Assembly: GCA_001789205.1 (NCBI GenBank)
Contig: MFYT01000051.1
Coordinates: 1 to 64,000, forward strand
Length of the DNA stretch: 64,000 nt
Origin: Candidatus Raymondbacteria bacterium RIFOXYA2_FULL_49_16
Lineage (GTDB): Bacteria; Fibrobacterota; OXYB2-FULL-49-7; XYB2-FULL-49-35
Reading direction: 5' to 3'
In this document: piece after piece, positions 1-64,000 of the stretch
Numbering within the stretch: the first letter of the stretch is position 1
Layout of the letters: the number at the start of each line of letters is the position of its first letter
Made by a program: the position numbers and the translations under genes
The notes under the pieces: generated by a model
Database searches by the model: none
What the model saw: the letters and a program-made list of their open reading frames with translations, nothing else
What the model was told of the DNA's origin: nothing

Positions 1-11
1 CCTTTGACCGG

Positions 12-26
12 GTTGAATTATTCAAC
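12..26. other. short inverted repeat past the exporter gene
   Basis: Arms GTTGAAT (12-18) and ATTCAAC (20-26) are perfectly complementary around a single T. It lies just beyond the stop codon of the leftward exporter gene, at the edge of the window. There is no T-run after it on the minus strand, so a terminator role is weak. It could be an operator of a gene outside the window. Confidence 0.3.
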
Positions 27-55
27 TTGCACAGGACAGTTTATTCTTGACGCAC

Positions 56-2947
56 TCATTTTTTCCTCCTGTATTCAATGAGTGTAATAAGGGCGGGTAA
101 AATAGTGACCGAACTGATAAAACAGGCGCCCACGCCCAAAAACAATACTTGTCCCATACTCGCAGTTCCCCGGTGCGATGCAAGTCCCATTGAGCCAAAC
201 CCGATCATGGTGGTAAGCGAGGTAAGCAGAATGGCCTTGCCCGTGTACCTGAGTACCAGAGAGACCGACCCTTTTCCTTCCTTTAAATAGCGATGCAGTA
301 TATGGACCCCATCGTCAATGCCAATGCCTAAAATAAGCGGCAAGGCCACAAAATTCGCGATATTGAACTTCATGCCAAATAACGCTATGAGGCCTACCAT
401 CCAGAGTGTACCGGCCGCCAATGGTACTATGGCAAGCAGCGTTAGTTTGAGAGACCTGAAATCAGCCAGAAGAAAGAGCAGTATGGCCACAGCACTTATG
501 ATGACCGCGAATAGCCCTTTTTCCTTCATGAGATCGATAAAGAGCATGGTGATCGCAGGCATGCCTGTGACGCGCGGCGAAATCCGCGTGGTTTCCTCGT
601 TAAACCGCCGCAAATTGCGCTCCTCCCAGATAAGCACCTTGGGATAGATGCTGATGAGCAATTCCCCGCTGTGCGGACTCACATAGCGCGACCTGATATC
701 ATTGGGCAGGTTGTCGAGTGCAATGATCTCAGTGGAGGCCATGGATTGGAGCCGTTCCTTGAGCACCCTGCCCATAATCGCCTGGAAAGGTGCAAGAACA
801 CCAGGGTCCCTGTCCTGCTCGTCAATGCTTTTAGCAAGGGCCAAAATGGAACTTTCCTCGTCTTTTTTTCCCACAATCTGGTCGCAAGTGCGGATGATCT
901 TGTTTTTTTCGCCGCTGCCCATAATAGAAAGTTCGCCTATTTCAACTATGTTTTGATGCAGGCGTTCGAGTTCGCGCACCAGGGATACACGGTCCTCCTG
1001 CGTAAATCGCGCTGCAACCGGTTTCTTTGCGAGAGAGGCGGCAAAATCCGTGATAAGCGGCTGGTTGGCCTTTTGGTCAGCCATCGCAGGGACCAATTCG
1101 GTCACTGCGTCTACCTGGCCAATGAGACCTGTGCGGTTGCCGGCCTTTTTGAACGCCTCAACCACTATACGGCACGAATCCATGGAAGGCGATTTGACCA
1201 GCGCATAGTCGGGTGAGATTTCAAACTTTTCGAGAATTTTGTCCTGTACAATGACCGTGGGAATGCCTATAGGCTCGAGTTCCATCATGTTGTATTCGAA
1301 CTGAATGCCAAAGCCGCCGCGCACAGACAGCACCATGCTTACTGCTCCTAAAAGGAGCACAACAATTGCTACTGGAAGATAGCGAAGAAAATGGCCCAGG
1401 TATTCGAGAAAGCGAAATTCGAGCAGATTGGCGACAAAGCCAAAAGGCGGTAAAGTGAAAAACCAGTGAGCAATGCGGCTGAAAAGTCTATATAGAGAAA
1501 TGATAAAACCAAGCCGGAGTTTTACCAGGATATTGCCAACAACCGAATAACCCTTGGTGTCCCAGAGTATGAGGCAGGGGAGCAGGACCAGGGCCGCGAA
1601 CATGGTAATAAGAATGCCGCTGCCAATGGCAATGCCCATTTCAGTAAAGGCCTTGAAACGGGTAAAGGCAAGGGCGTAAAAGACAATGGCCGTGGTACCG
1701 CCGCCAGTGAGAATGCCATTGCCCACACGGTCGTACATGTAGGCGATTGCCTGGCGCGGAGTCTGTCCCTGGCCGCGGCCGTCCCTGAAACCAGCCAGCA
1801 CATGGATGCCAAAATCAATGCCCAACCCAATGAGTATAAGACCAAAAGCCGCGGACATCATATTAAGATATTGGAGGATAAGTGCAAGCAGACCTGCTGT
1901 CCAGATAATGGCCACCACCAGCACAATGAGGGAAAAGAGCGGTTGTTTCCAGGCGCGGAACGCGCCAACGAGCAACGCAAGAATGAGGGCGAGCGCTACC
2001 AGACTCGGCCATCCAAAGTCCTTTTTCGACGCATTCATTTCATCAATCTGGATGAGCATCCAGCCCGTGCCCCCAACTGAGAGATCGGGAAATCGGGTCT
2101 GGATATCTTTAAGCGAATCAACCACCTGATAACCCAGGTACATACCCTCTTCAAAATTGTCCATGTCCACCGTGGGCTGGATCATAACCAGCAGTAAGGT
2201 ATTGTCCGACGATATGAAATATTCTGGGCCATTGATAAAGGACTGTATCGCCTCTTTGACCGCGACAGTATCACCTGAGGCAAGATAGGCGCGTATGCTT
2301 TGCAGTACCTTGTCCACGCTTTTGAGCCCCTGTACCGCCTGACTCTCGCCGTCGAGTGTTGTCACATTACCCGCGTCCTCGATATATTCTTTTTCAAAAT
2401 TATCATTGATATTTTTAAGCAGGCCGGGGAGTGAAAGAGCGTTGAACATGTCCATGAAGTTTTGCATATCCTTGGGTTTTTGCATCATAAGACCATGACG
2501 GGAGACAAACTTGTTGTCCAGCTTGCAATCGACCCGCTTAACCAGTTCCAATGTATCGTATACAACACCCGGCACAGGGTCATTGCCCGTAAACACCTTG
2601 ATCTTCTGTAACATCGAAAGCTTTTGGTCTGAGGCAGGCTTTATCAGGGGGACTGACGCGAGCTTGTGCGCTATGGAATCCGCGCACTCCTTCATACGAA
2701 CAAGGTTCTTCTCCTTGCTCTCAATTGCCACCATAATGGTTGACGCTGATTGAAAGTCCTTGATAATGTCTTGAAATTCCTCGGCCTGGGGAATACCTTG
2801 GGGCATCATGTCCGTTAGCTGGGTCTTCATACCCAGGCGGCCTGTGGCAATGGTAAGGCCAATGGTGAGCAGCGCGCACGCCAGTAATACGTTGCCCGTA
2901 TGATTGATCACAAGACGGGAAAGCAGCGAGAATAATTTTGTCCGCAT
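56..2947 (-). CDS. RND/MMPL-superfamily exporter
   Basis: This 963-residue inner-membrane protein belongs to the RND superfamily, in the MMPL/hopanoid-exporter-like (HpnN) branch. An N-terminal membrane segment (about residues 16-36) is followed by a periplasmic domain, a block of about five membrane helices near 310-470, a second periplasmic domain and a second helix block near 790-955. That is the usual two-fold RND layout. The charged signature of helix 4 is seen in both halves, as GLGIDFGIHVL and GIGIDDGVHIL, so proton coupling is likely intact. It is the last gene of a leftward operon with a winged-helix regulator (13 bp upstream) and a small membrane protein, and no membrane-fusion or outer-membrane channel gene is adjacent. 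This fits lipid or hydrophobic-compound export rather than classical tripartite drug efflux. The substrate is unknown. Confidence 0.85.
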   Translation of the reverse strand: MRTKLFSLLSRLVINHTGNVLLACALLTIGLTIATGRLGMKTQLTDMMPQGIPQAEEFQDIIKDFQSASTIMVAIESKEKNLVRMKECADSIAHKLASVPLIKPASDQKLSMLQKIKVFTGNDPVPGVVYDTLELVKRVDCKLDNKFVSRHGLMMQKPKDMQNFMDMFNALSLPGLLKNINDNFEKEYIEDAGNVTTLDGESQAVQGLKSVDKVLQSIRAYLASGDTVAVKEAIQSFINGPEYFISSDNTLLLVMIQPTVDMDNFEEGMYLGYQVVDSLKDIQTRFPDLSVGGTGWMLIQIDEMNASKKDFGWPSLVALALILALLVGAFRAWKQPLFSLIVLVVAIIWTAGLLALILQYLNMMSAAFGLILIGLGIDFGIHVLAGFRDGRGQGQTPRQAIAYMYDRVGNGILTGGGTTAIVFYALAFTRFKAFTEMGIAIGSGILITMFAALVLLPCLILWDTKGYSVVGNILVKLRLGFIISLYRLFSRIAHWFFTLPPFGFVANLLEFRFLEYLGHFLRYLPVAIVVLLLGAVSMVLSVRGGFGIQFEYNMMELEPIGIPTVIVQDKILEKFEISPDYALVKSPSMDSCRIVVEAFKKAGNRTGLIGQVDAVTELVPAMADQKANQPLITDFAASLAKKPVAARFTQEDRVSLVRELERLHQNIVEIGELSIMGSGEKNKIIRTCDQIVGKKDEESSILALAKSIDEQDRDPGVLAPFQAIMGRVLKERLQSMASTEIIALDNLPNDIRSRYVSPHSGELLISIYPKVLIWEERNLRRFNEETTRISPRVTGMPAITMLFIDLMKEKGLFAVIISAVAILLFLLADFRSLKLTLLAIVPLAAGTLWMVGLIALFGMKFNIANFVALPLILGIGIDDGVHILHRYLKEGKGSVSLVLRYTGKAILLTSLTTMIGFGSMGLASHRGTASMGQVLFLGVGACFISSVTILPALITLIEYRRKK

Positions 2948-2960
2948 TATAAAAATCTCC

Positions 2961-3275
2961 TTATCTGACCGGTGAAATAATTGTCTCGAGCATGGTCACA
3001 TACGACCGGAAGTGGGTCCTACCCTGCCGGGTAATGGTATACGTGGTCTTGGGTTTATTGTCTATAAACGCTTTTTTGACTGATACATACCCCAATTCTT
3101 CGAGCGTTTTCATGTGCACACTCAGATTACCTCGCGTGAGTTGAAGCAGTCCGGCCATGTCGGAAAAATCGATTTCCTCACGCACAAAAAGGGTGGACAT
3201 TATTTTAAGGCGCGCGGGCACGCTAAAGGCCTTTTCGAGCGCTGCGCTCTGGACTATTGTTATTGGAGTGGTCAT
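2961..3275 (-). CDS. winged-helix transcriptional regulator (ArsR/MarR-like)
   Basis: This 104-residue protein has the look of a stand-alone winged-helix DNA-binding domain (HTH_34/MarR-like). The recognition region spans about residues 35-60 (LLQLTRGNLSVHMKTLEELG), followed by a wing with the sequence TTYTITRQGR. No effector domain or metal-binding cysteines are visible, so it is not a classical ArsR metal sensor. It sits between a membrane protein and an RND exporter in one leftward operon. A perfect 9+9 inverted repeat overlaps the predicted start of transcription of that operon (3949-3967), so I infer that it represses its own operon. The ligand is not predictable. Confidence 0.85.
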   Translation of the reverse strand: MTTPITIVQSAALEKAFSVPARLKIMSTLFVREEIDFSDMAGLLQLTRGNLSVHMKTLEELGYVSVKKAFIDNKPKTTYTITRQGRTHFRSYVTMLETIISPVR

Positions 3276-3284
3276 GGCGCCGGA

Positions 3285-3926
3285 TTACTCCTGGAAACCG
3301 CCATACAAGTGTAAAAGCGATCCGAGAACAGTAAACGATAAAAATACCATGCCGCAGAACAGGAGCAACGCGCCATCAAAAAAGAGCAGGCCAGCGCCGC
3401 CCAAAAGAATATAAAAATACCCAGTGAGATTGAGTCGCTTGTCTATAAAAAAAACGCTCAGGGAATTGATGATAATGCCCATAATTACCACTATAGTAGG
3501 AACAATGTGCTGCCACAAGCCTATTTTAATGAAAAGGATGAATAGAATAATGCCCGCAAGTCCCACGGGCAAATAGACCTGGAAGAATGAAAAATGCGTC
3601 AGATTCCTATAATAAGTCAGAAAATCCATGTTAAAAGCTTTGCTGCGCCTGAAAAAACCCCGTACTTTGATGACACCGGTAAAAGCCATAATGGCAGACC
3701 ACATGCCGGCAATAATGGGAAGCGTTGCCGGTGAGGTTGGATAGCGCAACAGCGCATACCAGTGCACCAGACAGCCCACGCACCCGAGAATACCGAAAAG
3801 AATGAAAAGCGACGCCTGGGTCCTGATGAAATCAGCGAGAAAACGAGATCCTGTGCTTCGGTCTATTGTCTCACGGATTATGGAAAGGTCTTCGCGCGCC
3901 CGTTCCGGACCAATTGGCTGGGTCAT
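3285..3926 (-). CDS. small integral membrane protein of the exporter operon
   Basis: I do not recognise this 213-residue protein. A short N-terminal cytoplasmic region (PERAREDLSIIRETIDRSTG) precedes about five to six hydrophobic helices. The start is set at 3926 because AGGAGG lies 5-6 bases before that ATG. An in-frame ATG at 3950 falls inside the operator and would have no ribosome site. It is the first gene of the leftward operon, 9 bp before the regulator. Membrane proteins of this type often pair with a PadR/winged-helix regulator and may act as a sensor or accessory of the exporter; that is inference from context. Confidence 0.75.
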   Translation of the reverse strand: MTQPIGPERAREDLSIIRETIDRSTGSRFLADFIRTQASLFILFGILGCVGCLVHWYALLRYPTSPATLPIIAGMWSAIMAFTGVIKVRGFFRRSKAFNMDFLTYYRNLTHFSFFQVYLPVGLAGIILFILFIKIGLWQHIVPTIVVIMGIIINSLSVFFIDKRLNLTGYFYILLGGAGLLFFDGALLLFCGMVFLSFTVLGSLLHLYGGFQE

Positions 3927-3943
3927 AGAGTCCTCCTGTTTGG

Positions 3944-3996
3944 CAAACATGTTTGTGCCACAAACATAATATAGCTGATTTTACCTTTTTTTGCAA
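3944..3996 (-). promoter_or_regulatory. promoter and operator of the exporter operon
   Basis: Read on the minus strand, a -35 box TTGCAA (3991-3996) and a -10 box TATATT (3968-3973) are separated by exactly 17 bases. This puts transcription start near 3961. Directly downstream is ATGTTTGTG-C-CACAAACAT (3949-3967), a perfect 9-bp inverted repeat with a 1-base centre. A second overlapping 12-base palindrome, CAAACATGTTTG, lies at 3944-3955. A dimeric regulator bound here would block initiation, and the winged-helix protein of the same operon is the obvious candidate. Confidence 0.7.
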
Positions 3997-4170
3997 GTGC
4001 TTTTTAAAACCTTAGGGGCCTTGCCCAATGATTATTTTTAACCAGCCGCCTGATACATTTTAATCAGGTTCGTTAAGCTATTTATCGTATCCTTATTGAT
4101 ATCAATTCTCTCAGCTGCACGGCGCTAATTTTGCTTTCGCAACATACATTCACACAAAAAGGAGCGCTCC
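3997..4170. other. intergenic region with palindrome before the large secreted protein
   Basis: This divergent intergenic stretch holds a weak hairpin (CCTGAT/ATCAGG, near 4051-4070) and a perfect 12-base palindrome ATTGATATCAAT at 4095-4106. AAAGGAG lies just before the start codon at 4171. I could not settle on a convincing -35/-10 pair for the rightward gene. The palindrome core TTGATATCAA recurs upstream of the phosphate porin at 56125-56134. Confidence 0.45.
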
Positions 4171-7100
4171 ATGAAAAAATATGCGGGCTATCTGTTTCTT
4201 TTCGCAATGCTTGCCGCACTCCCTATTTTTAGCCATGTTGAGGAGGGCACGGGAAATCTGCTGCAATTTTATAGTTATTATACAACCAACCCGCCGGTAA
4301 TCAACGGCTGTCTTACGGACGTAACCACGCCTGAAGGCACTCAAGGCGTACACCGGGACGCGGATGCGGATGAATGGAAGGACGCGTATGTACGCCATAT
4401 GCGCATGGTTTCGACAAATGGTCTGGATTCCATTGAAGCAACCTGGTTCTTCATGAATGACAGCCACTATTTGTATGTCGGATTCACGGGTAATTCTAAT
4501 AATGTTGGTAACAATCAGGACATTGATATTGTGTTTGACCAAGGCATTGGCGGCGGAGACCACAACGATGCGCTCGAAGGCGGCGGATCCGGCATTAATA
4601 ACGGTGAATTCAGGGTGAGATGCTCCCCGGACAAGGGAGCCACGCTGCTCAAGACTGAGTATTCCTTCAATGGCACCTCCTGGGTGCAGCAGAACAACGA
4701 CAACGAGGTCTTTGTCACCCTTGGCCACAATTTCGGTGTCTCCTTTAACCAAGTTGAATGGAAAATCCCCCTGGACACAGGTCTTACTGTTGATGATAAC
4801 CATAGTTATATGAATGTTGGCCCTTATGACGAACTGGGAATGAATTTGATATATACCACAACTTCCCAGGGTGAATTCCACTGGTCAGGAAGCAACAACA
4901 GCATGGTCGACCCGTCACAAGGCAATGGCTGGATCGACCTCAGATTGGGAGTAAAGCGTGATTATGTCACCTTTTACGCCACCTATGACGCGCATGGCAT
5001 TCCAACAGTTGACGGGAATATCACAGGCGGTACAACGCCCGATGACGGCTGGCGCGGGGCATATATGCGAAACCTGGTCCTTACCAATTTTGCGGGAAAA
5101 ACACTAAATGCCACCATATATTGCGTTGATGATGTGTCCGCGCAAGACCTCTTTGTGGGTCTGAAAATTTACGACGACCACAATGACAACACGGACAGCT
5201 GTGAAATTTACCAGGAACAGGACGATATATTGACAACAGGCAGGAATTTCCTTCTTGACAACAACCATGAAAATGCGCTTATCGCCAATACCACGGCCTA
5301 TGTCGCTTCCCGGGACCGCTATTGGAGCGGCGGCGCATCGGGTTCCTGGGCGCAGGACGCCTCGTCGGCAAACCAATCCGCCGCAGGAGCGTGGCGCACC
5401 ACAAACTATGAATACGAATTCAAGGTAAACCGAAGCCCGGCCACTGACGACATCATTATGGACAATAGTTCGCTCATGGGCTTCCATGTACGATATCACG
5501 ATGGTGAGGATGGAAGCGACTATTTCTGGGAACTCTCCCCAAACGCGGATAAAATACAGATCGACTGGAACAACAATATCTATGTTGCCACAGGTTGGCC
5601 CGACATGCAGCTTGGCGCGCCATATTTCCAGGTTATATATCCCGAGGACAATTCCACCATGGAGGGCGTGACCAATGTCAGGATTAGCGCCCAGAAGGAC
5701 CCGGCCACTCTCGACGACATCGACTCCGCCGTATTTTACCGCATAAGTGATCCTGATACGCGGCATCGCATAACAAAGATCGGTTCAACCAATGAATGGT
5801 CCGGCACATGGGATGTGACTGCTCTCCCGAACGGGGCTGATACGCTGGTATTCAAAGTGTACGATGACGCTCTTGTCATGGACCGTATCGTAAACGTTAC
5901 TATCAAGAATGATGCTTCCAGCGCCGCGACCCCTCCTACGGTGACACTCACGAGCCCTGCGGCCGGAAGCACGCTGGGCGGTGATTCGGCGGTAATAACC
6001 TTTTCCCGGACTGTGGCAGCCACGCACAGTATCGTATCGACCCATGTCAGCATCGACGGCGGCGCTTTCTCATCCATAGGCGCTGCGGCCACCAGCTATG
6101 CCTGGAACACCACGGCCCTGGCCGAAGGCAGCCATACCATTCAAATACGCGTGATTGATGATCAGGATGAATCGGCCACAACCAATGTGATCACGTATAT
6201 TGTCAAAAACACGCCAACGGTCTCCATTACATCCCCGCTTGATTCCACAGACCAGTCAGGACGGATCAGGGTCACCTGGGATGCAAGCCTGATAAGCGGC
6301 GATCCAGTCGATTCCTGCCAGATATCAGTTGATGCTATAAGCTGGTGCACAACCGTATCGGACAGCGCCGACAGCATCAATACCTCGGTTTATATGGATG
6401 GGCCTCACAGTATTCAAATCAGGGCATATTATTTCGGGAAAATCGGATATTCACTGCCCATTCATCTGCATTTCCAGAATTCGCCATCCATTACATTAAA
6501 TTCGCCACGAACTGATTCCATTATCAGCGGTACATTGGTTGTCCAATTCACCGCAGCAGCAGTAGCGCCTGCGACTGTTGATTCAACCTGGATAGCGGTT
6601 GATGGCGGCGCATGGGTGGCTACTGCAACAGGAACAACTGATACGCTCGATACGCAGGACCTGACTGACGGTGATCATATCATACAGCTCAAGGTAATGG
6701 ATTCAAACAACAAGACAGGCCTTTCGCAGACCATCAAAGTAGTGGTGCGCAATACGCCATCCATTACACTGAATTCACCGCGAGCTGATTCCATTATCAG
6801 CGGTACACTAGTTGTTCAATTCACCGCAGTAGCAGTTGCACCTGCAACTATTGATTCAACCTGGATAGCGGTTGATGGCGGCGCATGGGTGGCTACTGCA
6901 ACAGGAACAACTGATACGCTCGATACGCAGGACCTGACTGACGGTGACCACACAATACAGCTCAAGGTCAGTGACTCAAACAACAAGACAGGCCTTTCGC
7001 AGACCATTAAAGTAGTGGTACGCAATGCGCCATCCATTACACTGAATTCACCGCGAGCTGATTCCATTATCAGCGGTACACTAGTTGTCCAGTTCACCGC

Positions 7101-9504
7101 AGCAGCAGTTGCGCCTGCAACTGTTGATTCAACCTGGATAGCGGTTGATGGCGGCGCATGGGTGGCTACTGCAACAGGAACAACTGATACGCTCGATACG
7201 CAGGGTCTGACTGATGGTGACCACACAATACAGCTCAAGGTCAGTGACTCAAACAATAAGACAGGCCTTTCGCAGACCATTAAAGTAGTGGTACGCAATG
7301 CGCCGTCAATTACACTGAATTCACCGCGAGCTGATTCCATTATCAGTGGTACACTAGTTGTTCAATTCACCGCAGTAGCAGTTGCGCCTGCGACTATTGA
7401 TTCAACCTGGATAGCGGTTGATGGCGGCGCATGGGTGGCTACTGCAACAGGAACAACTGATACGCTCGATACACAAAACCTGACCGAGGGTGCCCACATC
7501 ATACAGCTCAAGGTCATGGATATCAATGGCAAAACATCTCTCTCAACAGCGATCAGGATCACCATTGCGAACATTCCCCAGGTGGTCCTCTCACACCCCA
7601 GCGCTGGTGACTTGTTGTCGGGTGTTGACACAGTCAGGTTTACCATTACACCAGTGCTTCCCGCGCTCCTTGATTCCACCTGGGTGGCAATTGACGGGGG
7701 CTCATGGCAACGCGCACTGTCGGAAAGTACCTTTGTACTCGTAACAGTGGACCTCCTTGACGGATCGCACTTATTGCAGGTGAAAGCCAGGGACATAAAC
7801 GGCAAAACAGGGTATTCTTCAACAATAAGTTTCATGACAAAAAATAATCCTACGATCAGTTTCAGGGAACCGCTGCCAGGCCAATCGATCAATGGTATTG
7901 TTACTGTCCGGTTCACAGCGCTTCCGGTGCTTCCCGCTGATATTGATTCGGTCCTCATTTCCATAGATGGCGGCGCATTCGCGGCAACCACGACCGAAAG
8001 CACCTATGTTTGGAACACAGCCACAGTCTCGGACGGCGAACATATCCTGAAACTCCACGTGGTAGATACCAGAAGTAAAATAGGGGAATCTGAAATACTC
8101 CTGGTAAAAGTCGACAATACACCGCCAGTCATCTCTTCGGCAAACCTGAATTACGGCGGCAACAAGGCTGTGACCGACAATGGAACACTCCTTTTCTCAG
8201 CCATGGTGTTTGACCAGACATGCGCGGTCTCACCCGCAAGCGTCTGTCTGAGCGTCCCTGGTCTGGGACTCGACTCCATGGCCTTGTACGACAATGGGGG
8301 CAATGGCGACACTATTGCAGGCGACCATATCTTTTCACGCTCGCTCTTGGTGTCGGGCGGCGCGAGCGGCCTGCTGGCATATCAGATATTCGCGGCGGAT
8401 TTGCTGGGAAACGACACAGTGATCTGCGATTCATTCTTCTACGACAACACGGTTCCCTATCTTTCCGTGTCGATTTCGCCGCGCGCCCAGGATGGACCCG
8501 ACAGCCTCCATGGAATAAGTTATTTCAACAGGATCATTCTCAAGGGTATATACGGCGACCTGCATAGCGGGGTAAAAGCCGCGTGGATCTCCATCACCGA
8601 TTCAATCGTACATGGCAACCTCCTCTACAATTCACCCATACTGCTCACTGCCGCTGATGCCGCGTGCAACAAGGTGATTGAACTGGTCGAAGGAGCAAAC
8701 ATCATTACCCTGTCTGTTATCGACTGGGCTGGAAACCAAACCGACAGCGTGGTGGAGCTGACATATATTCCGCCCAAAGTTTCGGCAACAGTTGGTACTG
8801 ACGGCGGTACGGTGACAAATCCCAATGGTACAATTATCACGGTGCCTGCCAATGCACTTTTCCAGCCCACAACCATCAGTATTACACGGGTGAGTACTGC
8901 GGCGCTTCCAGCTTCCGAAAACCTTTCTATTGCCCTGCTGTCCAATGCGTATGATTTCCTTCCCGAGGGGCTGGTTTTCAAGAAGGAGGCGACCATTTCG
9001 CTGGCCTATACGCACGCGGAACTGGACGCTGACATGGATGGCGTGCAAGATATCCCTGAGAACAACCTCACCATCTATTTTCTCGACAATGATGAGTGGG
9101 TGTCCGCGGGCACGGCAACAATAGACACTGGCGCGAACATTGTTTCAGTTGCTGTGAACCATTTTACTCTGTTCGCCATAGGTACAGTGGCGGCTGCGCC
9201 AAACAAGGTCAAAAGCTACTGGTCGCGCAACCCGCTCCCTGCTAATATCCAATCGACTTTTGTGTACGAGCTGCCGGCAAAAAGCAGGGTTGGCCTCCAG
9301 GTCTATGACCTTGCCGGCGACCTGGTACGCATCCTTATTCCCGGGAACACGGAAAAACCCGCTGGTGCGCACGCAATACGGTGGGACGGGACTAATGGGC
9401 GCAATACATTCGCGGGCACTGGTCTCTATATCTATGTCTTCTCCGTTGACACGGGAAACGGTAAGACCACAGTTAAAAAACCCATTGCCATAGTGAACAG
9501 GTAA
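4171..9504 (+). CDS. giant secreted Ig-repeat protein with CBM9-like domains and FlgD-Ig C-terminus
   Basis: This 1777-residue exported protein begins with a signal peptide (KKYAGYLFLFAMLAALPIFS). Two N-terminal modules (about 25-250 and 270-480) resemble family-9 carbohydrate-binding/DOMON folds, each opening with an 'I/V-D-G' strand and a DEW- or DGW-type segment. From about residue 500 to 1390 there are tandem Ig/cadherin-like domains of about 90 residues, marked by the recurring pattern 'SPxxxxxxxGxxxVxF' and 'DGGxW'. Four consecutive copies are nearly identical (see the repeat feature). The last about 95 residues form a FlgD-Ig/T9SS-like sorting domain (LQVYDLAGDLVR, WDGTNGRN, GLYIYVF). 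A PorV-like gene follows 11 bp downstream with a strong GGAGG. I infer a cell-surface or secreted glycan-binding or adhesion protein. No catalytic domain was recognised. Confidence 0.85.
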   Translation: MKKYAGYLFLFAMLAALPIFSHVEEGTGNLLQFYSYYTTNPPVINGCLTDVTTPEGTQGVHRDADADEWKDAYVRHMRMVSTNGLDSIEATWFFMNDSHYLYVGFTGNSNNVGNNQDIDIVFDQGIGGGDHNDALEGGGSGINNGEFRVRCSPDKGATLLKTEYSFNGTSWVQQNNDNEVFVTLGHNFGVSFNQVEWKIPLDTGLTVDDNHSYMNVGPYDELGMNLIYTTTSQGEFHWSGSNNSMVDPSQGNGWIDLRLGVKRDYVTFYATYDAHGIPTVDGNITGGTTPDDGWRGAYMRNLVLTNFAGKTLNATIYCVDDVSAQDLFVGLKIYDDHNDNTDSCEIYQEQDDILTTGRNFLLDNNHENALIANTTAYVASRDRYWSGGASGSWAQDASSANQSAAGAWRTTNYEYEFKVNRSPATDDIIMDNSSLMGFHVRYHDGEDGSDYFWELSPNADKIQIDWNNNIYVATGWPDMQLGAPYFQVIYPEDNSTMEGVTNVRISAQKDPATLDDIDSAVFYRISDPDTRHRITKIGSTNEWSGTWDVTALPNGADTLVFKVYDDALVMDRIVNVTIKNDASSAATPPTVTLTSPAAGSTLGGDSAVITFSRTVAATHSIVSTHVSIDGGAFSSIGAAATSYAWNTTALAEGSHTIQIRVIDDQDESATTNVITYIVKNTPTVSITSPLDSTDQSGRIRVTWDASLISGDPVDSCQISVDAISWCTTVSDSADSINTSVYMDGPHSIQIRAYYFGKIGYSLPIHLHFQNSPSITLNSPRTDSIISGTLVVQFTAAAVAPATVDSTWIAVDGGAWVATATGTTDTLDTQDLTDGDHIIQLKVMDSNNKTGLSQTIKVVVRNTPSITLNSPRADSIISGTLVVQFTAVAVAPATIDSTWIAVDGGAWVATATGTTDTLDTQDLTDGDHTIQLKVSDSNNKTGLSQTIKVVVRNAPSITLNSPRADSIISGTLVVQFTAAAVAPATVDSTWIAVDGGAWVATATGTTDTLDTQGLTDGDHTIQLKVSDSNNKTGLSQTIKVVVRNAPSITLNSPRADSIISGTLVVQFTAVAVAPATIDSTWIAVDGGAWVATATGTTDTLDTQNLTEGAHIIQLKVMDINGKTSLSTAIRITIANIPQVVLSHPSAGDLLSGVDTVRFTITPVLPALLDSTWVAIDGGSWQRALSESTFVLVTVDLLDGSHLLQVKARDINGKTGYSSTISFMTKNNPTISFREPLPGQSINGIVTVRFTALPVLPADIDSVLISIDGGAFAATTTESTYVWNTATVSDGEHILKLHVVDTRSKIGESEILLVKVDNTPPVISSANLNYGGNKAVTDNGTLLFSAMVFDQTCAVSPASVCLSVPGLGLDSMALYDNGGNGDTIAGDHIFSRSLLVSGGASGLLAYQIFAADLLGNDTVICDSFFYDNTVPYLSVSISPRAQDGPDSLHGISYFNRIILKGIYGDLHSGVKAAWISITDSIVHGNLLYNSPILLTAADAACNKVIELVEGANIITLSVIDWAGNQTDSVVELTYIPPKVSATVGTDGGTVTNPNGTIITVPANALFQPTTISITRVSTAALPASENLSIALLSNAYDFLPEGLVFKKEATISLAYTHAELDADMDGVQDIPENNLTIYFLDNDEWVSAGTATIDTGANIVSVAVNHFTLFAIGTVAAAPNKVKSYWSRNPLPANIQSTFVYELPAKSRVGLQVYDLAGDLVRILIPGNTEKPAGAHAIRWDGTNGRNTFAGTGLYIYVFSVDTGNGKTTVKKPIAIVNR
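6484..7575 (+). repeat. four tandem 273-bp (91-codon) repeats inside the secreted protein
   Basis: Unit starts are at 6484, 6757, 7030 and 7303, exactly 273 bp apart. The units are nearly identical at DNA as well as protein level; differences are scattered single bases such as the alternation of AVAVAPATI and AAAVAPATV. The last unit diverges at its 3' end. The flanking Ig domains are only distantly related, so this is a recent in-frame expansion within an older repeat array. Copy number could be collapsed or expanded by assembly. Confidence 0.9.
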
Positions 9505-9515
9505 AGGAGGATGCC

Positions 9516-10481
9516 ATGAAAACTACTCTCTGCTCCATGATACTAGTCCTTGTCAGCGTCTTTTCCGGGTACGGCAAACCCCTTGACCTGGCCCTGGGCG
9601 CACGGCCCCAAGGCATGGGCTCGGCCTTCATTGCCATAGCGGATGACGCCAATGCCTCGTACTGGAACCCCGCGGCAATGGCCCTGGTTTCCCGCCTTGA
9701 ATTCTCGGTCAGTAACCTGCTGAACCAGGAATTCCTGGGCGTCAACGTCAACATACTCAACGGCATTGTCCCATTGCCGGGTCTGGGTACCCTGGGCTTC
9801 AGCTGGCAAATGGTGAACGCTGGCCTTGAGGAGGGGGATCCTGACAATGAACTCGATTTTCGTGAAGACCATTGGCAGGAACATGTCTTCTCGCTCTCCA
9901 TTGCCCGGAAATTATGGGACAAGCTGCTGGTTTTTCGCAATACAAGCATGGGCATCACCCTTGACCGGTACATGTACAGCACGGACTTCTATGACGGTGC
10001 AGGCCTTGGCTTTGACCTCAGCGTTTTCACGCTCCTGCCCTACGACATCCGGTTCGGACTCATGGCCCGTTCCCTTGCCGCGGAAATGGAAGGCGAAATG
10101 TTCGACCCGGAATTCAGGGCCGGACTGGGGTACGAGCTCACGATAAAAGAAATAAACCGGCTGGTCTTTGCCTCAGACATTGCCCTGAAGAAAAACATAG
10201 AGTACGCGAACACCCCGGAGCTTGAATTCAGGAACATGAACTTCAAAGTCTTCGAAGGCGTGGAATACTCTTTTCTGAAGATCAAGGACTTCACTCCTGC
10301 GCTCAGGCTTGGGACCAACCTCACGCCCCTGAACGACCGGGGTGGCATATGGGCCTATGCGTGCGGCGGTATTGGCGCGACCTACAAAAACTATCGCATT
10401 GATTATGCCTTTATCTACAATTCAAAACCAGAGTTGGGACTTGGAACCCGCCATCATGTTGCCATAAGCTTTTTCCGCTAA
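9516..10481 (+). CDS. PorV/PorQ-like outer-membrane beta-barrel protein
   Basis: This 321-residue protein has a signal peptide and then the family hallmark GARPQGMGSAFIAIADDANA followed by YWNPAAM. That hallmark is typical of the PorV/PorQ/UPF0164 group of FadL-like outer-membrane barrels. The rest is alternating beta-strands, and the C-terminus ends in HHVAISFFR with the terminal aromatic expected of a barrel. In type IX secretion, PorV is a shuttle that receives cargo carrying C-terminal sorting domains. Its position 11 bp behind a giant protein with such a domain suggests a dedicated partner. The start has AAAGGAGG seven bases upstream, and the transcript ends at a strong terminator. Confidence 0.85.
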   Translation: MKTTLCSMILVLVSVFSGYGKPLDLALGARPQGMGSAFIAIADDANASYWNPAAMALVSRLEFSVSNLLNQEFLGVNVNILNGIVPLPGLGTLGFSWQMVNAGLEEGDPDNELDFREDHWQEHVFSLSIARKLWDKLLVFRNTSMGITLDRYMYSTDFYDGAGLGFDLSVFTLLPYDIRFGLMARSLAAEMEGEMFDPEFRAGLGYELTIKEINRLVFASDIALKKNIEYANTPELEFRNMNFKVFEGVEYSFLKIKDFTPALRLGTNLTPLNDRGGIWAYACGGIGATYKNYRIDYAFIYNSKPELGLGTRHHVAISFFR

Positions 10482-10484
10482 AGT

Positions 10485-10525
10485 AAAAAAAGACGGGCAG
10501 TCTTTACCTGTCCGTCTTTTTTTTT
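10485..10525 (+). terminator. rho-independent terminator
   Basis: The stem AAAGACGGGCAG / CTGTCCGTCTTT has a short loop (TCTTTAC) and is followed by a run of about nine T. It begins a few bases after the stop codon of the PorV-like gene, so it separates that operon from the opine-dehydrogenase cluster. Confidence 0.9.
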
Positions 10526-10563
10526 AGACATCGCCCGATTATTATTATATCTTATTATCAGTA

Positions 10564-10605
10564 TCCGGTTTCTGGCATGTCCCCTGCCTATCAATTCCGG
10601 TTTCT
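10564..10605 (+). promoter_or_regulatory. paired 10-bp direct repeats upstream of the opine/mutase cluster
   Basis: TCCGGTTTCT occurs at 10564-10573 and again at 10596-10605, 32 bp apart, which is about three helical turns. The pair lies between the preceding terminator and the first gene of the cluster, where an activator or repressor would bind. No cobalamin riboswitch elements were recognised here despite the B12 enzyme downstream. Confidence 0.45.
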
Positions 10606-10627
10606 TTAATAAAAAAGGTTGGTACGT

Positions 10628-11725
10628 ATGAGCAAGGAAAAACCTGTTTTTTGTGTTATTGGCGCAGGCCACGGCGGCATGGCCATGGCGGCTCACCTTT
10701 CAATCCTCGGATTTGAGGTACGGCTCTTCAACCGGACCTCCGAACGACTCAAGCCCATCCAGATACGGCGCGGCATTGACGTAACTGGCGAAATAACCGG
10801 ATTTGCCCGAATCGAAACCGCCACAGACAACCCCGAGGAGGCACTTTCCGGCGCAGACGTGGTCATGATCGCGATTCCCGCTACCGGTCACCGGTCAATC
10901 GCCGCAATCACTGCACCCTTTCTGAAAAGCGACCAGTACGTTGTCCTGAACCCCGGCAGGACCTTTGGGGCCATTGAATTTCATCAGGTATTAAAAAGCA
11001 AAGACGCAAATACTGACGTCACCATTGCCGAAACCCAGACCTTTCTCTACGCGAGCAGAGTGACCGGGCCTGGCCAGGTGAAAATATTCAGAATAAAAAA
11101 TTCCGTGCCCCTTGCCACTTTTCAGGCCCACCGTATCCCTGGCTGTCTCGATGTGGTACGCAAGGCCTATCCGCAATTCGTGCCCGGAGACAATATATTT
11201 AAAACAAGCTTTAACAACATCGGCGCTATTTTTCATCCAGCACTGGTACTGCTGAATGCCGGATGGATAGAAGACCAATCTGACTTTGAGTTTTATTTCC
11301 AGGGTGCATCGCCTTCGGTCTCAAAAATACTGGATAAATTGGACGCCGAACGGGTAGCAGTCGCGGCCGCACTGGGTATCCAGGCCATGACCGCGCGAGA
11401 CTGGCTCTACTTTGCGTACGGCGCGGCCGGAAAAACCCTGCGCGAATCAATGCGCGCCAACTCCGGCTACCACGGCATCCTTGCCCCGCACCAGACTGAA
11501 ATGCGATATGTGACCGAAGACATCCCCTGTAGTATTGTTCCCATGAGTTCGCTCGGAAGACAGATGAACATACCAACACCAGTCATGGACTCTATCATTA
11601 CCCTTGCCTCTGCCATGCACGGACGCGACTACTATGCCGAAGGCCGGACAATGGAAAAAATGGGCATCGATAAAATGGACCTCAAGCAACTGCGCCTTTT
11701 AGGCATCGGTGAAATGCAGGGATAA
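10628..11725 (+). CDS. NAD(P)-dependent opine (octopine/nopaline-type) dehydrogenase
   Basis: This 365-residue protein has an N-terminal Rossmann fold with the nucleotide-binding loop GAGHGG at residues 12-17. Its C-terminal domain matches the octopine/opine dehydrogenase family: FHPALVLLNAG carries the catalytic His region, and FYFQGASPSVSKILDKLDAE is followed by RVAVAAALG. Such enzymes reductively join an alpha-keto acid to the amino group of an amino acid, giving an N-carboxyalkyl amino acid; related enzymes make opine metallophores. I prefer the ATG at 10628 over an in-frame TTG at 10619. It is the first gene of a three-gene cluster with a B12-dependent mutase (10 bp downstream) and an AsnB-like enzyme. 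No nicotianamine-synthase-like gene is present, so a staphylopine-type pathway is not directly supported. Confidence 0.85.
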   Translation: MSKEKPVFCVIGAGHGGMAMAAHLSILGFEVRLFNRTSERLKPIQIRRGIDVTGEITGFARIETATDNPEEALSGADVVMIAIPATGHRSIAAITAPFLKSDQYVVLNPGRTFGAIEFHQVLKSKDANTDVTIAETQTFLYASRVTGPGQVKIFRIKNSVPLATFQAHRIPGCLDVVRKAYPQFVPGDNIFKTSFNNIGAIFHPALVLLNAGWIEDQSDFEFYFQGASPSVSKILDKLDAERVAVAAALGIQAMTARDWLYFAYGAAGKTLRESMRANSGYHGILAPHQTEMRYVTEDIPCSIVPMSSLGRQMNIPTPVMDSIITLASAMHGRDYYAEGRTMEKMGIDKMDLKQLRLLGIGEMQG

Positions 11726-11734
11726 TCCAACACC

Positions 11735-13588
11735 ATGCGTTCAGACGAAGTTTTTGGTTTCCTGAGACCAGCCATTGACGCCCATACCCTGGGCCTCAGT
11801 ATGGCAGTACAACTGCTGCACGACTGCAATTATACGCCCCTGGTGGCAAACGCGGCTGTGTGCGAGGCCGCAAACGAACCCGCGCAGGCAAACAACAGCG
11901 CCCTCATTGCCCAATGGATTACGGAAACACGCATTACCCGTCTTGGATTCAGCTACCGACTCGATCCGGTCCAGGCCGCGGCCCTATTTGGAAAACTGAT
12001 GTACCAGATCAAGTCCCATCGTCTTTTAGCCGAGGATGGCGGAAAAATAACGCACCTCTATTTCGCGGGCCTGCCTGAGGCCTGCGCGCGTGTACACAGA
12101 GAACAGGGAGACCGTGTCATCCTCTTTATAGGTGACGAGACCCCTGGAGAGACTCTTGAAAAACTGGGTATTCCCCCCGCAGTACGGCCAGCACACATGA
12201 CCGGCGAAATCGAATACGATACCATGCGCATTGCCTTTGCCCGGGACCTTCTGAAGCAGGGAAAGCACCTTGAGATAAAACCCGTGGACCGCTCCGGCTG
12301 CAAAGATCTTGGTTCCCCGCACGAACATCTTGCCGGCCGGCTCGAACAGAGCATGCGGTCCAGACAACTGCCCCTGATGCGTGCGCACGTTGGCCCCTAT
12401 CTTCCAAACCGCGACGAGGCAGTCCGCCTTTTTCTCGAGTGGTCGTCCCAGCTTGCCAAGGCAGGATTCCTCGACGTGCTTTCAATTGGCACATCGCAGC
12501 TTTCTCAGTCCGCGTTTGGCGAACCATGGGAAGGCAAACAGAACGGCGGCGGGGTGCCCGTCAATTCCGCGGACGAGTTCCGCGCAATCTGGCGCGCCGC
12601 GCGACCTATGCTGGTCCGTACCTATGCGGGTACAAAAAATATTCCAGCGCTGGCGCGCATGTACGAGGAAACAATCAACTGCGCCTGGCATGCGCTCTCG
12701 TTCTGGTGGTTCTGCGCCATTGACAACAGAGGCAGCAACAGCGTTGCCGATAATATCACGGAACACTTTGAAACCATCAAAGTGATTGCCGCGGCCGGAA
12801 AACCTTTTGAAGCAAATGTGCCTCATCATTTCTCGTTCCGCGGGGCCGATGACTGTACCTACGTGGCCGCGGGCGTAGTAGCAGCGCGCGTTGCAAAATC
12901 CCTGGGTATACGGCACTACGTGCTGCAAATTATGCTCAATACACCCAAATACACCTGGGGAATCCAGGACCTTGCCAAAGCGCGCGCACTGCTCTACCTG
13001 GTGCGCAGGCTCGAAGACAAAAATTTCACGGTCATTCTTCAGCCGCGCGCAGGCCTTGACTATTTTTCTCCTGATCTGGAAAAGGCAAAGGTGCAGCTTG
13101 CCGCGGTAACCGCGCTCATGGACGATATTGAACCACGCAATACCCAAAGCCCTGCCATGGTCCATGTTGTCAGCTATTCAGAAGCAGCCCATCTGGCAAC
13201 CCCCGCGGTGGTCAACGAGAGCATTAAAATAACCCGGGCAGCGCTCAATGCCTACCGGACCCTCAAAGCGCAGGGTAAAGCCATGGACATGGCCTCGCAC
13301 GCTGAAACAGCCGCACGCACCCAGGAATTGATCGCCGACGCCTCTGCACTCCTGGCAGCCATTGAAAAAGCGGTTCCCGCGCCCTATTCGCCCCAGGGGT
13401 TATACGATATGTTTGCCACGGGATTTTTTCCCGTGCCCTATCTCTGGGAGTGCAAGGAGGAGTTTGCCAGGGCAATCGCATGGCCAACCCGGGTTGTACA
13501 CGGCAGCGTGAAGTGCGTTGACGACACCGGCAAACCGCTCCCTGTTCAGGAGCGCATTGAACAAACCCTCGCATGGAGGAAAAAGTAG
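11735..13588 (+). CDS. fused B12-dependent glutamate-mutase-like enzyme
   Basis: This 617-residue protein looks like a fusion of the two glutamate mutase subunits. Residues 1-130 form a B12-binding Rossmann domain with the base-off motif DAHTLG (D15, H17, G20), a Ser in GFSYRLD (S73) and AG at 111-112 in place of the usual GG. Residues about 190-617 resemble the MutE (epsilon) TIM barrel: GGGVPVNS, EANVPHHF, ATPAVVNESIKITRAAL and a C-terminal PVPYLWECK region. The combined length equals MutS (about 137) plus MutE (about 480). Glutamate mutase interconverts glutamate and 3-methylaspartate by a radical rearrangement; the real substrate here is not known. The neighbours are opine dehydrogenase and AsnB-like amidotransferase, not the mutL/methylaspartase genes of glutamate fermentation, which points to biosynthesis. 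Confidence 0.75.
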   Translation: MRSDEVFGFLRPAIDAHTLGLSMAVQLLHDCNYTPLVANAAVCEAANEPAQANNSALIAQWITETRITRLGFSYRLDPVQAAALFGKLMYQIKSHRLLAEDGGKITHLYFAGLPEACARVHREQGDRVILFIGDETPGETLEKLGIPPAVRPAHMTGEIEYDTMRIAFARDLLKQGKHLEIKPVDRSGCKDLGSPHEHLAGRLEQSMRSRQLPLMRAHVGPYLPNRDEAVRLFLEWSSQLAKAGFLDVLSIGTSQLSQSAFGEPWEGKQNGGGVPVNSADEFRAIWRAARPMLVRTYAGTKNIPALARMYEETINCAWHALSFWWFCAIDNRGSNSVADNITEHFETIKVIAAAGKPFEANVPHHFSFRGADDCTYVAAGVVAARVAKSLGIRHYVLQIMLNTPKYTWGIQDLAKARALLYLVRRLEDKNFTVILQPRAGLDYFSPDLEKAKVQLAAVTALMDDIEPRNTQSPAMVHVVSYSEAAHLATPAVVNESIKITRAALNAYRTLKAQGKAMDMASHAETAARTQELIADASALLAAIEKAVPAPYSPQGLYDMFATGFFPVPYLWECKEEFARAIAWPTRVVHGSVKCVDDTGKPLPVQERIEQTLAWRKK

Positions 13589-13589
13589 A

Positions 13590-15068
13590 ATGTGCGGCAT
13601 AGCGGGAATCATGAAACAAGGCTGTAGCGCAACAGTCAGCGCCATGGTCGACAGCATGGGCCACCGGGGTCCTGACGCCAGAGGTATCTGTGACACCACA
13701 ACAAGCACTTTGGGCCATACACGACTCTCCATTATCGACGTGGCAGGCGGGGCGCAACCAATGGCCGATCCTGTTAATCAGAGCTGTATCGCATTTAACG
13801 GCGAAATCTACAATTTCCCAAAACTGCGGGACGATTTGGGCGCGGAAACATTCACCACGCACAGCGACACAGAGGTCATTCTCAGACTCTTCAGGAACCA
13901 TGGGATTAATCATGTGAGAAACCTTGACGGAATGTTTGCCTATGCCATCGTGAAAGACACTGAAGTCATGCTCAGCCGCGATCCTCTGGGCATAAAGCCT
14001 CTCTATACGGGCATGCATAAGGACGCACTCGTCTTTGCATCGGAGATCAAGGCGCTTCTTCCTCTGTGCGACCGTATTGAGGAATTTCCCGCTGGCCACA
14101 CCTACTCGTCCGCAAAGGGCTGGGAATGCTATTATCATCTTGATGCAAAGGAAGAGACCGTGCGCGACGCAGAGATCGCTGCGGCCGGCATCCGTACTCT
14201 GCTCGAAACAGCCGTGCGCAAACGTCTCCTTGCCGATGTGCCGGTGGGCGTGTTTTTAAGCGGCGGTCTCGACAGCAGTCTCATATCAGCGCTGGCGCGG
14301 CTGCACAAAGACCCGCTCGATTCTTTTTCCGTGGGAACGGAAAAAAGTCCGGACAGAATGTTTGCTTTGCATGTGGCACATTTCCTGGGCACCCGGCACC
14401 ACGAATACATCTATACCATTGACGAGGCCGTCACGGCACTTCCCGAGGTCATCTACCATCTCGAATCGTTTGACTGCTCCCTGGTGCGCAGCGCAATACC
14501 CAATTTCTTCCTCGCGCGCCTTGCCAGCGACCATGTTAAAGTGGCGCTGTCCGGTGAAGGCGCGGACGAACTTTTTTGCGGATACGACTATCTCAAGACC
14601 CTGGACCGCGCGCACCTTCAAACCGAACTCCTCAACATAACCCGGGCGCTCCACAACACCAACCTGCAGCGGTGCGACCGCATGAGCATGGCGCACAGTC
14701 TGGAAGTACGCGTCCCCTTCCTCGACACGGCCATGGTCGATTTTGCGTTTCGCATACCCGTGAACCTTAAATTACCGCTGCCTGCGAACACTGAAAAATG
14801 GATTTTACGTAAGGCCGGAGAAGGTCTGCTGCCCAAAAAGATTGTCTGGAGAAAGAAAATAAAATTTGCCACCGGCGCAGGCCTCGAGGACGCTCTGGCT
14901 CACCACGCTGAAACGCTCATTACCGACAGCGATTTCAGCAGGGAACGGAATGTCGGTGAAGGTATTGTGCTGCGGTCGAAAGAAGAGCTTTTATACTACC
15001 GCATTTTTTGCGAACGTTTTCCCGCGCAAAAGTTCTCCCACCTGATAGGCCGGAGCAGAAGCGTATAA
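13590..15068 (+). CDS. asparagine-synthetase-B-like glutamine amidotransferase
   Basis: This 492-residue two-domain enzyme has an N-terminal class II glutaminase beginning MCGIAG, so Cys2 becomes the N-terminal nucleophile. The segments HRGPD, LGHTRLSI and FNGEIYN are intact. The C-terminal ATP-pyrophosphatase domain has SGGLDSS at 224-230 and SGEGADELFCGY. The start at 13590 is fixed by Cys2 and by GGAGGA nine bases upstream, overriding a longer in-frame reading. It lies one base after the mutase stop, so the two are translationally linked. AsnB adenylates a side-chain carboxylate (aspartate in the classic case) and amidates it with glutamine-derived ammonia. Next to a mutase that may make a methylaspartate-like acid, the true substrate may not be aspartate. 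At about 490 residues it is shorter than E. coli AsnB (about 550). Confidence 0.88.
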   Translation: MCGIAGIMKQGCSATVSAMVDSMGHRGPDARGICDTTTSTLGHTRLSIIDVAGGAQPMADPVNQSCIAFNGEIYNFPKLRDDLGAETFTTHSDTEVILRLFRNHGINHVRNLDGMFAYAIVKDTEVMLSRDPLGIKPLYTGMHKDALVFASEIKALLPLCDRIEEFPAGHTYSSAKGWECYYHLDAKEETVRDAEIAAAGIRTLLETAVRKRLLADVPVGVFLSGGLDSSLISALARLHKDPLDSFSVGTEKSPDRMFALHVAHFLGTRHHEYIYTIDEAVTALPEVIYHLESFDCSLVRSAIPNFFLARLASDHVKVALSGEGADELFCGYDYLKTLDRAHLQTELLNITRALHNTNLQRCDRMSMAHSLEVRVPFLDTAMVDFAFRIPVNLKLPLPANTEKWILRKAGEGLLPKKIVWRKKIKFATGAGLEDALAHHAETLITDSDFSRERNVGEGIVLRSKEELLYYRIFCERFPAQKFSHLIGRSRSV

Positions 15069-15083
15069 CCTGTGAAACCCTGT

Positions 15084-17753
15084 CTACATTCCTGAAATAA
15101 TATCGCGGATACATTCGGCAACCACGTCAGGGTCTGAATTGGCCGGAATCGTGTGGTGCGCCTGAAGTGAACCCACTGATACGGGAGCGCCGAATGAGAC
15201 CGAGGCGTGGGCCGATCCGTTGCCAAAGACCTTCAATTTCCCTCCGGAAGGCCAGATCTCAAATCCGCCGCGCACCCGGACAGGAACAACAGACACGCCT
15301 GTTTCGAGCATTATTTTTCCTATACCCGACCTGAATTTGCCCAGTCTGCCCGTGCGCGTGCGCGTGCCTTCGGGAAAAATGACCAGATTATAACCCTGGT
15401 TGATGATTGATGCGGCTGTCTGCAGAACGCCGCTGATCTCCCCCTCCCGCTCAACAGCAATGAGGTTCGACCGGTTCAGGAACGGGCTGAGCAAGGGGCT
15501 GCTGAGAAGCTCGATTTTTCCCAGGGTAAAGGTCCGCCTGCGGATAGCCCAGGGCAGCAGGGAAAGTATCCAGAAAATATCGAGGTAGCTCTCATGGTTT
15601 GCGCAGAAGAGAAATGGGCCTTTCTGATCAAGATGCTCCATGCCCTTTGGCGTCAGTCCCCAAAATGTCCGGGAGAACGCCTTGCAGCAGGACGGAAGCG
15701 CGTGGAAAAGCAGGCTTGAATTCTCACGTACAACAAGCGGTGGCTGCGGCTGAATTTCAGCACCAGGAACCTGCGGCGCATGGGGCGCGTTTTTTGTTTC
15801 CCTGAGAAAAACCGCAAGATCGCCCAGTGTCTCAATGCGCAGGGCCGCGCTTTCGGGCACGGAACAACGCAGGACCTGTTCAATGCGCGAAAAGAGATCG
15901 AGGCGTTTGAGGGAATCGAGTCCAAGATCGAGTTCAAGGTTTGAACGGGGACCAATCGCCTGGTTTTGTGCTTCAGGGGAAAGTTGTTCAACAAGCTCCT
16001 GTGCCTGCCGGTACTCGGCCGTGGCCACAAGCTCGATTTCGCTCACGGTAAGGCGTACTTCGGGCACTGCATGGCCCGGTGTTTTCCTGGCCGCCTCGAA
16101 CATGGCGCGTAATTCAGGTTTTTTTAATTTCCTGGTGGTGGTGCGCGGCAATGGTTGGAAAACCACGATGAAATGGTTGATCTTCTTGTAGCTGGGCAGC
16201 TGGCGGCCCAGCGTCACAATCTCCTGCCGCACAATCTCCTCGGCATCGGTTACTGTTGAGCGTTTCCTGATCTCTTTGGAAGGAAGAATGACCGCGCACA
16301 CAACCTCGCTTTGGTTCTGGTGCACGCCAAAAACGCCCATGTCCTCAATAAGCGGTGAGGCAAGAAAATATTCTTCAATTTCGTCGGGGTAGACGTTTTT
16401 TCCTGAATCAAGGACAATCAGGTCTTTGCTGCGGCCGCATAAATAGAGAGAACCATCGCTGGTCACCCGTCCCAGATCGCCCGTATGAAACCAGCCATTC
16501 TCATCAAAAACCTTTTTTGTTTCGGTCTCATTGTTATAATACCCCGGAAAAACCGTGTTGCCTTTAAAAAGCACTTCACCCACGCCCGAGGCATCGGGTT
16601 TGTCAATCGTCATTTCATTGCCGTCGAGCACTGTTCCCACTGATGCCTGCTTCGCGTTTTCATAGGGGCACAGGGTAATGGGACCAAAGGTCTCGGTAAG
16701 TCCATATCCTTCAACAATAGTGAAACCCAGACGCCTGAATCCGTAGAAATAGCGCTTTTTGAGCGATGACCCGCCTGAGATGATCAGGTTGAGTTTGCCG
16801 CCAAAACCCTGGTGAACGGTCCCAAAGAGCTTGCGCCTGAACCTGATTCCCAGCACAGGTCCTAAAAGCGTTGAAACAAGGTGCAGAATGGAAAATACCA
16901 TGCGCACGACCAGGCCCTTTGCCCTGACCGTGCGTTCAATATTATCGAAAAAGAGTTCGAGCATTTGCGGCACAGCCGGAAGAATGGTGACCCCTTTGTC
17001 CTTGAGACCTTCGACAATGAGTGGCCCTTTTAGCACTGGCACAAAAACAACCGCTACGCCCGCAGTGAGCGCGGCAGCCACACACGCGGCAAAACCAAAA
17101 ACATGGTGCAGGGGAAGCACGGCCATCATGACATCGGCCGATGTGACGCGCATACGCGGCACACCGCACAGGGGAACTGCGGTAAAATTCTTCTGGACCA
17201 GCACTACTCCCTTTGCCTTACCCGTGGTCCCGGAGGTAAAAATAATGGCGACCGGATCGTCAGGCGCGAACTGCCGCGAAAAAGCATTGTCTCGGGCATC
17301 GCCGTCACTGATAAATTCGCCAAACGTCGCCGCATTGGTATCCGCATCAAATGATACGATCTTCTGTATTGAGGAAAAACGTGTCTTGAGATCGTTGAAC
17401 AGTTTCAGATAGGTGCGCGAACAGAAAACCACTCGTGGTTCGGTGAGTCGCACAATCTCCTCAATCTCAGCCGGAGGGATATTGGGGTCGATGGGGACCG
17501 TGCACCCGCCGGCAAGCGCAATGGAGAGGTGGGCAATGACCCATTCGGGAGAATTTTCACCAATGACAACGCCCTGTATGCCGCGCCTGAATCCCATGCG
17601 CTTCAGGATCGAAACGCACCGGTTGAAGTCAGCATGAAACTCTCCGTATGTCCATGACTGGTATGCGCCGTTGCGTTTTATGTGCAGACAGGGGCGATCA
17701 CGATGCTGTGTGACCGATTCATGCAAATGGTCAAAAAAAACAAGGGGATTCAT
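15084..17753 (-). CDS. acyl-activating enzyme / acyl carrier / PlsC acyltransferase fusion
   Basis: This 889-residue protein has three modules. Residues 1-550 form an AMP-binding acyl-CoA/ACP synthetase with FTSGTTGKAKG (about 172-182), GYGLTETFGP, WFHTGDLG and GKNVYPDEIEE, and the C-terminal lysine region TTRKLKKPEL. Residues about 600-665 are an acyl-carrier-type domain with the phosphopantetheine site LGLDSLKRLD. Residues about 690-889 form a PlsC-type acyltransferase with NHESYLD and FPEGTRTRTG. An enzyme that loads a fatty acid onto its own carrier and passes it to a lysophospholipid or another acceptor is a natural reading, similar in logic to Aas. It converges on the AsnB-like gene with a 15-bp gap, so it belongs to the leftward unit rather than the opine cluster. 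No predicted membrane anchor stands out. Confidence 0.85.
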   Translation of the reverse strand: MNPLVFFDHLHESVTQHRDRPCLHIKRNGAYQSWTYGEFHADFNRCVSILKRMGFRRGIQGVVIGENSPEWVIAHLSIALAGGCTVPIDPNIPPAEIEEIVRLTEPRVVFCSRTYLKLFNDLKTRFSSIQKIVSFDADTNAATFGEFISDGDARDNAFSRQFAPDDPVAIIFTSGTTGKAKGVVLVQKNFTAVPLCGVPRMRVTSADVMMAVLPLHHVFGFAACVAAALTAGVAVVFVPVLKGPLIVEGLKDKGVTILPAVPQMLELFFDNIERTVRAKGLVVRMVFSILHLVSTLLGPVLGIRFRRKLFGTVHQGFGGKLNLIISGGSSLKKRYFYGFRRLGFTIVEGYGLTETFGPITLCPYENAKQASVGTVLDGNEMTIDKPDASGVGEVLFKGNTVFPGYYNNETETKKVFDENGWFHTGDLGRVTSDGSLYLCGRSKDLIVLDSGKNVYPDEIEEYFLASPLIEDMGVFGVHQNQSEVVCAVILPSKEIRKRSTVTDAEEIVRQEIVTLGRQLPSYKKINHFIVVFQPLPRTTTRKLKKPELRAMFEAARKTPGHAVPEVRLTVSEIELVATAEYRQAQELVEQLSPEAQNQAIGPRSNLELDLGLDSLKRLDLFSRIEQVLRCSVPESAALRIETLGDLAVFLRETKNAPHAPQVPGAEIQPQPPLVVRENSSLLFHALPSCCKAFSRTFWGLTPKGMEHLDQKGPFLFCANHESYLDIFWILSLLPWAIRRRTFTLGKIELLSSPLLSPFLNRSNLIAVEREGEISGVLQTAASIINQGYNLVIFPEGTRTRTGRLGKFRSGIGKIMLETGVSVVPVRVRGGFEIWPSGGKLKVFGNGSAHASVSFGAPVSVGSLQAHHTIPANSDPDVVAECIRDIISGM

Positions 17754-17780
17754 TGTACAGGGAAAATAAATTAATGACGC

Positions 17781-20700
17781 TCAGCGGCACAAACGGGCCG
17801 GGTTCCGGTATTCGGGCACATCAATAAGGTCCCAGCCGTCAAAGCTAAAGCCTACATTGAGATAAAGAAGCCCATTGTCGTTGAAAAGGGGGTTTTTCGT
17901 AAAGTACTGTTTGAACGAACCGCTAATATCGCCCTGCTCCAGTTGCTGGCTGTACCTCAGGGTGATGAAAAAGGGATAGCCTGGGGTAATGTAATTCTCG
18001 AACCGCAGTTCCAGACCAAAGCCGTATCGCTTGGCCGCGCTCTGCAACATGGATACATTGTTCCAAAAACCGCGCGCCGTGTCATCGGGAAGCGCGCTAT
18101 AGATGACATGCTTGTCCCTGTTGTCGTAGACAAATCCCGCGCCCTGCCGCTCCGTAAAATCACTGATTTTCTGTTCCATTTCAGCTTCGGACGCACTATA
18201 GACCCGAGCCCTGTTTTCCTCCCGGTGCATGTATTTTTCAACGTTCCTGCCCTTTCTGCTGTATGCATCAAGGTCTTCCCTGCCCGCCTCAGAGGGATCA
18301 ATACCCGCGGCAACGCCGCCTTCGAAAAAAGCCATGCCATAGATCTTGTCAAAAAGCATGATGCCCGCGTTTTTCCTGAGCCGCCGTACCAGGGGAAATC
18401 TGAGATAGGCTTCGGCCCGGCCAATGTTCCTGCCTCTGAACACAACGTTGGACTGGTCTGAAAGAAAGGTATAGCTCTTCATAAAAATTCCCGGATAGAC
18501 AAAACTTGATATTGGACCGTCCGCGGCCGATACGAGGAAATCTCCGCCCACAGTGAGTAGCGGGACAAAGGGAAGCGCGAGCGCACGGCGCACATCAAGC
18601 GTCAGCCGGTTGTGAGCGCTGTAGGTGAAATTGGGCGCCAGGGTGCCGTTGTCTTTAATGGTGAACGATTCCTGCCACGAATTACCGTCGACCATGATGC
18701 TGTCGCGGAAGTAGTCGAACTTCGCCTTTATATAGGTGCCCCGTGTGTCGATATTGTCCTCCTGGCGCCATCCTTTGCCCCCGCCGGACAGGTTGAGATG
18801 GGTCCAGAAAATCGAAGGGTTCAACTCCTTGAACATGGTGTATTCGAATGAAATCTTCGGATGAATGTCGTAGAAATCGACATTCTGACGCGAGTAGGTA
18901 AGACTGAAATGGAGCTTTCTGAATGGTGAAAAAAGCTGGAACCGCATGCCGCCGCGCAGACGCATGTAATCGATCACATAATTCTGCTCAGAGTACTGTT
19001 CTTTGGTGACATCGTAAAACTGATCGTTTTCGCTGAAGAGGAATTTGTCCATTTCCAGCGAGAGCGTGGGAACAAACGACCGGTTCTCGTACAGGACCAT
19101 GTATTCCTTGTCGTATTCGGGATTGAAGAAAAAATGCCTGCCATGGCTTGACCCGATCCAGTCAATGCCCTTGTCCACCTCCATGAGGCCAAGCAGAAAA
19201 AGGCTGTTTTTTTCCAGGGGATCAGTGAACCAGAAAAGCCCGCCCGCCTTGACCCCTGCCTTGCCGTTGCTGGCCTCGGGATCGTGGGCAATCATCTCTT
19301 CTCCCACGATCATAGGAGAAATCATGACATGGTTGAAAAAGGGGAAATAGGTGCGCGCGGTGCTCGCGAAATTGACCCCCACATCGGGCCGCACAATGCC
19401 TGGGTCGCTGTTTTCCACAGGAACAGGTGTTGTGTTGGGAAGAGGGGTGTTGTCCGCCAGGTAGATGGTGTATCCGGCTGAGTCAAAATTACTGTAGGCT
19501 ATTTTTTTTCCGCTGTGCGAGACTGCGGGGCAGAAAGCGCCGCCGACAGTATTAGTGATCTGTTCAACAGTGCCGGAATCAAGATCGAGACGGTAGATAT
19601 TAAAGATACCTCCTGTGTTTGCTGAAAAGAACACCTGTCTGCCATCGGGACCAAATGAAGGGTCGCGCTCATCAGCCGAAGAGGCGGCCAGCGGGGTGAA
19701 CTTTCCGGCAAGGTCTACCATGCCAATATTCCGGCTTGTGCCGGCAAAATAGGAAAAGACCACCAGACTGTCGTTTGGTGAAAAACGGGGGGTAAAAATC
19801 GAAAAGCCTTCAGCGCCGTTTAACGGTGCCTCAAACAAGACCCGTTCGGTATTTTTGCCATAACGGTTCCATTCCACCTGGAACAAAGGGCCTATGAACC
19901 TGTTGATAAGCGAACGCTTCTCGATGTTTTTGTTGTCCACAAGAACAATGGCGTTCTTGTTCTCCATTTTCCTGACACCAGCGATGGCCGTGCCCGCGCG
20001 GTTCAAGCACGCCTGCATAATATGGTCGTTGTGGGTGATGACATTCTGTATCTTGCTGACCCGCTTCCCGTTGACTTTTTTTTCTGGAAACAGTGTCAGC
20101 TTCGCGTTATCGAAAAACTTGTCCTTGGGCAAGGAATCAGTGAACACATCGGTATATTCACGGCCGCGCACAAAATCGGGATTGAGCGTGCTGTAGGTGA
20201 CAAAACGGTCGCTGTCCGAAAGCGTGAAATACGAGGTGACCCAGGGGCAGACCATCTCAAGCCGGTCTGCGTCTTTTTCAATGGTATCTGCCAGGGAATA
20301 CGCGCTAAGGGGCGCCATGCCCGCGTCGCCCGGCCCATTGCTCAGAAAATAGACCTTCTGATCGTCATGGCCCCATTGGGGATACAGGTTCTTGTATCCG
20401 GTTGGCGTCGCGGAATCGGCGACAAGTTTTTTCCCCATGACAATATTATTTATCAGGTTTTTCTGGTCTATGTATTTGGCGGTCTCATGTTCCTTCCACG
20501 TTTCGTACAACTGGCGGGATGAAACGCCTATGGCATCTTTCATTGCCATGGCAAAAGTGATGTTTCCTTTTTTTGAACACGCGTGGATAATATTTTTTAG
20601 CGCCTCTTCACCATAGACGGAATCAATGTACCTGACCATGGAAAAACCCTGGTTGTAATAACCACTCTCATAATCAATACCCCTGCCTGTCCCGAAATTC

Positions 20701-21344
20701 ATGTATTCGAGCGGAAGAATTGTACCGTTGAGCGCTTTTTCGCGCATGATCATGTCCCGGTGCGCGTCCCACGAATCGTGCCCCCGCCGCGCACTCTCGA
20801 ACTGGGCAATGCCCTCGGCAAACCAGAGCGGCAGAATGTCGAACGAATAGAGTGAAAAGCCGCTGGTCTGCACAGGTTCGTTAAAATAATCAAAGTACCC
20901 GAAACGGATATCAGGGATATTGTACCTGAATTTTTGACCCGCTGTCATGGAGGCAACATGGGCAAGCTCGTGGGTGACCACATCGCGCACCCAGTTGTGC
21001 GTGCCCCGCAGATAGTAGTCAAGGTCTGCGACCCATATTTTTATAGTATTCCTGGGCGGCAGGGCCCAGCCATTGCTGAAATCGTCGTCGTCGATTATAA
21101 AATCGATTTTTCCCGGAAGTTGCAGCCCATAGTATTCCGTGAGGCCCGTGTAGGCCTCCTCTCCCACTGCTGCCGCATATTCGGCCTGTTCCTTGAGACC
21201 GCTCAAATAGTACACGGTGAAATGTTCGGTTTCTGCTTTAAACCATTTTTTATAGGGCTGGTTGTAGTCCTGAAGATATTCAGGATAAGAAAAGGCCTGC
21301 AAGGCCAGAAAAAGCGTGAACGCTATGACTGCAAAGGGGTTCAT
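17781..21344 (-). CDS. secreted peptidase-MA/TolB-propeller/beta-barrel protein
   Basis: This 1187-residue exported protein has a signal peptide (MNPFAVIAFTLFLALQAFSY). The N-terminal domain is a gluzincin-like metallopeptidase: HELAH at 125-129 and a downstream WFAEGIAQFE with the likely third ligand E177. It is followed by WD40/PD40-type beta-propeller blades (DERDPSFGPDGRQVFF, CPAVSHSGKKIAY). The C-terminal 450 residues are beta-strand rich and read like an outer-membrane barrel of the surface-antigen type. The start is placed at the ATG at 21344; the longer frame begins with a TTG 57 bases upstream and would hide the signal peptide. There is no clear Shine-Dalgarno. The gene is 27 bp upstream of the acyl-activating fusion. 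The substrate is unknown. Confidence 0.75.
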   Translation of the reverse strand: MNPFAVIAFTLFLALQAFSYPEYLQDYNQPYKKWFKAETEHFTVYYLSGLKEQAEYAAAVGEEAYTGLTEYYGLQLPGKIDFIIDDDDFSNGWALPPRNTIKIWVADLDYYLRGTHNWVRDVVTHELAHVASMTAGQKFRYNIPDIRFGYFDYFNEPVQTSGFSLYSFDILPLWFAEGIAQFESARRGHDSWDAHRDMIMREKALNGTILPLEYMNFGTGRGIDYESGYYNQGFSMVRYIDSVYGEEALKNIIHACSKKGNITFAMAMKDAIGVSSRQLYETWKEHETAKYIDQKNLINNIVMGKKLVADSATPTGYKNLYPQWGHDDQKVYFLSNGPGDAGMAPLSAYSLADTIEKDADRLEMVCPWVTSYFTLSDSDRFVTYSTLNPDFVRGREYTDVFTDSLPKDKFFDNAKLTLFPEKKVNGKRVSKIQNVITHNDHIMQACLNRAGTAIAGVRKMENKNAIVLVDNKNIEKRSLINRFIGPLFQVEWNRYGKNTERVLFEAPLNGAEGFSIFTPRFSPNDSLVVFSYFAGTSRNIGMVDLAGKFTPLAASSADERDPSFGPDGRQVFFSANTGGIFNIYRLDLDSGTVEQITNTVGGAFCPAVSHSGKKIAYSNFDSAGYTIYLADNTPLPNTTPVPVENSDPGIVRPDVGVNFASTARTYFPFFNHVMISPMIVGEEMIAHDPEASNGKAGVKAGGLFWFTDPLEKNSLFLLGLMEVDKGIDWIGSSHGRHFFFNPEYDKEYMVLYENRSFVPTLSLEMDKFLFSENDQFYDVTKEQYSEQNYVIDYMRLRGGMRFQLFSPFRKLHFSLTYSRQNVDFYDIHPKISFEYTMFKELNPSIFWTHLNLSGGGKGWRQEDNIDTRGTYIKAKFDYFRDSIMVDGNSWQESFTIKDNGTLAPNFTYSAHNRLTLDVRRALALPFVPLLTVGGDFLVSAADGPISSFVYPGIFMKSYTFLSDQSNVVFRGRNIGRAEAYLRFPLVRRLRKNAGIMLFDKIYGMAFFEGGVAAGIDPSEAGREDLDAYSRKGRNVEKYMHREENRARVYSASEAEMEQKISDFTERQGAGFVYDNRDKHVIYSALPDDTARGFWNNVSMLQSAAKRYGFGLELRFENYITPGYPFFITLRYSQQLEQGDISGSFKQYFTKNPLFNDNGLLYLNVGFSFDGWDLIDVPEYRNPARLCR

Positions 21345-21422
21345 TTTAATAAAAATTAATAAATTACAGGATAAAAGACCTTGTAATATGGTAGAAGGCA
21401 ATGTGTCCGGAATTAATGTAAA

Positions 21423-21509
21423 TTATCCGCAGCATTTCTTGTATTTCTTTCCCGACCCGCATGGACACGGCTCATTCCGGCCTGGTTTTGGCTCTGCCCG
21501 GACCGGCAT
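21423..21509 (-). CDS. miniature SEC-C zinc-motif ORF (28 residues) or remnant
   Basis: A 28-codon reading frame consists almost entirely of a perfect SEC-C zinc-binding motif: [19 protein letters not shown], preceded by MPVRAEPKP. The C-x-C...C-C metal site is intact and the stop codon follows at once, as at the C-terminus of SecA and many SEC-C proteins. The frame is open about 11 codons further upstream but has no other start codon and no ribosome site. It may be a genuine tiny zinc protein or the tail of a decayed gene. It lies between the M6-like gene (upstream) and the propeller-barrel gene. Confidence 0.5.
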
Positions 21510-21561
21510 GGACCAGTCATAATTAAAAGGCGATGGGATTAATCTCTATGACCAACAAACG

Positions 21562-24500
21562 TTATTTAATAATACCCACTTTAGTGAAGGCAAAATCCGA
21601 TTCGCCCGAACCCTCGGCCTCAATTTTAAGCATATACATGCCGGGTGCGTATTTTGACACGTCTATGGAAAAATGGTTCCAGAGTGCGCTTGTTGGAAGA
21701 CGTGCGCTTTCATAGACCCTGTTTCCGGCAGTATTAAAAAGCTTTGCCCGTACTATCGTTGCGCTTGTTGAAAGCCGGTACTTTACGGTAAATGAATTGG
21801 TGCGCGTGGGATTAGGATAGGTAAAAAGCGTGTCAACTGAAACAGGGCCCTGCGGTTCGGAATATTGCAGGGACGGGCCAGCATAGACAGAGGTACGGGC
21901 TAGGGTCCCGCCAGCGGTTTCCCATGCTGTTTGGGGCGTTCCTGAAATAGGCACATTGAAACAGGAGAGATAGCCGGAATTGTTGACAGTGTAAATCTCA
22001 ATGTGTTCGGGGACTGACCCGGCTGTATCAACATCGAGGTTTGCGACAACGCACGAAGGCCCGGGCTCTCCGCCAAAAGCAAGAGAGCGGCTGATAGCCC
22101 TGCCCGCGACCGTAAATTCATAGGCAAGCGCGTCATTGTCGAGTATCACAATAGTGCCATTTGGCAGCGGGACAAAAACCTCCATGTCCCCGTTATTATC
22201 AAGATCAGAAAGCGAGGCTGTTGCGGTGATCTGGCCCACGGGCTGGCGCGCGGATACCGTGTACGGCCAATGGGTAAGGGATGTGCCCGTATAGTTAAAG
22301 GCATAGACAGTATTGTTGCCGGGAATGACAATATCAAGCAGATGGTCGCCGTCAACATCGCCCAAGGATGGCATAAGCGCCAGGGTTGTGGCGATCTTGA
22401 CCGGCCATCCCTGAAGCAGGGCCCCGGTTGCGGAAAGAAGCACAACATTCCCCTTGTTGTCGGCAAGGACGATCTCTTTGCCCGGGGTGGTGCGGTCGAT
22501 ATTACCCACAGCCATGGTAATGGACGCGCCCGAGAGACCAGGGATAGTTATACGTTTGGAAACAGCCAGCGGATGGCGCTGCAGCAAAAGGAGGGTCTTG
22601 TCGCACACTGCATATACCTGAGTTGAATCAACGGCAAGGGCCGCAATCTTTCCAGCCCCAAGAAGCAGTGAATCAGAAACGCCAGCAGACACCTCGTAGC
22701 AATAACTATGGCGAGTACCAAAGTAGAGGGTATCGCGCATGACCGAAATAAGCGTGGAAAGAGTATCAGCCGCAAGCGCATAAAGAACCGCACTAGTCTT
22801 GCTTACTGTATTGTATTCACGGATATATTGCCCCTGACGGCCGCTGTCGCACGAAGCAACAACAAGCGACGTCCCCTTGACCGAAGGAGCGGTGGCCGAC
22901 CTGATGCCCGCTGCAAGGGTATCGCGCGCTGGCAGGCCGCCATGCGCGCAAAAACTAAAAACCACTCCCTTTGGAGAAATATAATAAAGCGACGTATCAA
23001 CATGCACTGCCTGGGGGCTGGAGACCAGCGAATCGGTCGCCTGAGGCCACGAACCCTGGGAAAGGTCCCAGGTGACAGTGACTTTGAAGCTGTCGGCGGC
23101 GTAATTCCTGATTTTCTCGTTTATTCCCACAATACTCGCGGAGGCATTGGTATACTCTGCCCACGAAGGAGACCCGATTGTATCAATGGACACGGTTATG
23201 CCGGTATAAGCGCCGGTATTGGTGGTGGTTGAAAAAAGCCGGCCGGAAAAAGGGGTCAGATCAGTAACATAATTATTTTTTCCCACCACCGAATGGGGAA
23301 AAAAGTCCTCGGGCCCGCCGCTCGAATAGGTGGTCCACAGTATGTTGGAAAATTTGATGCCCAGGTCTTCAATACCGTCCGCTTCGACAAGATCAACACC
23401 CCTGCGGTCCATGTTACTGTTCACACCGTCGCCGTTGATCTGGTTATCAATGACAGTCTGGTCAACATGCCACACCAGCACCCCGAAACCCGGAAGACCC
23501 ACGTCGCAGTTGTTGACACTCGTGATGCTGCCCTTTGACTTGGTCCTGGGATTGGGGATAAGACGCGAGCAGTTATCAGGATCTTCGCACAGGGAATCGA
23601 GCAGCATATATTCGGCCGCTGAGTGGCTTGAGCTGCGGGCGGGATACGTATACCGGCTGCTGTCAGTCTGGACCACAAGCGAGTCGGGATATTGCCGGTT
23701 TTCGAGCAGAAGATATTCGGTCGAGGAAAGAGGCACTTTGATCATGCGTACGGGTTTGTCCTTGTGCATCATGGAATAAAGGGTGTATTGGGCGGAAAGC
23801 GAACCCGAGAAATTCGTGGTTTCGGGCGGTTCCGCCACCAGCGGCGCCACCCAGCCCAAACGTTCGCGGCACCAGGCCGAAGGATAAATGGGAATAAAAC
23901 CGTTTACCGTGTTGTACCCGGCGAAATCCATGAGACAAAAGCCGCCGATCGCGGTCTCACCGGTCTTGGTGTTGAACAGATTTGGAAGACCCAATGCGCG
24001 CGCAACCTGGTTCACGATGATCCCGTTGATGCCGAAATTAATGCTGTCCTGGCTTGCGGTCTCGGAGCAGATAAGCAAATTGTCCACAAACCTGGAGCTG
24101 TCGGCCGCATAAACGCCGTACGTGTCCGTACTTCGCATTCGGTCAAAGGAGAGCGTGACTGTGGTCGCGTCGTCAAAATACCGGGCGCCGTGGTAGTAGG
24201 AAAAGTCCACGGGCGCAATATAGCTGTCTATAAGGTCGCTCGGTGAATCAGCGCCCAATTCCTTGCCCAGCGCGCCGCCGTCAATGAGGCCTGAGGCGCC
24301 CGCGTGGAAAATGAGGAACAAGGTGCGTTCGCTGACCGTGACCGGGCCGATGGTTGCGCCTAGAGTAAAAACTCCGGCCCGGGATGCGGCGCGCATGGCA
24401 TCGAGCGAAAAGGCCATGATGCCCTTGTTCAGCCGGTCGTAGTATTCGTCCCAGCTCTCGCTGTCGCTTTTGGCCGGCGGCCGGTAATGCTTCATGCGAA

Positions 24501-24804
24501 AAGGGACTTTGAGCGCGGTATTGTCGCGCGGATACACGGCATATTGAAGCACCATGTTGGAATCAGACGCCGCGGTGAAATAGGCGCGGGCCATGGCAAG
24601 ATGATTTTCGAAATACGCGCGTCCATGAGGCTTGTTATCTAGATCAAAATCGCCCGGATTTGACCCGAAGAGGCCTCTACCCGTGGTAAAATCGTCAAGC
24701 GCGTCTTCCTGGAATTCGACCATGACCGCCACGATTGAAACCGTGTCCGCGGCGAATGCGGCCGCGCACCAGAAAAACGCCAGGGTAATTAGGAGGAGGC
24801 GCAT
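21562..24804 (-). CDS. M6-family-like secreted protein with lost zinc motif and sorting domain
   Basis: This 1080-residue protein has a signal peptide (MRLLLITLAFFWCAAAFA); the ATG at 24804 is chosen because a longer frame has a non-hydrophobic N-terminus. The N-terminal third follows M6 (immune-inhibitor A) proteases: IFHAG, then a helix ending LGLPNLF, GGFCLMDFAGYN and PSAWCRERLGW. At the place of the catalytic HExxH, however, the sequence reads NQVAR (residues 265-269), so both His and the Glu are gone. The middle has FG-GAP/propeller-like segments (GDVDGDHLLDIVIPGN, SDLDNNGDMEVFVPLP). The C-terminus is a T9SS-like sorting domain (YPNPTRTNSFTVKY, APGMYMLKIEAEG). I infer a non-catalytic binding protein. 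It is 4 bp downstream of the propeller-barrel gene. Confidence 0.8.
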   Translation of the reverse strand: MRLLLITLAFFWCAAAFAADTVSIVAVMVEFQEDALDDFTTGRGLFGSNPGDFDLDNKPHGRAYFENHLAMARAYFTAASDSNMVLQYAVYPRDNTALKVPFRMKHYRPPAKSDSESWDEYYDRLNKGIMAFSLDAMRAASRAGVFTLGATIGPVTVSERTLFLIFHAGASGLIDGGALGKELGADSPSDLIDSYIAPVDFSYYHGARYFDDATTVTLSFDRMRSTDTYGVYAADSSRFVDNLLICSETASQDSINFGINGIIVNQVARALGLPNLFNTKTGETAIGGFCLMDFAGYNTVNGFIPIYPSAWCRERLGWVAPLVAEPPETTNFSGSLSAQYTLYSMMHKDKPVRMIKVPLSSTEYLLLENRQYPDSLVVQTDSSRYTYPARSSSHSAAEYMLLDSLCEDPDNCSRLIPNPRTKSKGSITSVNNCDVGLPGFGVLVWHVDQTVIDNQINGDGVNSNMDRRGVDLVEADGIEDLGIKFSNILWTTYSSGGPEDFFPHSVVGKNNYVTDLTPFSGRLFSTTTNTGAYTGITVSIDTIGSPSWAEYTNASASIVGINEKIRNYAADSFKVTVTWDLSQGSWPQATDSLVSSPQAVHVDTSLYYISPKGVVFSFCAHGGLPARDTLAAGIRSATAPSVKGTSLVVASCDSGRQGQYIREYNTVSKTSAVLYALAADTLSTLISVMRDTLYFGTRHSYCYEVSAGVSDSLLLGAGKIAALAVDSTQVYAVCDKTLLLLQRHPLAVSKRITIPGLSGASITMAVGNIDRTTPGKEIVLADNKGNVVLLSATGALLQGWPVKIATTLALMPSLGDVDGDHLLDIVIPGNNTVYAFNYTGTSLTHWPYTVSARQPVGQITATASLSDLDNNGDMEVFVPLPNGTIVILDNDALAYEFTVAGRAISRSLAFGGEPGPSCVVANLDVDTAGSVPEHIEIYTVNNSGYLSCFNVPISGTPQTAWETAGGTLARTSVYAGPSLQYSEPQGPVSVDTLFTYPNPTRTNSFTVKYRLSTSATIVRAKLFNTAGNRVYESARLPTSALWNHFSIDVSKYAPGMYMLKIEAEGSGESDFAFTKVGIIK

Positions 24805-24808
24805 TGCA

Positions 24809-27007
24809 TCAGAACATGAAAATAAGTTCGAGACGGAGCTGCTTGTTACGCGCAGACCCTTCGTCGTCAAAGGTATATCCGGGTAAACGGTCTTTCACCA
24901 GGTATTTGTCGACAAAGGCCGTGCCCACAATATACGACCCGTTGAAATGGATATTGCCGTAGTTGATGCCCAATCCGAAAGTGACTTCTCCCCTGCTCCC
25001 GGCCTTGTCGTACATGGTGCCAGCGCGCAGCGCCAGAAAATTGCTGTACCAGTATTCGCCGCCCAGGGAGAAGATGAACTCGGAAATTTCCTGTTTGATG
25101 GGATCGTCGAGAAACGTGGTGACAATGGCTTTCCAAAAGGGGTCGGGCGCGGTATTCTCGTCGTCGCGCCGCCTGATAAGCTCACGGTTAAGATCGAAAA
25201 GAAGTTTGAAGTTATGAATGGGGTTGTCAATTGCGCGCCAGACAACGCCGGTCTTCAGATTGAAGGGAATGGGGTCGGCCTGATTCTGGTCAATATATAC
25301 GATGTCCGGACCCATGTTCTGCAGGCAAAGGCCAAAATCAAGCCGCTTGAGTATATTGCGCTGCTTGTACCCCACGTCAATGGCGAACGAGTTGGCAACC
25401 CCCCGCCGCTGCTCGTTGCCCACGGGCACGTCAGCCAGCTTGCTGTAGATAAATTTCGCGGACGCTCCCACGCCGATATTATCACCGAAATTGGTCCCAT
25501 AGGAAACACCGCCGAACATATCGAATGAATTGAAGGTGCCCAGCTTGCGTCCCACCTCATCGGTCCACTCGTTTTCGCCGAATGAAATATATTTGATGAA
25601 GGCGCCCAGCGTTCCCCAGTCCTCGGTGGGCCAGGTCATGCAGAAATAAAGATGATAAAGGTCGTTGAGCCCGAACTCGGGAAGCAGGTACTCGAAAAAC
25701 GCTCCTACCTCACGGTTGGCCTTATCGTATCGCGAAACGCCCTTTTCGGTGAGAAACCAGACGTCCTTGTCCTGCACGACCACGGTTTCGACATTGTCGG
25801 TGGGAAGCCCGTTTTTACTGTGAAAATGCTTCCATTCCGCGCCCTCGACCGTCTTCCCTTCCTTGCCCACAACGGTTTTTCCCTTGGAATAGCGAAGCGC
25901 GCCCTTCCGGGTGCCAATCCAGATAAAATTGCGTGAATCTACCGCAATGGCGTTTACCTCGTTGTCGGCCATGGCGTATTTTTTCCATGATTTCAGCTTG
26001 TATCGCGCAACGCCCTGCAGCGAGGAGACCCACACTTCGCGGTCTTTGTCAATGGCGATGCCCGTTACCCGGTTGTCGACCAGGCCGTTGGTGGTGTCAA
26101 AGACAGAGACCTTCTTGCCTTTTTTCCGTACGAGCCCTGATGTGGTGCCGATCCAGACTGTGGCGCCCTGGCTTGCGGCAATGGCGGTAATGGTGTCGCT
26201 GCCCGTGAAATCAGCTGTTGAAAAGACGCGCCATTTGCCTCCGCTGAGCCATGCGGCACCCTTGTCCGTGCCCACCCAGACATTTTGGTCTTCGAGGGCA
26301 ATGCAGCGGATATTGTCGCTGGGGAGGCCGTCAACCGTCGTATATTGCTTCCACTTGGATCCATTGTACACAAAGAGGCCCGTGGTTGTGCCAACCCAGA
26401 CCTTGTTCGCCATATCAGCATTAAGAGCGGTAAATTCCCTGCCCTTCAGCGCAATGGAAAAAGGCATGCGGAAATCGGGAAGGTCTTCCTCGTCCTCCTT
26501 TGTGGCCACATTGTTGACCCGTTTGACCGAGTCAACGGCCGCGGCAATGAGTCCCTCGTCCGATGCCAGGGAGGAATCCTCCGCGTTCAGGTATTTACGC
26601 ACAACTTTGTCGATATTATCGTTCTGCTCGAGGTAATAAATTTCGTAATTGAGCCACGCGGTGCCGCTATATTTGAAAAGCTGGTGGCGGGTGGCCGCCC
26701 ACAACACGGGCTTTTCGGCGAAAAAGAGCTTCTCCTTTGCCGCAAGGTAGAGTACGGGTTCGCCGGCTTCAAGGGTGAATGTTTCCCAGAAATTGGCCAG
26801 GGGCTGCAGACCCATGGCGCCGGGATTGTAATAGGTGGCGTAAACATCGTCCGAGAGGCCCACAAAGGCCTCGGCCATGCCCGTGGCGCGCGCGCCAGGC
26901 GATAAGAGCAGGGTGGGAAGGGCTGCCTGGCCCACGGGAAAAACAGGGGCGCTTAAAAAACATGTTGCCGCAAAGACGGCCAGTATCCGGGTGTGTTTCA
27001 CGGTCAC
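24809..27007 (-). CDS. Reg_prop propeller fused to PorV-like outer-membrane barrel
   Basis: This 732-residue exported protein opens after its signal peptide with the PorV-type signature LSPGARATGMAEAFVGLSD followed by YYNPGAMGLQP. A central block (about 200-440) contains repeated two-component-regulator-propeller motifs, for example VWVGTTTGLFVYNGSKWKQY and VWVGTDKGAAWLSGGKW. The last about 260 residues return to barrel strands (FGLGINYGNIHFNGSYIVG) and end LRLELIFMF. So the propeller is inserted into, or grafted after the first strands of, a barrel. The GTG start overlaps the stop of the preceding gene in a GTGA pattern, which supports this start. I infer an outer-membrane protein with a periplasmic or external sensing or binding propeller. 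Confidence 0.8.
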   Translation of the reverse strand: MTVKHTRILAVFAATCFLSAPVFPVGQAALPTLLLSPGARATGMAEAFVGLSDDVYATYYNPGAMGLQPLANFWETFTLEAGEPVLYLAAKEKLFFAEKPVLWAATRHQLFKYSGTAWLNYEIYYLEQNDNIDKVVRKYLNAEDSSLASDEGLIAAAVDSVKRVNNVATKEDEEDLPDFRMPFSIALKGREFTALNADMANKVWVGTTTGLFVYNGSKWKQYTTVDGLPSDNIRCIALEDQNVWVGTDKGAAWLSGGKWRVFSTADFTGSDTITAIAASQGATVWIGTTSGLVRKKGKKVSVFDTTNGLVDNRVTGIAIDKDREVWVSSLQGVARYKLKSWKKYAMADNEVNAIAVDSRNFIWIGTRKGALRYSKGKTVVGKEGKTVEGAEWKHFHSKNGLPTDNVETVVVQDKDVWFLTEKGVSRYDKANREVGAFFEYLLPEFGLNDLYHLYFCMTWPTEDWGTLGAFIKYISFGENEWTDEVGRKLGTFNSFDMFGGVSYGTNFGDNIGVGASAKFIYSKLADVPVGNEQRRGVANSFAIDVGYKQRNILKRLDFGLCLQNMGPDIVYIDQNQADPIPFNLKTGVVWRAIDNPIHNFKLLFDLNRELIRRRDDENTAPDPFWKAIVTTFLDDPIKQEISEFIFSLGGEYWYSNFLALRAGTMYDKAGSRGEVTFGLGINYGNIHFNGSYIVGTAFVDKYLVKDRLPGYTFDDEGSARNKQLRLELIFMF

Positions 27008-27582
27008 CGCACTTTCTTTACCTGTTTCCAGTAGGGGATTGCGTATTGCTCATGTTCGCCAAGCCGGAAATGCTCGAAGTCGACCGCGGTCTGCCACTCT
27101 GCCTCTGATTCGAGGCGGCATTCGCATCCCGGGAAAAAAGGCGGAAGGAGTTCGGGATGGCGGTATATGTCTTCGCGCAGGATGAAATAATTTTTTTTAG
27201 CGAAAATAGCGCACACCGCGTCCACGGGCCCCTTCTTTATTAGAAAGCGCTGCACACCCTCGCGGTCACCCTTCTCAACAGCTGTTATAGAGTCCTCAAG
27301 TCCCGCGTTCCAGCGGGCGATGATGCGTTCCCTATCAGCCCCGGAAAGCGGAACGCCATCCATGTCCTTTTCCGCGGCCCCCACAAAAGCGGCAATCTCA
27401 GATGCGGGGGGTTTTGCCGGATGGAGGTTCTCGCGCGGCGACTTCCGGATGACCGAATAGATGCCGCTCGCATGGATGGTGGCAAGGGGTATATCCTCTT
27501 CGCCGCTCTTCTTCTGCAGGGCAATATACATGGTGATGACGATGAGAATAACGAGAAAAATGATGACGATGAAGATTTCCAT
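27004..27582 (-). CDS. single-pass membrane protein of unknown function
   Basis: I do not recognise this 192-residue protein. Residues 2-22 form a strong N-terminal membrane anchor (EIFIVIIFLVILIVITMYIA) followed by a soluble, charged domain with a C-terminal region rich in acidic and aromatic residues (PPFFPGCECRLES, YAIPYWKQV). It shares a 4-base GTGA overlap with the propeller-barrel gene downstream, so the two are probably made together. A role in assembling or regulating that outer-membrane protein is possible but only by context. Confidence 0.65.
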   Translation of the reverse strand: MEIFIVIIFLVILIVITMYIALQKKSGEEDIPLATIHASGIYSVIRKSPRENLHPAKPPASEIAAFVGAAEKDMDGVPLSGADRERIIARWNAGLEDSITAVEKGDREGVQRFLIKKGPVDAVCAIFAKKNYFILREDIYRHPELLPPFFPGCECRLESEAEWQTAVDFEHFRLGEHEQYAIPYWKQVKKVR

Positions 27583-27631
27583 AATAATGACCTTTTAAAA
27601 TCTAAAAAATTTCCCTTCAAAAATCAAATGT

Positions 27632-27823
27632 TTAACCGCCCTTTGTCTCATCAATTTCGCTGAACGACGCGTCCTTGATTTCACATCCTTCCGTTGATAT
27701 GCGCTTTTCACGCGCTTCCCGTTCCTGGCGCACCCGCGCCGCCGTGCGGGAAGCGGAGAGCATTCGTAAGAAAAAAAGTACAACCAAAGCGAAAAGGGCC
27801 CCTTTTATCAGTGAAATGACCAT
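27632..27823 (-). CDS. small membrane protein (63 residues)
   Basis: One N-terminal hydrophobic helix (ISLIKGALFALVVLFFLRML) precedes a basic region and an acidic tail ending DASFSEIDETKGG. The start at 27823 lies seven bases after the LacI stop codon, within a longer open frame whose upstream part is the antisense of the LacI gene. The shape recalls the small DUF4834-type proteins of FCB bacteria, but I cannot assign it. It is co-directional with its neighbours. Confidence 0.6.
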   Translation of the reverse strand: MVISLIKGALFALVVLFFLRMLSASRTAARVRQEREAREKRISTEGCEIKDASFSEIDETKGG

Positions 27824-27830
27824 AGGGCGC

Positions 27831-29926
<2,096 letters not shown>

Positions 29927-29937
29927 TACCGGAAGCT

Positions 29938-30024
29938 CTTTAAGCGCTAAAGTCAGTTTAATGTCTACCCCTTTTATTAGTTAACTTTAAATTTAAAGAT
30001 AATATATTTAACTTCAATTTTAAA
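29938..30024. promoter_or_regulatory. AT-rich divergent promoter region with palindromes
   Basis: The 231-bp region between divergent genes contains three repeated elements. CTTTAAGCGCTAAAG at 29938-29952 is an imperfect palindrome with the central CG step favoured by LacI-family proteins. CTTTAAATTTAAAG at 29985-29998 is a perfect 14-base palindrome. A 17-base element beginning TTAACTT occurs at 29981-29997 and again, with two mismatches, at 30008-30024. These could be binding sites for the LacI regulator and for a second factor. Confidence 0.4.
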
Positions 30025-30157
30025 CTGAATTTTTTACTTCTTTCAAGTCTTGGAGCCTGCCATAAAAGCGGTTGATTATACTTGCGCCTAAATATTAAAG
30101 TATTGTAATTTAAAAGGGCGTATTGTCTTTTAAGAACTTTCTGAATGGAGCAGCTGT

Positions 30158-30682
30158 ATGAGCAGTGAAAAAGAGACAAAAACGAACAATTTCTGGGGCA
30201 ACATCTTTTCGCGCGACAAGGACACCGGCGCTATGAGCACAAGTGATTTTCTCGAAAACATCCCGGTATTCAAAGAACTCTCCAGACGCGAACGAAAACG
30301 AGTGGCGGCGATCATTTACGACCGCACCTACGAACCCGGCGAATTCATGTTCGAGAAGGAGCAACCGGGCGCCGCAATGTTCATGATAAAAAAAGGACAG
30401 GTAAAAATTGTCGCGCCCTCAAAGCAGGGAAGTGAGATTGAACTGGCCACCATATCCGATGGCCAGTTTGTGGGCGAACTTGCGCTGCTTGACGATTCTC
30501 CGCGCTCAGCCTCGGCCAAAGCTGCCGCGCCAACTCAGGCCCTGGCCTTTTTCAGGACCGATCTCAACAAACTTCTCGATACCGAACCGGTCATTGCCAG
30601 CAAAATTCTGCGCGAACTCGCCATCATTATCGGCAAGCGTCTCAAAGCGACCAACGAACAGCTCTACGGAAAGGACGTGTGA
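30158..30682 (+). CDS. cyclic-nucleotide-binding domain protein
   Basis: This 174-residue protein has a single cNMP-binding domain (about residues 30-160). The phosphate-binding cassette FVGELALLDDSPRSASAKA keeps the Glu and Arg that contact the cyclic nucleotide ribose and phosphate. There is no helix-turn-helix, so unlike CRP it cannot bind DNA by itself and must act through a partner. The 30-residue N-terminus is polar. GGAG lies before the start. It is followed within 8 bp by an AI-2E family permease gene, a possible partner. Confidence 0.85.
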   Translation: MSSEKETKTNNFWGNIFSRDKDTGAMSTSDFLENIPVFKELSRRERKRVAAIIYDRTYEPGEFMFEKEQPGAAMFMIKKGQVKIVAPSKQGSEIELATISDGQFVGELALLDDSPRSASAKAAAPTQALAFFRTDLNKLLDTEPVIASKILRELAIIIGKRLKATNEQLYGKDV

Positions 30683-30690
30683 GGCCAGTT

Positions 30691-31980
30691 ATGATAAGAA
30701 CGGAAAAATCACCAGCGCAGAAACGGCGCGCGTACCTCCTCTTTGGCACCTTTGCCGCGGCCTTCATCACTGTACTCGTGTATCTTTTCGTGTCCCTACG
30801 GCCCCTGCTTTTGCCTGCGGTCATTGGCGGGCTCGCAGCCTTTATCAGCAAACCCATACTCGACTTTCTCACTAAAAAACACGGCATGCATCGCGAACTG
30901 GGCATTTTTCTCATCCTTGGTCTCTTCATCGGCATTATTGCCGTTGTGATCTATGTGGTCCAGAGCGCACTGCCCGATGAGCGGGACAAACTCCTGCTGC
31001 GCACACGGATCCAATACAAAATCAACGAACGCTTCGTTTCGTTCATGGGCATCGATTCAACGGGTGAGGGCAACATTCTCTATAATTTTGCGGGTAAAGA
31101 CCTTGCCAAGGCTCTTGTTTCGGTCAATGCGAAACTCACCCTTTCCCCGCACGAACGCGACCTCTTCCTTTCCTATGCAAAAGGCAGCGGCCACAACCCT
31201 CCTTTTGACGAAAAGTTCATGGGGTATTTCCAGGTGAATATCGCAAACGATCAGAAACGTCTTGCCGCGCCCGTCAGCGGCGACCCAGAGGCCCGTAGCG
31301 TTCCCTCCGAAGAAGAGGGCCAGGACGCTGGTGAATCAAAAATCCAGCTCCTTGCCCATGTTATCGAAACCTGGATACTCATGCCCTTTGTTTTTCTCTT
31401 CCTGCTTGCGGACAACGGACAGATCAAGCGGTATCTGGTCGGTTTTGTCCCCAATAAATATTTTGAAGTCACCCTCATTGTCATGGACAAGGCGAACGAT
31501 GCCATTGGCAATTATCTGCGGGGCATAACGCTGGAGTGTTCGCTCGTAGGGCTTACCTTTGTCTTTTTTCTCTGGATCATCGGCTTTGAGATTAAATGGG
31601 CCATTATTGTTGGCGCAATCGCGGGCATAACCACGGCCATTCCCATTGTGGGGACCATTATAGGTTTCATCGCTGGTTCGGGGTACGCCTTTTTGGCCGA
31701 GGAGAGCTGCTCTTTCATCCCATTTTTCACAGCGAACAACCTCATTATCGGCGTGGTGCTCACGGTCATTATCGCCCATCTTCTCGACAACGCGGTCTTT
31801 CAGCCCATTGTGCTGGGCGGCGCCGTAAGCCTGCACCCTCTGGTGGTCATCACGGCGATTTTTGGCGCGTCGCTCCTTTTTGGACCCATCGGCATGCTCT
31901 TTGCCGTGCCCACCATTGCCATCCTCAAGGTCTTCTTTTCAACCCTTTTCAAGGAGCTGAAGGCGTACTCTATAATATAG
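30691..31980 (+). CDS. AI-2E/PerM-family transporter
   Basis: This 429-residue multi-helix membrane protein has the family layout: two N-terminal helices, a long soluble insertion (about 90-220, here extended by a polar stretch rich in Glu and Ser), then five C-terminal helices with the conserved VGTIIGFIAG, DNAVFQPIVLG and GPIGMLFAVP. Family members export AI-2-like signals or Na+/H+, and many have no assigned substrate. I set the start at the ATG at 30691, which has GAGG six bases upstream. A GTG at 30679 overlapping the previous stop is the alternative. It lies between a cNMP-binding gene and pcnB. Confidence 0.85.
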   Translation: MIRTEKSPAQKRRAYLLFGTFAAAFITVLVYLFVSLRPLLLPAVIGGLAAFISKPILDFLTKKHGMHRELGIFLILGLFIGIIAVVIYVVQSALPDERDKLLLRTRIQYKINERFVSFMGIDSTGEGNILYNFAGKDLAKALVSVNAKLTLSPHERDLFLSYAKGSGHNPPFDEKFMGYFQVNIANDQKRLAAPVSGDPEARSVPSEEEGQDAGESKIQLLAHVIETWILMPFVFLFLLADNGQIKRYLVGFVPNKYFEVTLIVMDKANDAIGNYLRGITLECSLVGLTFVFFLWIIGFEIKWAIIVGAIAGITTAIPIVGTIIGFIAGSGYAFLAEESCSFIPFFTANNLIIGVVLTVIIAHLLDNAVFQPIVLGGAVSLHPLVVITAIFGASLLFGPIGMLFAVPTIAILKVFFSTLFKELKAYSII

Positions 31981-32011
31981 AAACCCGCCCTCTGCGCGTA
32001 TTCCACGCCCC

Positions 32012-33238
32012 ATGCTGAGCATCATCACAAAAATCCCCTGGTTGCACAAAGGTCCTGTACGGCTTTGCCCGTCAGGATTCAGGCGCGAAGATATTGATAC
32101 GGACACCTTCAAGGTGGTTTGCCGCCTGAAATCCTTCGGTCATGCCGCGTATATCGTAGGAGGCGCGGTACGCGATTTGGCCTTGGGAATCAGGCCCAAA
32201 GACTTTGATGTGGCCACATCGGCCCATCCAATAGACATAAAGCGCATCTTCGGCAACGCGATAATCATAGGCCATAGGTTCAAGCTGGTCCATATCCGCT
32301 TCCGGTATGGTAAAATCATTGAGACCGCGACCTTCCGCAGGCACCACGGGCAAAAGGAAGGCCAGGTAGTCACGCACGACAATGTTTTTGGCACCGAAAA
32401 AGAAGACGCCTTCAGACGCGACTTCACGGTCAATGCGCTCTTTTTCGACCCTGACCGTGACGAAATCATCGACTATGTCGGCGGTCTCGCTGATTTAAAA
32501 AAGCGGATATTGCGGAGTATCGGCGATCCTGACGAACGCCTTGTTGAAGACCCGGTGCGCATGATCCGGGCCGTTAAATTCTCGGCAAAATTCGGACTTG
32601 CCATGGATCCCCGGCTCGAGAAGGCCATTAGAAAGCACCGGGACAAGATCTCCCTGTGCAGTCAGCGCCGCCTTTTTGAGGAATTGATAAAAATCCTGAA
32701 GGCCGGGATGTTCTCGGCTTTTGTCAGGCGCGCGGCGGAGCTTTCACTCCTTGATAGATACCTTCCTTTCATCGCCCAGCTGCGGGAAAAAAACAGCGGC
32801 TATCTCGCCCGCCTGCTCACCGCGTGCGATGAATGCATGAAGAACAGGGACACCGGGCTCTACATCCCCTTTTCCCTGCTCACCTGGCCCCTGGTCGAGG
32901 ACAAATACAGACAGTGCCGCGACATCCAGAAAGCGCTGCGCCTCACATTCCACGAACTTCAATCCCAGCTTCCGGTTAGCAAAAACGAAAAATTGGACAT
33001 CCGCACGCTCATGCTGTTTATTCCGCGTTTCGATTACCTGCGCCACCACGCGCAAAAAAAGAAGTTTATCATCCGGAAAATGGTCCGTATGCCCGCCTTT
33101 AACGAGGCGCTCTACCTCTACGGTCTTATTGAACGGTCACGCGACCAGGTGCACGACGGGTATGAATTCTGGAAACGGACCGCGACCCTCGTACGAAACA
33201 CTGAAATGGCCCGCCGGCAACTGAAAGACCCTGCATGA
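32012..33238 (+). CDS. pcnB: poly(A) polymerase / CCA-adding-type nucleotidyltransferase
   Basis: This 408-residue class II nucleotidyltransferase has the head-domain signature YIVGGAVRDLALG followed by KDFDVAT, with the metal-binding acidic pair. It continues with DAFRRDFTVNALFFDP and the RNA-binding neck motif GDPDERLVEDPVRMIRAVKF. The long basic C-terminus favours poly(A) polymerase I (PcnB) over a CCA enzyme. It adds 3'-adenosines to RNA and thereby marks RNA for decay. It starts 31 bp after the AI-2E permease gene, and its stop overlaps the next start in an ATGA. Confidence 0.87.
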   Translation: MLSIITKIPWLHKGPVRLCPSGFRREDIDTDTFKVVCRLKSFGHAAYIVGGAVRDLALGIRPKDFDVATSAHPIDIKRIFGNAIIIGHRFKLVHIRFRYGKIIETATFRRHHGQKEGQVVTHDNVFGTEKEDAFRRDFTVNALFFDPDRDEIIDYVGGLADLKKRILRSIGDPDERLVEDPVRMIRAVKFSAKFGLAMDPRLEKAIRKHRDKISLCSQRRLFEELIKILKAGMFSAFVRRAAELSLLDRYLPFIAQLREKNSGYLARLLTACDECMKNRDTGLYIPFSLLTWPLVEDKYRQCRDIQKALRLTFHELQSQLPVSKNEKLDIRTLMLFIPRFDYLRHHAQKKKFIIRKMVRMPAFNEALYLYGLIERSRDQVHDGYEFWKRTATLVRNTEMARRQLKDPA

Positions 33239-35427
33239 AACACGGCCTGGCCGCCCTTCTTACCTGCGTATGCTGCGGTCTCACTTATGGGTCGGAAACG
33301 CTCTATGGCGCCTGCGTTTCCGCCGCTGCCTCGGACAATGGATGGTATGCAGTGCTGGGAGAAAATATCAGTGATTCCACCACGGCAAACACCACCACCC
33401 TGTACAGCGGTATTCTTTCCATTGCCGCTGCGCTGGTACGGGCAGTCCCCGCTGATACAGGCGCAACCGATACCATTCCTCCTGTCATCATCTTTCCGGA
33501 AACAAACGCCTTTACCACCTCCCGGCCGTTCATCAGATGCACCATTACCGATGAAACCGGTCCCATTGATACTGGAGACATATCCCTGTTTCTTGATGGA
33601 AGCCAGGAAGACCGGGGGACTTTTTCCACAAGAACCATTGACTCAACAAGCGGCCTCATACGCCGCGTGGAAATTGACTATACACCATACAACGCGCCCG
33701 CTGGCGCGCATACGCTCCGGATCCACGTACACGACGCAAACCCGGAATATACGCCATGGCCCGAAGCGTCGTCCTTCAGTTTTTCAATTGTCAAAACCGA
33801 AAGCGACCCGCCCCAGGTCACCATTCACACTCCCGGCTATTCGGTGTCATCGGACGGGGCATTTTCCTTCTCCATAAGCGCCTCTGATCCGGGGAGCGGA
33901 ATTCAGCGCGTCCTGTTTAGATACAAGGTAGGGGGCGACCGCTCATTCCGGGTCGACACCCTGGCAAAGGACAATGGCAGATACACCAAACTTTTTGCCG
34001 CTGGATCATTTTCGGGCAAAGGTTTCTGCTTCTTTGTGGAAGTGATCGACAGCGCAGGCAACACAACCGTGGTTCCGGACACATCGTCAGATGCGCGCAA
34101 CCTCTGCGTACGCCTAGCCCAGGGCATGAGTTATGCGCAGGGTACGGGAAGCGCTTTTCCGGTTGACCAGTGGAAAATGTTCTCCCTGCCCCTTGACCCT
34201 GGCCAACCGTCGCTTGCCGCCATGCTTGAACCGCTGCTCGGAAACCACGACAAGCGCCATTGGAAACTGGTGCGCTGGCTCGACAATGCCTATGTGCCGC
34301 TTGCAGACAATGCTTCGTTTAACGCTGAACCAGGAAAGGCCTTTTTCCTCTACATCCGCAGCAAGAATGTCTCCTTTAATCCAGGTCCGTCTACGAGCGT
34401 ACGCATTGACCGCCCCTACCCCATTATTCTTCCCCCAAACCAATGGTCACAGATCGGGTGTCCCTTTGCCTTTCCTGTGCGTTGGAACAACTTCTTCGCG
34501 ACCGACAGCGCCAAAAAAGCGACGGCGCTCTCAATCCCGCTTGCCGATGCTTTTACCGACAGCGGCTATGCGTTGCTCGATACCAATCCCGTGCTCTATC
34601 CATGGCGGGGATATTGGGTCTTTAATCCAGGGGCGGAAACTTGCACGTTGGCTGTGCACCCATACGAGGAAAAGAACCTTTCCCGCGCAACTGCGCACGC
34701 GGACCAGGAATGGGCCATATCCCTTTCGTGCGCTCCTTACTCGCAGGCCGCCTTTGGCACTGCCCAGGCGCTCAGAAAAAATACTCCCTGCCCGCCTGTG
34801 GTGCACAATGCCCCCTATCTCTATTTTGAACCAAGACTGTTGACCTGCCCTACGGACCAGGAGAACACCGAAGGCTGGACCTTTCCTGCGCTTATAGTGG
34901 ATTTCAACACCAATACCAGCGCGCGGCTCAGGCCTTTTTTCAATGGTCCTGCGCCCGAGAAAACGGCAATTATCAGCGAGGATTTTGGGTATGTCCATTA
35001 TCTGGAAAATGGCAGACCCTGCTATATTGATCGGCCTGACCAGGAACAGAGCGTGCGGCTGGCACTGGTATCGGGTAGCGCTTCATATGTTGCTCAACGT
35101 GTCTTGGCTTTGGTCGCCGTGTTCCCCAAAGAGCTTGACGTAGGAGGTAATGCGCCAAATCCCTTTAATCCTGCCACCCATTTTTCCCTTTTTCTGCCTG
35201 TTCAAACCCACCCCTATGAGGTGCGTGTTACGGTACACACTGTAGCAGGGATCCAGGTGCAACAGCTTTTTTATGGGCATAAGAAACCGGGCGTGCACGA
35301 AATAACCTGGAATGGTTGCAATGGTTCGGGAAAACCGGTTTCATCCGGAATCTACCTGTACAGGGTAATTGTGACTGGAGAGAAAAAAGGCCTATTAAAA
35401 ACCGGAAAAATGGCGCTGGTCCGGTAA
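33235..35427 (+). CDS. secreted Ig-like protein with FlgD-Ig C-terminal domain
   Basis: This 730-residue exported protein overlaps pcnB by four bases. A signal-like N-terminus (KHGLAALLTCVCCGLTYGSE) precedes a beta-rich region with Ig-like segments (about 80-290: DTIPPVIIFPE, SDPPQVTIHTPG). A middle region of tryptophan-rich strands resembles the repeats seen in other FCB surface proteins. The C-terminus is a canonical FlgD-Ig/T9SS-like domain: NAPNPFNPATHFSL, VHTVAGIQVQQL, WNGCNGSGKPVSSGIYLYR. No catalytic motif was found. Translational coupling to an RNA-processing enzyme is probably incidental. Confidence 0.8.
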   Translation: MKHGLAALLTCVCCGLTYGSETLYGACVSAAASDNGWYAVLGENISDSTTANTTTLYSGILSIAAALVRAVPADTGATDTIPPVIIFPETNAFTTSRPFIRCTITDETGPIDTGDISLFLDGSQEDRGTFSTRTIDSTSGLIRRVEIDYTPYNAPAGAHTLRIHVHDANPEYTPWPEASSFSFSIVKTESDPPQVTIHTPGYSVSSDGAFSFSISASDPGSGIQRVLFRYKVGGDRSFRVDTLAKDNGRYTKLFAAGSFSGKGFCFFVEVIDSAGNTTVVPDTSSDARNLCVRLAQGMSYAQGTGSAFPVDQWKMFSLPLDPGQPSLAAMLEPLLGNHDKRHWKLVRWLDNAYVPLADNASFNAEPGKAFFLYIRSKNVSFNPGPSTSVRIDRPYPIILPPNQWSQIGCPFAFPVRWNNFFATDSAKKATALSIPLADAFTDSGYALLDTNPVLYPWRGYWVFNPGAETCTLAVHPYEEKNLSRATAHADQEWAISLSCAPYSQAAFGTAQALRKNTPCPPVVHNAPYLYFEPRLLTCPTDQENTEGWTFPALIVDFNTNTSARLRPFFNGPAPEKTAIISEDFGYVHYLENGRPCYIDRPDQEQSVRLALVSGSASYVAQRVLALVAVFPKELDVGGNAPNPFNPATHFSLFLPVQTHPYEVRVTVHTVAGIQVQQLFYGHKKPGVHEITWNGCNGSGKPVSSGIYLYRVIVTGEKKGLLKTGKMALVR

Positions 35428-35437
35428 GCCAACCGGG

Positions 35438-37261
35438 TTACTTGACTAACACTATTCTGCTGCTGACGACCTTTTTCCCATTCTGGACCCTGACAATATA
35501 CATGCCTGATGGCTGGCTGGAGGCTTCCCAGGTAATTCCAGCACACAGCTGGCGGCTGGCAGCCTGCAGTAAATAAATCAATTTCCCATGAAGATCGTAA
35601 ATTTCTAGCCGTATGACCTTACTGCCTGCTGCCCACTGACCACCACCCGCTATTGTCACAACCGGATTAAACGGATTGGGATGGCATGAGAGCCATGGTC
35701 CATTGTCTTTGCCAACCGTAGAATTGACAACTGGCGTCGGATTGGGGTCTATGTTCAGGACACCCCATCCATACACCGTGTTGGGCAGTTCGCCGGTATA
35801 GGCATTTGCCTGGGCCCGCTCGTGCAGAATCTGCCGGATATCAGCCGCATCGCGCGTACTGTCTTCCTGCAGCAAAAGGGCGGCAGCGCCCGCGGCCATG
35901 GGCGAGGAGAAACTGGTGCCCATCCAGACCGTTCCTAAAATGGAATTGGTGTCCGCGTCATTTTCCACCGCCAGGGTGGTTATGCCGTGCGACGGAGCCA
36001 CAACATCAGGCCGCATGCGATTGTCAAACGTGGGGCCTACGGATGAATAGTCGCATATTTCACCCACGCCGTGGATGGTGTCGTTTATCGGCCGGAAGTA
36101 ATTGCCGCCCACAATAATGGCCTCCTGCGCAAGGGGGAATTCGACCAGCGTGTAGCGCGATGTGTCAAAGGCCATATGGGGCAGAATGCCGTAGGGATGG
36201 TAATGGTTGGTCTCCCAGGAAAAGGCAATGTCCACGGTTTCGGCAACGACTGTCTTGGTTTTTATCAGGTCAACGGACCAGTTGGTTGTCCGACGCGACT
36301 GCGCCTCGTACCAGAATTTCTGCCGTTCACCAGGATACACCCGTACATTGACCCCTTCGTAGACATTCGAGCCGAACGAATACAGGATAATAAGCGAGTC
36401 CGCGGCGGTAGTGTCATGCCAGGTAAATGTCCTGCTGGCTCCGTATTGGGAATTGAACCTGACCCGCACCTTGGATGTATCGGAAAAAAGGATATTAAAC
36501 ACGCTCATGTAGAAATACAGCCCTGATGCAACTTGCAGGTTGGACAAGGTGTCGAGTCCAAAGGTCATGGTCTCGATAGTATCGTTCGCGGGATACGCAA
36601 TACGCCGGAAATTCCGGAAATTATCATTTCCCGAAGCAATAAAGGCGGCCCGTCCCCTTTTCCCCTGTCCGGTAAGCGCGTTCAATTCAGCCTCAGGGCC
36701 ATAGACCCAGCTCAGATTGGCTGACCAGGGCATGTTGTGGCTGCGGGCGACTGAATCGATGTAATAGAGACAACTGTCCTTGGCCTTTGACACAATCACC
36801 AGCTTTGATTCAGGCGCAATGCCGATAAAATTCGCGGGCGTGGAATCATGTTTGAGCGATGTGCCGTTGCCGGCCATGATATTCGCGATCACGGTTCCAT
36901 GATTGTTCCGCCGGTTGTGAAAAACGGAGGCTGAATCGTAGTAATGATAGGCGTCATAAGGATAGTCCGCATTGAGAAGGGAATCGATGCGCGTCTTGTC
37001 CCATATGTCCCAATGGCCAACGCCGCCCGTGTCCTCCCAATACCGCTTGTAGGCCAATACACGGGTTTCGTGGGTTATTGGATCGCGGAAATCGTTGAAG
37101 GTGATGTCCACGTCATCGACAATGCCACAAATCACACCCGCGCCCTTGTACCCGCGATTGTGGTAATAGTCGGTCCCTATCAATACACGCGCCTGGTTGA
37201 GATTCCAGGCCCTGCAAACCAGAAGGGCCAGGACAATCATGGTGAAACGGCAAATTCCCAT
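35438..37261 (-). CDS. secreted subtilisin-family (S8) serine protease with sorting domain
   Basis: This 607-residue protein has a short signal peptide and a complete S8 catalytic set: Asp in ICGIVDDVD, His in RRNNHGTVIANIMAG, the oxyanion Asn in IASGNDNF and Ser in GTSFSSPMAAGAAAL. There is no obvious propeptide between the signal and the catalytic domain. A beta-rich insertion of about 150 residues sits between the Asn and Ser motifs. The C-terminal about 80 residues are a T9SS/FlgD-like domain (CHPNPFNPVVTI, EIYDLHGKLIYLL, GMYIVRVQNGKK). GGGAG lies upstream of the start. The gene converges on the preceding secreted-protein gene with a 10-bp gap. Confidence 0.87.
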   Translation of the reverse strand: MGICRFTMIVLALLVCRAWNLNQARVLIGTDYYHNRGYKGAGVICGIVDDVDITFNDFRDPITHETRVLAYKRYWEDTGGVGHWDIWDKTRIDSLLNADYPYDAYHYYDSASVFHNRRNNHGTVIANIMAGNGTSLKHDSTPANFIGIAPESKLVIVSKAKDSCLYYIDSVARSHNMPWSANLSWVYGPEAELNALTGQGKRGRAAFIASGNDNFRNFRRIAYPANDTIETMTFGLDTLSNLQVASGLYFYMSVFNILFSDTSKVRVRFNSQYGASRTFTWHDTTAADSLIILYSFGSNVYEGVNVRVYPGERQKFWYEAQSRRTTNWSVDLIKTKTVVAETVDIAFSWETNHYHPYGILPHMAFDTSRYTLVEFPLAQEAIIVGGNYFRPINDTIHGVGEICDYSSVGPTFDNRMRPDVVAPSHGITTLAVENDADTNSILGTVWMGTSFSSPMAAGAAALLLQEDSTRDAADIRQILHERAQANAYTGELPNTVYGWGVLNIDPNPTPVVNSTVGKDNGPWLSCHPNPFNPVVTIAGGGQWAAGSKVIRLEIYDLHGKLIYLLQAASRQLCAGITWEASSQPSGMYIVRVQNGKKVVSSRIVLVK

Positions 37262-37296
37262 AGCAAGTCTCCCTTCTAATAAATGTATATTTTTTC

Positions 37297-38073
37297 ATGC
37301 CAATGGACAAATGTTTATTTTCATTCGCCCATTACCGGTCAATCTTGGTATGCGCGAAAAAATCCTATACGATTACTTCTTTTGCGGGAACTACCCGCGC
37401 GCGGACAAAAAAGCCCCTCATTATCCTCCGCCACGATCTTGATAGCAGCCTCTTGAACGCGCATGCAATGGCCCACATGGAACGTTCTCTGGGCGTGCGC
37501 GCAACATATTTTATCCAGCTTCACAGCGACTTTTACTCAGTGTTCAGCCTCGAAGGTATTGCTCTGGTCCGGGAGATAGCCTCCATGAATCATGAAATTG
37601 GCCTGCATTATGATCCTGCCTACTATAACGCCATTGGCGTGAATTTCAAAAAAGGTCTGGCAGGGGACCTTGAAATACTGGAATCCATTGCCGGACAACG
37701 GATTATATCTGTTTCACGCCACTTGCCACTGCTCGCAGGGCAAAAAGAGACGTTTCCGCCGCAAGTGCAATTCAATGCTTTTGACCCAAGTTTTATCAAC
37801 GGACAATATAAATACCTCAGCGACAGCAATGGCGTTTTCAGGCAAGGGTGCTTTTGCCAGCACCTGAGCCCGAAACAAGACTACTGCTTTCTGGTCCATC
37901 CGGTCTGGTGGACAAACAAAGGCGGAGGCTGGAAAGCAAAACTTGCGGAACAAGCGCGCAAGGACTGTAACGCGGTGCGCAAACGCATCGCCGGCAAGAT
38001 AGCGCTCTACGATACAATCATGGCCTCGCGTAAAGAGCGCGATTGCATGTTCAGGAAAAGGCTGGGACAATGA
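37297..38073 (+). CDS. polysaccharide-deacetylase-like (NodB-fold) enzyme
   Basis: This 258-residue protein shows the divergent deacetylase pattern LRHDLDSS (H46-D49), followed by ERSLGVRATYFIQL and NHEIGLHYDP. In classical NodB enzymes the first motif is TFDDG; here it is RHDLD, as in deacetylase-like families linked to cell-surface sugar loci. The N-terminus (FSFAHYRSILVCAKKSYTI) matches the usual start of this subfamily. It is the first gene of a three-gene unit and overlaps the ATP-grasp gene by four bases (ATGA). It may remove an acyl group from a small sugar or amino-sugar substrate; it has no signal peptide, so it acts in the cytoplasm. Confidence 0.7.
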   Translation: MPMDKCLFSFAHYRSILVCAKKSYTITSFAGTTRARTKKPLIILRHDLDSSLLNAHAMAHMERSLGVRATYFIQLHSDFYSVFSLEGIALVREIASMNHEIGLHYDPAYYNAIGVNFKKGLAGDLEILESIAGQRIISVSRHLPLLAGQKETFPPQVQFNAFDPSFINGQYKYLSDSNGVFRQGCFCQHLSPKQDYCFLVHPVWWTNKGGGWKAKLAEQARKDCNAVRKRIAGKIALYDTIMASRKERDCMFRKRLGQ

Positions 38074-39122
38074 AACGCCTTTCGCCCCTCACGGTGATAC
38101 TCACAGGCGCGGGTGCACCCGGATGGCCCGACATCTGCCGATCATTGGTCGAAAACAACGAACGCACAATCGACATTGTCGCCGTGGACATGGACCGCGA
38201 CGTGGCAGGATACCGCTTGGTGAAAAAACACGCCGTGGTTCCAGCCGGCGTATCTCCGGCATACATTCCGGCCATGGTCTGTCTGGTGAAAAAGTTCAAG
38301 GCCCATGCCATTGTACCGCTCACAGACCCTGAGCTGCCCGCTCTGGCCAGTGCAGCCTCCTTGTTTAAAAAAATGGGGGTTGTCCTGCCTGTGGCACGAC
38401 CATCAGCCATTGCCATTGCCGCGGACAAAATACGGACGCATGAGTTTCTCACAAACAGGCATCGGGCCATTCCCGCCTACCGGATTGCGCGCACATCAGT
38501 GGAATTTTCCGTTGCAATCGCAGCGCTCGGTTACCCCAAAACAAAGGTCTGCTTTAAACCCGGTATTGCCCATGGTTCGCGCGGCTTCAGAATACTTGAC
38601 CCGCAGGCAACCGAGGCTGCCACACTGTTTGCGGAAAAGGCGGAAAACACCCGCTATGCAATGACCGGAGAGCGGGCGCGGGAAATTTTAGACAACTGCG
38701 CCTCATTCCCGTCCCTGCTGGTTACCGAGTATCTGCCGGGAAAAGAGTACAGCGTTGATCTGCTTGTGCGCAAACGCTCGGTAGCTGCGGTCGTGTGCAG
38801 GGAACGCACGCGGATCAGGTTTGGTCTCACCTACCAGGGCCGCGTCATTGCCGATCCAAAACTTGAACGACTTGCCGTTGATATTGCGTTGCGCATTGGC
38901 CTTACCTTCAATGCCAATATCCAGTTTAAAAAAGACGCTGCCGGAACATACCGGCTGCTGGAAATAAATCCCCGTACTTCAGGCACTATCGCCCTCTGCA
39001 GGGCAGCGGGCGTCAACCTTCCCTATCTTGGGCTAAAACTCGCGCTGGGCGAACGAATAACCGCGCAGAAACCTGTTCCAGGAACACGAAACTACCGGTA
39101 CTGGACCCACGTCTTTACATGA
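38070..39122 (+). CDS. ATP-grasp ligase (carbamoyl-phosphate-synthase-like / PylC-like)
   Basis: This 350-residue enzyme has an N-terminal pre-ATP-grasp Rossmann region (VILTGAGAPGWPDICRSL, AVDMDRDVAGYRLVKKHAVV) and a C-terminal ATP-grasp fold with VCFKPGIAHGSRGFRI, VTEYLPGKEYSVDLLV and the metal-binding EINPRTSGTIAL. Such enzymes form an amide or ester bond through an acyl-phosphate. The ATG at 38070 overlaps the previous stop (ATGA) and is preferred over an upstream in-frame ATG at 38043. The next gene, a PHP phosphoesterase, again overlaps by four bases, so all three products should be made in fixed ratio. Substrate unknown. Confidence 0.82.
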   Translation: MKRLSPLTVILTGAGAPGWPDICRSLVENNERTIDIVAVDMDRDVAGYRLVKKHAVVPAGVSPAYIPAMVCLVKKFKAHAIVPLTDPELPALASAASLFKKMGVVLPVARPSAIAIAADKIRTHEFLTNRHRAIPAYRIARTSVEFSVAIAALGYPKTKVCFKPGIAHGSRGFRILDPQATEAATLFAEKAENTRYAMTGERAREILDNCASFPSLLVTEYLPGKEYSVDLLVRKRSVAAVVCRERTRIRFGLTYQGRVIADPKLERLAVDIALRIGLTFNANIQFKKDAAGTYRLLEINPRTSGTIALCRAAGVNLPYLGLKLALGERITAQKPVPGTRNYRYWTHVFT

Positions 39123-39763
39123 AATTTCGCAATCCCCTTATTCCCGAATTACTGGCAATGCGCGACTTTGCCGATACGCACGCGCATACGAATTACGCGG
39201 ACGGTGCGGATTCCATTGAGGCCATGGCGGAGCAGGCCCAGCGCAATGGCCTGCACTGCTTTGCCCTGACCGAACATGTGCGCGCAAACGGCCTGACATA
39301 CGATTATACGGCCTTTGCGCAACAGGTGACCGCCTGCTCAGGTAAAGACTTCATGGCGATCAACGGGACCGAGACAAAGGTGCTGGATGCACAGGGCGCA
39401 CTCGACATCAGCCCGGAACTTGCCCATGCCAGCAACTTGCGCATAGCCTCGTTCCACGACCGGATGACGCCGGAAATGCATCGTACTGCGGTCCGCGCCA
39501 TGCTCCGCAACCCATTGATTGATATTTGGGGTCATCCCTGCGCTCTTGACGCGGACTATACAATTGATGAATGGATCAGTCTCTGTCTTCTGGCAAAACA
39601 AAATGGCGTGGTAATTGAAGTGAGTAACCGCTATCCCATGCCTGCGGCGCTGTTCGATATTTTGAAGGAATCGGGGTGCGGCTACCTGTATGCGAGCGAC
39701 GCCCATGACGCGCAGAGCATCCGCACAGCGCGCTCGTTGCCGGTTATTGCGGTTCGAGCGTAA
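39119..39763 (+). CDS. PHP-domain metal-dependent phosphoesterase
   Basis: This 214-residue protein carries the PHP motifs in order: DTHAHTNYADG (His21 and His23), ALTEHVRANG, ASFHDRM, WGHPC and YASDAHDA. These supply the trinuclear metal site of histidinol-phosphatase-like and other phosphoesterases. It completes the deacetylase-like/ATP-grasp/PHP trio through an ATGA overlap. Its last 20 bases overlap the 3' end of the convergent barrel gene. A phosphatase step on the same unknown metabolite is the simplest idea. Confidence 0.82.
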   Translation: MKFRNPLIPELLAMRDFADTHAHTNYADGADSIEAMAEQAQRNGLHCFALTEHVRANGLTYDYTAFAQQVTACSGKDFMAINGTETKVLDAQGALDISPELAHASNLRIASFHDRMTPEMHRTAVRAMLRNPLIDIWGHPCALDADYTIDEWISLCLLAKQNGVVIEVSNRYPMPAALFDILKESGCGYLYASDAHDAQSIRTARSLPVIAVRA

Positions 39764-40967
39764 AGTCTTTGAGCCTGCGCAGGCGTCCCCACCGGCCCTT
39801 GTGCGTCATTTGGATCGAAATTCTGGCAAACGATTCAACATACTCGGGATACGCGTCACCGTATCTGCGTCCAGCCTCGAGTCCCACGGTAATAGAGCCG
39901 TAGTTATTGCGCGTGGGAAGCGTAAAACCAAAGGTCCCCGCCTGTTCCACAACAGCCTGATTATATCCAAGGTCGTGAAAATAATATCCCGCGCGAAGGG
40001 GGATATTGAGAAAATAATGGGGGCTTCTCTTATCGGCAAAGAAATATTCCGCGCCCACGCCCACCCGATACTCGCTGCCGCGGCCTTCCATATGCCAAAA
40101 CACGGTGTTGAGGTCGAGCGCGCAATGTAGCCGTTTGAAAGGCGTATAAGCACAACCCATGCTGCCGCGTAGAGGGACAAAGGTCTCGTCAAAAAAATCG
40201 ATCTGCTTAATGACGACCGAATCCGATCCGGAATAATTCTGGATTATCTGGTGTTCGCGGTCAATGGTGCTTCCGGTTAAAGGAAGAGGCGCGGTCCCTG
40301 ATGCGGCAACCGACCATTTTCCCAGCCGCGCCATGCCGCCCAAGGTAAACTGGTAGGCCTTAAAACGCGTTTTTTGTAAGAGCGATGGCTGGAGGTAGAA
40401 TTCTTCGGACGGCCGTTCAACAATGGCAGTACTGGTTGATGTGCGGCCATAAAGCGCCTCAAACGAAAGTCCCATGGCAAACCGTTTCTGCAGTTCGAGC
40501 GCATAGCCGCCAAAAGTGCCATATGTGCCGCCAAATCCCGTTCGGTCAATCAGATAACCCTGGGCGTCCGTATACCGGACCGAATAATCGAGCAGCTGTT
40601 CGCGGCGGTAGCCGCCGAAAATCGTGCCATAGGGCCCCAGCGAAATCGTCAGTTCGGCAAAGGGAAAATCGTTCGAAAAATCCTTGAAGCCCGAATGTGC
40701 GTCTTTAAGAAAGGTCATCTCGGGCCGGTAGGTGACCGAGACCGTGGTGAAATCAATGCCGCCGAAGGTGGCGGGATTGGCCGAGTTGTAATTGACACTA
40801 TCGGAAAGCGCCAGTCCGGCGCCGCCCATGCCGCACTGCCGGGCGCCGCATTGCTGCATATATTCCCCTGATCCGAGGGAATAGGGGTTTTTGTCAATGG
40901 AGTAGAGCGAAAACGCGCCCGCGCAGGAAATCACGCACAAAAGCGAAGGCAGCAGCACAGACTTCAT
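39744..40967 (-). CDS. PorV/FadL-like outer-membrane barrel protein
   Basis: This 407-residue protein has a signal peptide (KSVLLPSLLCVISCAGAFSL) and the motif GMGGAGLALSDSVNYNSANP close to the N-terminus. This is the PorV/FadL-type opening (small-residue loop, Asp-Ser and Asn-Pro) found in the two other barrels of the window. Repeated amphipathic strands fill the rest. It starts directly after the stop codon of the lipoprotein gene, so the two form a leftward pair. A role in outer-membrane transport or as a secretion accessory is likely but not specific. Confidence 0.75.
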   Translation of the reverse strand: MKSVLLPSLLCVISCAGAFSLYSIDKNPYSLGSGEYMQQCGARQCGMGGAGLALSDSVNYNSANPATFGGIDFTTVSVTYRPEMTFLKDAHSGFKDFSNDFPFAELTISLGPYGTIFGGYRREQLLDYSVRYTDAQGYLIDRTGFGGTYGTFGGYALELQKRFAMGLSFEALYGRTSTSTAIVERPSEEFYLQPSLLQKTRFKAYQFTLGGMARLGKWSVAASGTAPLPLTGSTIDREHQIIQNYSGSDSVVIKQIDFFDETFVPLRGSMGCAYTPFKRLHCALDLNTVFWHMEGRGSEYRVGVGAEYFFADKRSPHYFLNIPLRAGYYFHDLGYNQAVVEQAGTFGFTLPTRNNYGSITVGLEAGRRYGDAYPEYVESFARISIQMTHKGRWGRLRRLKDFTLEPQ

Positions 40968-42365
40968 TCATCGCTCCGAATAATTGAACCTAATAGTCAC
41001 TTTTTTCTGGAACACCACCCTGGCCAGCGTGGTAATGGAATTTGACCATACCCCGAATTCGAGCGTTTTGACCGCAGCATAGTGCGGGTCTGTAAGGGCG
41101 GCGAGAAACTTGTCGATCGGATAGACAACAGAGTCGGTCTGTCCGGGGGTCAGAAATCCGGGATACACTGTGTCGACAGTGGAAAACAGGGAGGGCATTG
41201 AAAGCGACGTTGTGTCAGAGTCGCGAAGATAACACCGCAGAATCATGTCGATTGCCTGGGGCGCGTTTGGATATTCGGTGAAAGTGCTCTGGTTGAAAAG
41301 CGTATCGCCCGCGAGCGACGCAACCGGCTCAGGATAAAACACCGCATCGCCGGAAAGCATGTTGATTGAATCAGGATTAAGTCCCTTTAAAATGGAGTCT
41401 TTGTCCACCTTGAATACGGCATAGTACAAGCCGTTGATGTTGTCGTTGGATAGAAGCGTATCGTTGTCATTGAATTGGTGGTAGACAGTGGAGAGCACCG
41501 GATGGCTGTTGTAATACGCGGTGTCGCTGCCTTCTATAAATGCCGCGTATTGCATAATCGTGGGAATGGCCGCAACAGAATCGATTGCAATGGTATCGTA
41601 GGGAATCGCAACGCCGCCTACAAAAAAAGTATCGGGCCGCACAACCTTACCGTAGAGGGTAAGGTTCGGCAGGTCGTTATTGCTGAGCGAAAGCAGCTCT
41701 TCGCCGCTGGCAGGCGTGAAACCCAGGGCAAGGCCCACCAGCGCGCTGTTCGGCGTTCCCAGCACAGCCTCGCGAATATAATTGAAAAGTTCCTGTGTGG
41801 TGTCGGTAAGGGTAATAGATACAGGGAGCGAATCCATGGTATCGGGAAAGCTTATTGGCAGCGAATAGAGCGCGGCGCCAACCGTATCGAAAGAATTGGT
41901 GGTAGTGACTGAAACCGAGGCCGCATGCTGGCTGGCTGCGTAGAAAAAGATGGTGCCGTTTATGGTGTGAGCGCTGGCTGTGGGGGCGTTACGGAAAAAA
42001 TGCAGTACCAGGGAGACGGAATCAATGCCGTGAAAATAGTCGCTGTCAGATACCGTACCTTCATCGTTGAACCGGAAAAAATCAGCGGGTATGTTTCTGA
42101 CATTATACTCGACATAGCCGAGAAGCCCCCTGCTCTGGAAGGTCCCGAATCTGCAGGGCTGGTTATTGGACCAGCCAACCGGTGTTGTTCTGCTGTACGC
42201 GGCAGTAAGGCCATGCTGGAGGGTAAAGACGCGTTCGCGCGAATGGGCAATGCGCTGCGCCTCTCTGGCTGCAGCAATCTCACCGCCAACAGGATTGGAA
42301 TCGCCAAAATAGCCTGAACATCCGGCAAGGAATGCAAGGGCCGCAAGCGCAACGCTGGTTTTCAT
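40968..42365 (-). CDS. large lipoprotein paired with the barrel protein
   Basis: This 465-residue protein begins MKTSVALAALAFLAGCSGYF with a clear lipobox LAGC (Cys16). The mature part is beta-rich with many Asp-Ser-Asp and Thr-Leu segments (SVSLVLHFFRNAP, SLPVSITLTDTTQEL), similar in feel to DUF4270-type surface lipoproteins. I do not recognise the family. Its stop codon directly abuts the start of the barrel gene, so the lipoprotein probably works with that barrel at the outer membrane. Confidence 0.72.
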   Translation of the reverse strand: MKTSVALAALAFLAGCSGYFGDSNPVGGEIAAAREAQRIAHSRERVFTLQHGLTAAYSRTTPVGWSNNQPCRFGTFQSRGLLGYVEYNVRNIPADFFRFNDEGTVSDSDYFHGIDSVSLVLHFFRNAPTASAHTINGTIFFYAASQHAASVSVTTTNSFDTVGAALYSLPISFPDTMDSLPVSITLTDTTQELFNYIREAVLGTPNSALVGLALGFTPASGEELLSLSNNDLPNLTLYGKVVRPDTFFVGGVAIPYDTIAIDSVAAIPTIMQYAAFIEGSDTAYYNSHPVLSTVYHQFNDNDTLLSNDNINGLYYAVFKVDKDSILKGLNPDSINMLSGDAVFYPEPVASLAGDTLFNQSTFTEYPNAPQAIDMILRCYLRDSDTTSLSMPSLFSTVDTVYPGFLTPGQTDSVVYPIDKFLAALTDPHYAAVKTLEFGVWSNSITTLARVVFQKKVTIRFNYSER

Positions 42366-42420
42366 CGGTTAAAAAAGATACTTTATGGGGGGCGGGAAAT
42401 CAATTATCTTTGAATATCTT

Positions 42421-42858
42421 ATGAAAACACGGACCCGCGTCGCGGCCATTGTACTGCGCGACAATGGCCTTTTATGCGTGTTGCACGAGAAAAAAGGCAG
42501 GCGCTACTATCTGCTTCCCGGCGGCGGTGTTGAACCCGGAGAAACCGACGAAGTAGCGCTGAAACGCGAAATGCTGGAAGAGACCGGCCTTGCTGTGCGG
42601 CCCGGAACACTCCTCTTTGAGACCGAAACCATTGCCCCGGACAATTCGCGCGCCATTGTACAAAAAGCCTACAGATGCGAAGCAAAAGGCGTGTTGCGGC
42701 CGTCGCAAGACCCGCGGGTCATTGCGGCTGAATTCATTGGCCGTGAGCGTCTCAGTGACCTCGTCTTCTATCCCAACATAAAAACAATCATTGGAGAGGC
42801 CTGGGACAAAAATTTTTTAGTTCAGCCGGTAAAACTGCGCATACCCTGGGAAGACTGA
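42421..42858 (+). CDS. Nudix hydrolase
   Basis: This 145-residue protein has a full Nudix box: GGVEPGETDEVALKREMLEE followed by TGL, with the metal-binding Glu residues intact. It cleaves a nucleoside diphosphate linked to another group; the substrate cannot be told from the sequence. I prefer the ATG at 42421, which gives the usual short N-terminus (MKTRTRVAAIVLRD), over one at 42385 with a Gly-rich leader. Neither has a good ribosome site. The gene stands alone, divergent from the lipoprotein gene and 115 bp before htpG. Confidence 0.85.
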   Translation: MKTRTRVAAIVLRDNGLLCVLHEKKGRRYYLLPGGGVEPGETDEVALKREMLEETGLAVRPGTLLFETETIAPDNSRAIVQKAYRCEAKGVLRPSQDPRVIAAEFIGRERLSDLVFYPNIKTIIGEAWDKNFLVQPVKLRIPWED

Positions 42859-42973
42859 AAGTATACGTTGTTTTAAAGCCTGTCTTCCAACCGAAACCCA
42901 ATCTCCCCTAACAATCCTTTGCGATAATTTTTTATATTTTCGTGCTTACACCAAATACCAGGAGGAAAAACGC

Positions 42974-44860
42974 ATGTCAGGACAAACCATGGAATTCAAG
43001 ACCGAAATAAAAGAACTGCTCAACCTCATGATCCATTCGCTCTATTCGAACAGGGAAATTTTCCTGCGCGAACTGATCAGCAATGCCGCTGACGCCATCG
43101 ACCGTGTGAGATTCGAAGGACTCACAAACAATGAGGTCCTCGAAGGCAACGACCAGTGGAAGATTAAAATAACCCGGGATGAAAAAGCGGGCACGCTCAC
43201 CATTTCAGACAACGGCATTGGCATGAACATTGATTCAATAACGGAAAATATCGGGACCATCGCGAAATCCGGCACCCGTCTCTTTGTGGACCGGCTGAAG
43301 CAGCAGGGTGCGACAGGCAATCCCGAGCTTATCGGCCAGTTCGGCGTGGGCTTCTATTCGGCCTTCATGGTCGCGGACAAGGTGACCGTGGTCTCGCGCA
43401 TTGCCGGGCCAAAGGAAAAAGGCGTGGTATGGGAATCAACCGGCGATGGCACCTTCACGGTCGAAGAACGGGAAAAAGAGACGCGCGGCACAGACGTTAC
43501 CCTGCATCTCCGTGAGGATGCCCGCGATTTCCTGCAGGAATATACTATCCGTTCCATTGTTAAAAAGTTTTCCGACTTTATAGAACACCCGGTGGCAATG
43601 GACGTTGAAAAGGAAAAGAAGAAAATCGAAGAGGAAGTCCTCAACTCCCAAAAAGCGATCTGGCTTAAAAACCGGACCGACATAACCGACAAGGAATACA
43701 ACGAATTCTATAAACACATCTCCCGCGATTTCACGGACCCGGCAAAAGTGGTCCATTTCAGCGCCGAGGGCGCAAGCGAATTCAAGGCCCTTCTTTTCCT
43801 GCCGGCAAAGGCCCCGTTCAGTCTCTTTGATACGGAGCATAAAATCGGCATCCATCTCTACGTGCGCCGCGTCTTTATCATGGACGACTGCAAAAAACTC
43901 CTCCCCGACTACCTCCGTTTCATCAAAGGTGTTGTCGATTCTTCCGACCTGCCCCTCAATGTATCGCGCGAAATACTCCAGGAGACAAAGGAGATGGAGC
44001 GCATCAAAAAAGGCCTGGTGAACAAAGTGCTCTCCACGCTCAAGGAGATGAAGGAAAAGGAGTTTCAGGTGTACACTGCCTTTTTCAAGGAATTCGGCTC
44101 TGTGCTCAAAGAAGGACTTAACTTCGATTCTGAAAACAAGGACAAAATCCAGGATCTGCTCCTGTACCATACCACCAACACCGAACCAGACAGTCCCGTT
44201 TCCCTGAAACAGTATGTGGACCGCATGCGCGAGGGTCAGAAAGAAATTTTCTATGTAATCGGTGAAAACCTGGACGAGACAAAGCGGTCGCCCTTTCTGG
44301 AAAAATTCCACGGCAAGGGATATGAAGTGATCCTCATGACCGATCCCATTGATGAATGGGCCCAGCAGTGGATGCTGGAATATGCAGGTAAAAAGTTCAA
44401 GGCCATTAACAAGGGTGACATGGATATTGACGAAAAGACCGAAAAAAAAGAGCACAAGGAGCAGGAAGGCCGCTACAAGGACCTCATGACCCTGCTGGCG
44501 GAAAAATTACCCGACGTGAAAGAGGTACGCGTGTCGAACAGACTGTCGACCAGCGCCTGCTGCCTTGTGGCCGATGAATTTGCACCCGGCGCCCACATGG
44601 AAAAGTTCTTCAAAGCCATGGGCCAGGCAGTACCACAGACAAAGCCCGTGCTTGAATTGAACCCATCGCACCAGCTGGTCAAAAACCTGGAGGCGCTCTT
44701 CAGGAAAGACAAAGGCCATGCGCTTATCGCGGAATACGCGTCATTATTGTACGAACAGGCGCTGCTGCTCGACGGCAAAAAACTGAAGGACCCAATCGCC
44801 TTTGCGACAAAGCTAAACACGCTGCTATCCAGCGAACTGGATTTACAAATACGCAATTAA
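42974..44860 (+). CDS. htpG: molecular chaperone HtpG (Hsp90)
   Basis: This 628-residue bacterial Hsp90 is full length. The N-terminal GHKL ATPase has the signatures LYSNREIFLRELISNAADAI, ISDNGIGM and GQFGVGFYSAFM. The middle domain reads VVDSSDLPLNVSREILQ, and the C-terminal dimerisation domain is present. It acts in the cytoplasm in protein folding under stress. AGGAGG is placed eight bases before the start. An unusual acidic/lysine-rich stretch (DEKTEKKEHKEQEG) lies near residue 490-500. No heat-shock promoter was recognised. Confidence 0.97.
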   Translation: MSGQTMEFKTEIKELLNLMIHSLYSNREIFLRELISNAADAIDRVRFEGLTNNEVLEGNDQWKIKITRDEKAGTLTISDNGIGMNIDSITENIGTIAKSGTRLFVDRLKQQGATGNPELIGQFGVGFYSAFMVADKVTVVSRIAGPKEKGVVWESTGDGTFTVEEREKETRGTDVTLHLREDARDFLQEYTIRSIVKKFSDFIEHPVAMDVEKEKKKIEEEVLNSQKAIWLKNRTDITDKEYNEFYKHISRDFTDPAKVVHFSAEGASEFKALLFLPAKAPFSLFDTEHKIGIHLYVRRVFIMDDCKKLLPDYLRFIKGVVDSSDLPLNVSREILQETKEMERIKKGLVNKVLSTLKEMKEKEFQVYTAFFKEFGSVLKEGLNFDSENKDKIQDLLLYHTTNTEPDSPVSLKQYVDRMREGQKEIFYVIGENLDETKRSPFLEKFHGKGYEVILMTDPIDEWAQQWMLEYAGKKFKAINKGDMDIDEKTEKKEHKEQEGRYKDLMTLLAEKLPDVKEVRVSNRLSTSACCLVADEFAPGAHMEKFFKAMGQAVPQTKPVLELNPSHQLVKNLEALFRKDKGHALIAEYASLLYEQALLLDGKKLKDPIAFATKLNTLLSSELDLQIRN

Positions 44861-44872
44861 CATGATCTAAAG

Positions 44873-44902
44873 CCGCTGCCTGAGCGAAGTCGAAGGCAGC
44901 GG
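44873..44902 (+). repeat. 30-bp perfect hairpin between htpG and the sugar kinase
   Basis: CCGCTGCC (44873-44880) and GGCAGCGG (44895-44902) are perfect inverted arms around the 14-base loop TGAGCGAAGTCGAA. There is no T-run, and the kinase ribosome site AAGGAG follows within 10 bases. It resembles dispersed intergenic REP-like hairpins more than a terminator, and might protect or attenuate the mRNA. Confidence 0.6.
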
Positions 44903-44919
44903 ATACAAAAGGAGTCACC

Positions 44920-45999
44920 ATGGCCATCCGTCTTCGTAAAGAACATGCCTGCGCGCTCGTTGTTCCCTCGAGCATGGGGGTGCGCATTACCCCGGCAAAT
45001 GGGCAGCCCGTGCATTGCAGCGACACCTATACCATGCAGGCGACCAGTGCTGAGACCAACGTGGCCAGCATTTCCTCGTACCTGGGCCTGCCGGTTAAAG
45101 TGCTTACCGCGTTTGTCAAAGGCAGCCCCATTGCCCGGTTTATTAAAAGCAATCTTGCCGCCCGGGGCATGTCATGGGAAGGCCCTGAAATAGCGCAAGG
45201 CGGGCCCTGGGGATACCGGCACCAGTTCAATATCGCGGACAGCGGTTATGGTTCGCGCGGACCGCGTGTGCACAATGACCGCGCCGGCGAGGTGGGCCGT
45301 ACCCTTGACGTAAAAGACTTTGACCTTGAGCGGCTCTTTGGAAAAGAAGGCGTGCGGATTGTCCATCTCTCGGGCCTGATTGGTGCGCTCTCTCCCGAGA
45401 CCAGCGCCTTCTGCCTCGCTCTTGCCCGGGCAGCCAAAAAACACGATACCCGCGTCTCCTTTGACCTCAACTATCGCGCCTCGTTCTGGAAGGGCCGCGA
45501 AAAAGAACTGCGCGCCATTTTCACGGAAATCGCCTCAATCGCTGACATCCTGGTCGGCAACGAGGAGGACTTTCAGCTCTGTCTGGGAATCAAAGGTCCT
45601 GAAGAAGGCGGCAAGGACCTTGCGGCAAAAATAGACAGTTTTAAAGCCATGATTACCGAGGTGCGCAAGTCGTTTCCCAATGCCTCGGTCTTTGCCACCA
45701 CACTCCGCCAAGTACTCAACGCCAATACCCACCTTTGGGGCGCCATTATGCTCGAATCCGGCAACTGGCATGTTATTGAACCGCGTGAAATCAGGGTACT
45801 TGACCGCATTGGCGGCGGCGACGGCTTTGTGGGCGGCATGCTTTATGCCATACTAAAAGAATGGGAACCGGAAAAGTGGGCCCAGTTTGGATGGGCAAGC
45901 GGCGCGCTGGCCACAACCATGCTCACTGACTATGCCCAGCCCGCTGACGAGGAACAGGTATGGAGTGTGTGGGAAGGCAATGCGCGGGTAAAGCGCTAA
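44920..45999 (+). CDS. PfkB-family sugar kinase (KDG-kinase-like)
   Basis: This 359-residue ribokinase-family enzyme has the C-terminal PfkB signature DRIGGGDGFVGGM, which contains the catalytic Asp. The family usually has G-A-G-D there; G-G-G-D is seen in some 2-keto-3-deoxygluconate kinases. The N-terminal half has the substrate region ATSAETNVASISSYLGLPVK, and VSFDLNYRASFW is the typical central strand. It would phosphorylate a sugar or sugar acid with ATP. Start is supported by AAAGGAG. Its TAA stop sits exactly at the left edge of a MITE-like element. Confidence 0.85.
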   Translation: MAIRLRKEHACALVVPSSMGVRITPANGQPVHCSDTYTMQATSAETNVASISSYLGLPVKVLTAFVKGSPIARFIKSNLAARGMSWEGPEIAQGGPWGYRHQFNIADSGYGSRGPRVHNDRAGEVGRTLDVKDFDLERLFGKEGVRIVHLSGLIGALSPETSAFCLALARAAKKHDTRVSFDLNYRASFWKGREKELRAIFTEIASIADILVGNEEDFQLCLGIKGPEEGGKDLAAKIDSFKAMITEVRKSFPNASVFATTLRQVLNANTHLWGAIMLESGNWHVIEPREIRVLDRIGGGDGFVGGMLYAILKEWEPEKWAQFGWASGALATTMLTDYAQPADEEQVWSVWEGNARVKR

Positions 46000-46185
46000 G
46001 AGCCTGTTTGAAAAGCCTTCCTGGCCCCTCGACACAGCTCGGGGCATGCTTCGACCGGCTGCGAAAAGGGTATGGCTGCGTTGCGCTCACTCGCCGTATC
46101 GCAGCAGGATACGCCTCATTCGCACGCCTTGCCACCCCTTTTCTCGCTAGGTCTCTGGCCCACGGAAAACTTTTCAAACAGGCTC
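46000..46185. mobile_element. 186-bp MITE-like element with 16-bp terminal inverted repeats
   Basis: The termini GAGCCTGTTTGAAAAG (46000-46015) and CTTTTCAAACAGGCTC (46170-46185) are perfect inverted repeats. The element is flanked on both sides by TAA (45997-45999 and 46186-46188), which fits a 3-bp target duplication. It contains no significant ORF. The left TAA is the stop codon of the kinase gene. On the right, the element's last base and the flank form the TAG stop of the toxin gene. It thus lies exactly between two convergent genes and could serve as a bidirectional terminator. Confidence 0.7.
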
Positions 46186-46796
46186 TAAGGGAAAAATACT
46201 CGGACTTCGGTCTGGAAATATTTTTTCACATTCTCCCAATCGATATCATGCGTCAACAGCGGAACATCATCAACCGCGTCTCCGAAATAGCACAGCGCCT
46301 TTAACAGCGCCACTGTATCGAACGTAATGTTTGGATATTTCTCCAGCAGCAATCCCATTAGTCCGGGAAGCGTCATACCTGTCCGGCAAATGGCGTACAA
46401 ATCAATGAAATCTTTCCTCAGACCGCGTTGTTGGATGGCCAGTATCTTCATGAGACCGATATCTTTCAGTGAAGCCATGGCAATTCCTTGAAATTGCCTC
46501 TTTTCAAGGACCTTGTATCTGTATTCAAAGAAAGAAATCTGCACCCCCTCTATTTTCACATGAAGCGTACCCGGTTCCATCCCCGTCACCTCGACATGGA
46601 TGTCCCGGCTCAACCCTTCCAGGACTTTTTCCATGTTCACTTGCTTTTCGCTGAAAAAATCAAAATCAATTGACTGGCGGTGGCCCAATTGAATGTTCAG
46701 GGCAGTGCCGCCCGCTAGATACCAATCCTTTACGGATTCACTTTTTCCAAGCGTTGCCAGGAGACTGCTCTGGATGGACGTAAGGGTGTTGTCCAT
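46185..46796 (-). CDS. AbiEii-type nucleotidyltransferase toxin
   Basis: This 203-residue protein has the AbiEii/MenA-type nucleotidyltransferase signature: LAGGTALNIQLGHRQSIDFD followed by FF, with acidic residues D44 and D46. The middle helix and the segment KDFIDLYAI are also typical. Such toxins transfer nucleotides to tRNA or other targets and pair with an antitoxin in type IV-like or AbiE phage-defence systems. The start ATG has AGAGGA five bases upstream and lies inside the antitoxin gene, giving a 67-base out-of-frame overlap. The stop codon is formed at the junction with a MITE-like element, so the original C-terminus may have been changed. Confidence 0.82.
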   Translation of the reverse strand: MDNTLTSIQSSLLATLGKSESVKDWYLAGGTALNIQLGHRQSIDFDFFSEKQVNMEKVLEGLSRDIHVEVTGMEPGTLHVKIEGVQISFFEYRYKVLEKRQFQGIAMASLKDIGLMKILAIQQRGLRKDFIDLYAICRTGMTLPGLMGLLLEKYPNITFDTVALLKALCYFGDAVDDVPLLTHDIDWENVKKYFQTEVRVFFP

Positions 46797-47245
46797 TGTT
46801 CCTCTTTTCCGTGGATCACGGCCCAGAAATTGAGGCTTCTCGCTTCCAGCCGGGATTTGTTCTTATTGATAAAATTACATATCTGTCTTTTAGTATATGT
46901 TTTTCTCATCCACTGCACCGCTTTGGTATCGCCCCTGTCCAGAATTCTCTGGAGTAAGTACCGTCGATGTTCGACAGGATTGAGACGGGAAAAATCCGCG
47001 TCCCAGCAAAGCCACTTAAGAAAAGCGGGGATGGATGTGGTTTTTCCATGGACGTTTATTCTTTTCAGTTTCAGATCCAACTCAAACCCGCAACAGATGC
47101 AAAAATCAGTAATAGTTTTTAATGTCATGTTTCTATCGCCTGATAATATCTGGGTAATATACGCTCTACTTACACCCATTTTTTTTGCAATAATAGTTTT
47201 TGGAATTTTCGATATCTCATACGCCTTTCTAGCTATATATTCCAT
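46730..47245 (-). CDS. HTH-fused antitoxin (DUF6922-like) of the AbiEii pair
   Basis: This 171-residue protein has an XRE-like helix-turn-helix at residues 1-60 (TIIAKKMGVSRAYITQILSG). A second domain at about 75-145 (FLKWLCWDADFSRLNPVEHR, LLQRILDRGDTKAVQWMRK, LEARSLNFWAVI) has the pattern of the DUF6922 antitoxin-like domain often found beside AbiEii toxins. In most pairs I know of that domain stands alone, so the fused DNA-binding domain suggests one protein both neutralises and represses. Its last 22 codons overlap the toxin gene. Two AT-rich inverted repeats lie just upstream. Confidence 0.7.
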   Translation of the reverse strand: MEYIARKAYEISKIPKTIIAKKMGVSRAYITQILSGDRNMTLKTITDFCICCGFELDLKLKRINVHGKTTSIPAFLKWLCWDADFSRLNPVEHRRYLLQRILDRGDTKAVQWMRKTYTKRQICNFINKNKSRLEARSLNFWAVIHGKEEQWTTPLRPSRAVSWQRLEKVNP

Positions 47246-47248
47246 AAC

Positions 47249-47313
47249 AATTTATAATATAATAAATTATGAACATACATACCATACTAATTGTTAATAT
47301 ATATGTTAACAAT
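47249..47313 (-). promoter_or_regulatory. two inverted repeats upstream of the toxin-antitoxin pair
   Basis: AATTTAT-AATATA-ATAAATT (47249-47268) lies four bases before the antitoxin start codon. ATTGTTAA and TTAACAAT (47290-47297 and 47306-47313) are perfect 8-base arms 8 bases apart. The stretch is very AT-rich and contains several -10-like hexamers, so I cannot choose one promoter. The repeats are good candidates for operators bound by the HTH domain of the antitoxin. Confidence 0.5.
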
Positions 47314-47452
47314 ATTGACCTTGCACTATTTGAGAAATACAGGGCTGTTTAGCTAAAAAAAGTTCGTCGAGTATTACAGCTTCGATTTCTTTTATTTTCA
47401 GAAACCCCCTGTTATTGGTGATCACCGTAGGGGTCGTTTGGTGAAAGGGAAA
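47306..47452 (-). pseudogene. possible coding remnant (PIN-like C-terminus)
   Basis: An open frame of about 48 codons without a start reads like a protein tail: TPTVITNNRGFLKIKEIEAV followed by ILDEL. The pattern 'vITNN..f..i.eIeavilDE' recalls the end of PIN-domain toxins. The neighbouring frames upstream are also short and interrupted. It is probably a decayed gene; the family call is tentative. Confidence 0.25.
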
Positions 47453-47720
47453 TTAAAGTACGCTCAGGGCTTGCGCCTTTGGAATGGGCAATAAAGAGTT
47501 CTGTCAGGATTAAATCTAAGATTTGGGGGGGTAAGTGTCAATAAAATTAAATAACCGTCCTACCCTGACGTACTATGGTTTCCCAATTGACGCCTACTTG
47601 AAGCATACTCTATCCGGACACAAAACATCGAAATATTAAAATCAGAAAAACCATAAAGAAAAGTTGCTTGTTTTGATAAAAACTATGTAGGTAAATGGCA
47701 AGTAAATGTCATTTTGTCTC
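47453..47720. other. gene-poor AT-rich spacer
   Basis: No complete gene is visible here. A GTG-initiated frame of about 34 codons (near 47537-47640, containing LTYYGFPIDAYLKHTLSGHK) and another short interrupted frame on the minus strand look like scraps of former genes. I recognise none of them. Confidence 0.4.
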
Positions 47721-47775
47721 TTGACAGCCGCCAATATTTTATTTATATTATAAAAGCAAGAATAGCCTTTCTTGC
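47721..47775 (+). promoter_or_regulatory. near-consensus sigma-70-type promoter followed by a 5' hairpin
   Basis: TTGACA (47721-47726) and TATATT (47744-47749) are separated by exactly 17 bases, a near-perfect housekeeping promoter. Transcription should start near 47756. There the RNA would begin with the hairpin GCAAGAA-TAGCCT-TTCTTGC (47756-47775), which would protect its 5' end. The next gene starts 290 bases later. Confidence 0.65.
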
Positions 47776-48044
47776 ATGAACAGTGTTGAAAAAGTAGAAT
47801 AGGGGAAAGGCGAAGTTCGTATTATTTATGATCCCGGTGGCGGACTTAATGTGCTTTATTTTCCGTTTCCTGCAGGGATCCCTTGTAAATATATTATTTA
47901 CACACTAATGAATGCCGTAACGAAATGAAATTATTTTACATGGAAAAATGCTCACAAATGAGTTGCCTGCACAACTTTTACAGAGTTAGAACGAATTATT
48001 TTACCAAGACCATTCAGATTGTTTTTCTTCCATAGGAGACTTTG
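47776..48044 (+). other. long leader or small-RNA region
   Basis: About 270 bases lie between the promoter and the next start codon, without a convincing ORF. A perfect palindrome AGGGATCCCT is present near 47874. The stretch is either a long 5' untranslated leader of the secreted-protein gene or a separate non-coding RNA; no terminator is obvious within it. Confidence 0.35.
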
Positions 48045-49166
48045 GTGCCATACAATTATACGAATAGAATAAGTGTACATATGCTAAAATACCTATTGCC
48101 CTTGGCATTAGTCCTAGTCTCAAGTCTCTACAGCCAGGAAATCCACGTTTTCTGGTACAAGGCACTGCAGAACAATTACGCGCTTACGGATAGCCCAGGG
48201 CCTAACATCCCAGCAAATGCGATTGTACACGAAGGGAAGATGGTAACATGCAATCATACGCCTGGTCTTGGATTCAACGGTAGCGGATTTTCATGTGGAT
48301 CAAATACTTGGGACGATCAGGGTTGGTGTGGTTTTCTTTATTCCGCAAACGTGAATGATGAAGCATTTTCAGGCAGGGTCGATTCAGCATTCATCAGGGG
48401 AGAATATACAGAACCGAATTCAATATTATTTAGTACGCCATTAAACAACGGTGGACCTATTAACATCCGGTGTGGTGTTGTTGATGTTTCGTTCAGCGTG
48501 GATTCTGTGTGGAATGGCGGGGACAGCCTTCCAGATGATGCAGTTTATCCCGATATGGACCCATCCAATACACTTGATTATTCTCTGCCATTGGTCGACA
48601 GCACAGTTGACACAATAGCCTTCATAGCCGAGGAGGGAAGGTTTCAGGGACAGGGCCCAAGTTTAGATAGCCAATTTGTAAAAGTCGATGTCACAAAACA
48701 AGTGAAATGGATTGGTCAGCATCACAATGGAAAGTATGGTATTGCGCTTCTGTCCCCAGTGGGCCAAGGCAGTACCGGCAAGTTCTCGCTATGGGCGGAC
48801 GAAACGTGTAACTCAGATTTCTCTTATTATATAAATCCGTGGACCAAAGACGGCAATACAACCCACCTTCTCGTCTATGGCGATCTGACCGACAGCATTT
48901 CCACGGAAAGAGCTCCACAACAGAGAAGGATTGGTCTTACGGCGACCATAGCGCCCAATCCGTTCAATCCTTCCACAAAAATAGCCGTCAGCCAGAAAGC
49001 GGATGTTGAGATCTATGATGTTCAAGGAAAATTGGTGGATCGGCTGGCAGCGCAAAGTTCGCAACCCTTGGAATGGAATGCTTCAAGGTTGCCGGGGGGA
49101 GTTTATTTTTGCAGAGCAAAGGCAGGAGGAAAGATGTTGATAGGAAAAATGGTATATCTGCCATAA
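48045..49166 (+). CDS. secreted protein with T9SS-like sorting domain
   Basis: This 373-residue protein starts, by my reading, at the GTG at 48045, because AGGAG lies six bases before it. The ATG at 48081, which begins the hydrophobic signal segment LKYLLPLALVLVSSLYSQ, has no ribosome site. The mature region is beta-rich and mostly Asp/Ser/Gly/Asn; no enzyme motif was seen. The C-terminal about 75 residues are a sorting domain: IAPNPFNPSTKIAVSQ, EIYDVQGKLVDRLAA, LPGGVYFCRAKAGGK. It is AT-richer than the core genes around it and follows a strong promoter with a long leader. Confidence 0.75.
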   Translation: MPYNYTNRISVHMLKYLLPLALVLVSSLYSQEIHVFWYKALQNNYALTDSPGPNIPANAIVHEGKMVTCNHTPGLGFNGSGFSCGSNTWDDQGWCGFLYSANVNDEAFSGRVDSAFIRGEYTEPNSILFSTPLNNGGPINIRCGVVDVSFSVDSVWNGGDSLPDDAVYPDMDPSNTLDYSLPLVDSTVDTIAFIAEEGRFQGQGPSLDSQFVKVDVTKQVKWIGQHHNGKYGIALLSPVGQGSTGKFSLWADETCNSDFSYYINPWTKDGNTTHLLVYGDLTDSISTERAPQQRRIGLTATIAPNPFNPSTKIAVSQKADVEIYDVQGKLVDRLAAQSSQPLEWNASRLPGGVYFCRAKAGGKMLIGKMVYLP

Positions 49167-49245
49167 GGAAACGTTATAATCTGTTTTCTGTACGCACCCG
49201 AACGATCCTTAAAACCGGCGTCAAGTTAATTTAATCGGTTAAGTT

Positions 49246-49296
49246 GTCGAGTAGGGCACGGGAACCTCCCCCGTACCCTCTCACGGAACCGTACGT
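49246..49296 (-). mobile_element. 3'-end relic of a group II intron (domain V/VI)
   Basis: Read on the minus strand this begins ACGTACGGTTC, the 3' half of domain V of bacterial group II introns. It continues into a 9-bp stem, GGGTACGGG / CCCGTGCCC with loop GGAGGTT, matching domain VI, and ends CTACTCGAC. The 5' half of domain V, with the AGC/GAAA-containing strand, is missing, so this is a dead fragment. No reverse-transcriptase ORF lies near it. Confidence 0.65.
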
Positions 49297-49427
49297 TATG
49301 AAACTACAAACAGATAATCTGGTTGCTCAGAAAAGAATGGCCCTTGTTAAATAAATTTATAGGGAAACTATTGAAAGACAACAATGACTCAAGAATCATC
49401 TTGTTCCAAACATAGAGGGAAATAACT

Positions 49428-50138
49428 ATGAGAACTTTATTTACGGTTTTATTCTTTATCAGTGCATGCTTCGCATACATGCCCAAAGACGAATTGCTCC
49501 TTCTTTTAAAAGGCCCTTGGCAATATGTCGGCTATTCATACTTCGCCTTTGGAACACCAGACTCTGTTTCCTATAATTCAAAAATTGAATTCACTGATAC
49601 AATCGGTGGTGATTCGATCCATTATCTCCAATATTTTAATGATTCCCTTGTCGGCTCTGCAAAGGCTCCGTTATATCTAAGAAAGACAATGCTTCACAAC
49701 GATACCCAATGGGCGATCGCCAAAGTATTAACAGCTACATCCGATACAACTTTCATACCCATTTGGATAGGATCATCACCATCAATTATTGCTAGCATAT
49801 CAGACATAGAAATAGTCCTGAACCCTGATGTCACCGATGCCGGCAGTTTTGTGTTCTCAAGATCTGTGATAGCAACAGAAAAGTATCGGAATGAAAAAGA
49901 TTTACCCCTTCTTCTTTACCCTAACCCGCTGCAGCAGCCTTCCAATATACGGATCGATTGTGAGAAACCTGTCTTGTCGATAAGAATATTTAATATTCAA
50001 GGCGCTCAGGTTTCTTTTATCAATGCGCCAAAGAACCGTTTTATGCTGGATATTGGAAATCTAAGGCCTGGCATTTATCTAGTGAAGGCAAAAACAGCGC
50101 GGCATATATATTCCAAGAAGCTTGTGATTTTAGAATAG
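49428..50138 (+). CDS. small secreted protein with sorting domain
   Basis: This 236-residue protein has a signal peptide (RTLFTVLFFISACFAYMPKD), a short beta-rich middle without recognised motifs, and a C-terminal T9SS-like domain (LLLYPNPLQQPSNIRID, IRIFNIQGAQVSFI, LRPGIYLVKAKTARH). The sequence is clearly AT-richer than the phosphate operon beside it. GAGGGAAA precedes the start. An AT-rich hairpin with a T-run follows its stop. The function is unknown. Confidence 0.75.
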   Translation: MRTLFTVLFFISACFAYMPKDELLLLLKGPWQYVGYSYFAFGTPDSVSYNSKIEFTDTIGGDSIHYLQYFNDSLVGSAKAPLYLRKTMLHNDTQWAIAKVLTATSDTTFIPIWIGSSPSIIASISDIEIVLNPDVTDAGSFVFSRSVIATEKYRNEKDLPLLLYPNPLQQPSNIRIDCEKPVLSIRIFNIQGAQVSFINAPKNRFMLDIGNLRPGIYLVKAKTARHIYSKKLVILE

Positions 50139-50169
50139 CGCAGGAAAGATATTTTATTTTCCCTTTCAT

Positions 50170-50198
50170 ATTTCATATAATAAAATATGAAATTTTTT
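50170..50198 (+). terminator. AT-rich terminator hairpin
   Basis: ATTTCATAT (50170-50178) and ATATGAAAT (50185-50193) are perfect 9-base arms with a six-base loop, followed by T(6). It lies 30 bases after the stop of the small secreted-protein gene. The stem is weak in GC, so it may be inefficient. Confidence 0.55.
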
Positions 50199-50246
50199 GC
50201 AACAACAGAGGCCTGTTGGAGTTCGGAAAGAGCGTTGGCTGCAAGG

Positions 50247-50933
50247 CTAGCCAGCGGACCCTGGTTTTTCCTCACCTTCGGGATGCGAATGCCTGATGTC
50301 CTTGGCGTTCATATAGAAAACTATATCCTCTGCCACGTTGGTGGTCAGGTCGCCGATTCGTTCAAGACACCGGGTTATAAAAAGCAGATTAATACCTCGC
50401 CGTACGTTTTTAGGGTCCTGCTTCATGATCGCTTCGATTGATCCCATATATTCCATGAGAAACCGGTCCATGTTCTCTTCCATGACCAGAACATCCTGGG
50501 CAAAATAAATATTGTTGTTGACCAGCGCGTCTATGACATGGTGGACCATTTCCTTGGCAAGCATGGTCATGGGCGTCAAATCCACGGAAAGCCGGGGGCG
50601 CGGTATCAGATACAATGAATGCCGGGCAATACTGACCGCCTGGTCGCCAATGCGCTCAAAATCGTTGTTTATTTTGATGACTGAAGCTAAAAAACGCAGA
50701 TCAAAGGCCATGGGCTGCAGTTTGGCAAACAGTTTGACGCACAAATCGTCCACCTCCATCTCCATCTTATCTATCACGTGGTCATATGAGACCACGGTGT
50801 CGGCCAGTGCTTCGTTGTACTGAAGGTGCGCATCAATGGCCTTGAACAAATGCTGTTCAACCTCAATGCCCATGGTAACAATGGCGTTCCTGAGATGCTC
50901 GTACTCCACATCAAAGTAATGTTTGGCAGTCAT
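50247..50933 (-). CDS. phoU: phosphate-transport regulatory protein PhoU
   Basis: This 228-residue all-helical protein has the two PhoU three-helix repeats with the metal-binding E/DxxxD patterns (DVEYEHLRNAIVTMGIEVEQ, KINNDFERIGDQAVSIARHS, RCLERIGDLTTNVAED). It links the Pst transporter to signalling through the phosphate sensor kinase and represses the regulon when phosphate is ample. It is the last gene of the leftward porin-pstSCAB-phoU operon, 18 bp after pstB. The C-terminus has a short extra tail ending EEKPGSAG. Confidence 0.95.
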   Translation of the reverse strand: MTAKHYFDVEYEHLRNAIVTMGIEVEQHLFKAIDAHLQYNEALADTVVSYDHVIDKMEMEVDDLCVKLFAKLQPMAFDLRFLASVIKINNDFERIGDQAVSIARHSLYLIPRPRLSVDLTPMTMLAKEMVHHVIDALVNNNIYFAQDVLVMEENMDRFLMEYMGSIEAIMKQDPKNVRRGINLLFITRCLERIGDLTTNVAEDIVFYMNAKDIRHSHPEGEEKPGSAG

Positions 50934-50951
50934 ACCAATACCCCTTTACGG

Positions 50952-51716
50952 TTATCCAAAACGGCCTGTAATATAATCTTCCGTTGTCTTTTTCGAAGGA
51001 TTAGTGAACATCTTCTGTGTCTCATCCATTTCGATCAGTTCGCCCAGCAGGAAAAAAGCCGTATAATCAGACACCCGCGCAGCCTGCTGCATGTTGTGCG
51101 TGACAATAATAATAGTGTATTTCTGCTTTAACTCAGCGATAAGGTCCTCTATTTTGGCAGTTGAAATGGGATCGAGCGCGGACGCGGGTTCGTCCATGAG
51201 AATAATTTCAGGATCAACGGCAAGGGTGCGCGCTATGCACAGCCGCTGCTGCTGGCCGCCCGAAAGGCCCAGCGCGGAATCATGGAGCCGGTCTTTCACT
51301 TCATCCCAGAGCGCAGCCTGGTTCAGGCTCCGTTCCACGATACGCTCAACGTCCCTACTGCCGGTTACACCGTTGACCCGGGGTCCGTAAGCGACATTAT
51401 CGAAAACCGACTTGGGAAACGGGTTTGATTTCTGGAACACCATGCCCACCCGCTTGCGCAAAGAGACAACATCTACGTCGCGGTCAAATATGTTCTTGCC
51501 GTCGATATGGATGTCTCCTGCGTGGCGCGCGCCTTTTATCAGATCGTTCATGCGGTTGAGACAACGTAAGAAGGTGGTCTTGCCGCATCCTGAGGGACCG
51601 ATAAAGGCCGTGACGCGCAAAGCCTCGATATTCATATTAATGGCATGGAGCACTTTTGCATCGCCATAAAAAAAATCAAGGTTACGAGTAACGATCTGGT
51701 GTCTTTCGGTTTCCAT
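50952..51716 (-). CDS. pstB: phosphate ABC transporter ATP-binding protein PstB
   Basis: This 254-residue ABC ATPase is full length. It has Walker [10 protein letters not shown], the signature [16 protein letters not shown], Walker [15 protein letters not shown] and the switch His in IIVTHNM. The stretch [20 protein letters not shown] is typical of PstB. It powers high-affinity phosphate import together with the permeases PstA and PstC encoded just upstream (17-bp gap). Confidence 0.97.
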
Positions 51717-51733
51717 AAACGCTGTCCTTCAGT

Positions 51734-52636
51734 TCAGGCATTTACTCTTTTGCGCATTCTATAACGCAAAATTATCGCCGCCGCATTCAGGGTAAAGGTG
51801 AGGCAAAGCAGCACGAGCGTTGTCCCATACTGAATGCCACGGGTCGCGTCCACATCAGGAGACTGGGTGGACATTATATACACATGATAACCAAGGTCCA
51901 TAAACTGGTCTGAAAGAGAATGAGTCAGGTTGGGTAAAAAATACGCTGCCCCGGTAAACAATATTGGCGCCACTTCTCCTGCTCCGCGGCTTACGGCCAA
52001 CACAGCGCCGGTCAGTATACCGGTAATTGAATTGGGAACCACGACCCTCCAGATTGTTTGCCAACGCGTAGCGCCCAAAGCCAGACTGGCCTCCCGGATG
52101 TCGTGCGGAACCGTACGGATGGACTCCTCGACCGAAACAATGACTACCGGCAGCGTCAGAACCGCCATGGTCAGGCTTGCCCATAAAATATTCGGCTGAG
52201 CCCACTGTATCTGTCCCTCAGCCGAAAAGATGCTGTCCATGCCAGGCCCGACAAACTGGACGAAAAATCCAAGGCCAAAGAGACCAAAGACTATCGAGGG
52301 AATACCCGCCAATGTATTAACGGCAAAACGCACCATGCGCAACAGCGGTGAATTCGCCGAAACATATTCGCACAGAAAAATTGCCGTGAGTGTTCCAACA
52401 GGCACACCGACAAGTGACATGATAATGGTCCGGTAAAACGTTCCCATGATCGCGGGAAATATCCCGCCCGCGGTCATGCCCTCTTCAGGGGCGCTGGTCA
52501 AGAATTTCAGACTTATCTGCGACCATCCATTTACAATAATATTTATCATTATCGCGCCAATCGCGACTATAACAAAGAGAACGCATAATCCGGTTACTGC
52601 GGGAACGGCGATATCTAAAAAACGTTTTTTTGTCAT
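51734..52636 (-). CDS. pstA: phosphate ABC transporter permease PstA
   Basis: This 300-residue permease has six predicted membrane helices and the inner-membrane ABC loop EASLALGATRWQTIWRVVVP that contacts PstB. The PstA-type segment AVSRGAGEVAPILFTGAAYF is present. It lies seven bases after pstC and 17 bases before pstB, in the conserved gene order. Confidence 0.95.
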   Translation of the reverse strand: MTKKRFLDIAVPAVTGLCVLFVIVAIGAIMINIIVNGWSQISLKFLTSAPEEGMTAGGIFPAIMGTFYRTIIMSLVGVPVGTLTAIFLCEYVSANSPLLRMVRFAVNTLAGIPSIVFGLFGLGFFVQFVGPGMDSIFSAEGQIQWAQPNILWASLTMAVLTLPVVIVSVEESIRTVPHDIREASLALGATRWQTIWRVVVPNSITGILTGAVLAVSRGAGEVAPILFTGAAYFLPNLTHSLSDQFMDLGYHVYIMSTQSPDVDATRGIQYGTTLVLLCLTFTLNAAAIILRYRMRKRVNA

Positions 52637-52643
52637 GTATTGT

Positions 52644-53687
52644 TCACGCTCCCCGGAATCTTTTCATAAGACGGTTGCGTACAAATACCTCGGCCACAAA
52701 ACACAGACTGAATGAGAAAACAAATAAGATGACGCCGATCAAAAACAGGACGCTGTAATGGGTGTCGCCGAAAACAACCTCGGCCATTTCAGCCCCTATG
52801 GTCGCGGCCATGGTCCGTACGGAATCGAACGGTGAAAGCGTAAGAATGGCCGAGTTGCCCGTCGCCATAAGCACGATCATGGTTTCGCCCATGGCCCGCC
52901 CCACGCCGAGCAGTACTGAGGCGAAAATGCCCGGAAGAGCGGCTGGCAATATGACAAAAAAAACGGTCTCCCACTTCGAAGCGCCCAAGGCCAAGCTTGC
53001 CTCAATAAGTGATTTTGGTACAGCCGTGAGCGAATCGTCGGATATCGTGAAAATGACAGGGATAACCGCCAATGAAAGAGCGGCACCGCCCACAAAGGCG
53101 TTGAGCCGGTACTGATAGCCGAATATATTCTGGAAAATAGTCGCCATAACTATGAGCGCAAAAAAACCGATTACAACCGATGGAAAACCCGCAAGCATCT
53201 CAATGCCGGGTTTGAGCCATTCCTTGGCCCAGCCTGGTGCGAACATCGATGTGTAGATTGCCGCAAGAATGGCAATGGGCGCCCCTAAAAGGATCGCTAT
53301 GATGGCAACCTTGATGCTTGCCCAAATAAGGGGCAACAGGCCATATTTCGGAAAGTTTGAAACCGGAAACCATGCCGGCGCGAGCAAATCACCTACAGTC
53401 AGGGACTCTTCCTCCTGCTCGACACGCTGTTCAACCGGAGCGACTCCCAGAGTAGACACCGCATCGTCTCCATAGGTTTCGTACTCATTAGAAGAAGCCT
53501 TCTGGCGAATCTTTGCCCCAGGATCATCCAAGAAAATACCTGCAGCTTCACGAAATACAAAGATAAAGATGAGCGCAATGAAAACAAGGGAAAACATGGC
53601 GACACCGGCGACAACGCGCTCGCCAATGAATTCCATGGGCCGGTTTTTTTTCTTTCCGCTCCAGGGCTGTGTTGCCGGTGTCGCCAT
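52644..53687 (-). CDS. pstC: phosphate ABC transporter permease PstC
   Basis: This 347-residue permease partner of PstA has the coupling-loop motif EASLALGASKWETVFFVILP and the GVGRAMGETMIVLMATGNSA segment. Between the first and second membrane helices it carries a longer soluble insertion (about 55-105, rich in Glu, Gln and Ser) than the classical enterobacterial protein. The gene is 19 bp after pstS. Confidence 0.95.
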   Translation of the reverse strand: MATPATQPWSGKKKNRPMEFIGERVVAGVAMFSLVFIALIFIFVFREAAGIFLDDPGAKIRQKASSNEYETYGDDAVSTLGVAPVEQRVEQEEESLTVGDLLAPAWFPVSNFPKYGLLPLIWASIKVAIIAILLGAPIAILAAIYTSMFAPGWAKEWLKPGIEMLAGFPSVVIGFFALIVMATIFQNIFGYQYRLNAFVGGAALSLAVIPVIFTISDDSLTAVPKSLIEASLALGASKWETVFFVILPAALPGIFASVLLGVGRAMGETMIVLMATGNSAILTLSPFDSVRTMAATIGAEMAEVVFGDTHYSVLFLIGVILFVFSFSLCFVAEVFVRNRLMKRFRGA

Positions 53688-53706
53688 ATAAAACGCTCCT
53701 CAATAA

Positions 53707-54537
53707 TTACCTAATGGGGAAATATCCCACCTTTGAAACAATCTCCTGTCCTTCGGCGCTCAGGACCCAGTCAATAAACGATTTGATCTCGCCTGTTGGA
53801 CGGCTGCGCACATACATATACAGGAACCGCGTGATAGGATACAGACCCTGTTTGATGCTTTCGGCATTCGGCTCGTACCCCGGGCTGCCTGCGTCCTTTT
53901 TCACCTTGACAAACCGCACGCCCTTGGCGTACGCTGCTCCGCCATACCCAATGCCCATGACGTCCTTGGCAACGGCGTTTACCACTGCGGCTGTGCCGGG
54001 CAAACTCTGCATCATGGCGGAATAGTCCTGGCCTTCAAGAACAAAGTCGCGGAAATAAACATATGTTCCCGAACTGTTTTCACGTCCGTAGAGAATTATT
54101 TTTCCATCAGGACCGCCCACGTCTTTCCAATTCGTGATCTTTCCGGTATAAATCGCCTTTAGCTGGGCCAGGGTCAGTTCGGTCACCGGGCAGTTTTCAT
54201 GGACATACACGGCAAGGCCATCAATGGCCGATTTAATCTCAATTCCCAGGGAATTGTAGCGGGTTTTAAGCTTCTCCCGTTCACTGGACTTCATGGGCCG
54301 CGAAGCGTTGCAGACGTCCGTAGTGCCATTGATAAGCGCTGAAATGCCTGTGCCCGATCCGCCGCCGGTCACCTGAATGCTCATCTCTGGATTTTTTGCC
54401 ATAAACGCTTCGGCCCATCGTTGTGAAAGGATGACCATGGTGTCGGAACCTTTGACTGTGATTGAAGAACTCTTGGCATAGGTCAGCGATGCCACAATCG
54501 CGATAACCGCTGCCAGGCATGTAATTGTTTTTCTCAT
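53707..54537 (-). CDS. pstS: phosphate-binding periplasmic protein PstS
   Basis: This 276-residue protein has a signal peptide (RKTITCLAAVIAIVASLTYA) and the PstS-type ligand motifs ITVKGSDTMVIL, GGGSGTGISALINGTTD and GRENSSGTYVYF. It captures phosphate in the periplasm and delivers it to PstCA. It lies 18 bp downstream of the porin gene in the same operon. Confidence 0.95.
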   Translation of the reverse strand: MRKTITCLAAVIAIVASLTYAKSSSITVKGSDTMVILSQRWAEAFMAKNPEMSIQVTGGGSGTGISALINGTTDVCNASRPMKSSEREKLKTRYNSLGIEIKSAIDGLAVYVHENCPVTELTLAQLKAIYTGKITNWKDVGGPDGKIILYGRENSSGTYVYFRDFVLEGQDYSAMMQSLPGTAAVVNAVAKDVMGIGYGGAAYAKGVRFVKVKKDAGSPGYEPNAESIKQGLYPITRFLYMYVRSRPTGEIKSFIDWVLSAEGQEIVSKVGYFPIR

Positions 54538-54555
54538 GTTTTCACTCCTTTACAG

Positions 54556-56013
54556 TTAGAATTTGTATTGAATGCGCACTGTTAAGACATCATCGTTCAG
54601 GTCATCATTGTATTTTTCTTTCCCATCTGCCGCTGTGAACCCGGCCTTCTCGTTCGAGACCATATCATAATAAGCAACGACTTTCACATTTTCGTCCCAG
54701 TAATGCACTAAGCCAAGGCCCAGCGTGGAATACTGCAGGTCTGCCGTGGACAACTTCGTGGTCGCTGTATTGCCTATGTCCTTGCCCTCGACATCGGTAT
54801 TTGGGTCATACGAGTCATATTTGACGATAAGCTGGTTTTTCAGACCCAGGTTCTGGACATACATGAAATAATAACCCATGAAATTACGCATATACACACC
54901 GCTGGTCGAGTTGCGTCCGGGATTGTAAAAACCGCTCGATGAACTGGTACCAGGCTGTTTTCCCTGGATATATTCGCCTCGGAAAGAAAATCCTCCGATG
55001 ACTGGGACATCATAATATATCTGGATGTCGCCGCCGAGGTATTGCCGCTCATATGTCTTGTTCAGCATGCCTTCATCGTCCGATTTCTTGAAAGCTTTGG
55101 CAATCATTTCATATGAATATCCACGCGTGTTGACGATTGAATCGGCCGTGTTTGCCGCGTTCCTTACCACACTGGCGTGCGTGGTATCGGTATTGGTCAC
55201 GGTTCCTATATAGGCCGAGACCCCGGCGTCAACCGCAAGATTAATATCGGTAAGAGGAATTGCCATGCCAAGACGGCCAATGAAATCCTTGTGGTCATCG
55301 TTCTCCACGCCGATACCAACTCCGTTGAACAGGCCACCCTTGAGATTCAGATAAGACACCATGCCCATTCTTTCGTTTGGAGCAATCTGTAACTGGGCCC
55401 CTACGTCGCGCTCACCGGGGAAAAGCGTCTGAAACAGACGGGACCGTTCAGGAGATTCACGGCTGCTCGACGAATACGATATCTCAAAACCAAAAGGACG
55501 GTCGAAAAGGCCTGTTTTGAGGCTGACGCTCTTGATCCAAGGATCGGTGAACGACAAATACGCATCCTTGATTCCAACCCCCTTCTCGGTGGCATCGAGC
55601 TGCACGGCCGACTGGGCCAGACCGTTATCGTAGGCTATCTTGAAACGTCCGCGACGCACATGCAGAAGGCCGCGTGTCCCATCGGAGAATTTACCCCCGG
55701 AAAAATCGCCTGCCGGAGCGGCATATTTTCCTGTCGCATCCATTATACCAGCGGAATCCATGAGCATACGGTATTGCGCCTGGACATATCCGGAAACTTT
55801 GATCTTATTTAACTTCGCAACAGTACCCATGGTTTCGAGGTATGATTCTTCGAGGCCCTTGAGTTGTCCATTCAGGTCCGATACTTTTTCCTGAAGCTTT
55901 TCCATCTCGCCGTTTGAAGCGCCACTATTTTCATCCTGGGAAAAGACAAAGGAGGCCAGGCCGACGCACAGGACAGTGGAAAAAACCGCTCGAAAAGACT
56001 TTCGTGGTTTCAT
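54556..56013 (-). CDS. phosphate-selective porin (OprO/OprP-like)
   Basis: This 485-residue outer-membrane protein starts with a signal peptide, then a coiled-coil segment (MEKLQEKVSDLNGQLKGLEE) of the kind that anchors such porins to the periplasm. The barrel begins at about residue 70 (KVSGYVQAQYRM) and ends YNDDLNDDVLTVRIQYKF with a C-terminal Phe. The Porin_O_P pattern GRFKIAYDNGLAQSAVQLDA is recognisable. It is the first gene of the phosphate operon, so phosphate enters the periplasm here before PstS captures it. Confidence 0.88.
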   Translation of the reverse strand: MKPRKSFRAVFSTVLCVGLASFVFSQDENSGASNGEMEKLQEKVSDLNGQLKGLEESYLETMGTVAKLNKIKVSGYVQAQYRMLMDSAGIMDATGKYAAPAGDFSGGKFSDGTRGLLHVRRGRFKIAYDNGLAQSAVQLDATEKGVGIKDAYLSFTDPWIKSVSLKTGLFDRPFGFEISYSSSSRESPERSRLFQTLFPGERDVGAQLQIAPNERMGMVSYLNLKGGLFNGVGIGVENDDHKDFIGRLGMAIPLTDINLAVDAGVSAYIGTVTNTDTTHASVVRNAANTADSIVNTRGYSYEMIAKAFKKSDDEGMLNKTYERQYLGGDIQIYYDVPVIGGFSFRGEYIQGKQPGTSSSSGFYNPGRNSTSGVYMRNFMGYYFMYVQNLGLKNQLIVKYDSYDPNTDVEGKDIGNTATTKLSTADLQYSTLGLGLVHYWDENVKVVAYYDMVSNEKAGFTAADGKEKYNDDLNDDVLTVRIQYKF

Positions 56014-56035
56014 ACTACACCTTTCTTTTTTTAAG

Positions 56036-56071
56036 TTTGTCTATAGTAAAAATACTGTCCATATATTTCAA
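56036..56071 (-). promoter_or_regulatory. promoter of the phosphate operon
   Basis: On the minus strand TTGAAA (56066-56071) and TACTAT (56043-56048) are 17 bases apart, giving a start near 56036 and a leader of about 22 bases. The direct repeats TATGGACAG and TATAGACAA lie in and beside the spacer. They resemble half-sites for a PhoB-type regulator, but their spacing (18 bases) does not fit the classical 11-base Pho-box period. Confidence 0.5.
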
Positions 56072-56123
56072 TATTGTTTCATGCAAAATACACTGGCATT
56101 GCGCCAATTTTTTCTGAATTCAT

Positions 56124-56135
56124 GTTGATATCAAC
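56124..56135. promoter_or_regulatory. perfect 12-base palindrome GTTGATATCAAC
   Basis: The palindrome lies in the 257-bp region between the porin start and the phoB-like stop, about 110 bases upstream of the porin gene. Its core TTGATATCAA is also found before the giant secreted-protein gene (4096-4105). Nothing else is recognised nearby. Confidence 0.4.
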
Positions 56136-56196
56136 CACGCAATAAATATACCGCCTGTATGCTACAGGGGTGTTTCAGAACAAATGCGGCTGGATT

Positions 56197-56301
56197 TCAA
56201 ACTGAGAAACTGAGAGGGCGGGACGAAGAAACAGGCATAACTAACAAACCAAGGATTTCTTTGAGCATTTCGAAAAACGTTCTGCTGCGATCTCGTGTCA
56301 T
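56197..56301 (-). CDS. 34-residue ORF coupled to the phoB-like gene
   Basis: The start codon overlaps the phoB stop (ATGA), and AAAGGAGG is positioned nine bases before it, one of the best ribosome sites in the window. The product begins MTRDRSRTFFEMLKEILGLL and then continues with a Ser/Pro-rich tail to a stop. In most genomes this place holds the phoR kinase. So this is either a truncated kinase gene with only its first codons left, or a true small hydrophobic peptide. Confidence 0.45.
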   Translation of the reverse strand: MTRDRSRTFFEMLKEILGLLVMPVSSSRPLSFSV

Positions 56302-57014
56302 TGCGCATCACCTCCTTTCACGGTTTCAGAATCAATCTCCGAGGTATCGAACATATACCCATATCCTTTGACGGTCTTTATAAGCTTCTTTGCCCTGTCC
56401 ATTTTTTCGCGCAAACGGGTAATATTGACGTCAACCACACGCTCGTCAACCGAAGCATCCATGCCCCAGACCTTGTCTAGGAGCTGGCCCCTTCCAACAA
56501 CAATATTTTTGTTTCGGTAGAGATATTCGAACAACCCGAATTCCTTGGGTGAAAAATCAACTGATCTACCGTCCACAAATATTTTGTGGCTATTAAAATT
56601 GATGCTGAAGCCTTCGACAGAAAAACCTGACTCATCGGTAAAACCACCGGTGCGCCTGAGCAGGGCCTTGATACGAACCATAAGTTCTTTGACTGAGAAT
56701 GGTTTGCACACATAGTCGTCAGTACCCAGCTGGAAACCGATGATTTTATCGACCTCGGTTGCCTTGGCCGTAAGAAGAATGACCGGGAGACGCATGGTCC
56801 TCTTGTTGTCCCGTATTGCCTTGAGTACTTCCAGTCCATTGACTCCGGGCATCATCAGGTCGAGTATCACAAGGTCGATATTTTCGTCCCAAAGCATACT
56901 CAGCCCAGCTTCTCCAGTTGACGCCTGGAGGGCTGAAAATCCTTCTTTCTCCAAATGAAACGCTACGAGTTCGCGAATATCCGTTTCATCTTCAACGATT
57001 AATATTTTTTTCAT
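56298..57014 (-). CDS. phoB: PhoB-like OmpR-family response regulator
   Basis: This 238-residue regulator has an N-terminal receiver domain (MKKILIVEDETDIRELVAF, phosphorylation Asp in LVILDLMMPG, LLTAKATE) and a C-terminal OmpR-type winged helix (FSPKEFGLFEYLYRNKNIV, DERVVDVNITRLREKMDRA). I use the ATG at 57014, which gives the family N-terminus; in-frame ATGs at 57023 and 57035 are alternatives without better ribosome sites. Position beside the pst operon suggests it controls phosphate starvation genes. No histidine kinase is adjacent; a 34-codon ORF overlaps its stop. Confidence 0.88.
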   Translation of the reverse strand: MKKILIVEDETDIRELVAFHLEKEGFSALQASTGEAGLSMLWDENIDLVILDLMMPGVNGLEVLKAIRDNKRTMRLPVILLTAKATEVDKIIGFQLGTDDYVCKPFSVKELMVRIKALLRRTGGFTDESGFSVEGFSINFNSHKIFVDGRSVDFSPKEFGLFEYLYRNKNIVVGRGQLLDKVWGMDASVDERVVDVNITRLREKMDRAKKLIKTVKGYGYMFDTSEIDSETVKGGDAQ

Positions 57015-57168
57015 TTTATTCATATCAACTGTCATTAAAGATAGTGTTCCAATATTACATCAATATTACAAAGGCATTACCACTGGGTATCGCTTGCATA
57101 ATCAGCGGTTTGCCATTGCCTTACACATTGTTTGGTACTCGAGATTAAATAAATTATTTTTGTACTCT

Positions 57169-58872
57169 ATGCCATTCAACGCCGACAACCCGCTCATCGT
57201 CCAAAGCGACCGTTCAATCCTGCTTGAGACAAACAGCCCAAAATACGAGGCCGCCCGCAACGCTTTGGCCCCCTTTGCCGAACTGGTCAAAAGCCCTGAG
57301 CATATCCATACCTATAGAATTACCCCGCTCTCGTTGTGGAACGCGGCCGCCGCGGGCCATTCCCTGGACGAGATCATTAGGTCGCTTGGCGAATTCAGCA
57401 AATACGATGTTCCCGAAAACATCGCCCATGAAATACGGGAATATTACGGCAGATATGGTCAAATAAAGATAACCGAGGATCCCCAAAAACGCGGCTTATT
57501 GCTTACCTGCGAATCAGAACCGCTTATGGCCGAATTGAAAAACCAACCCGGCATAAAAGAGCTGATTGACCAGCAGCTCAACCGTACCACGCTTCTCTTT
57601 CCCTTTATGAAGCGCGGAGTGGTAAAACAGGCGCTCATTAAAATCGGTTATCCGGCCGAGGACCTTGCCGGTTATGTTGACGGCGATCCTTTTGCCTTCT
57701 CATTAAGCGCAACCGCACGCGACGGTACGCCCTTCACCATCAGGAACTATCAGAAGGACTCCGCCGATATTTTTTTCGCCTCAGGAAGCAGGAAAGGCGG
57801 TTGCGGGGTCATTGTACTCCCTTGCGGAGCGGGAAAAACAATCGTGGGTATGGCATGCATGGCCAAAGTGGGCGCCAAAACGCTCATTCTTACCACAAAT
57901 ATCACTGCGGCCAAACAGTGGAAACGTGAATTGCTCGATAAAACAAGCATCAAAGCTTCCGATATCGGCGAATACACCGGTGAGGTGAAAGAAATCAAAC
58001 CTATTACCATTGCCACATATCAGATAATAACCTACCGAAAAAAAAAGAGTGAGGTTTTCCCCCATTTTTCAATCTTCAACGATAACAAATGGGGATTAAT
58101 CATTTATGACGAAGTACACCTGCTTCCTGCACCGGTATTCAGAATCACGGCGCAGATACAAGCCACCCGCAGGCTTGGCCTCACCGCCACCCTGGTGCGA
58201 GAAGATGGCAAGGAGGAGGAAGTCTTTTCGCTCATTGGCCCAAAAAAATACGATGCTCCCTGGAAAGACCTCGAGTCGCAAGGATGGATCGCCACTGCTG
58301 ACTGCACCGAGATTCGTATTGAATTACCCGACCACCTGAAACTCGAATACGCCACAAACGAAAACCGTAAAAAGATACGCCTTGCCGCGGAGAACCCGCT
58401 GAAATTGGACCTGGTTAAGCATCTGCTCGAACTGCACGAAGGTGATCTTATTCTTGTCATTGGCCAGTATCTCAACCAAGTCCACGAGATCGCTGAGCGC
58501 TTCGCCATCCCGCTTATCACCGGCCAAACCTCAACGCCTGAACGCGAAAAACTATACCAGGAATTCAGGAGTGGGAAAATAAAACGCCTGGTTGTCTCAA
58601 AAGTAGGGAACTTCGCGGTCGATCTCCCGGACGCCAATGTGGCCATTCAGGTCTCGGGCACCTTTGGTTCGCGCCAAGAAGAGGCGCAGCGTCTGGGACG
58701 CATTCTACGGCCAAAAGCGAACAATTCGGTCGCGCACTTCTATTCACTGGTGACCCGGAACACACGCGAACAGGATTTTGCCATGAACCGTCAATTGTTT
58801 TTAACCGAGCAAGGATATAACTATATTATTACCGATAGTGTTATGTTTGTACGGAAAAATCCATTGGGATAA
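57169..58872 (+). CDS. XPB/Rad25-type DNA helicase
   Basis: This 567-residue superfamily 2 helicase has Walker A LPCGAGKTIVGMA, the DEVH box IIYDEVHLLPAP and the XPB-specific RED motif LTATLVREDGKEEEVFSL. Motif V/VI regions VVSKVGNFAVDLPDANVAIQ and EEAQRLGRILRPK are also present, after an N-terminal domain of about 180 residues. Eukaryotic XPB opens DNA for repair and transcription; bacterial versions are 3'-5' helicases of less clear role. The start at 57169 is chosen from homolog-like N-terminal sequence; it has no Shine-Dalgarno. The M16 peptidase gene begins one base after its stop. Confidence 0.92.
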   Translation: MPFNADNPLIVQSDRSILLETNSPKYEAARNALAPFAELVKSPEHIHTYRITPLSLWNAAAAGHSLDEIIRSLGEFSKYDVPENIAHEIREYYGRYGQIKITEDPQKRGLLLTCESEPLMAELKNQPGIKELIDQQLNRTTLLFPFMKRGVVKQALIKIGYPAEDLAGYVDGDPFAFSLSATARDGTPFTIRNYQKDSADIFFASGSRKGGCGVIVLPCGAGKTIVGMACMAKVGAKTLILTTNITAAKQWKRELLDKTSIKASDIGEYTGEVKEIKPITIATYQIITYRKKKSEVFPHFSIFNDNKWGLIIYDEVHLLPAPVFRITAQIQATRRLGLTATLVREDGKEEEVFSLIGPKKYDAPWKDLESQGWIATADCTEIRIELPDHLKLEYATNENRKKIRLAAENPLKLDLVKHLLELHEGDLILVIGQYLNQVHEIAERFAIPLITGQTSTPEREKLYQEFRSGKIKRLVVSKVGNFAVDLPDANVAIQVSGTFGSRQEEAQRLGRILRPKANNSVAHFYSLVTRNTREQDFAMNRQLFLTEQGYNYIITDSVMFVRKNPLG

Positions 58873-58873
58873 A

Positions 58874-60337
58874 ATGAAAATAATCTTTGCTGTATGTATC
58901 GTCTGTCTTGCCTGCTCGCTCTACAGCGCTGACTTGGTGCAGGTAAAAGAGCACAACCTGAACAACGGCCTCAGGGTGCTTTTTGTCGAAGACCACAATA
59001 CGCCCCTGGTGGTTTGCAGACTGTACTACAAAGTGGGCAGTGTGTGCGAAAATATCGGCAAAACCGGCCTCTCACACATGCTCGAACACATGATGTTCAA
59101 AGGAACAAAGAAAGTCGGGGTCTCAGATTTCGCCAAAGAACAGGCCTACACGCCGGCAATCGACTCCCTCTTTCTGCTTGCCGACGCTGCCCGTGATCAG
59201 GACGACACCGTACACATGGCACTCTATAAGAAAGAAGCCGAAGCCCTGGTCGAAAAGCAACGGCAATGTATTAAAAACAACGAGCTCTGGAGCCTCTACC
59301 AAAAAGAGGGCGGGACAAATCTCAACGCCTACACTTCAAACCTCATGACCGCCTATATTGTCACACTGCCGTCCAACAAGATCGAGCTCTTCATGTGGCT
59401 CGAATCAGACCGTATGGCCAACCCGGTCATGCGCGAATTTTATACGGAGCGCGATGTGGTCATGGAAGAGCGCAGGCTGCGGTACGAAAACAGCCCCTAT
59501 GGCCGGTACTACGAATCTCTCGACGCAATGATCTACGAGGCCCACCCCTACCGCATTCCCACAATCGGCTATATGTCCGACCTCCTGCACCTCACGCGCA
59601 CTGACGCTTTTAACCATTTCAAGACCTATTATGTGCCCAACAACGCCATCATCGTGTTTGTGGGCGATGTACGCGAAGACAAACTCATGGCCATGGTGGA
59701 AAAGTACTTTGGCCCGGTTGCGCCCGGATCCACGCCTATAAAAAACCTTGTCACTGTAGATCCTGACCCTGTGGGCCAGAGGCGCCTTGTGGTCAAAAAA
59801 GACGTTGCGCCGGTCGTGGATATTATCTTCAAAACACCGGCGCTGGGTCATCCCGATATCTATACCATGGACGTGATCGAAGGCGTGCTCAACAAGGAAT
59901 CCGGCCGGCTCTACAAGCGCCTGGTAAACGAACAGAAAATGGCTACCAACGTCTCCGCCGGAAACTATGTTACCAAGTATATCAGCACGTTTCAAATCCA
60001 TGTGTCGTTAAAAAACGGCGTATCGCACGGGGCCGCTGAAAAGATCGTGCTTGCCGAACTCGAAAAACTGAAGAAAGAACCCATCTCGGTCCGCGAACTG
60101 GAAAAAGTAAAAAACACGGTCACTGCCGCTGAAATAAATGGTCTCAGGTCCAACGAAGGCCTTGCTGACCGGCTGGCCTATTATGAAGTGTGCGGGTCGT
60201 GGAAACTGATCAATGAATTCGCGGACAATGTTAAAAAAGTGACTCGCGACCAAGTCAGGGAAGCCGCAAAAAAATACTTCTCTGAAACCAACATGGTTGT
60301 CGGCGCCGTGGCCAATACACCGGGGGCCAGGCAATGA
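58874..60337 (+). CDS. catalytic M16-family zinc peptidase
   Basis: This 487-residue protein is exported by a signal peptide (KIIFAVCIVCLACSLYSA). The inverted zinc motif HxxEH is intact (H68, E71, H72 in LSHMLEHMMFKG), and the downstream Glu lies in VVMEERRLRYENSP. A charged insertion (about 85-150) follows the motif, as in pitrilysin-like bacterial members. It overlaps a second M16 gene by four bases; such pairs form a heterodimer in which only one subunit is catalytic. Likely a periplasmic protein- or peptide-degrading enzyme. Confidence 0.93.
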   Translation: MKIIFAVCIVCLACSLYSADLVQVKEHNLNNGLRVLFVEDHNTPLVVCRLYYKVGSVCENIGKTGLSHMLEHMMFKGTKKVGVSDFAKEQAYTPAIDSLFLLADAARDQDDTVHMALYKKEAEALVEKQRQCIKNNELWSLYQKEGGTNLNAYTSNLMTAYIVTLPSNKIELFMWLESDRMANPVMREFYTERDVVMEERRLRYENSPYGRYYESLDAMIYEAHPYRIPTIGYMSDLLHLTRTDAFNHFKTYYVPNNAIIVFVGDVREDKLMAMVEKYFGPVAPGSTPIKNLVTVDPDPVGQRRLVVKKDVAPVVDIIFKTPALGHPDIYTMDVIEGVLNKESGRLYKRLVNEQKMATNVSAGNYVTKYISTFQIHVSLKNGVSHGAAEKIVLAELEKLKKEPISVRELEKVKNTVTAAEINGLRSNEGLADRLAYYEVCGSWKLINEFADNVKKVTRDQVREAAKKYFSETNMVVGAVANTPGARQ

Positions 60338-61800
60338 AGAGAACCATTTTCGCTCTCTGCGCCATTGTTTTGGCATGCTGCTCGGGCCACAAAGACCCGG
60401 GTCCCAATGGCCTGCGCTATCCCGCGCTCTCGTATGCGCCACCCAACCTGAAAGCGCATGAATACACATTGAAAAACGGCATTACCGCCTTCATTGTCCC
60501 TGACGCTAAACTCCCGGTATTTGACATTGAAGCCTCAATCCGCACAGGATCGCTGCTGAATCCGGAGAACGCACCAGGCATATGCGAAGCCACTGCCGAG
60601 CTTCTTCGCTCTGGCGGCACCCGGACCATTCCCGCTGATTCATTCGACGAAACCGTTGATTTCTTTGCAGCCTCTCTCTCCTCTGATTACGAGGCCACCA
60701 ACGCCACTGCCGCGCTCTCCATTCTGAAAGACAACCTGGATACCGGACTCTACCTCTTTGATCAGATGCTCAGGAACCCGGGCTTCGAGACGCAAAAGCT
60801 GGCCCTTTTAAAGACCCGGATGAAGGAGTCTATCCAACACAGGTTCGACCATCCTTCCCGTACCATGAATATCCTTTTCGACCATGCCATGTATGGGCCG
60901 GGCAAAATAAGCGGGATCATGACAACGAGCAATGTTGACCGTATTTCAACCGAAAGCATACGTTCTTTTTATAAAAACACCTACCGGCCCAAGAATATCA
61001 TTCTTGCCGTGTCCGGAAAATTCGAAGTTCCCGCTATCATAGAAAAACTCAATGCCACTCTCGGCGCCTGGGAGCCATCCAATAAACCTGAGACCGCCTT
61101 CCCAAACATCACGATACAGAGGGGAAAGGCCTTTTATTTTGTAGAAAAGGATATTAACCAAGCCTATGTGTCCCTGGGACTGCCGTTGGTCCAACGTCCC
61201 AATCCCGATTACTATCCCCTGGTGGTCATGAACTGGATTGTAGGCGGTGCGCCCTTTACCTCGCGCCTAAGTAAAAAAATACGAGAATACGAGGGCCTTG
61301 CCTATAGCGCGGGCAGCCAGGTAAAATGCGGTTATTTTTATCCCGGCGCCTTCAAAGTATATATGCAGACTAAAAGCGCCTCAACAGCCTATGCCATTGG
61401 CCTGGCGAAACGCGAATTGGACGCCTTTGTGAAAAACGGGGCCACTGCGGCCGAACTTGCCGAGGCCCAACAGAGCATCATTGACGCCTTTCCGGCCATG
61501 TTCAAAACCGGCGCGGACATTTCCTCGGCATTTGCGCAGAACCGGTACCTGAAGCGCGATGACGCCTTTTACGACAGCTACCGCGACACCCTGCGCGCCA
61601 TCACACTCGGCGATATCCGCAGTGTCGCTGAAAAATACCTGGTCACCGATAGCATGGTGATTTGCGTTGTGGGAAAATACGACGCCTGCGCCCCGGGCGA
61701 CGATGTTCACCCCGAGAAACTTAATGACTTCGGTCCTGTCACCAGGCTTACGGAACAGGAACTCGAAAGGATCTGCACCTCGCCTGGAAAAAGACCATGA
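60334..61800 (+). CDS. non-catalytic M16-family partner, lipoprotein
   Basis: This 488-residue M16 homologue begins MKRTIFALCAIVLACCSG with a lipobox (VLAC, Cys15), so it is probably lipid-anchored. At the place of HxxEH the sequence reads GICEATAELLRSGG, so the zinc ligands are missing. The glycine/arginine-rich substrate regions of the C-terminal half (GAPFTSRLSKKIREYEGLAY) are kept. It shares ATGA overlaps with both neighbours and should form the regulatory half of the peptidase pair. Confidence 0.9.
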   Translation: MKRTIFALCAIVLACCSGHKDPGPNGLRYPALSYAPPNLKAHEYTLKNGITAFIVPDAKLPVFDIEASIRTGSLLNPENAPGICEATAELLRSGGTRTIPADSFDETVDFFAASLSSDYEATNATAALSILKDNLDTGLYLFDQMLRNPGFETQKLALLKTRMKESIQHRFDHPSRTMNILFDHAMYGPGKISGIMTTSNVDRISTESIRSFYKNTYRPKNIILAVSGKFEVPAIIEKLNATLGAWEPSNKPETAFPNITIQRGKAFYFVEKDINQAYVSLGLPLVQRPNPDYYPLVVMNWIVGGAPFTSRLSKKIREYEGLAYSAGSQVKCGYFYPGAFKVYMQTKSASTAYAIGLAKRELDAFVKNGATAAELAEAQQSIIDAFPAMFKTGADISSAFAQNRYLKRDDAFYDSYRDTLRAITLGDIRSVAEKYLVTDSMVICVVGKYDACAPGDDVHPEKLNDFGPVTRLTEQELERICTSPGKRP

Positions 61801-62858
61801 CTCTCTATCCCCTTACCTTCAACGACATCCTGATGGAAAAAATCTGGGGCGGCGAAGCCCTGAGGGCCCATCTAGACAAACCCATTGCGGTTGGCGCGAA
61901 GATCGGCGAAGCATGGGAGCTTTCCGAATACCGGAGTGCGGTGAGCGTGGTCAACAATGGCCCGCTCGCGGGAAAACGGCTCGACGAAGTAGTGCGCGAC
62001 CGCAAGGAAGCGATCCTGGGAACGCGCCTTGCCGCGCGGTTCTCCTGCTTTCCCCTGCTCTTCAAATTCATTGACGCTCACGACAAACTCTCCATCCAGG
62101 TGCACCCGGACGACGACTATGCCAGGTCCCGCGAAAATGACTTTGGTAAAATGGAAGCATGGTATGTTGTCCATGCCGAACCTGGGGCGAAGCTCATCTG
62201 CGGCCTGAAGAAAACGATGACCCGCGAAAAAATCGAGACCAGCATCAGGGAAAACAATCTTGAGCAGTACCTGAACGAATTCGTCATTGCTCAGGGCGAC
62301 GTCATTTTTGTGGCCCCGGGGACCGTGCACGCGCTCGAAAGCGGCACCGTGGTCTACGAAGTGCAGGAGGTGTCGGACCTCACCTACCGCATCTACGACT
62401 GGGGACGATTGGGCGACGATGGCAAGCCGCGCGCCTTGCATATTGAAAAGTCCCTCGATGTCATCAACTACAACGATATTGGCGACCACCGGACCGCGCC
62501 TATCTCGCTGCCCGGTCCGGGTTTTGTCCGCCATGTGCTCGCGGCGTGCAAGCATTTTGTCCTAGAAAAATATTGCATTAGCCAAAGAGTGTCGCGTATT
62601 TTACCAGAGAGGTTCGAGGTTGTCTCGGTATTGCAGGGACAGGGGTCGTTACACTGGAAAAATGGGGCCATGCCCATACACAGGGGACAGACCATCCTGG
62701 TGCCTGCCGCGGTTGGCGAGTACGCAATCGAAAGCGGCCCCGGGACCTGCACCATGCTTGCGGCATATGTTCCCGAATCAACCGCAGCAGTGGCGCGCGA
62801 ACTTAAAGAACTGGGCGTTTCAGAAAAAAAAATAGAAAAACTGGGAGGCATCGCATGA
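61797..62858 (+). CDS. manA: mannose-6-phosphate isomerase (type I)
   Basis: This 353-residue cupin-type isomerase has the zinc-binding segment KLSIQVHPDDDYA and the later GTVHALESGTVVYEVQEVSD. The active-site region LTYRIYDWGRLG is also present. It interconverts mannose-6-phosphate and fructose-6-phosphate, feeding GDP-mannose and surface glycans or glycolysis. It is translationally coupled (ATGA) to both the M16 lipoprotein gene and the STAS gene, an odd operon that mixes proteolysis, sugar metabolism and signalling. Confidence 0.92.
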   Translation: MTLYPLTFNDILMEKIWGGEALRAHLDKPIAVGAKIGEAWELSEYRSAVSVVNNGPLAGKRLDEVVRDRKEAILGTRLAARFSCFPLLFKFIDAHDKLSIQVHPDDDYARSRENDFGKMEAWYVVHAEPGAKLICGLKKTMTREKIETSIRENNLEQYLNEFVIAQGDVIFVAPGTVHALESGTVVYEVQEVSDLTYRIYDWGRLGDDGKPRALHIEKSLDVINYNDIGDHRTAPISLPGPGFVRHVLAACKHFVLEKYCISQRVSRILPERFEVVSVLQGQGSLHWKNGAMPIHRGQTILVPAAVGEYAIESGPGTCTMLAAYVPESTAAVARELKELGVSEKKIEKLGGIA

Positions 62859-63211
62859 AAGAACGGATCCACATCGAAGTAGACAACCGGGGAAGTTTCC
62901 TGCTCATCTCGGTCACCGGCGAATTGTCGGAACGCACCGCGGTCCATTTCAAAAAAACCTCATTCTCGGAAATAAAGGAGCACGGCTGTTCGCACATGGT
63001 TATTGACTTCTCGAAAACCGACTATATCGACAGTTCGGGAATCGGCCTATTGTCGGCCCTTGCCGTAAAACTGGGGGAATTGGGCGGCAAACTGGGCGTG
63101 CTGAGTCCCAGCGAGGCGGTACGCGACGTACTGGCCATTTCCTTTGACAGGTCAAACATCAGGGAATACAAATCACTCGACGAGGCCGCCGAAGACCTGG
63201 ACAACGTCTGA
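62855..63211 (+). CDS. STAS-domain anti-sigma-factor antagonist-like protein
   Basis: This 118-residue STAS domain keeps the phosphorylatable Ser motif YIDSSGIGLLSAL and the strand VIDFSKTD. Proteins of this kind (SpoIIAA/RsbV) bind an anti-sigma kinase when unphosphorylated. No kinase or sigma gene is near. It overlaps manA by four bases and ends four bases before the convergent pyruvate kinase gene. Confidence 0.9.
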   Translation: MKERIHIEVDNRGSFLLISVTGELSERTAVHFKKTSFSEIKEHGCSHMVIDFSKTDYIDSSGIGLLSALAVKLGELGGKLGVLSPSEAVRDVLAISFDRSNIREYKSLDEAAEDLDNV

Positions 63212-63215
63212 CTTT

Positions 63216-64000
63216 CTACCGCAGGGTCGCGACCTTGATCATGTTCGTACTGCCCGCGTGGTAGGCGTTTCCCGATACTATTACCACCTTGTCGCCGTGC
63301 TTTACCAGGCCGCTTTTCTGCGCTGCGGCAAGGCCCTTTTTTATCATATCATCACTATTACGCATATAGGGCAGATAGAGCGGGACAACGCCCCACACAA
63401 GGGACAGTTGGTTGAGCACATCGCGGTCGGGTGTAAGGGCTATGATGGTTTCGCGCCGCTTGTTTTTCGCGATAAGACGGGCCGTGCTGCCGCTCATGGT
63501 GAAAACAATGATCGCCTTGCCCAAAATCTCTTCACAGATATACAGAGCGGCATTCGCCGCGGCCTGTATGGCCGGGGTATCGAGCGCGTCCGTAAAATAT
63601 CCGCTCTTCTCGCCAATATGCGATTCCTCGGCCGCAAGGGCTATTTTATGCATCATGCGCACAGTTTCCATAGGATACTTCCCGCTCGCGGTCTCTCCGG
63701 AAAGCATGACCGCGTCAGTGCCGTCGTATACCGCGTTGGCGACATCCGACGCCTCAGCCCGGGTTGGCGTGGGGTGTTCGGTCATTGATTCGAGCATCTG
63801 CGTGGCAGTGATCACGATCTTGTTCTGTTTGGCCGCACACGCAATGAGTTTCTTCTGAATTGCCGGGACCGCTTCGGGTGACAGCTCGACACCCAGATCG
63901 CCGCGCGCGACCATGATGCCATCGGCCGCGTCAATAATGTCGTGGCACTGTTCAACGGCTTCGGGTTTTTCAATCTTGGCGATTACCTGGATGTTCTTTC
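63216..64000 (-). CDS. pyk: pyruvate kinase (3' part, runs off the window)
   Basis: The frame stays open to the right edge, so only the C-terminal 261 residues are seen. They include AKIEKPEAVE, the substrate/metal signature IMVARGDLGVEL, ATQMLESM, TRAEASDVANAVYDGTDAVM and LSGETA. The C-terminal regulatory domain ends KVVIVSGNAYHAGSTNMIKV. The enzyme makes pyruvate and ATP from phosphoenolpyruvate in glycolysis. The start codon lies outside the window. Confidence 0.96.
   Translation of the reverse strand, partial: KNIQVIAKIEKPEAVEQCHDIIDAADGIMVARGDLGVELSPEAVPAIQKKLIACAAKQNKIVITATQMLESMTEHPTPTRAEASDVANAVYDGTDAVMLSGETASGKYPMETVRMMHKIALAAEESHIGEKSGYFTDALDTPAIQAAANAALYICEEILGKAIIVFTMSGSTARLIAKNKRRETIIALTPDRDVLNQLSLVWGVVPLYLPYMRNSDDMIKKGLAAAQKSGLVKHGDKVVIVSGNAYHAGSTNMIKVATLR

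Follow-up and report, generated by a model that had tools for sequence, protein, structure and literature searches.

Two neighbouring genes, one for an opine dehydrogenase (ODH) and one for a glutamate-mutase-like B12 enzyme (MUT), form a conserved pair, and this pair is the unit rather than the three-gene set in which it was noticed. In 29 of the 29 judgeable loci ODH adjoins MUT and shares its strand (with one gene between them in L102); 30 MUT loci were examined and L036 was not counted, as its contig ends at MUT. We put at an even chance the proposal that an undescribed pathway to a rearranged N-carboxyalkyl amino acid has ODH and MUT as its two core enzymes, with some genomes adding an amide-forming step. 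The initial annotation had expected three families to travel together, the third being an AsnB-like amidotransferase. That expectation holds for ODH and MUT, which co-occur in distant genomes, and fails for AsnB, which was found in only 3 of the 30 loci.

Organisation of the gene cluster

The analysed window is a stretch of 64,000 nucleotides of Candidatus Raymondbacteria bacterium RIFOXYA2_FULL_49_16 (contig MFYT01000051.1). The plus-strand genes ODH, MUT and AsnB-like are packed in 10564-15068 with gaps of 9 nt and 1 nt, and the first description of three tightly spaced genes on one strand behind a terminator was confirmed with its positions. The features are given below.

10485..10523, plus strand: intrinsic terminator of the upstream gene (9516-10481), found by inverted-repeat search, with a T run
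10564-10573 and 10596-10605, no strand assigned: two copies of TCCGGTTTCT, 32 nt apart, found by repeat search
10628..11725, plus strand: ODH, opine (octopine/CENDH-type) dehydrogenase, 365 aa; alternative start TTG at 10619
11735..13588, plus strand: MUT, B12-binding domain and glutamate-mutase-E-like TIM barrel in a single chain, 617 aa
11777..11794, plus strand: cobalamin-binding motif of MUT, from the alignment of 22 members
12362..13204, plus strand: barrel part of MUT (residues 210-490), eight strands by DSSP of the model, and alignment
13590..15068, plus strand: AsnB-like amidotransferase, ATG at 13590, 492 aa, with Cys1 and the glutaminase residues intact

The terminator has 16-nt arms which are 94% complementary and a 7-nt loop, and because of it the cluster is isolated from the upstream gene. 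The direct repeats that had been described along with it are present, but they were rejected as a meaningful element because ten 10-mer pairs at such a spacing occur in the window, and the TCCGGTTTCT pair is judged to be due to chance. On the 3′ side the cluster is bounded by a convergent gene (15084-17753), whose product is an AMP-binding ligase fused to an acyltransferase (PF00501 and PF01553). Elsewhere in the window, at 4171-9504, a surface-type protein of 1777 aa contains several nearly identical tandem copies of a repeat of about 90 aa (SITLNSPRADSIISGTLVVQFTA...). Rfam gave no hit above its gathering threshold anywhere in the window, and so no cobalamin riboswitch ahead of the cluster. 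The GC content of ODH, MUT and AsnB is within the range of the window, so the composition gives no sign of recent transfer.

The opine dehydrogenase

ODH was matched by PF02317 (E 2.8e-47) and by the Arthrobacter CENDH 1BG6 (E 2e-75), and the identity first proposed for it was thereby confirmed. In the alignment with 3C7A, its His203, Arg293 and Asp298 fall on His212, Arg324 and Asp329 of octopine dehydrogenase, where Asp329 is presumably the aspartate of the His-Asp dyad. From this sequence evidence ODH can be assigned as an opine dehydrogenase having a Rossmann domain, an octopine-dehydrogenase helical domain, the His/Asp dyad and the arginine; in octopine dehydrogenase itself the dyad is accompanied by Arg324 as a sensor (PMC2924402). 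The likeness to known opine dehydrogenases is a homology over the whole length with the catalytic His, Arg and Asp retained, whereas the ODH of these loci differs in having a B12 mutase as its constant partner. Two Planctomycetota loci (L002:2515-4083 and L039:6940-8598) have an ODH with a PTS EIIA-2 domain fused to its N-terminus (PF00359, E 1.5e-17 in L039), which ties opine synthesis to phosphotransfer regulation in an unusual way.

The mutase family

The MUT protein of the window taken alone had no match in Pfam, NCBIfam, PHROGs or the PDB sequences. Among 22 family members scanned, the B12-binding domain PF02310 was found in 20 (best E 7.7e-13), and PF06368 (methylaspartate mutase E chain) was matched by one (E 9.8e-5). 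The cobalamin-binding motif reads D15-A-H17-T-L-G20 in the window protein, and His17 and Gly20 are invariant in 22 of 22 members of the family alignment; the cobalamin-binding residues on which the initial annotation had made its reading depend are thus retained. There are two subfamilies, a long one of about 620 aa with the motif DAHTLG and a short one of about 550 aa with CVHVAG, and the Asp of D-x-H-x-x-G is present in the long one only. The family is discrete, because in the profile search the full-length members score at least 574 bits and the next matches at most 35 bits, with none between.

An AlphaFold2 model of MUT built on five sequences (pLDDT 80, pTM 0.83) has an N-terminal alpha/beta domain followed by an eight-strand barrel. 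The best Foldseek matches of this model in the PDB are glutamate mutase subunit E (1cb7_B, E 9.3e-10; 6h9e_B, E 8e-9), and the next fold is four orders weaker (E 2.4e-4). The comparison of the MUT family with ten real GlmE by hhalign gave E 1.2e-5 over 358 columns with a probability of 81%. A PLP/B12 aminomutase of the OraE or KamE kind was also considered and rejected, as its matches were weak (best E about 1e-3) and did not come first among the fold matches. In its fold and domains MUT is therefore predicted to be a single-chain, glutamate-mutase-like B12 enzyme, and the label of a fused enzyme of this kind was right to that extent, on the family profiles and the model. It would presumably use adenosylcobalamin for a radical rearrangement.

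In the ODH tree the window, L052, L039 and L002 form one clade (98/87), yet L052 has a short MUT and the other three have a long MUT; a second mismatch of this type is seen in L049. The long and short MUT may therefore do the same job and be interchangeable with one ODH lineage, as suggested by these two breaks in the match between ODH clade and MUT type.

The pocket compared with glutamate mutase

Glutamate mutase (GlmS/GlmE, PF02310 and PF06368) shares with MUT the B12-binding domain and the TIM barrel and is its best structural match. It differs in having a separate sigma subunit, where MUT unites both parts in one chain that begins with the B12 domain, and in having mutL or methylaspartase nearby, where none is seen beside MUT. 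The glycyl part of the glutamate mutase substrate is bound by R66, R149 and E171, of which E171 takes the free amine, and the acrylate part by R100 and Y177 (PMC10947579). The R100 column is an invariant Gln258 in the MUT family, and no Arg occurs in residues 247-262 of any of the 22 members. E171 aligns with Ser/Pro322 in strand 4, where the alignment is loose, and the invariant D330 could take over its role. Opposite R66 and R149 the alignment has H218 and Y297, and the invariant R216 and R295 stand two residues earlier on the same strands. Since these equivalences come from sequence profiles with a probability of 81% and strands 1 and 3 may be off by two, the equivalents of R66 and R149 may persist as R216 and R295 with a two-residue shift. 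The invariant residues of MUT are R216, Q255, Q258, R295, Y297, D330, R332, E359, H364, R369, R438, H477 and E483; the arginines on strands 1 and 3, and E483, which is aligned with E330, are points of likeness to glutamate mutase.

The glutamate-binding Arg and Glu residues, which had been proposed as a check, were accordingly found in part: two arginines are possibly kept, and Arg100 and Glu171 are replaced in the alignment by Gln and Ser/Pro. Judged by these residues MUT does not look like a glutamate mutase, the arginine claw being incomplete and R100 changed to Gln. The arginine-rich, altered pocket fits, without proving, an N-substituted amino acid as substrate, because the glutamate that holds the amine aligns with Ser/Pro.

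The genome of the window also has a true GlmE (730.7 bits to PF06368) on contig C1, behind a mutL-like gene. On this contig (G000; L056:5404-8404) the mutL-like gene and then glmE lie at the contig end, apart from MUT. The absence of the fermentation genes methylaspartase and mutL, as stated in the initial annotation, is correct within the window and does not extend to the whole genome. The conversion of glutamate to 3-methylaspartate by MUT, which had been suggested, is unlikely, because Arg100 and probably also Glu171 are not kept and the genome already holds a real glutamate mutase.

Pairing and distribution

ODH and MUT overlap or lie at most 30 nt apart in 26 of the 29 loci, and the overlaps of 1-4 nt in many loci are a sign of translational coupling. 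The order of the two genes is reversed in six loci (L046, L049, L053, L100, L103 and L104). The L004 row of the gene-order table is an artefact caused by an open frame that extends across the gene upstream.

A pattern scan of GTDB contigs found relatives of MUT in Planctomycetota, Krumholzibacteriota and two Bacillota records, with 47-57% identity, and with the phylum of the window the carriers belong to at least four phyla. By profile search a full-length MUT is present in 22 of 391 genomes of the class of L003, 3 of 294 Planctomycetota genomes, 3 of 80 genomes of the phylum of L004 and 1 of 168 genomes of the phylum of the window; as the 1739 genomes searched (a count that includes repeats) were chosen around known carriers, these are not global frequencies. 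Draft or metagenome assemblies make up most of the genomes. Many of the Bacillota loci are closely related, and counts of loci are not counts of independent events. The wide and patchy spread over taxa suggests that the pair may have been spread by horizontal transfer.

Amide-forming partners and other neighbours

The third gene of the window scores 553.7 bits to NCBIfam PRK09431, above the cut-off of 499, which bears out its naming as AsnB-like, and it matches E. coli AsnB with E 2e-88 and the beta-lactam synthetase 1JGT with E 5e-24. The three loci with such a gene are the window, L052, which has ODH-MUT-AsnB in the order of the window, and L002, which has AsnB-ODH-MUT with an ATGA overlap shared by AsnB and ODH. 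In L002 and L052 Cys1 is gone, together with the block holding R49, N74 and D98 of E. coli AsnB, all of which we take to be glutaminase residues, whereas the window AsnB keeps all of them; from these losses the AsnB of L002 and L052 is not expected to draw ammonia from glutamine. In the synthetase domain the window AsnB is 41-45% identical to L002 and L052, against 36-38% to AsnB of E. coli and of the phylum, and the tree support for grouping the three is moderate.

Other loci have other partners. A D-Ala-D-Ala-ligase-like (Ddl-like) ATP-grasp occurs in five (L003, L041, L042, L044 and L047), the gene between ODH and MUT in L102 is an ATP-grasp, and an F420-ligase-like protein is near the pair in L049. 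AsnB is thus one among several alternative amide-forming partners of the pair, and about two thirds of the loci have neither a ligase nor AsnB beside it. An alanine racemase follows MUT in L039, and a lactate-type MFS gene follows it in L048, L050 and L101; in L050 a protein of 102 aa without a Pfam match lies between the two (4674-4982). In L052:2800-6965 (G660) the genes after ODH-MUT-AsnB are formiminotransferase, cyclodeaminase and an imidazolonepropionase-like amidohydrolase, which are histidine-to-glutamate genes. In L102:5454-14327 ODH, the ATP-grasp and MUT are inside a capsule-type cluster with a flippase, glycosyltransferases and a UDP-GlcNAc epimerase-like gene, which suggests glycan decoration in that genome.

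Comparison with known systems

Beta-lactam synthetase and CarA are AsnB homologues without a working glutaminase, as are the proteins of L002 and L052, and beta-lactam synthetase acts on N2-(2-carboxyethyl)arginine (PMC6097109). The window AsnB differs from them, as it keeps the glutaminase and is nearer to E. coli AsnB than to 1JGT. The staphylopine genes CntKLM are likewise a small biosynthetic cluster with an opine dehydrogenase, and one ODH-MUT locus also has an amino-acid racemase; there, however, the partner is the nicotianamine-synthase-like CntL, where ODH has a B12 mutase. No nicotianamine-synthase-like (CntL-like) gene and no metal importer or other metal transport gene was seen among the listed neighbours of the pair, and the earlier idea of an opine-like metallophore or signal finds no specific support in these neighbour lists. 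Pyrrolysine biosynthesis employs the radical SAM enzyme PylB, the ATP-dependent PylC and PylD (PMC8225853). This combination of a mutase, an ATP-dependent amide ligase and a dehydrogenase resembles the present one in logic and not in ancestry: PylB is a radical SAM and not a B12 enzyme, and ODH belongs to the octopine dehydrogenase family.

Proposed pathway and alternative explanations

The activity of opine dehydrogenases and the radical chemistry of B12 mutases are established for the respective families, and because the pairing is fixed we infer that ODH and MUT are coupled on one substrate. ODH would join an alpha-keto acid and an amino acid reductively into an N-(1-carboxyalkyl) amino acid (opine), and MUT with adenosylcobalamin would carry out a radical 1,2-rearrangement of a carbon skeleton, its substrate being more likely an N-substituted amino acid than free glutamate. 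Some genomes would go on to amidate a carboxylate by means of an ATP- or GTP-dependent enzyme, which is AsnB-like in the window and Ddl-like or of another kind elsewhere. The product would be a specialised metabolite, such as a cell-envelope building block, a compatible solute or a signal, rather than an energy substrate. ODH may precede MUT or follow it, or may run backwards as an oxidising enzyme. In the literature search no paper turned up in which an opine dehydrogenase and glutamate mutase are both named, and a paper on metagenomic opine dehydrogenases does not mention gene context; the earlier supposition that the pathway is undescribed is likely to be right.

The place of the window AsnB bears on how far this pathway extends. 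It may be an ordinary asparagine synthetase standing here by chance, only ODH and MUT belonging together, which is compatible with the pair as the unit and which we consider unlikely though worth serious weight: the protein passes the NCBIfam cut-off for asparagine synthase B with its glutaminase residues kept, but AsnB-like genes also accompany the pair in L002 and L052, where they are its closest relatives found by synthetase domain and have a dead glutaminase, and a full-length AsnB of this type is missing from the majority of genomes in the phylum. The order of the two core steps could be the opposite one, with MUT acting first on a free amino acid, in a mode other than that of glutamate mutase, and ODH then N-carboxyalkylating the branched product into the same product class. 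The invariant R216 and R295 could still grip an alpha-carboxylate like the upper claw R66/R149, and staphylopine-type pathways employ the opine dehydrogenase last (PMC7438024); against this, the change at Arg100 and the probable change at Glu171 make it unlikely that a free dicarboxylic amino acid is bound in the style of glutamate mutase, and we regard MUT acting first as rather unlikely.

As to the role, the product may serve as an osmolyte, or as an amino-acid group attached to a glycan by an amide bond, which would be compatible with the chemistry proposed for the pair. N-(1-carboxyethyl) amino acids do decorate bacterial glycans and the pair of L102 lies within a glycosyltransferase and flippase cluster, but glycan genes are not beside the pair in the window or in most loci, and we hold this role to be unlikely. 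A catabolic route appears quite unlikely; in it MUT would rearrange what ODH yields on oxidising an opine or a secondary amine, and the two would feed an anaerobic fermentation like that of glutamate or ornithine. Many MUT carriers are Bacillota and the lactate-type MFS gene is beside MUT in three loci, yet no ammonia-lyase, thiolase or CoA gene is regularly beside the pair, ATP-consuming ligases accompany it in a third of the loci, and the genome of the window already possesses a glutamate mutase that could serve such a route. A bolder form of the biosynthetic proposal, in our view improbable, is that MUT is a new adenosylcobalamin mutase rearranging opines themselves, from N-(1-carboxyalkyl) to N-(2-carboxyalkyl) or a carbon-branched isomer, and that the AsnB relatives of L002 and L052 with their dead glutaminase could close a lactam in the manner of beta-lactam synthetase. 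If true, this would be a reaction class new for coenzyme B12 and would open a new way of making cyclic or amidated opines.

Significance

To our knowledge few adenosylcobalamin-dependent carbon-skeleton mutases are known, and each of them defines a distinct reaction. MUT forms a family that is discrete and unannotated, and its partner enzyme, which does not change from phylum to phylum, narrows its substrate to something that an opine dehydrogenase makes or uses. The ODH-MUT pair could reveal a new class of small molecules in anaerobic communities.
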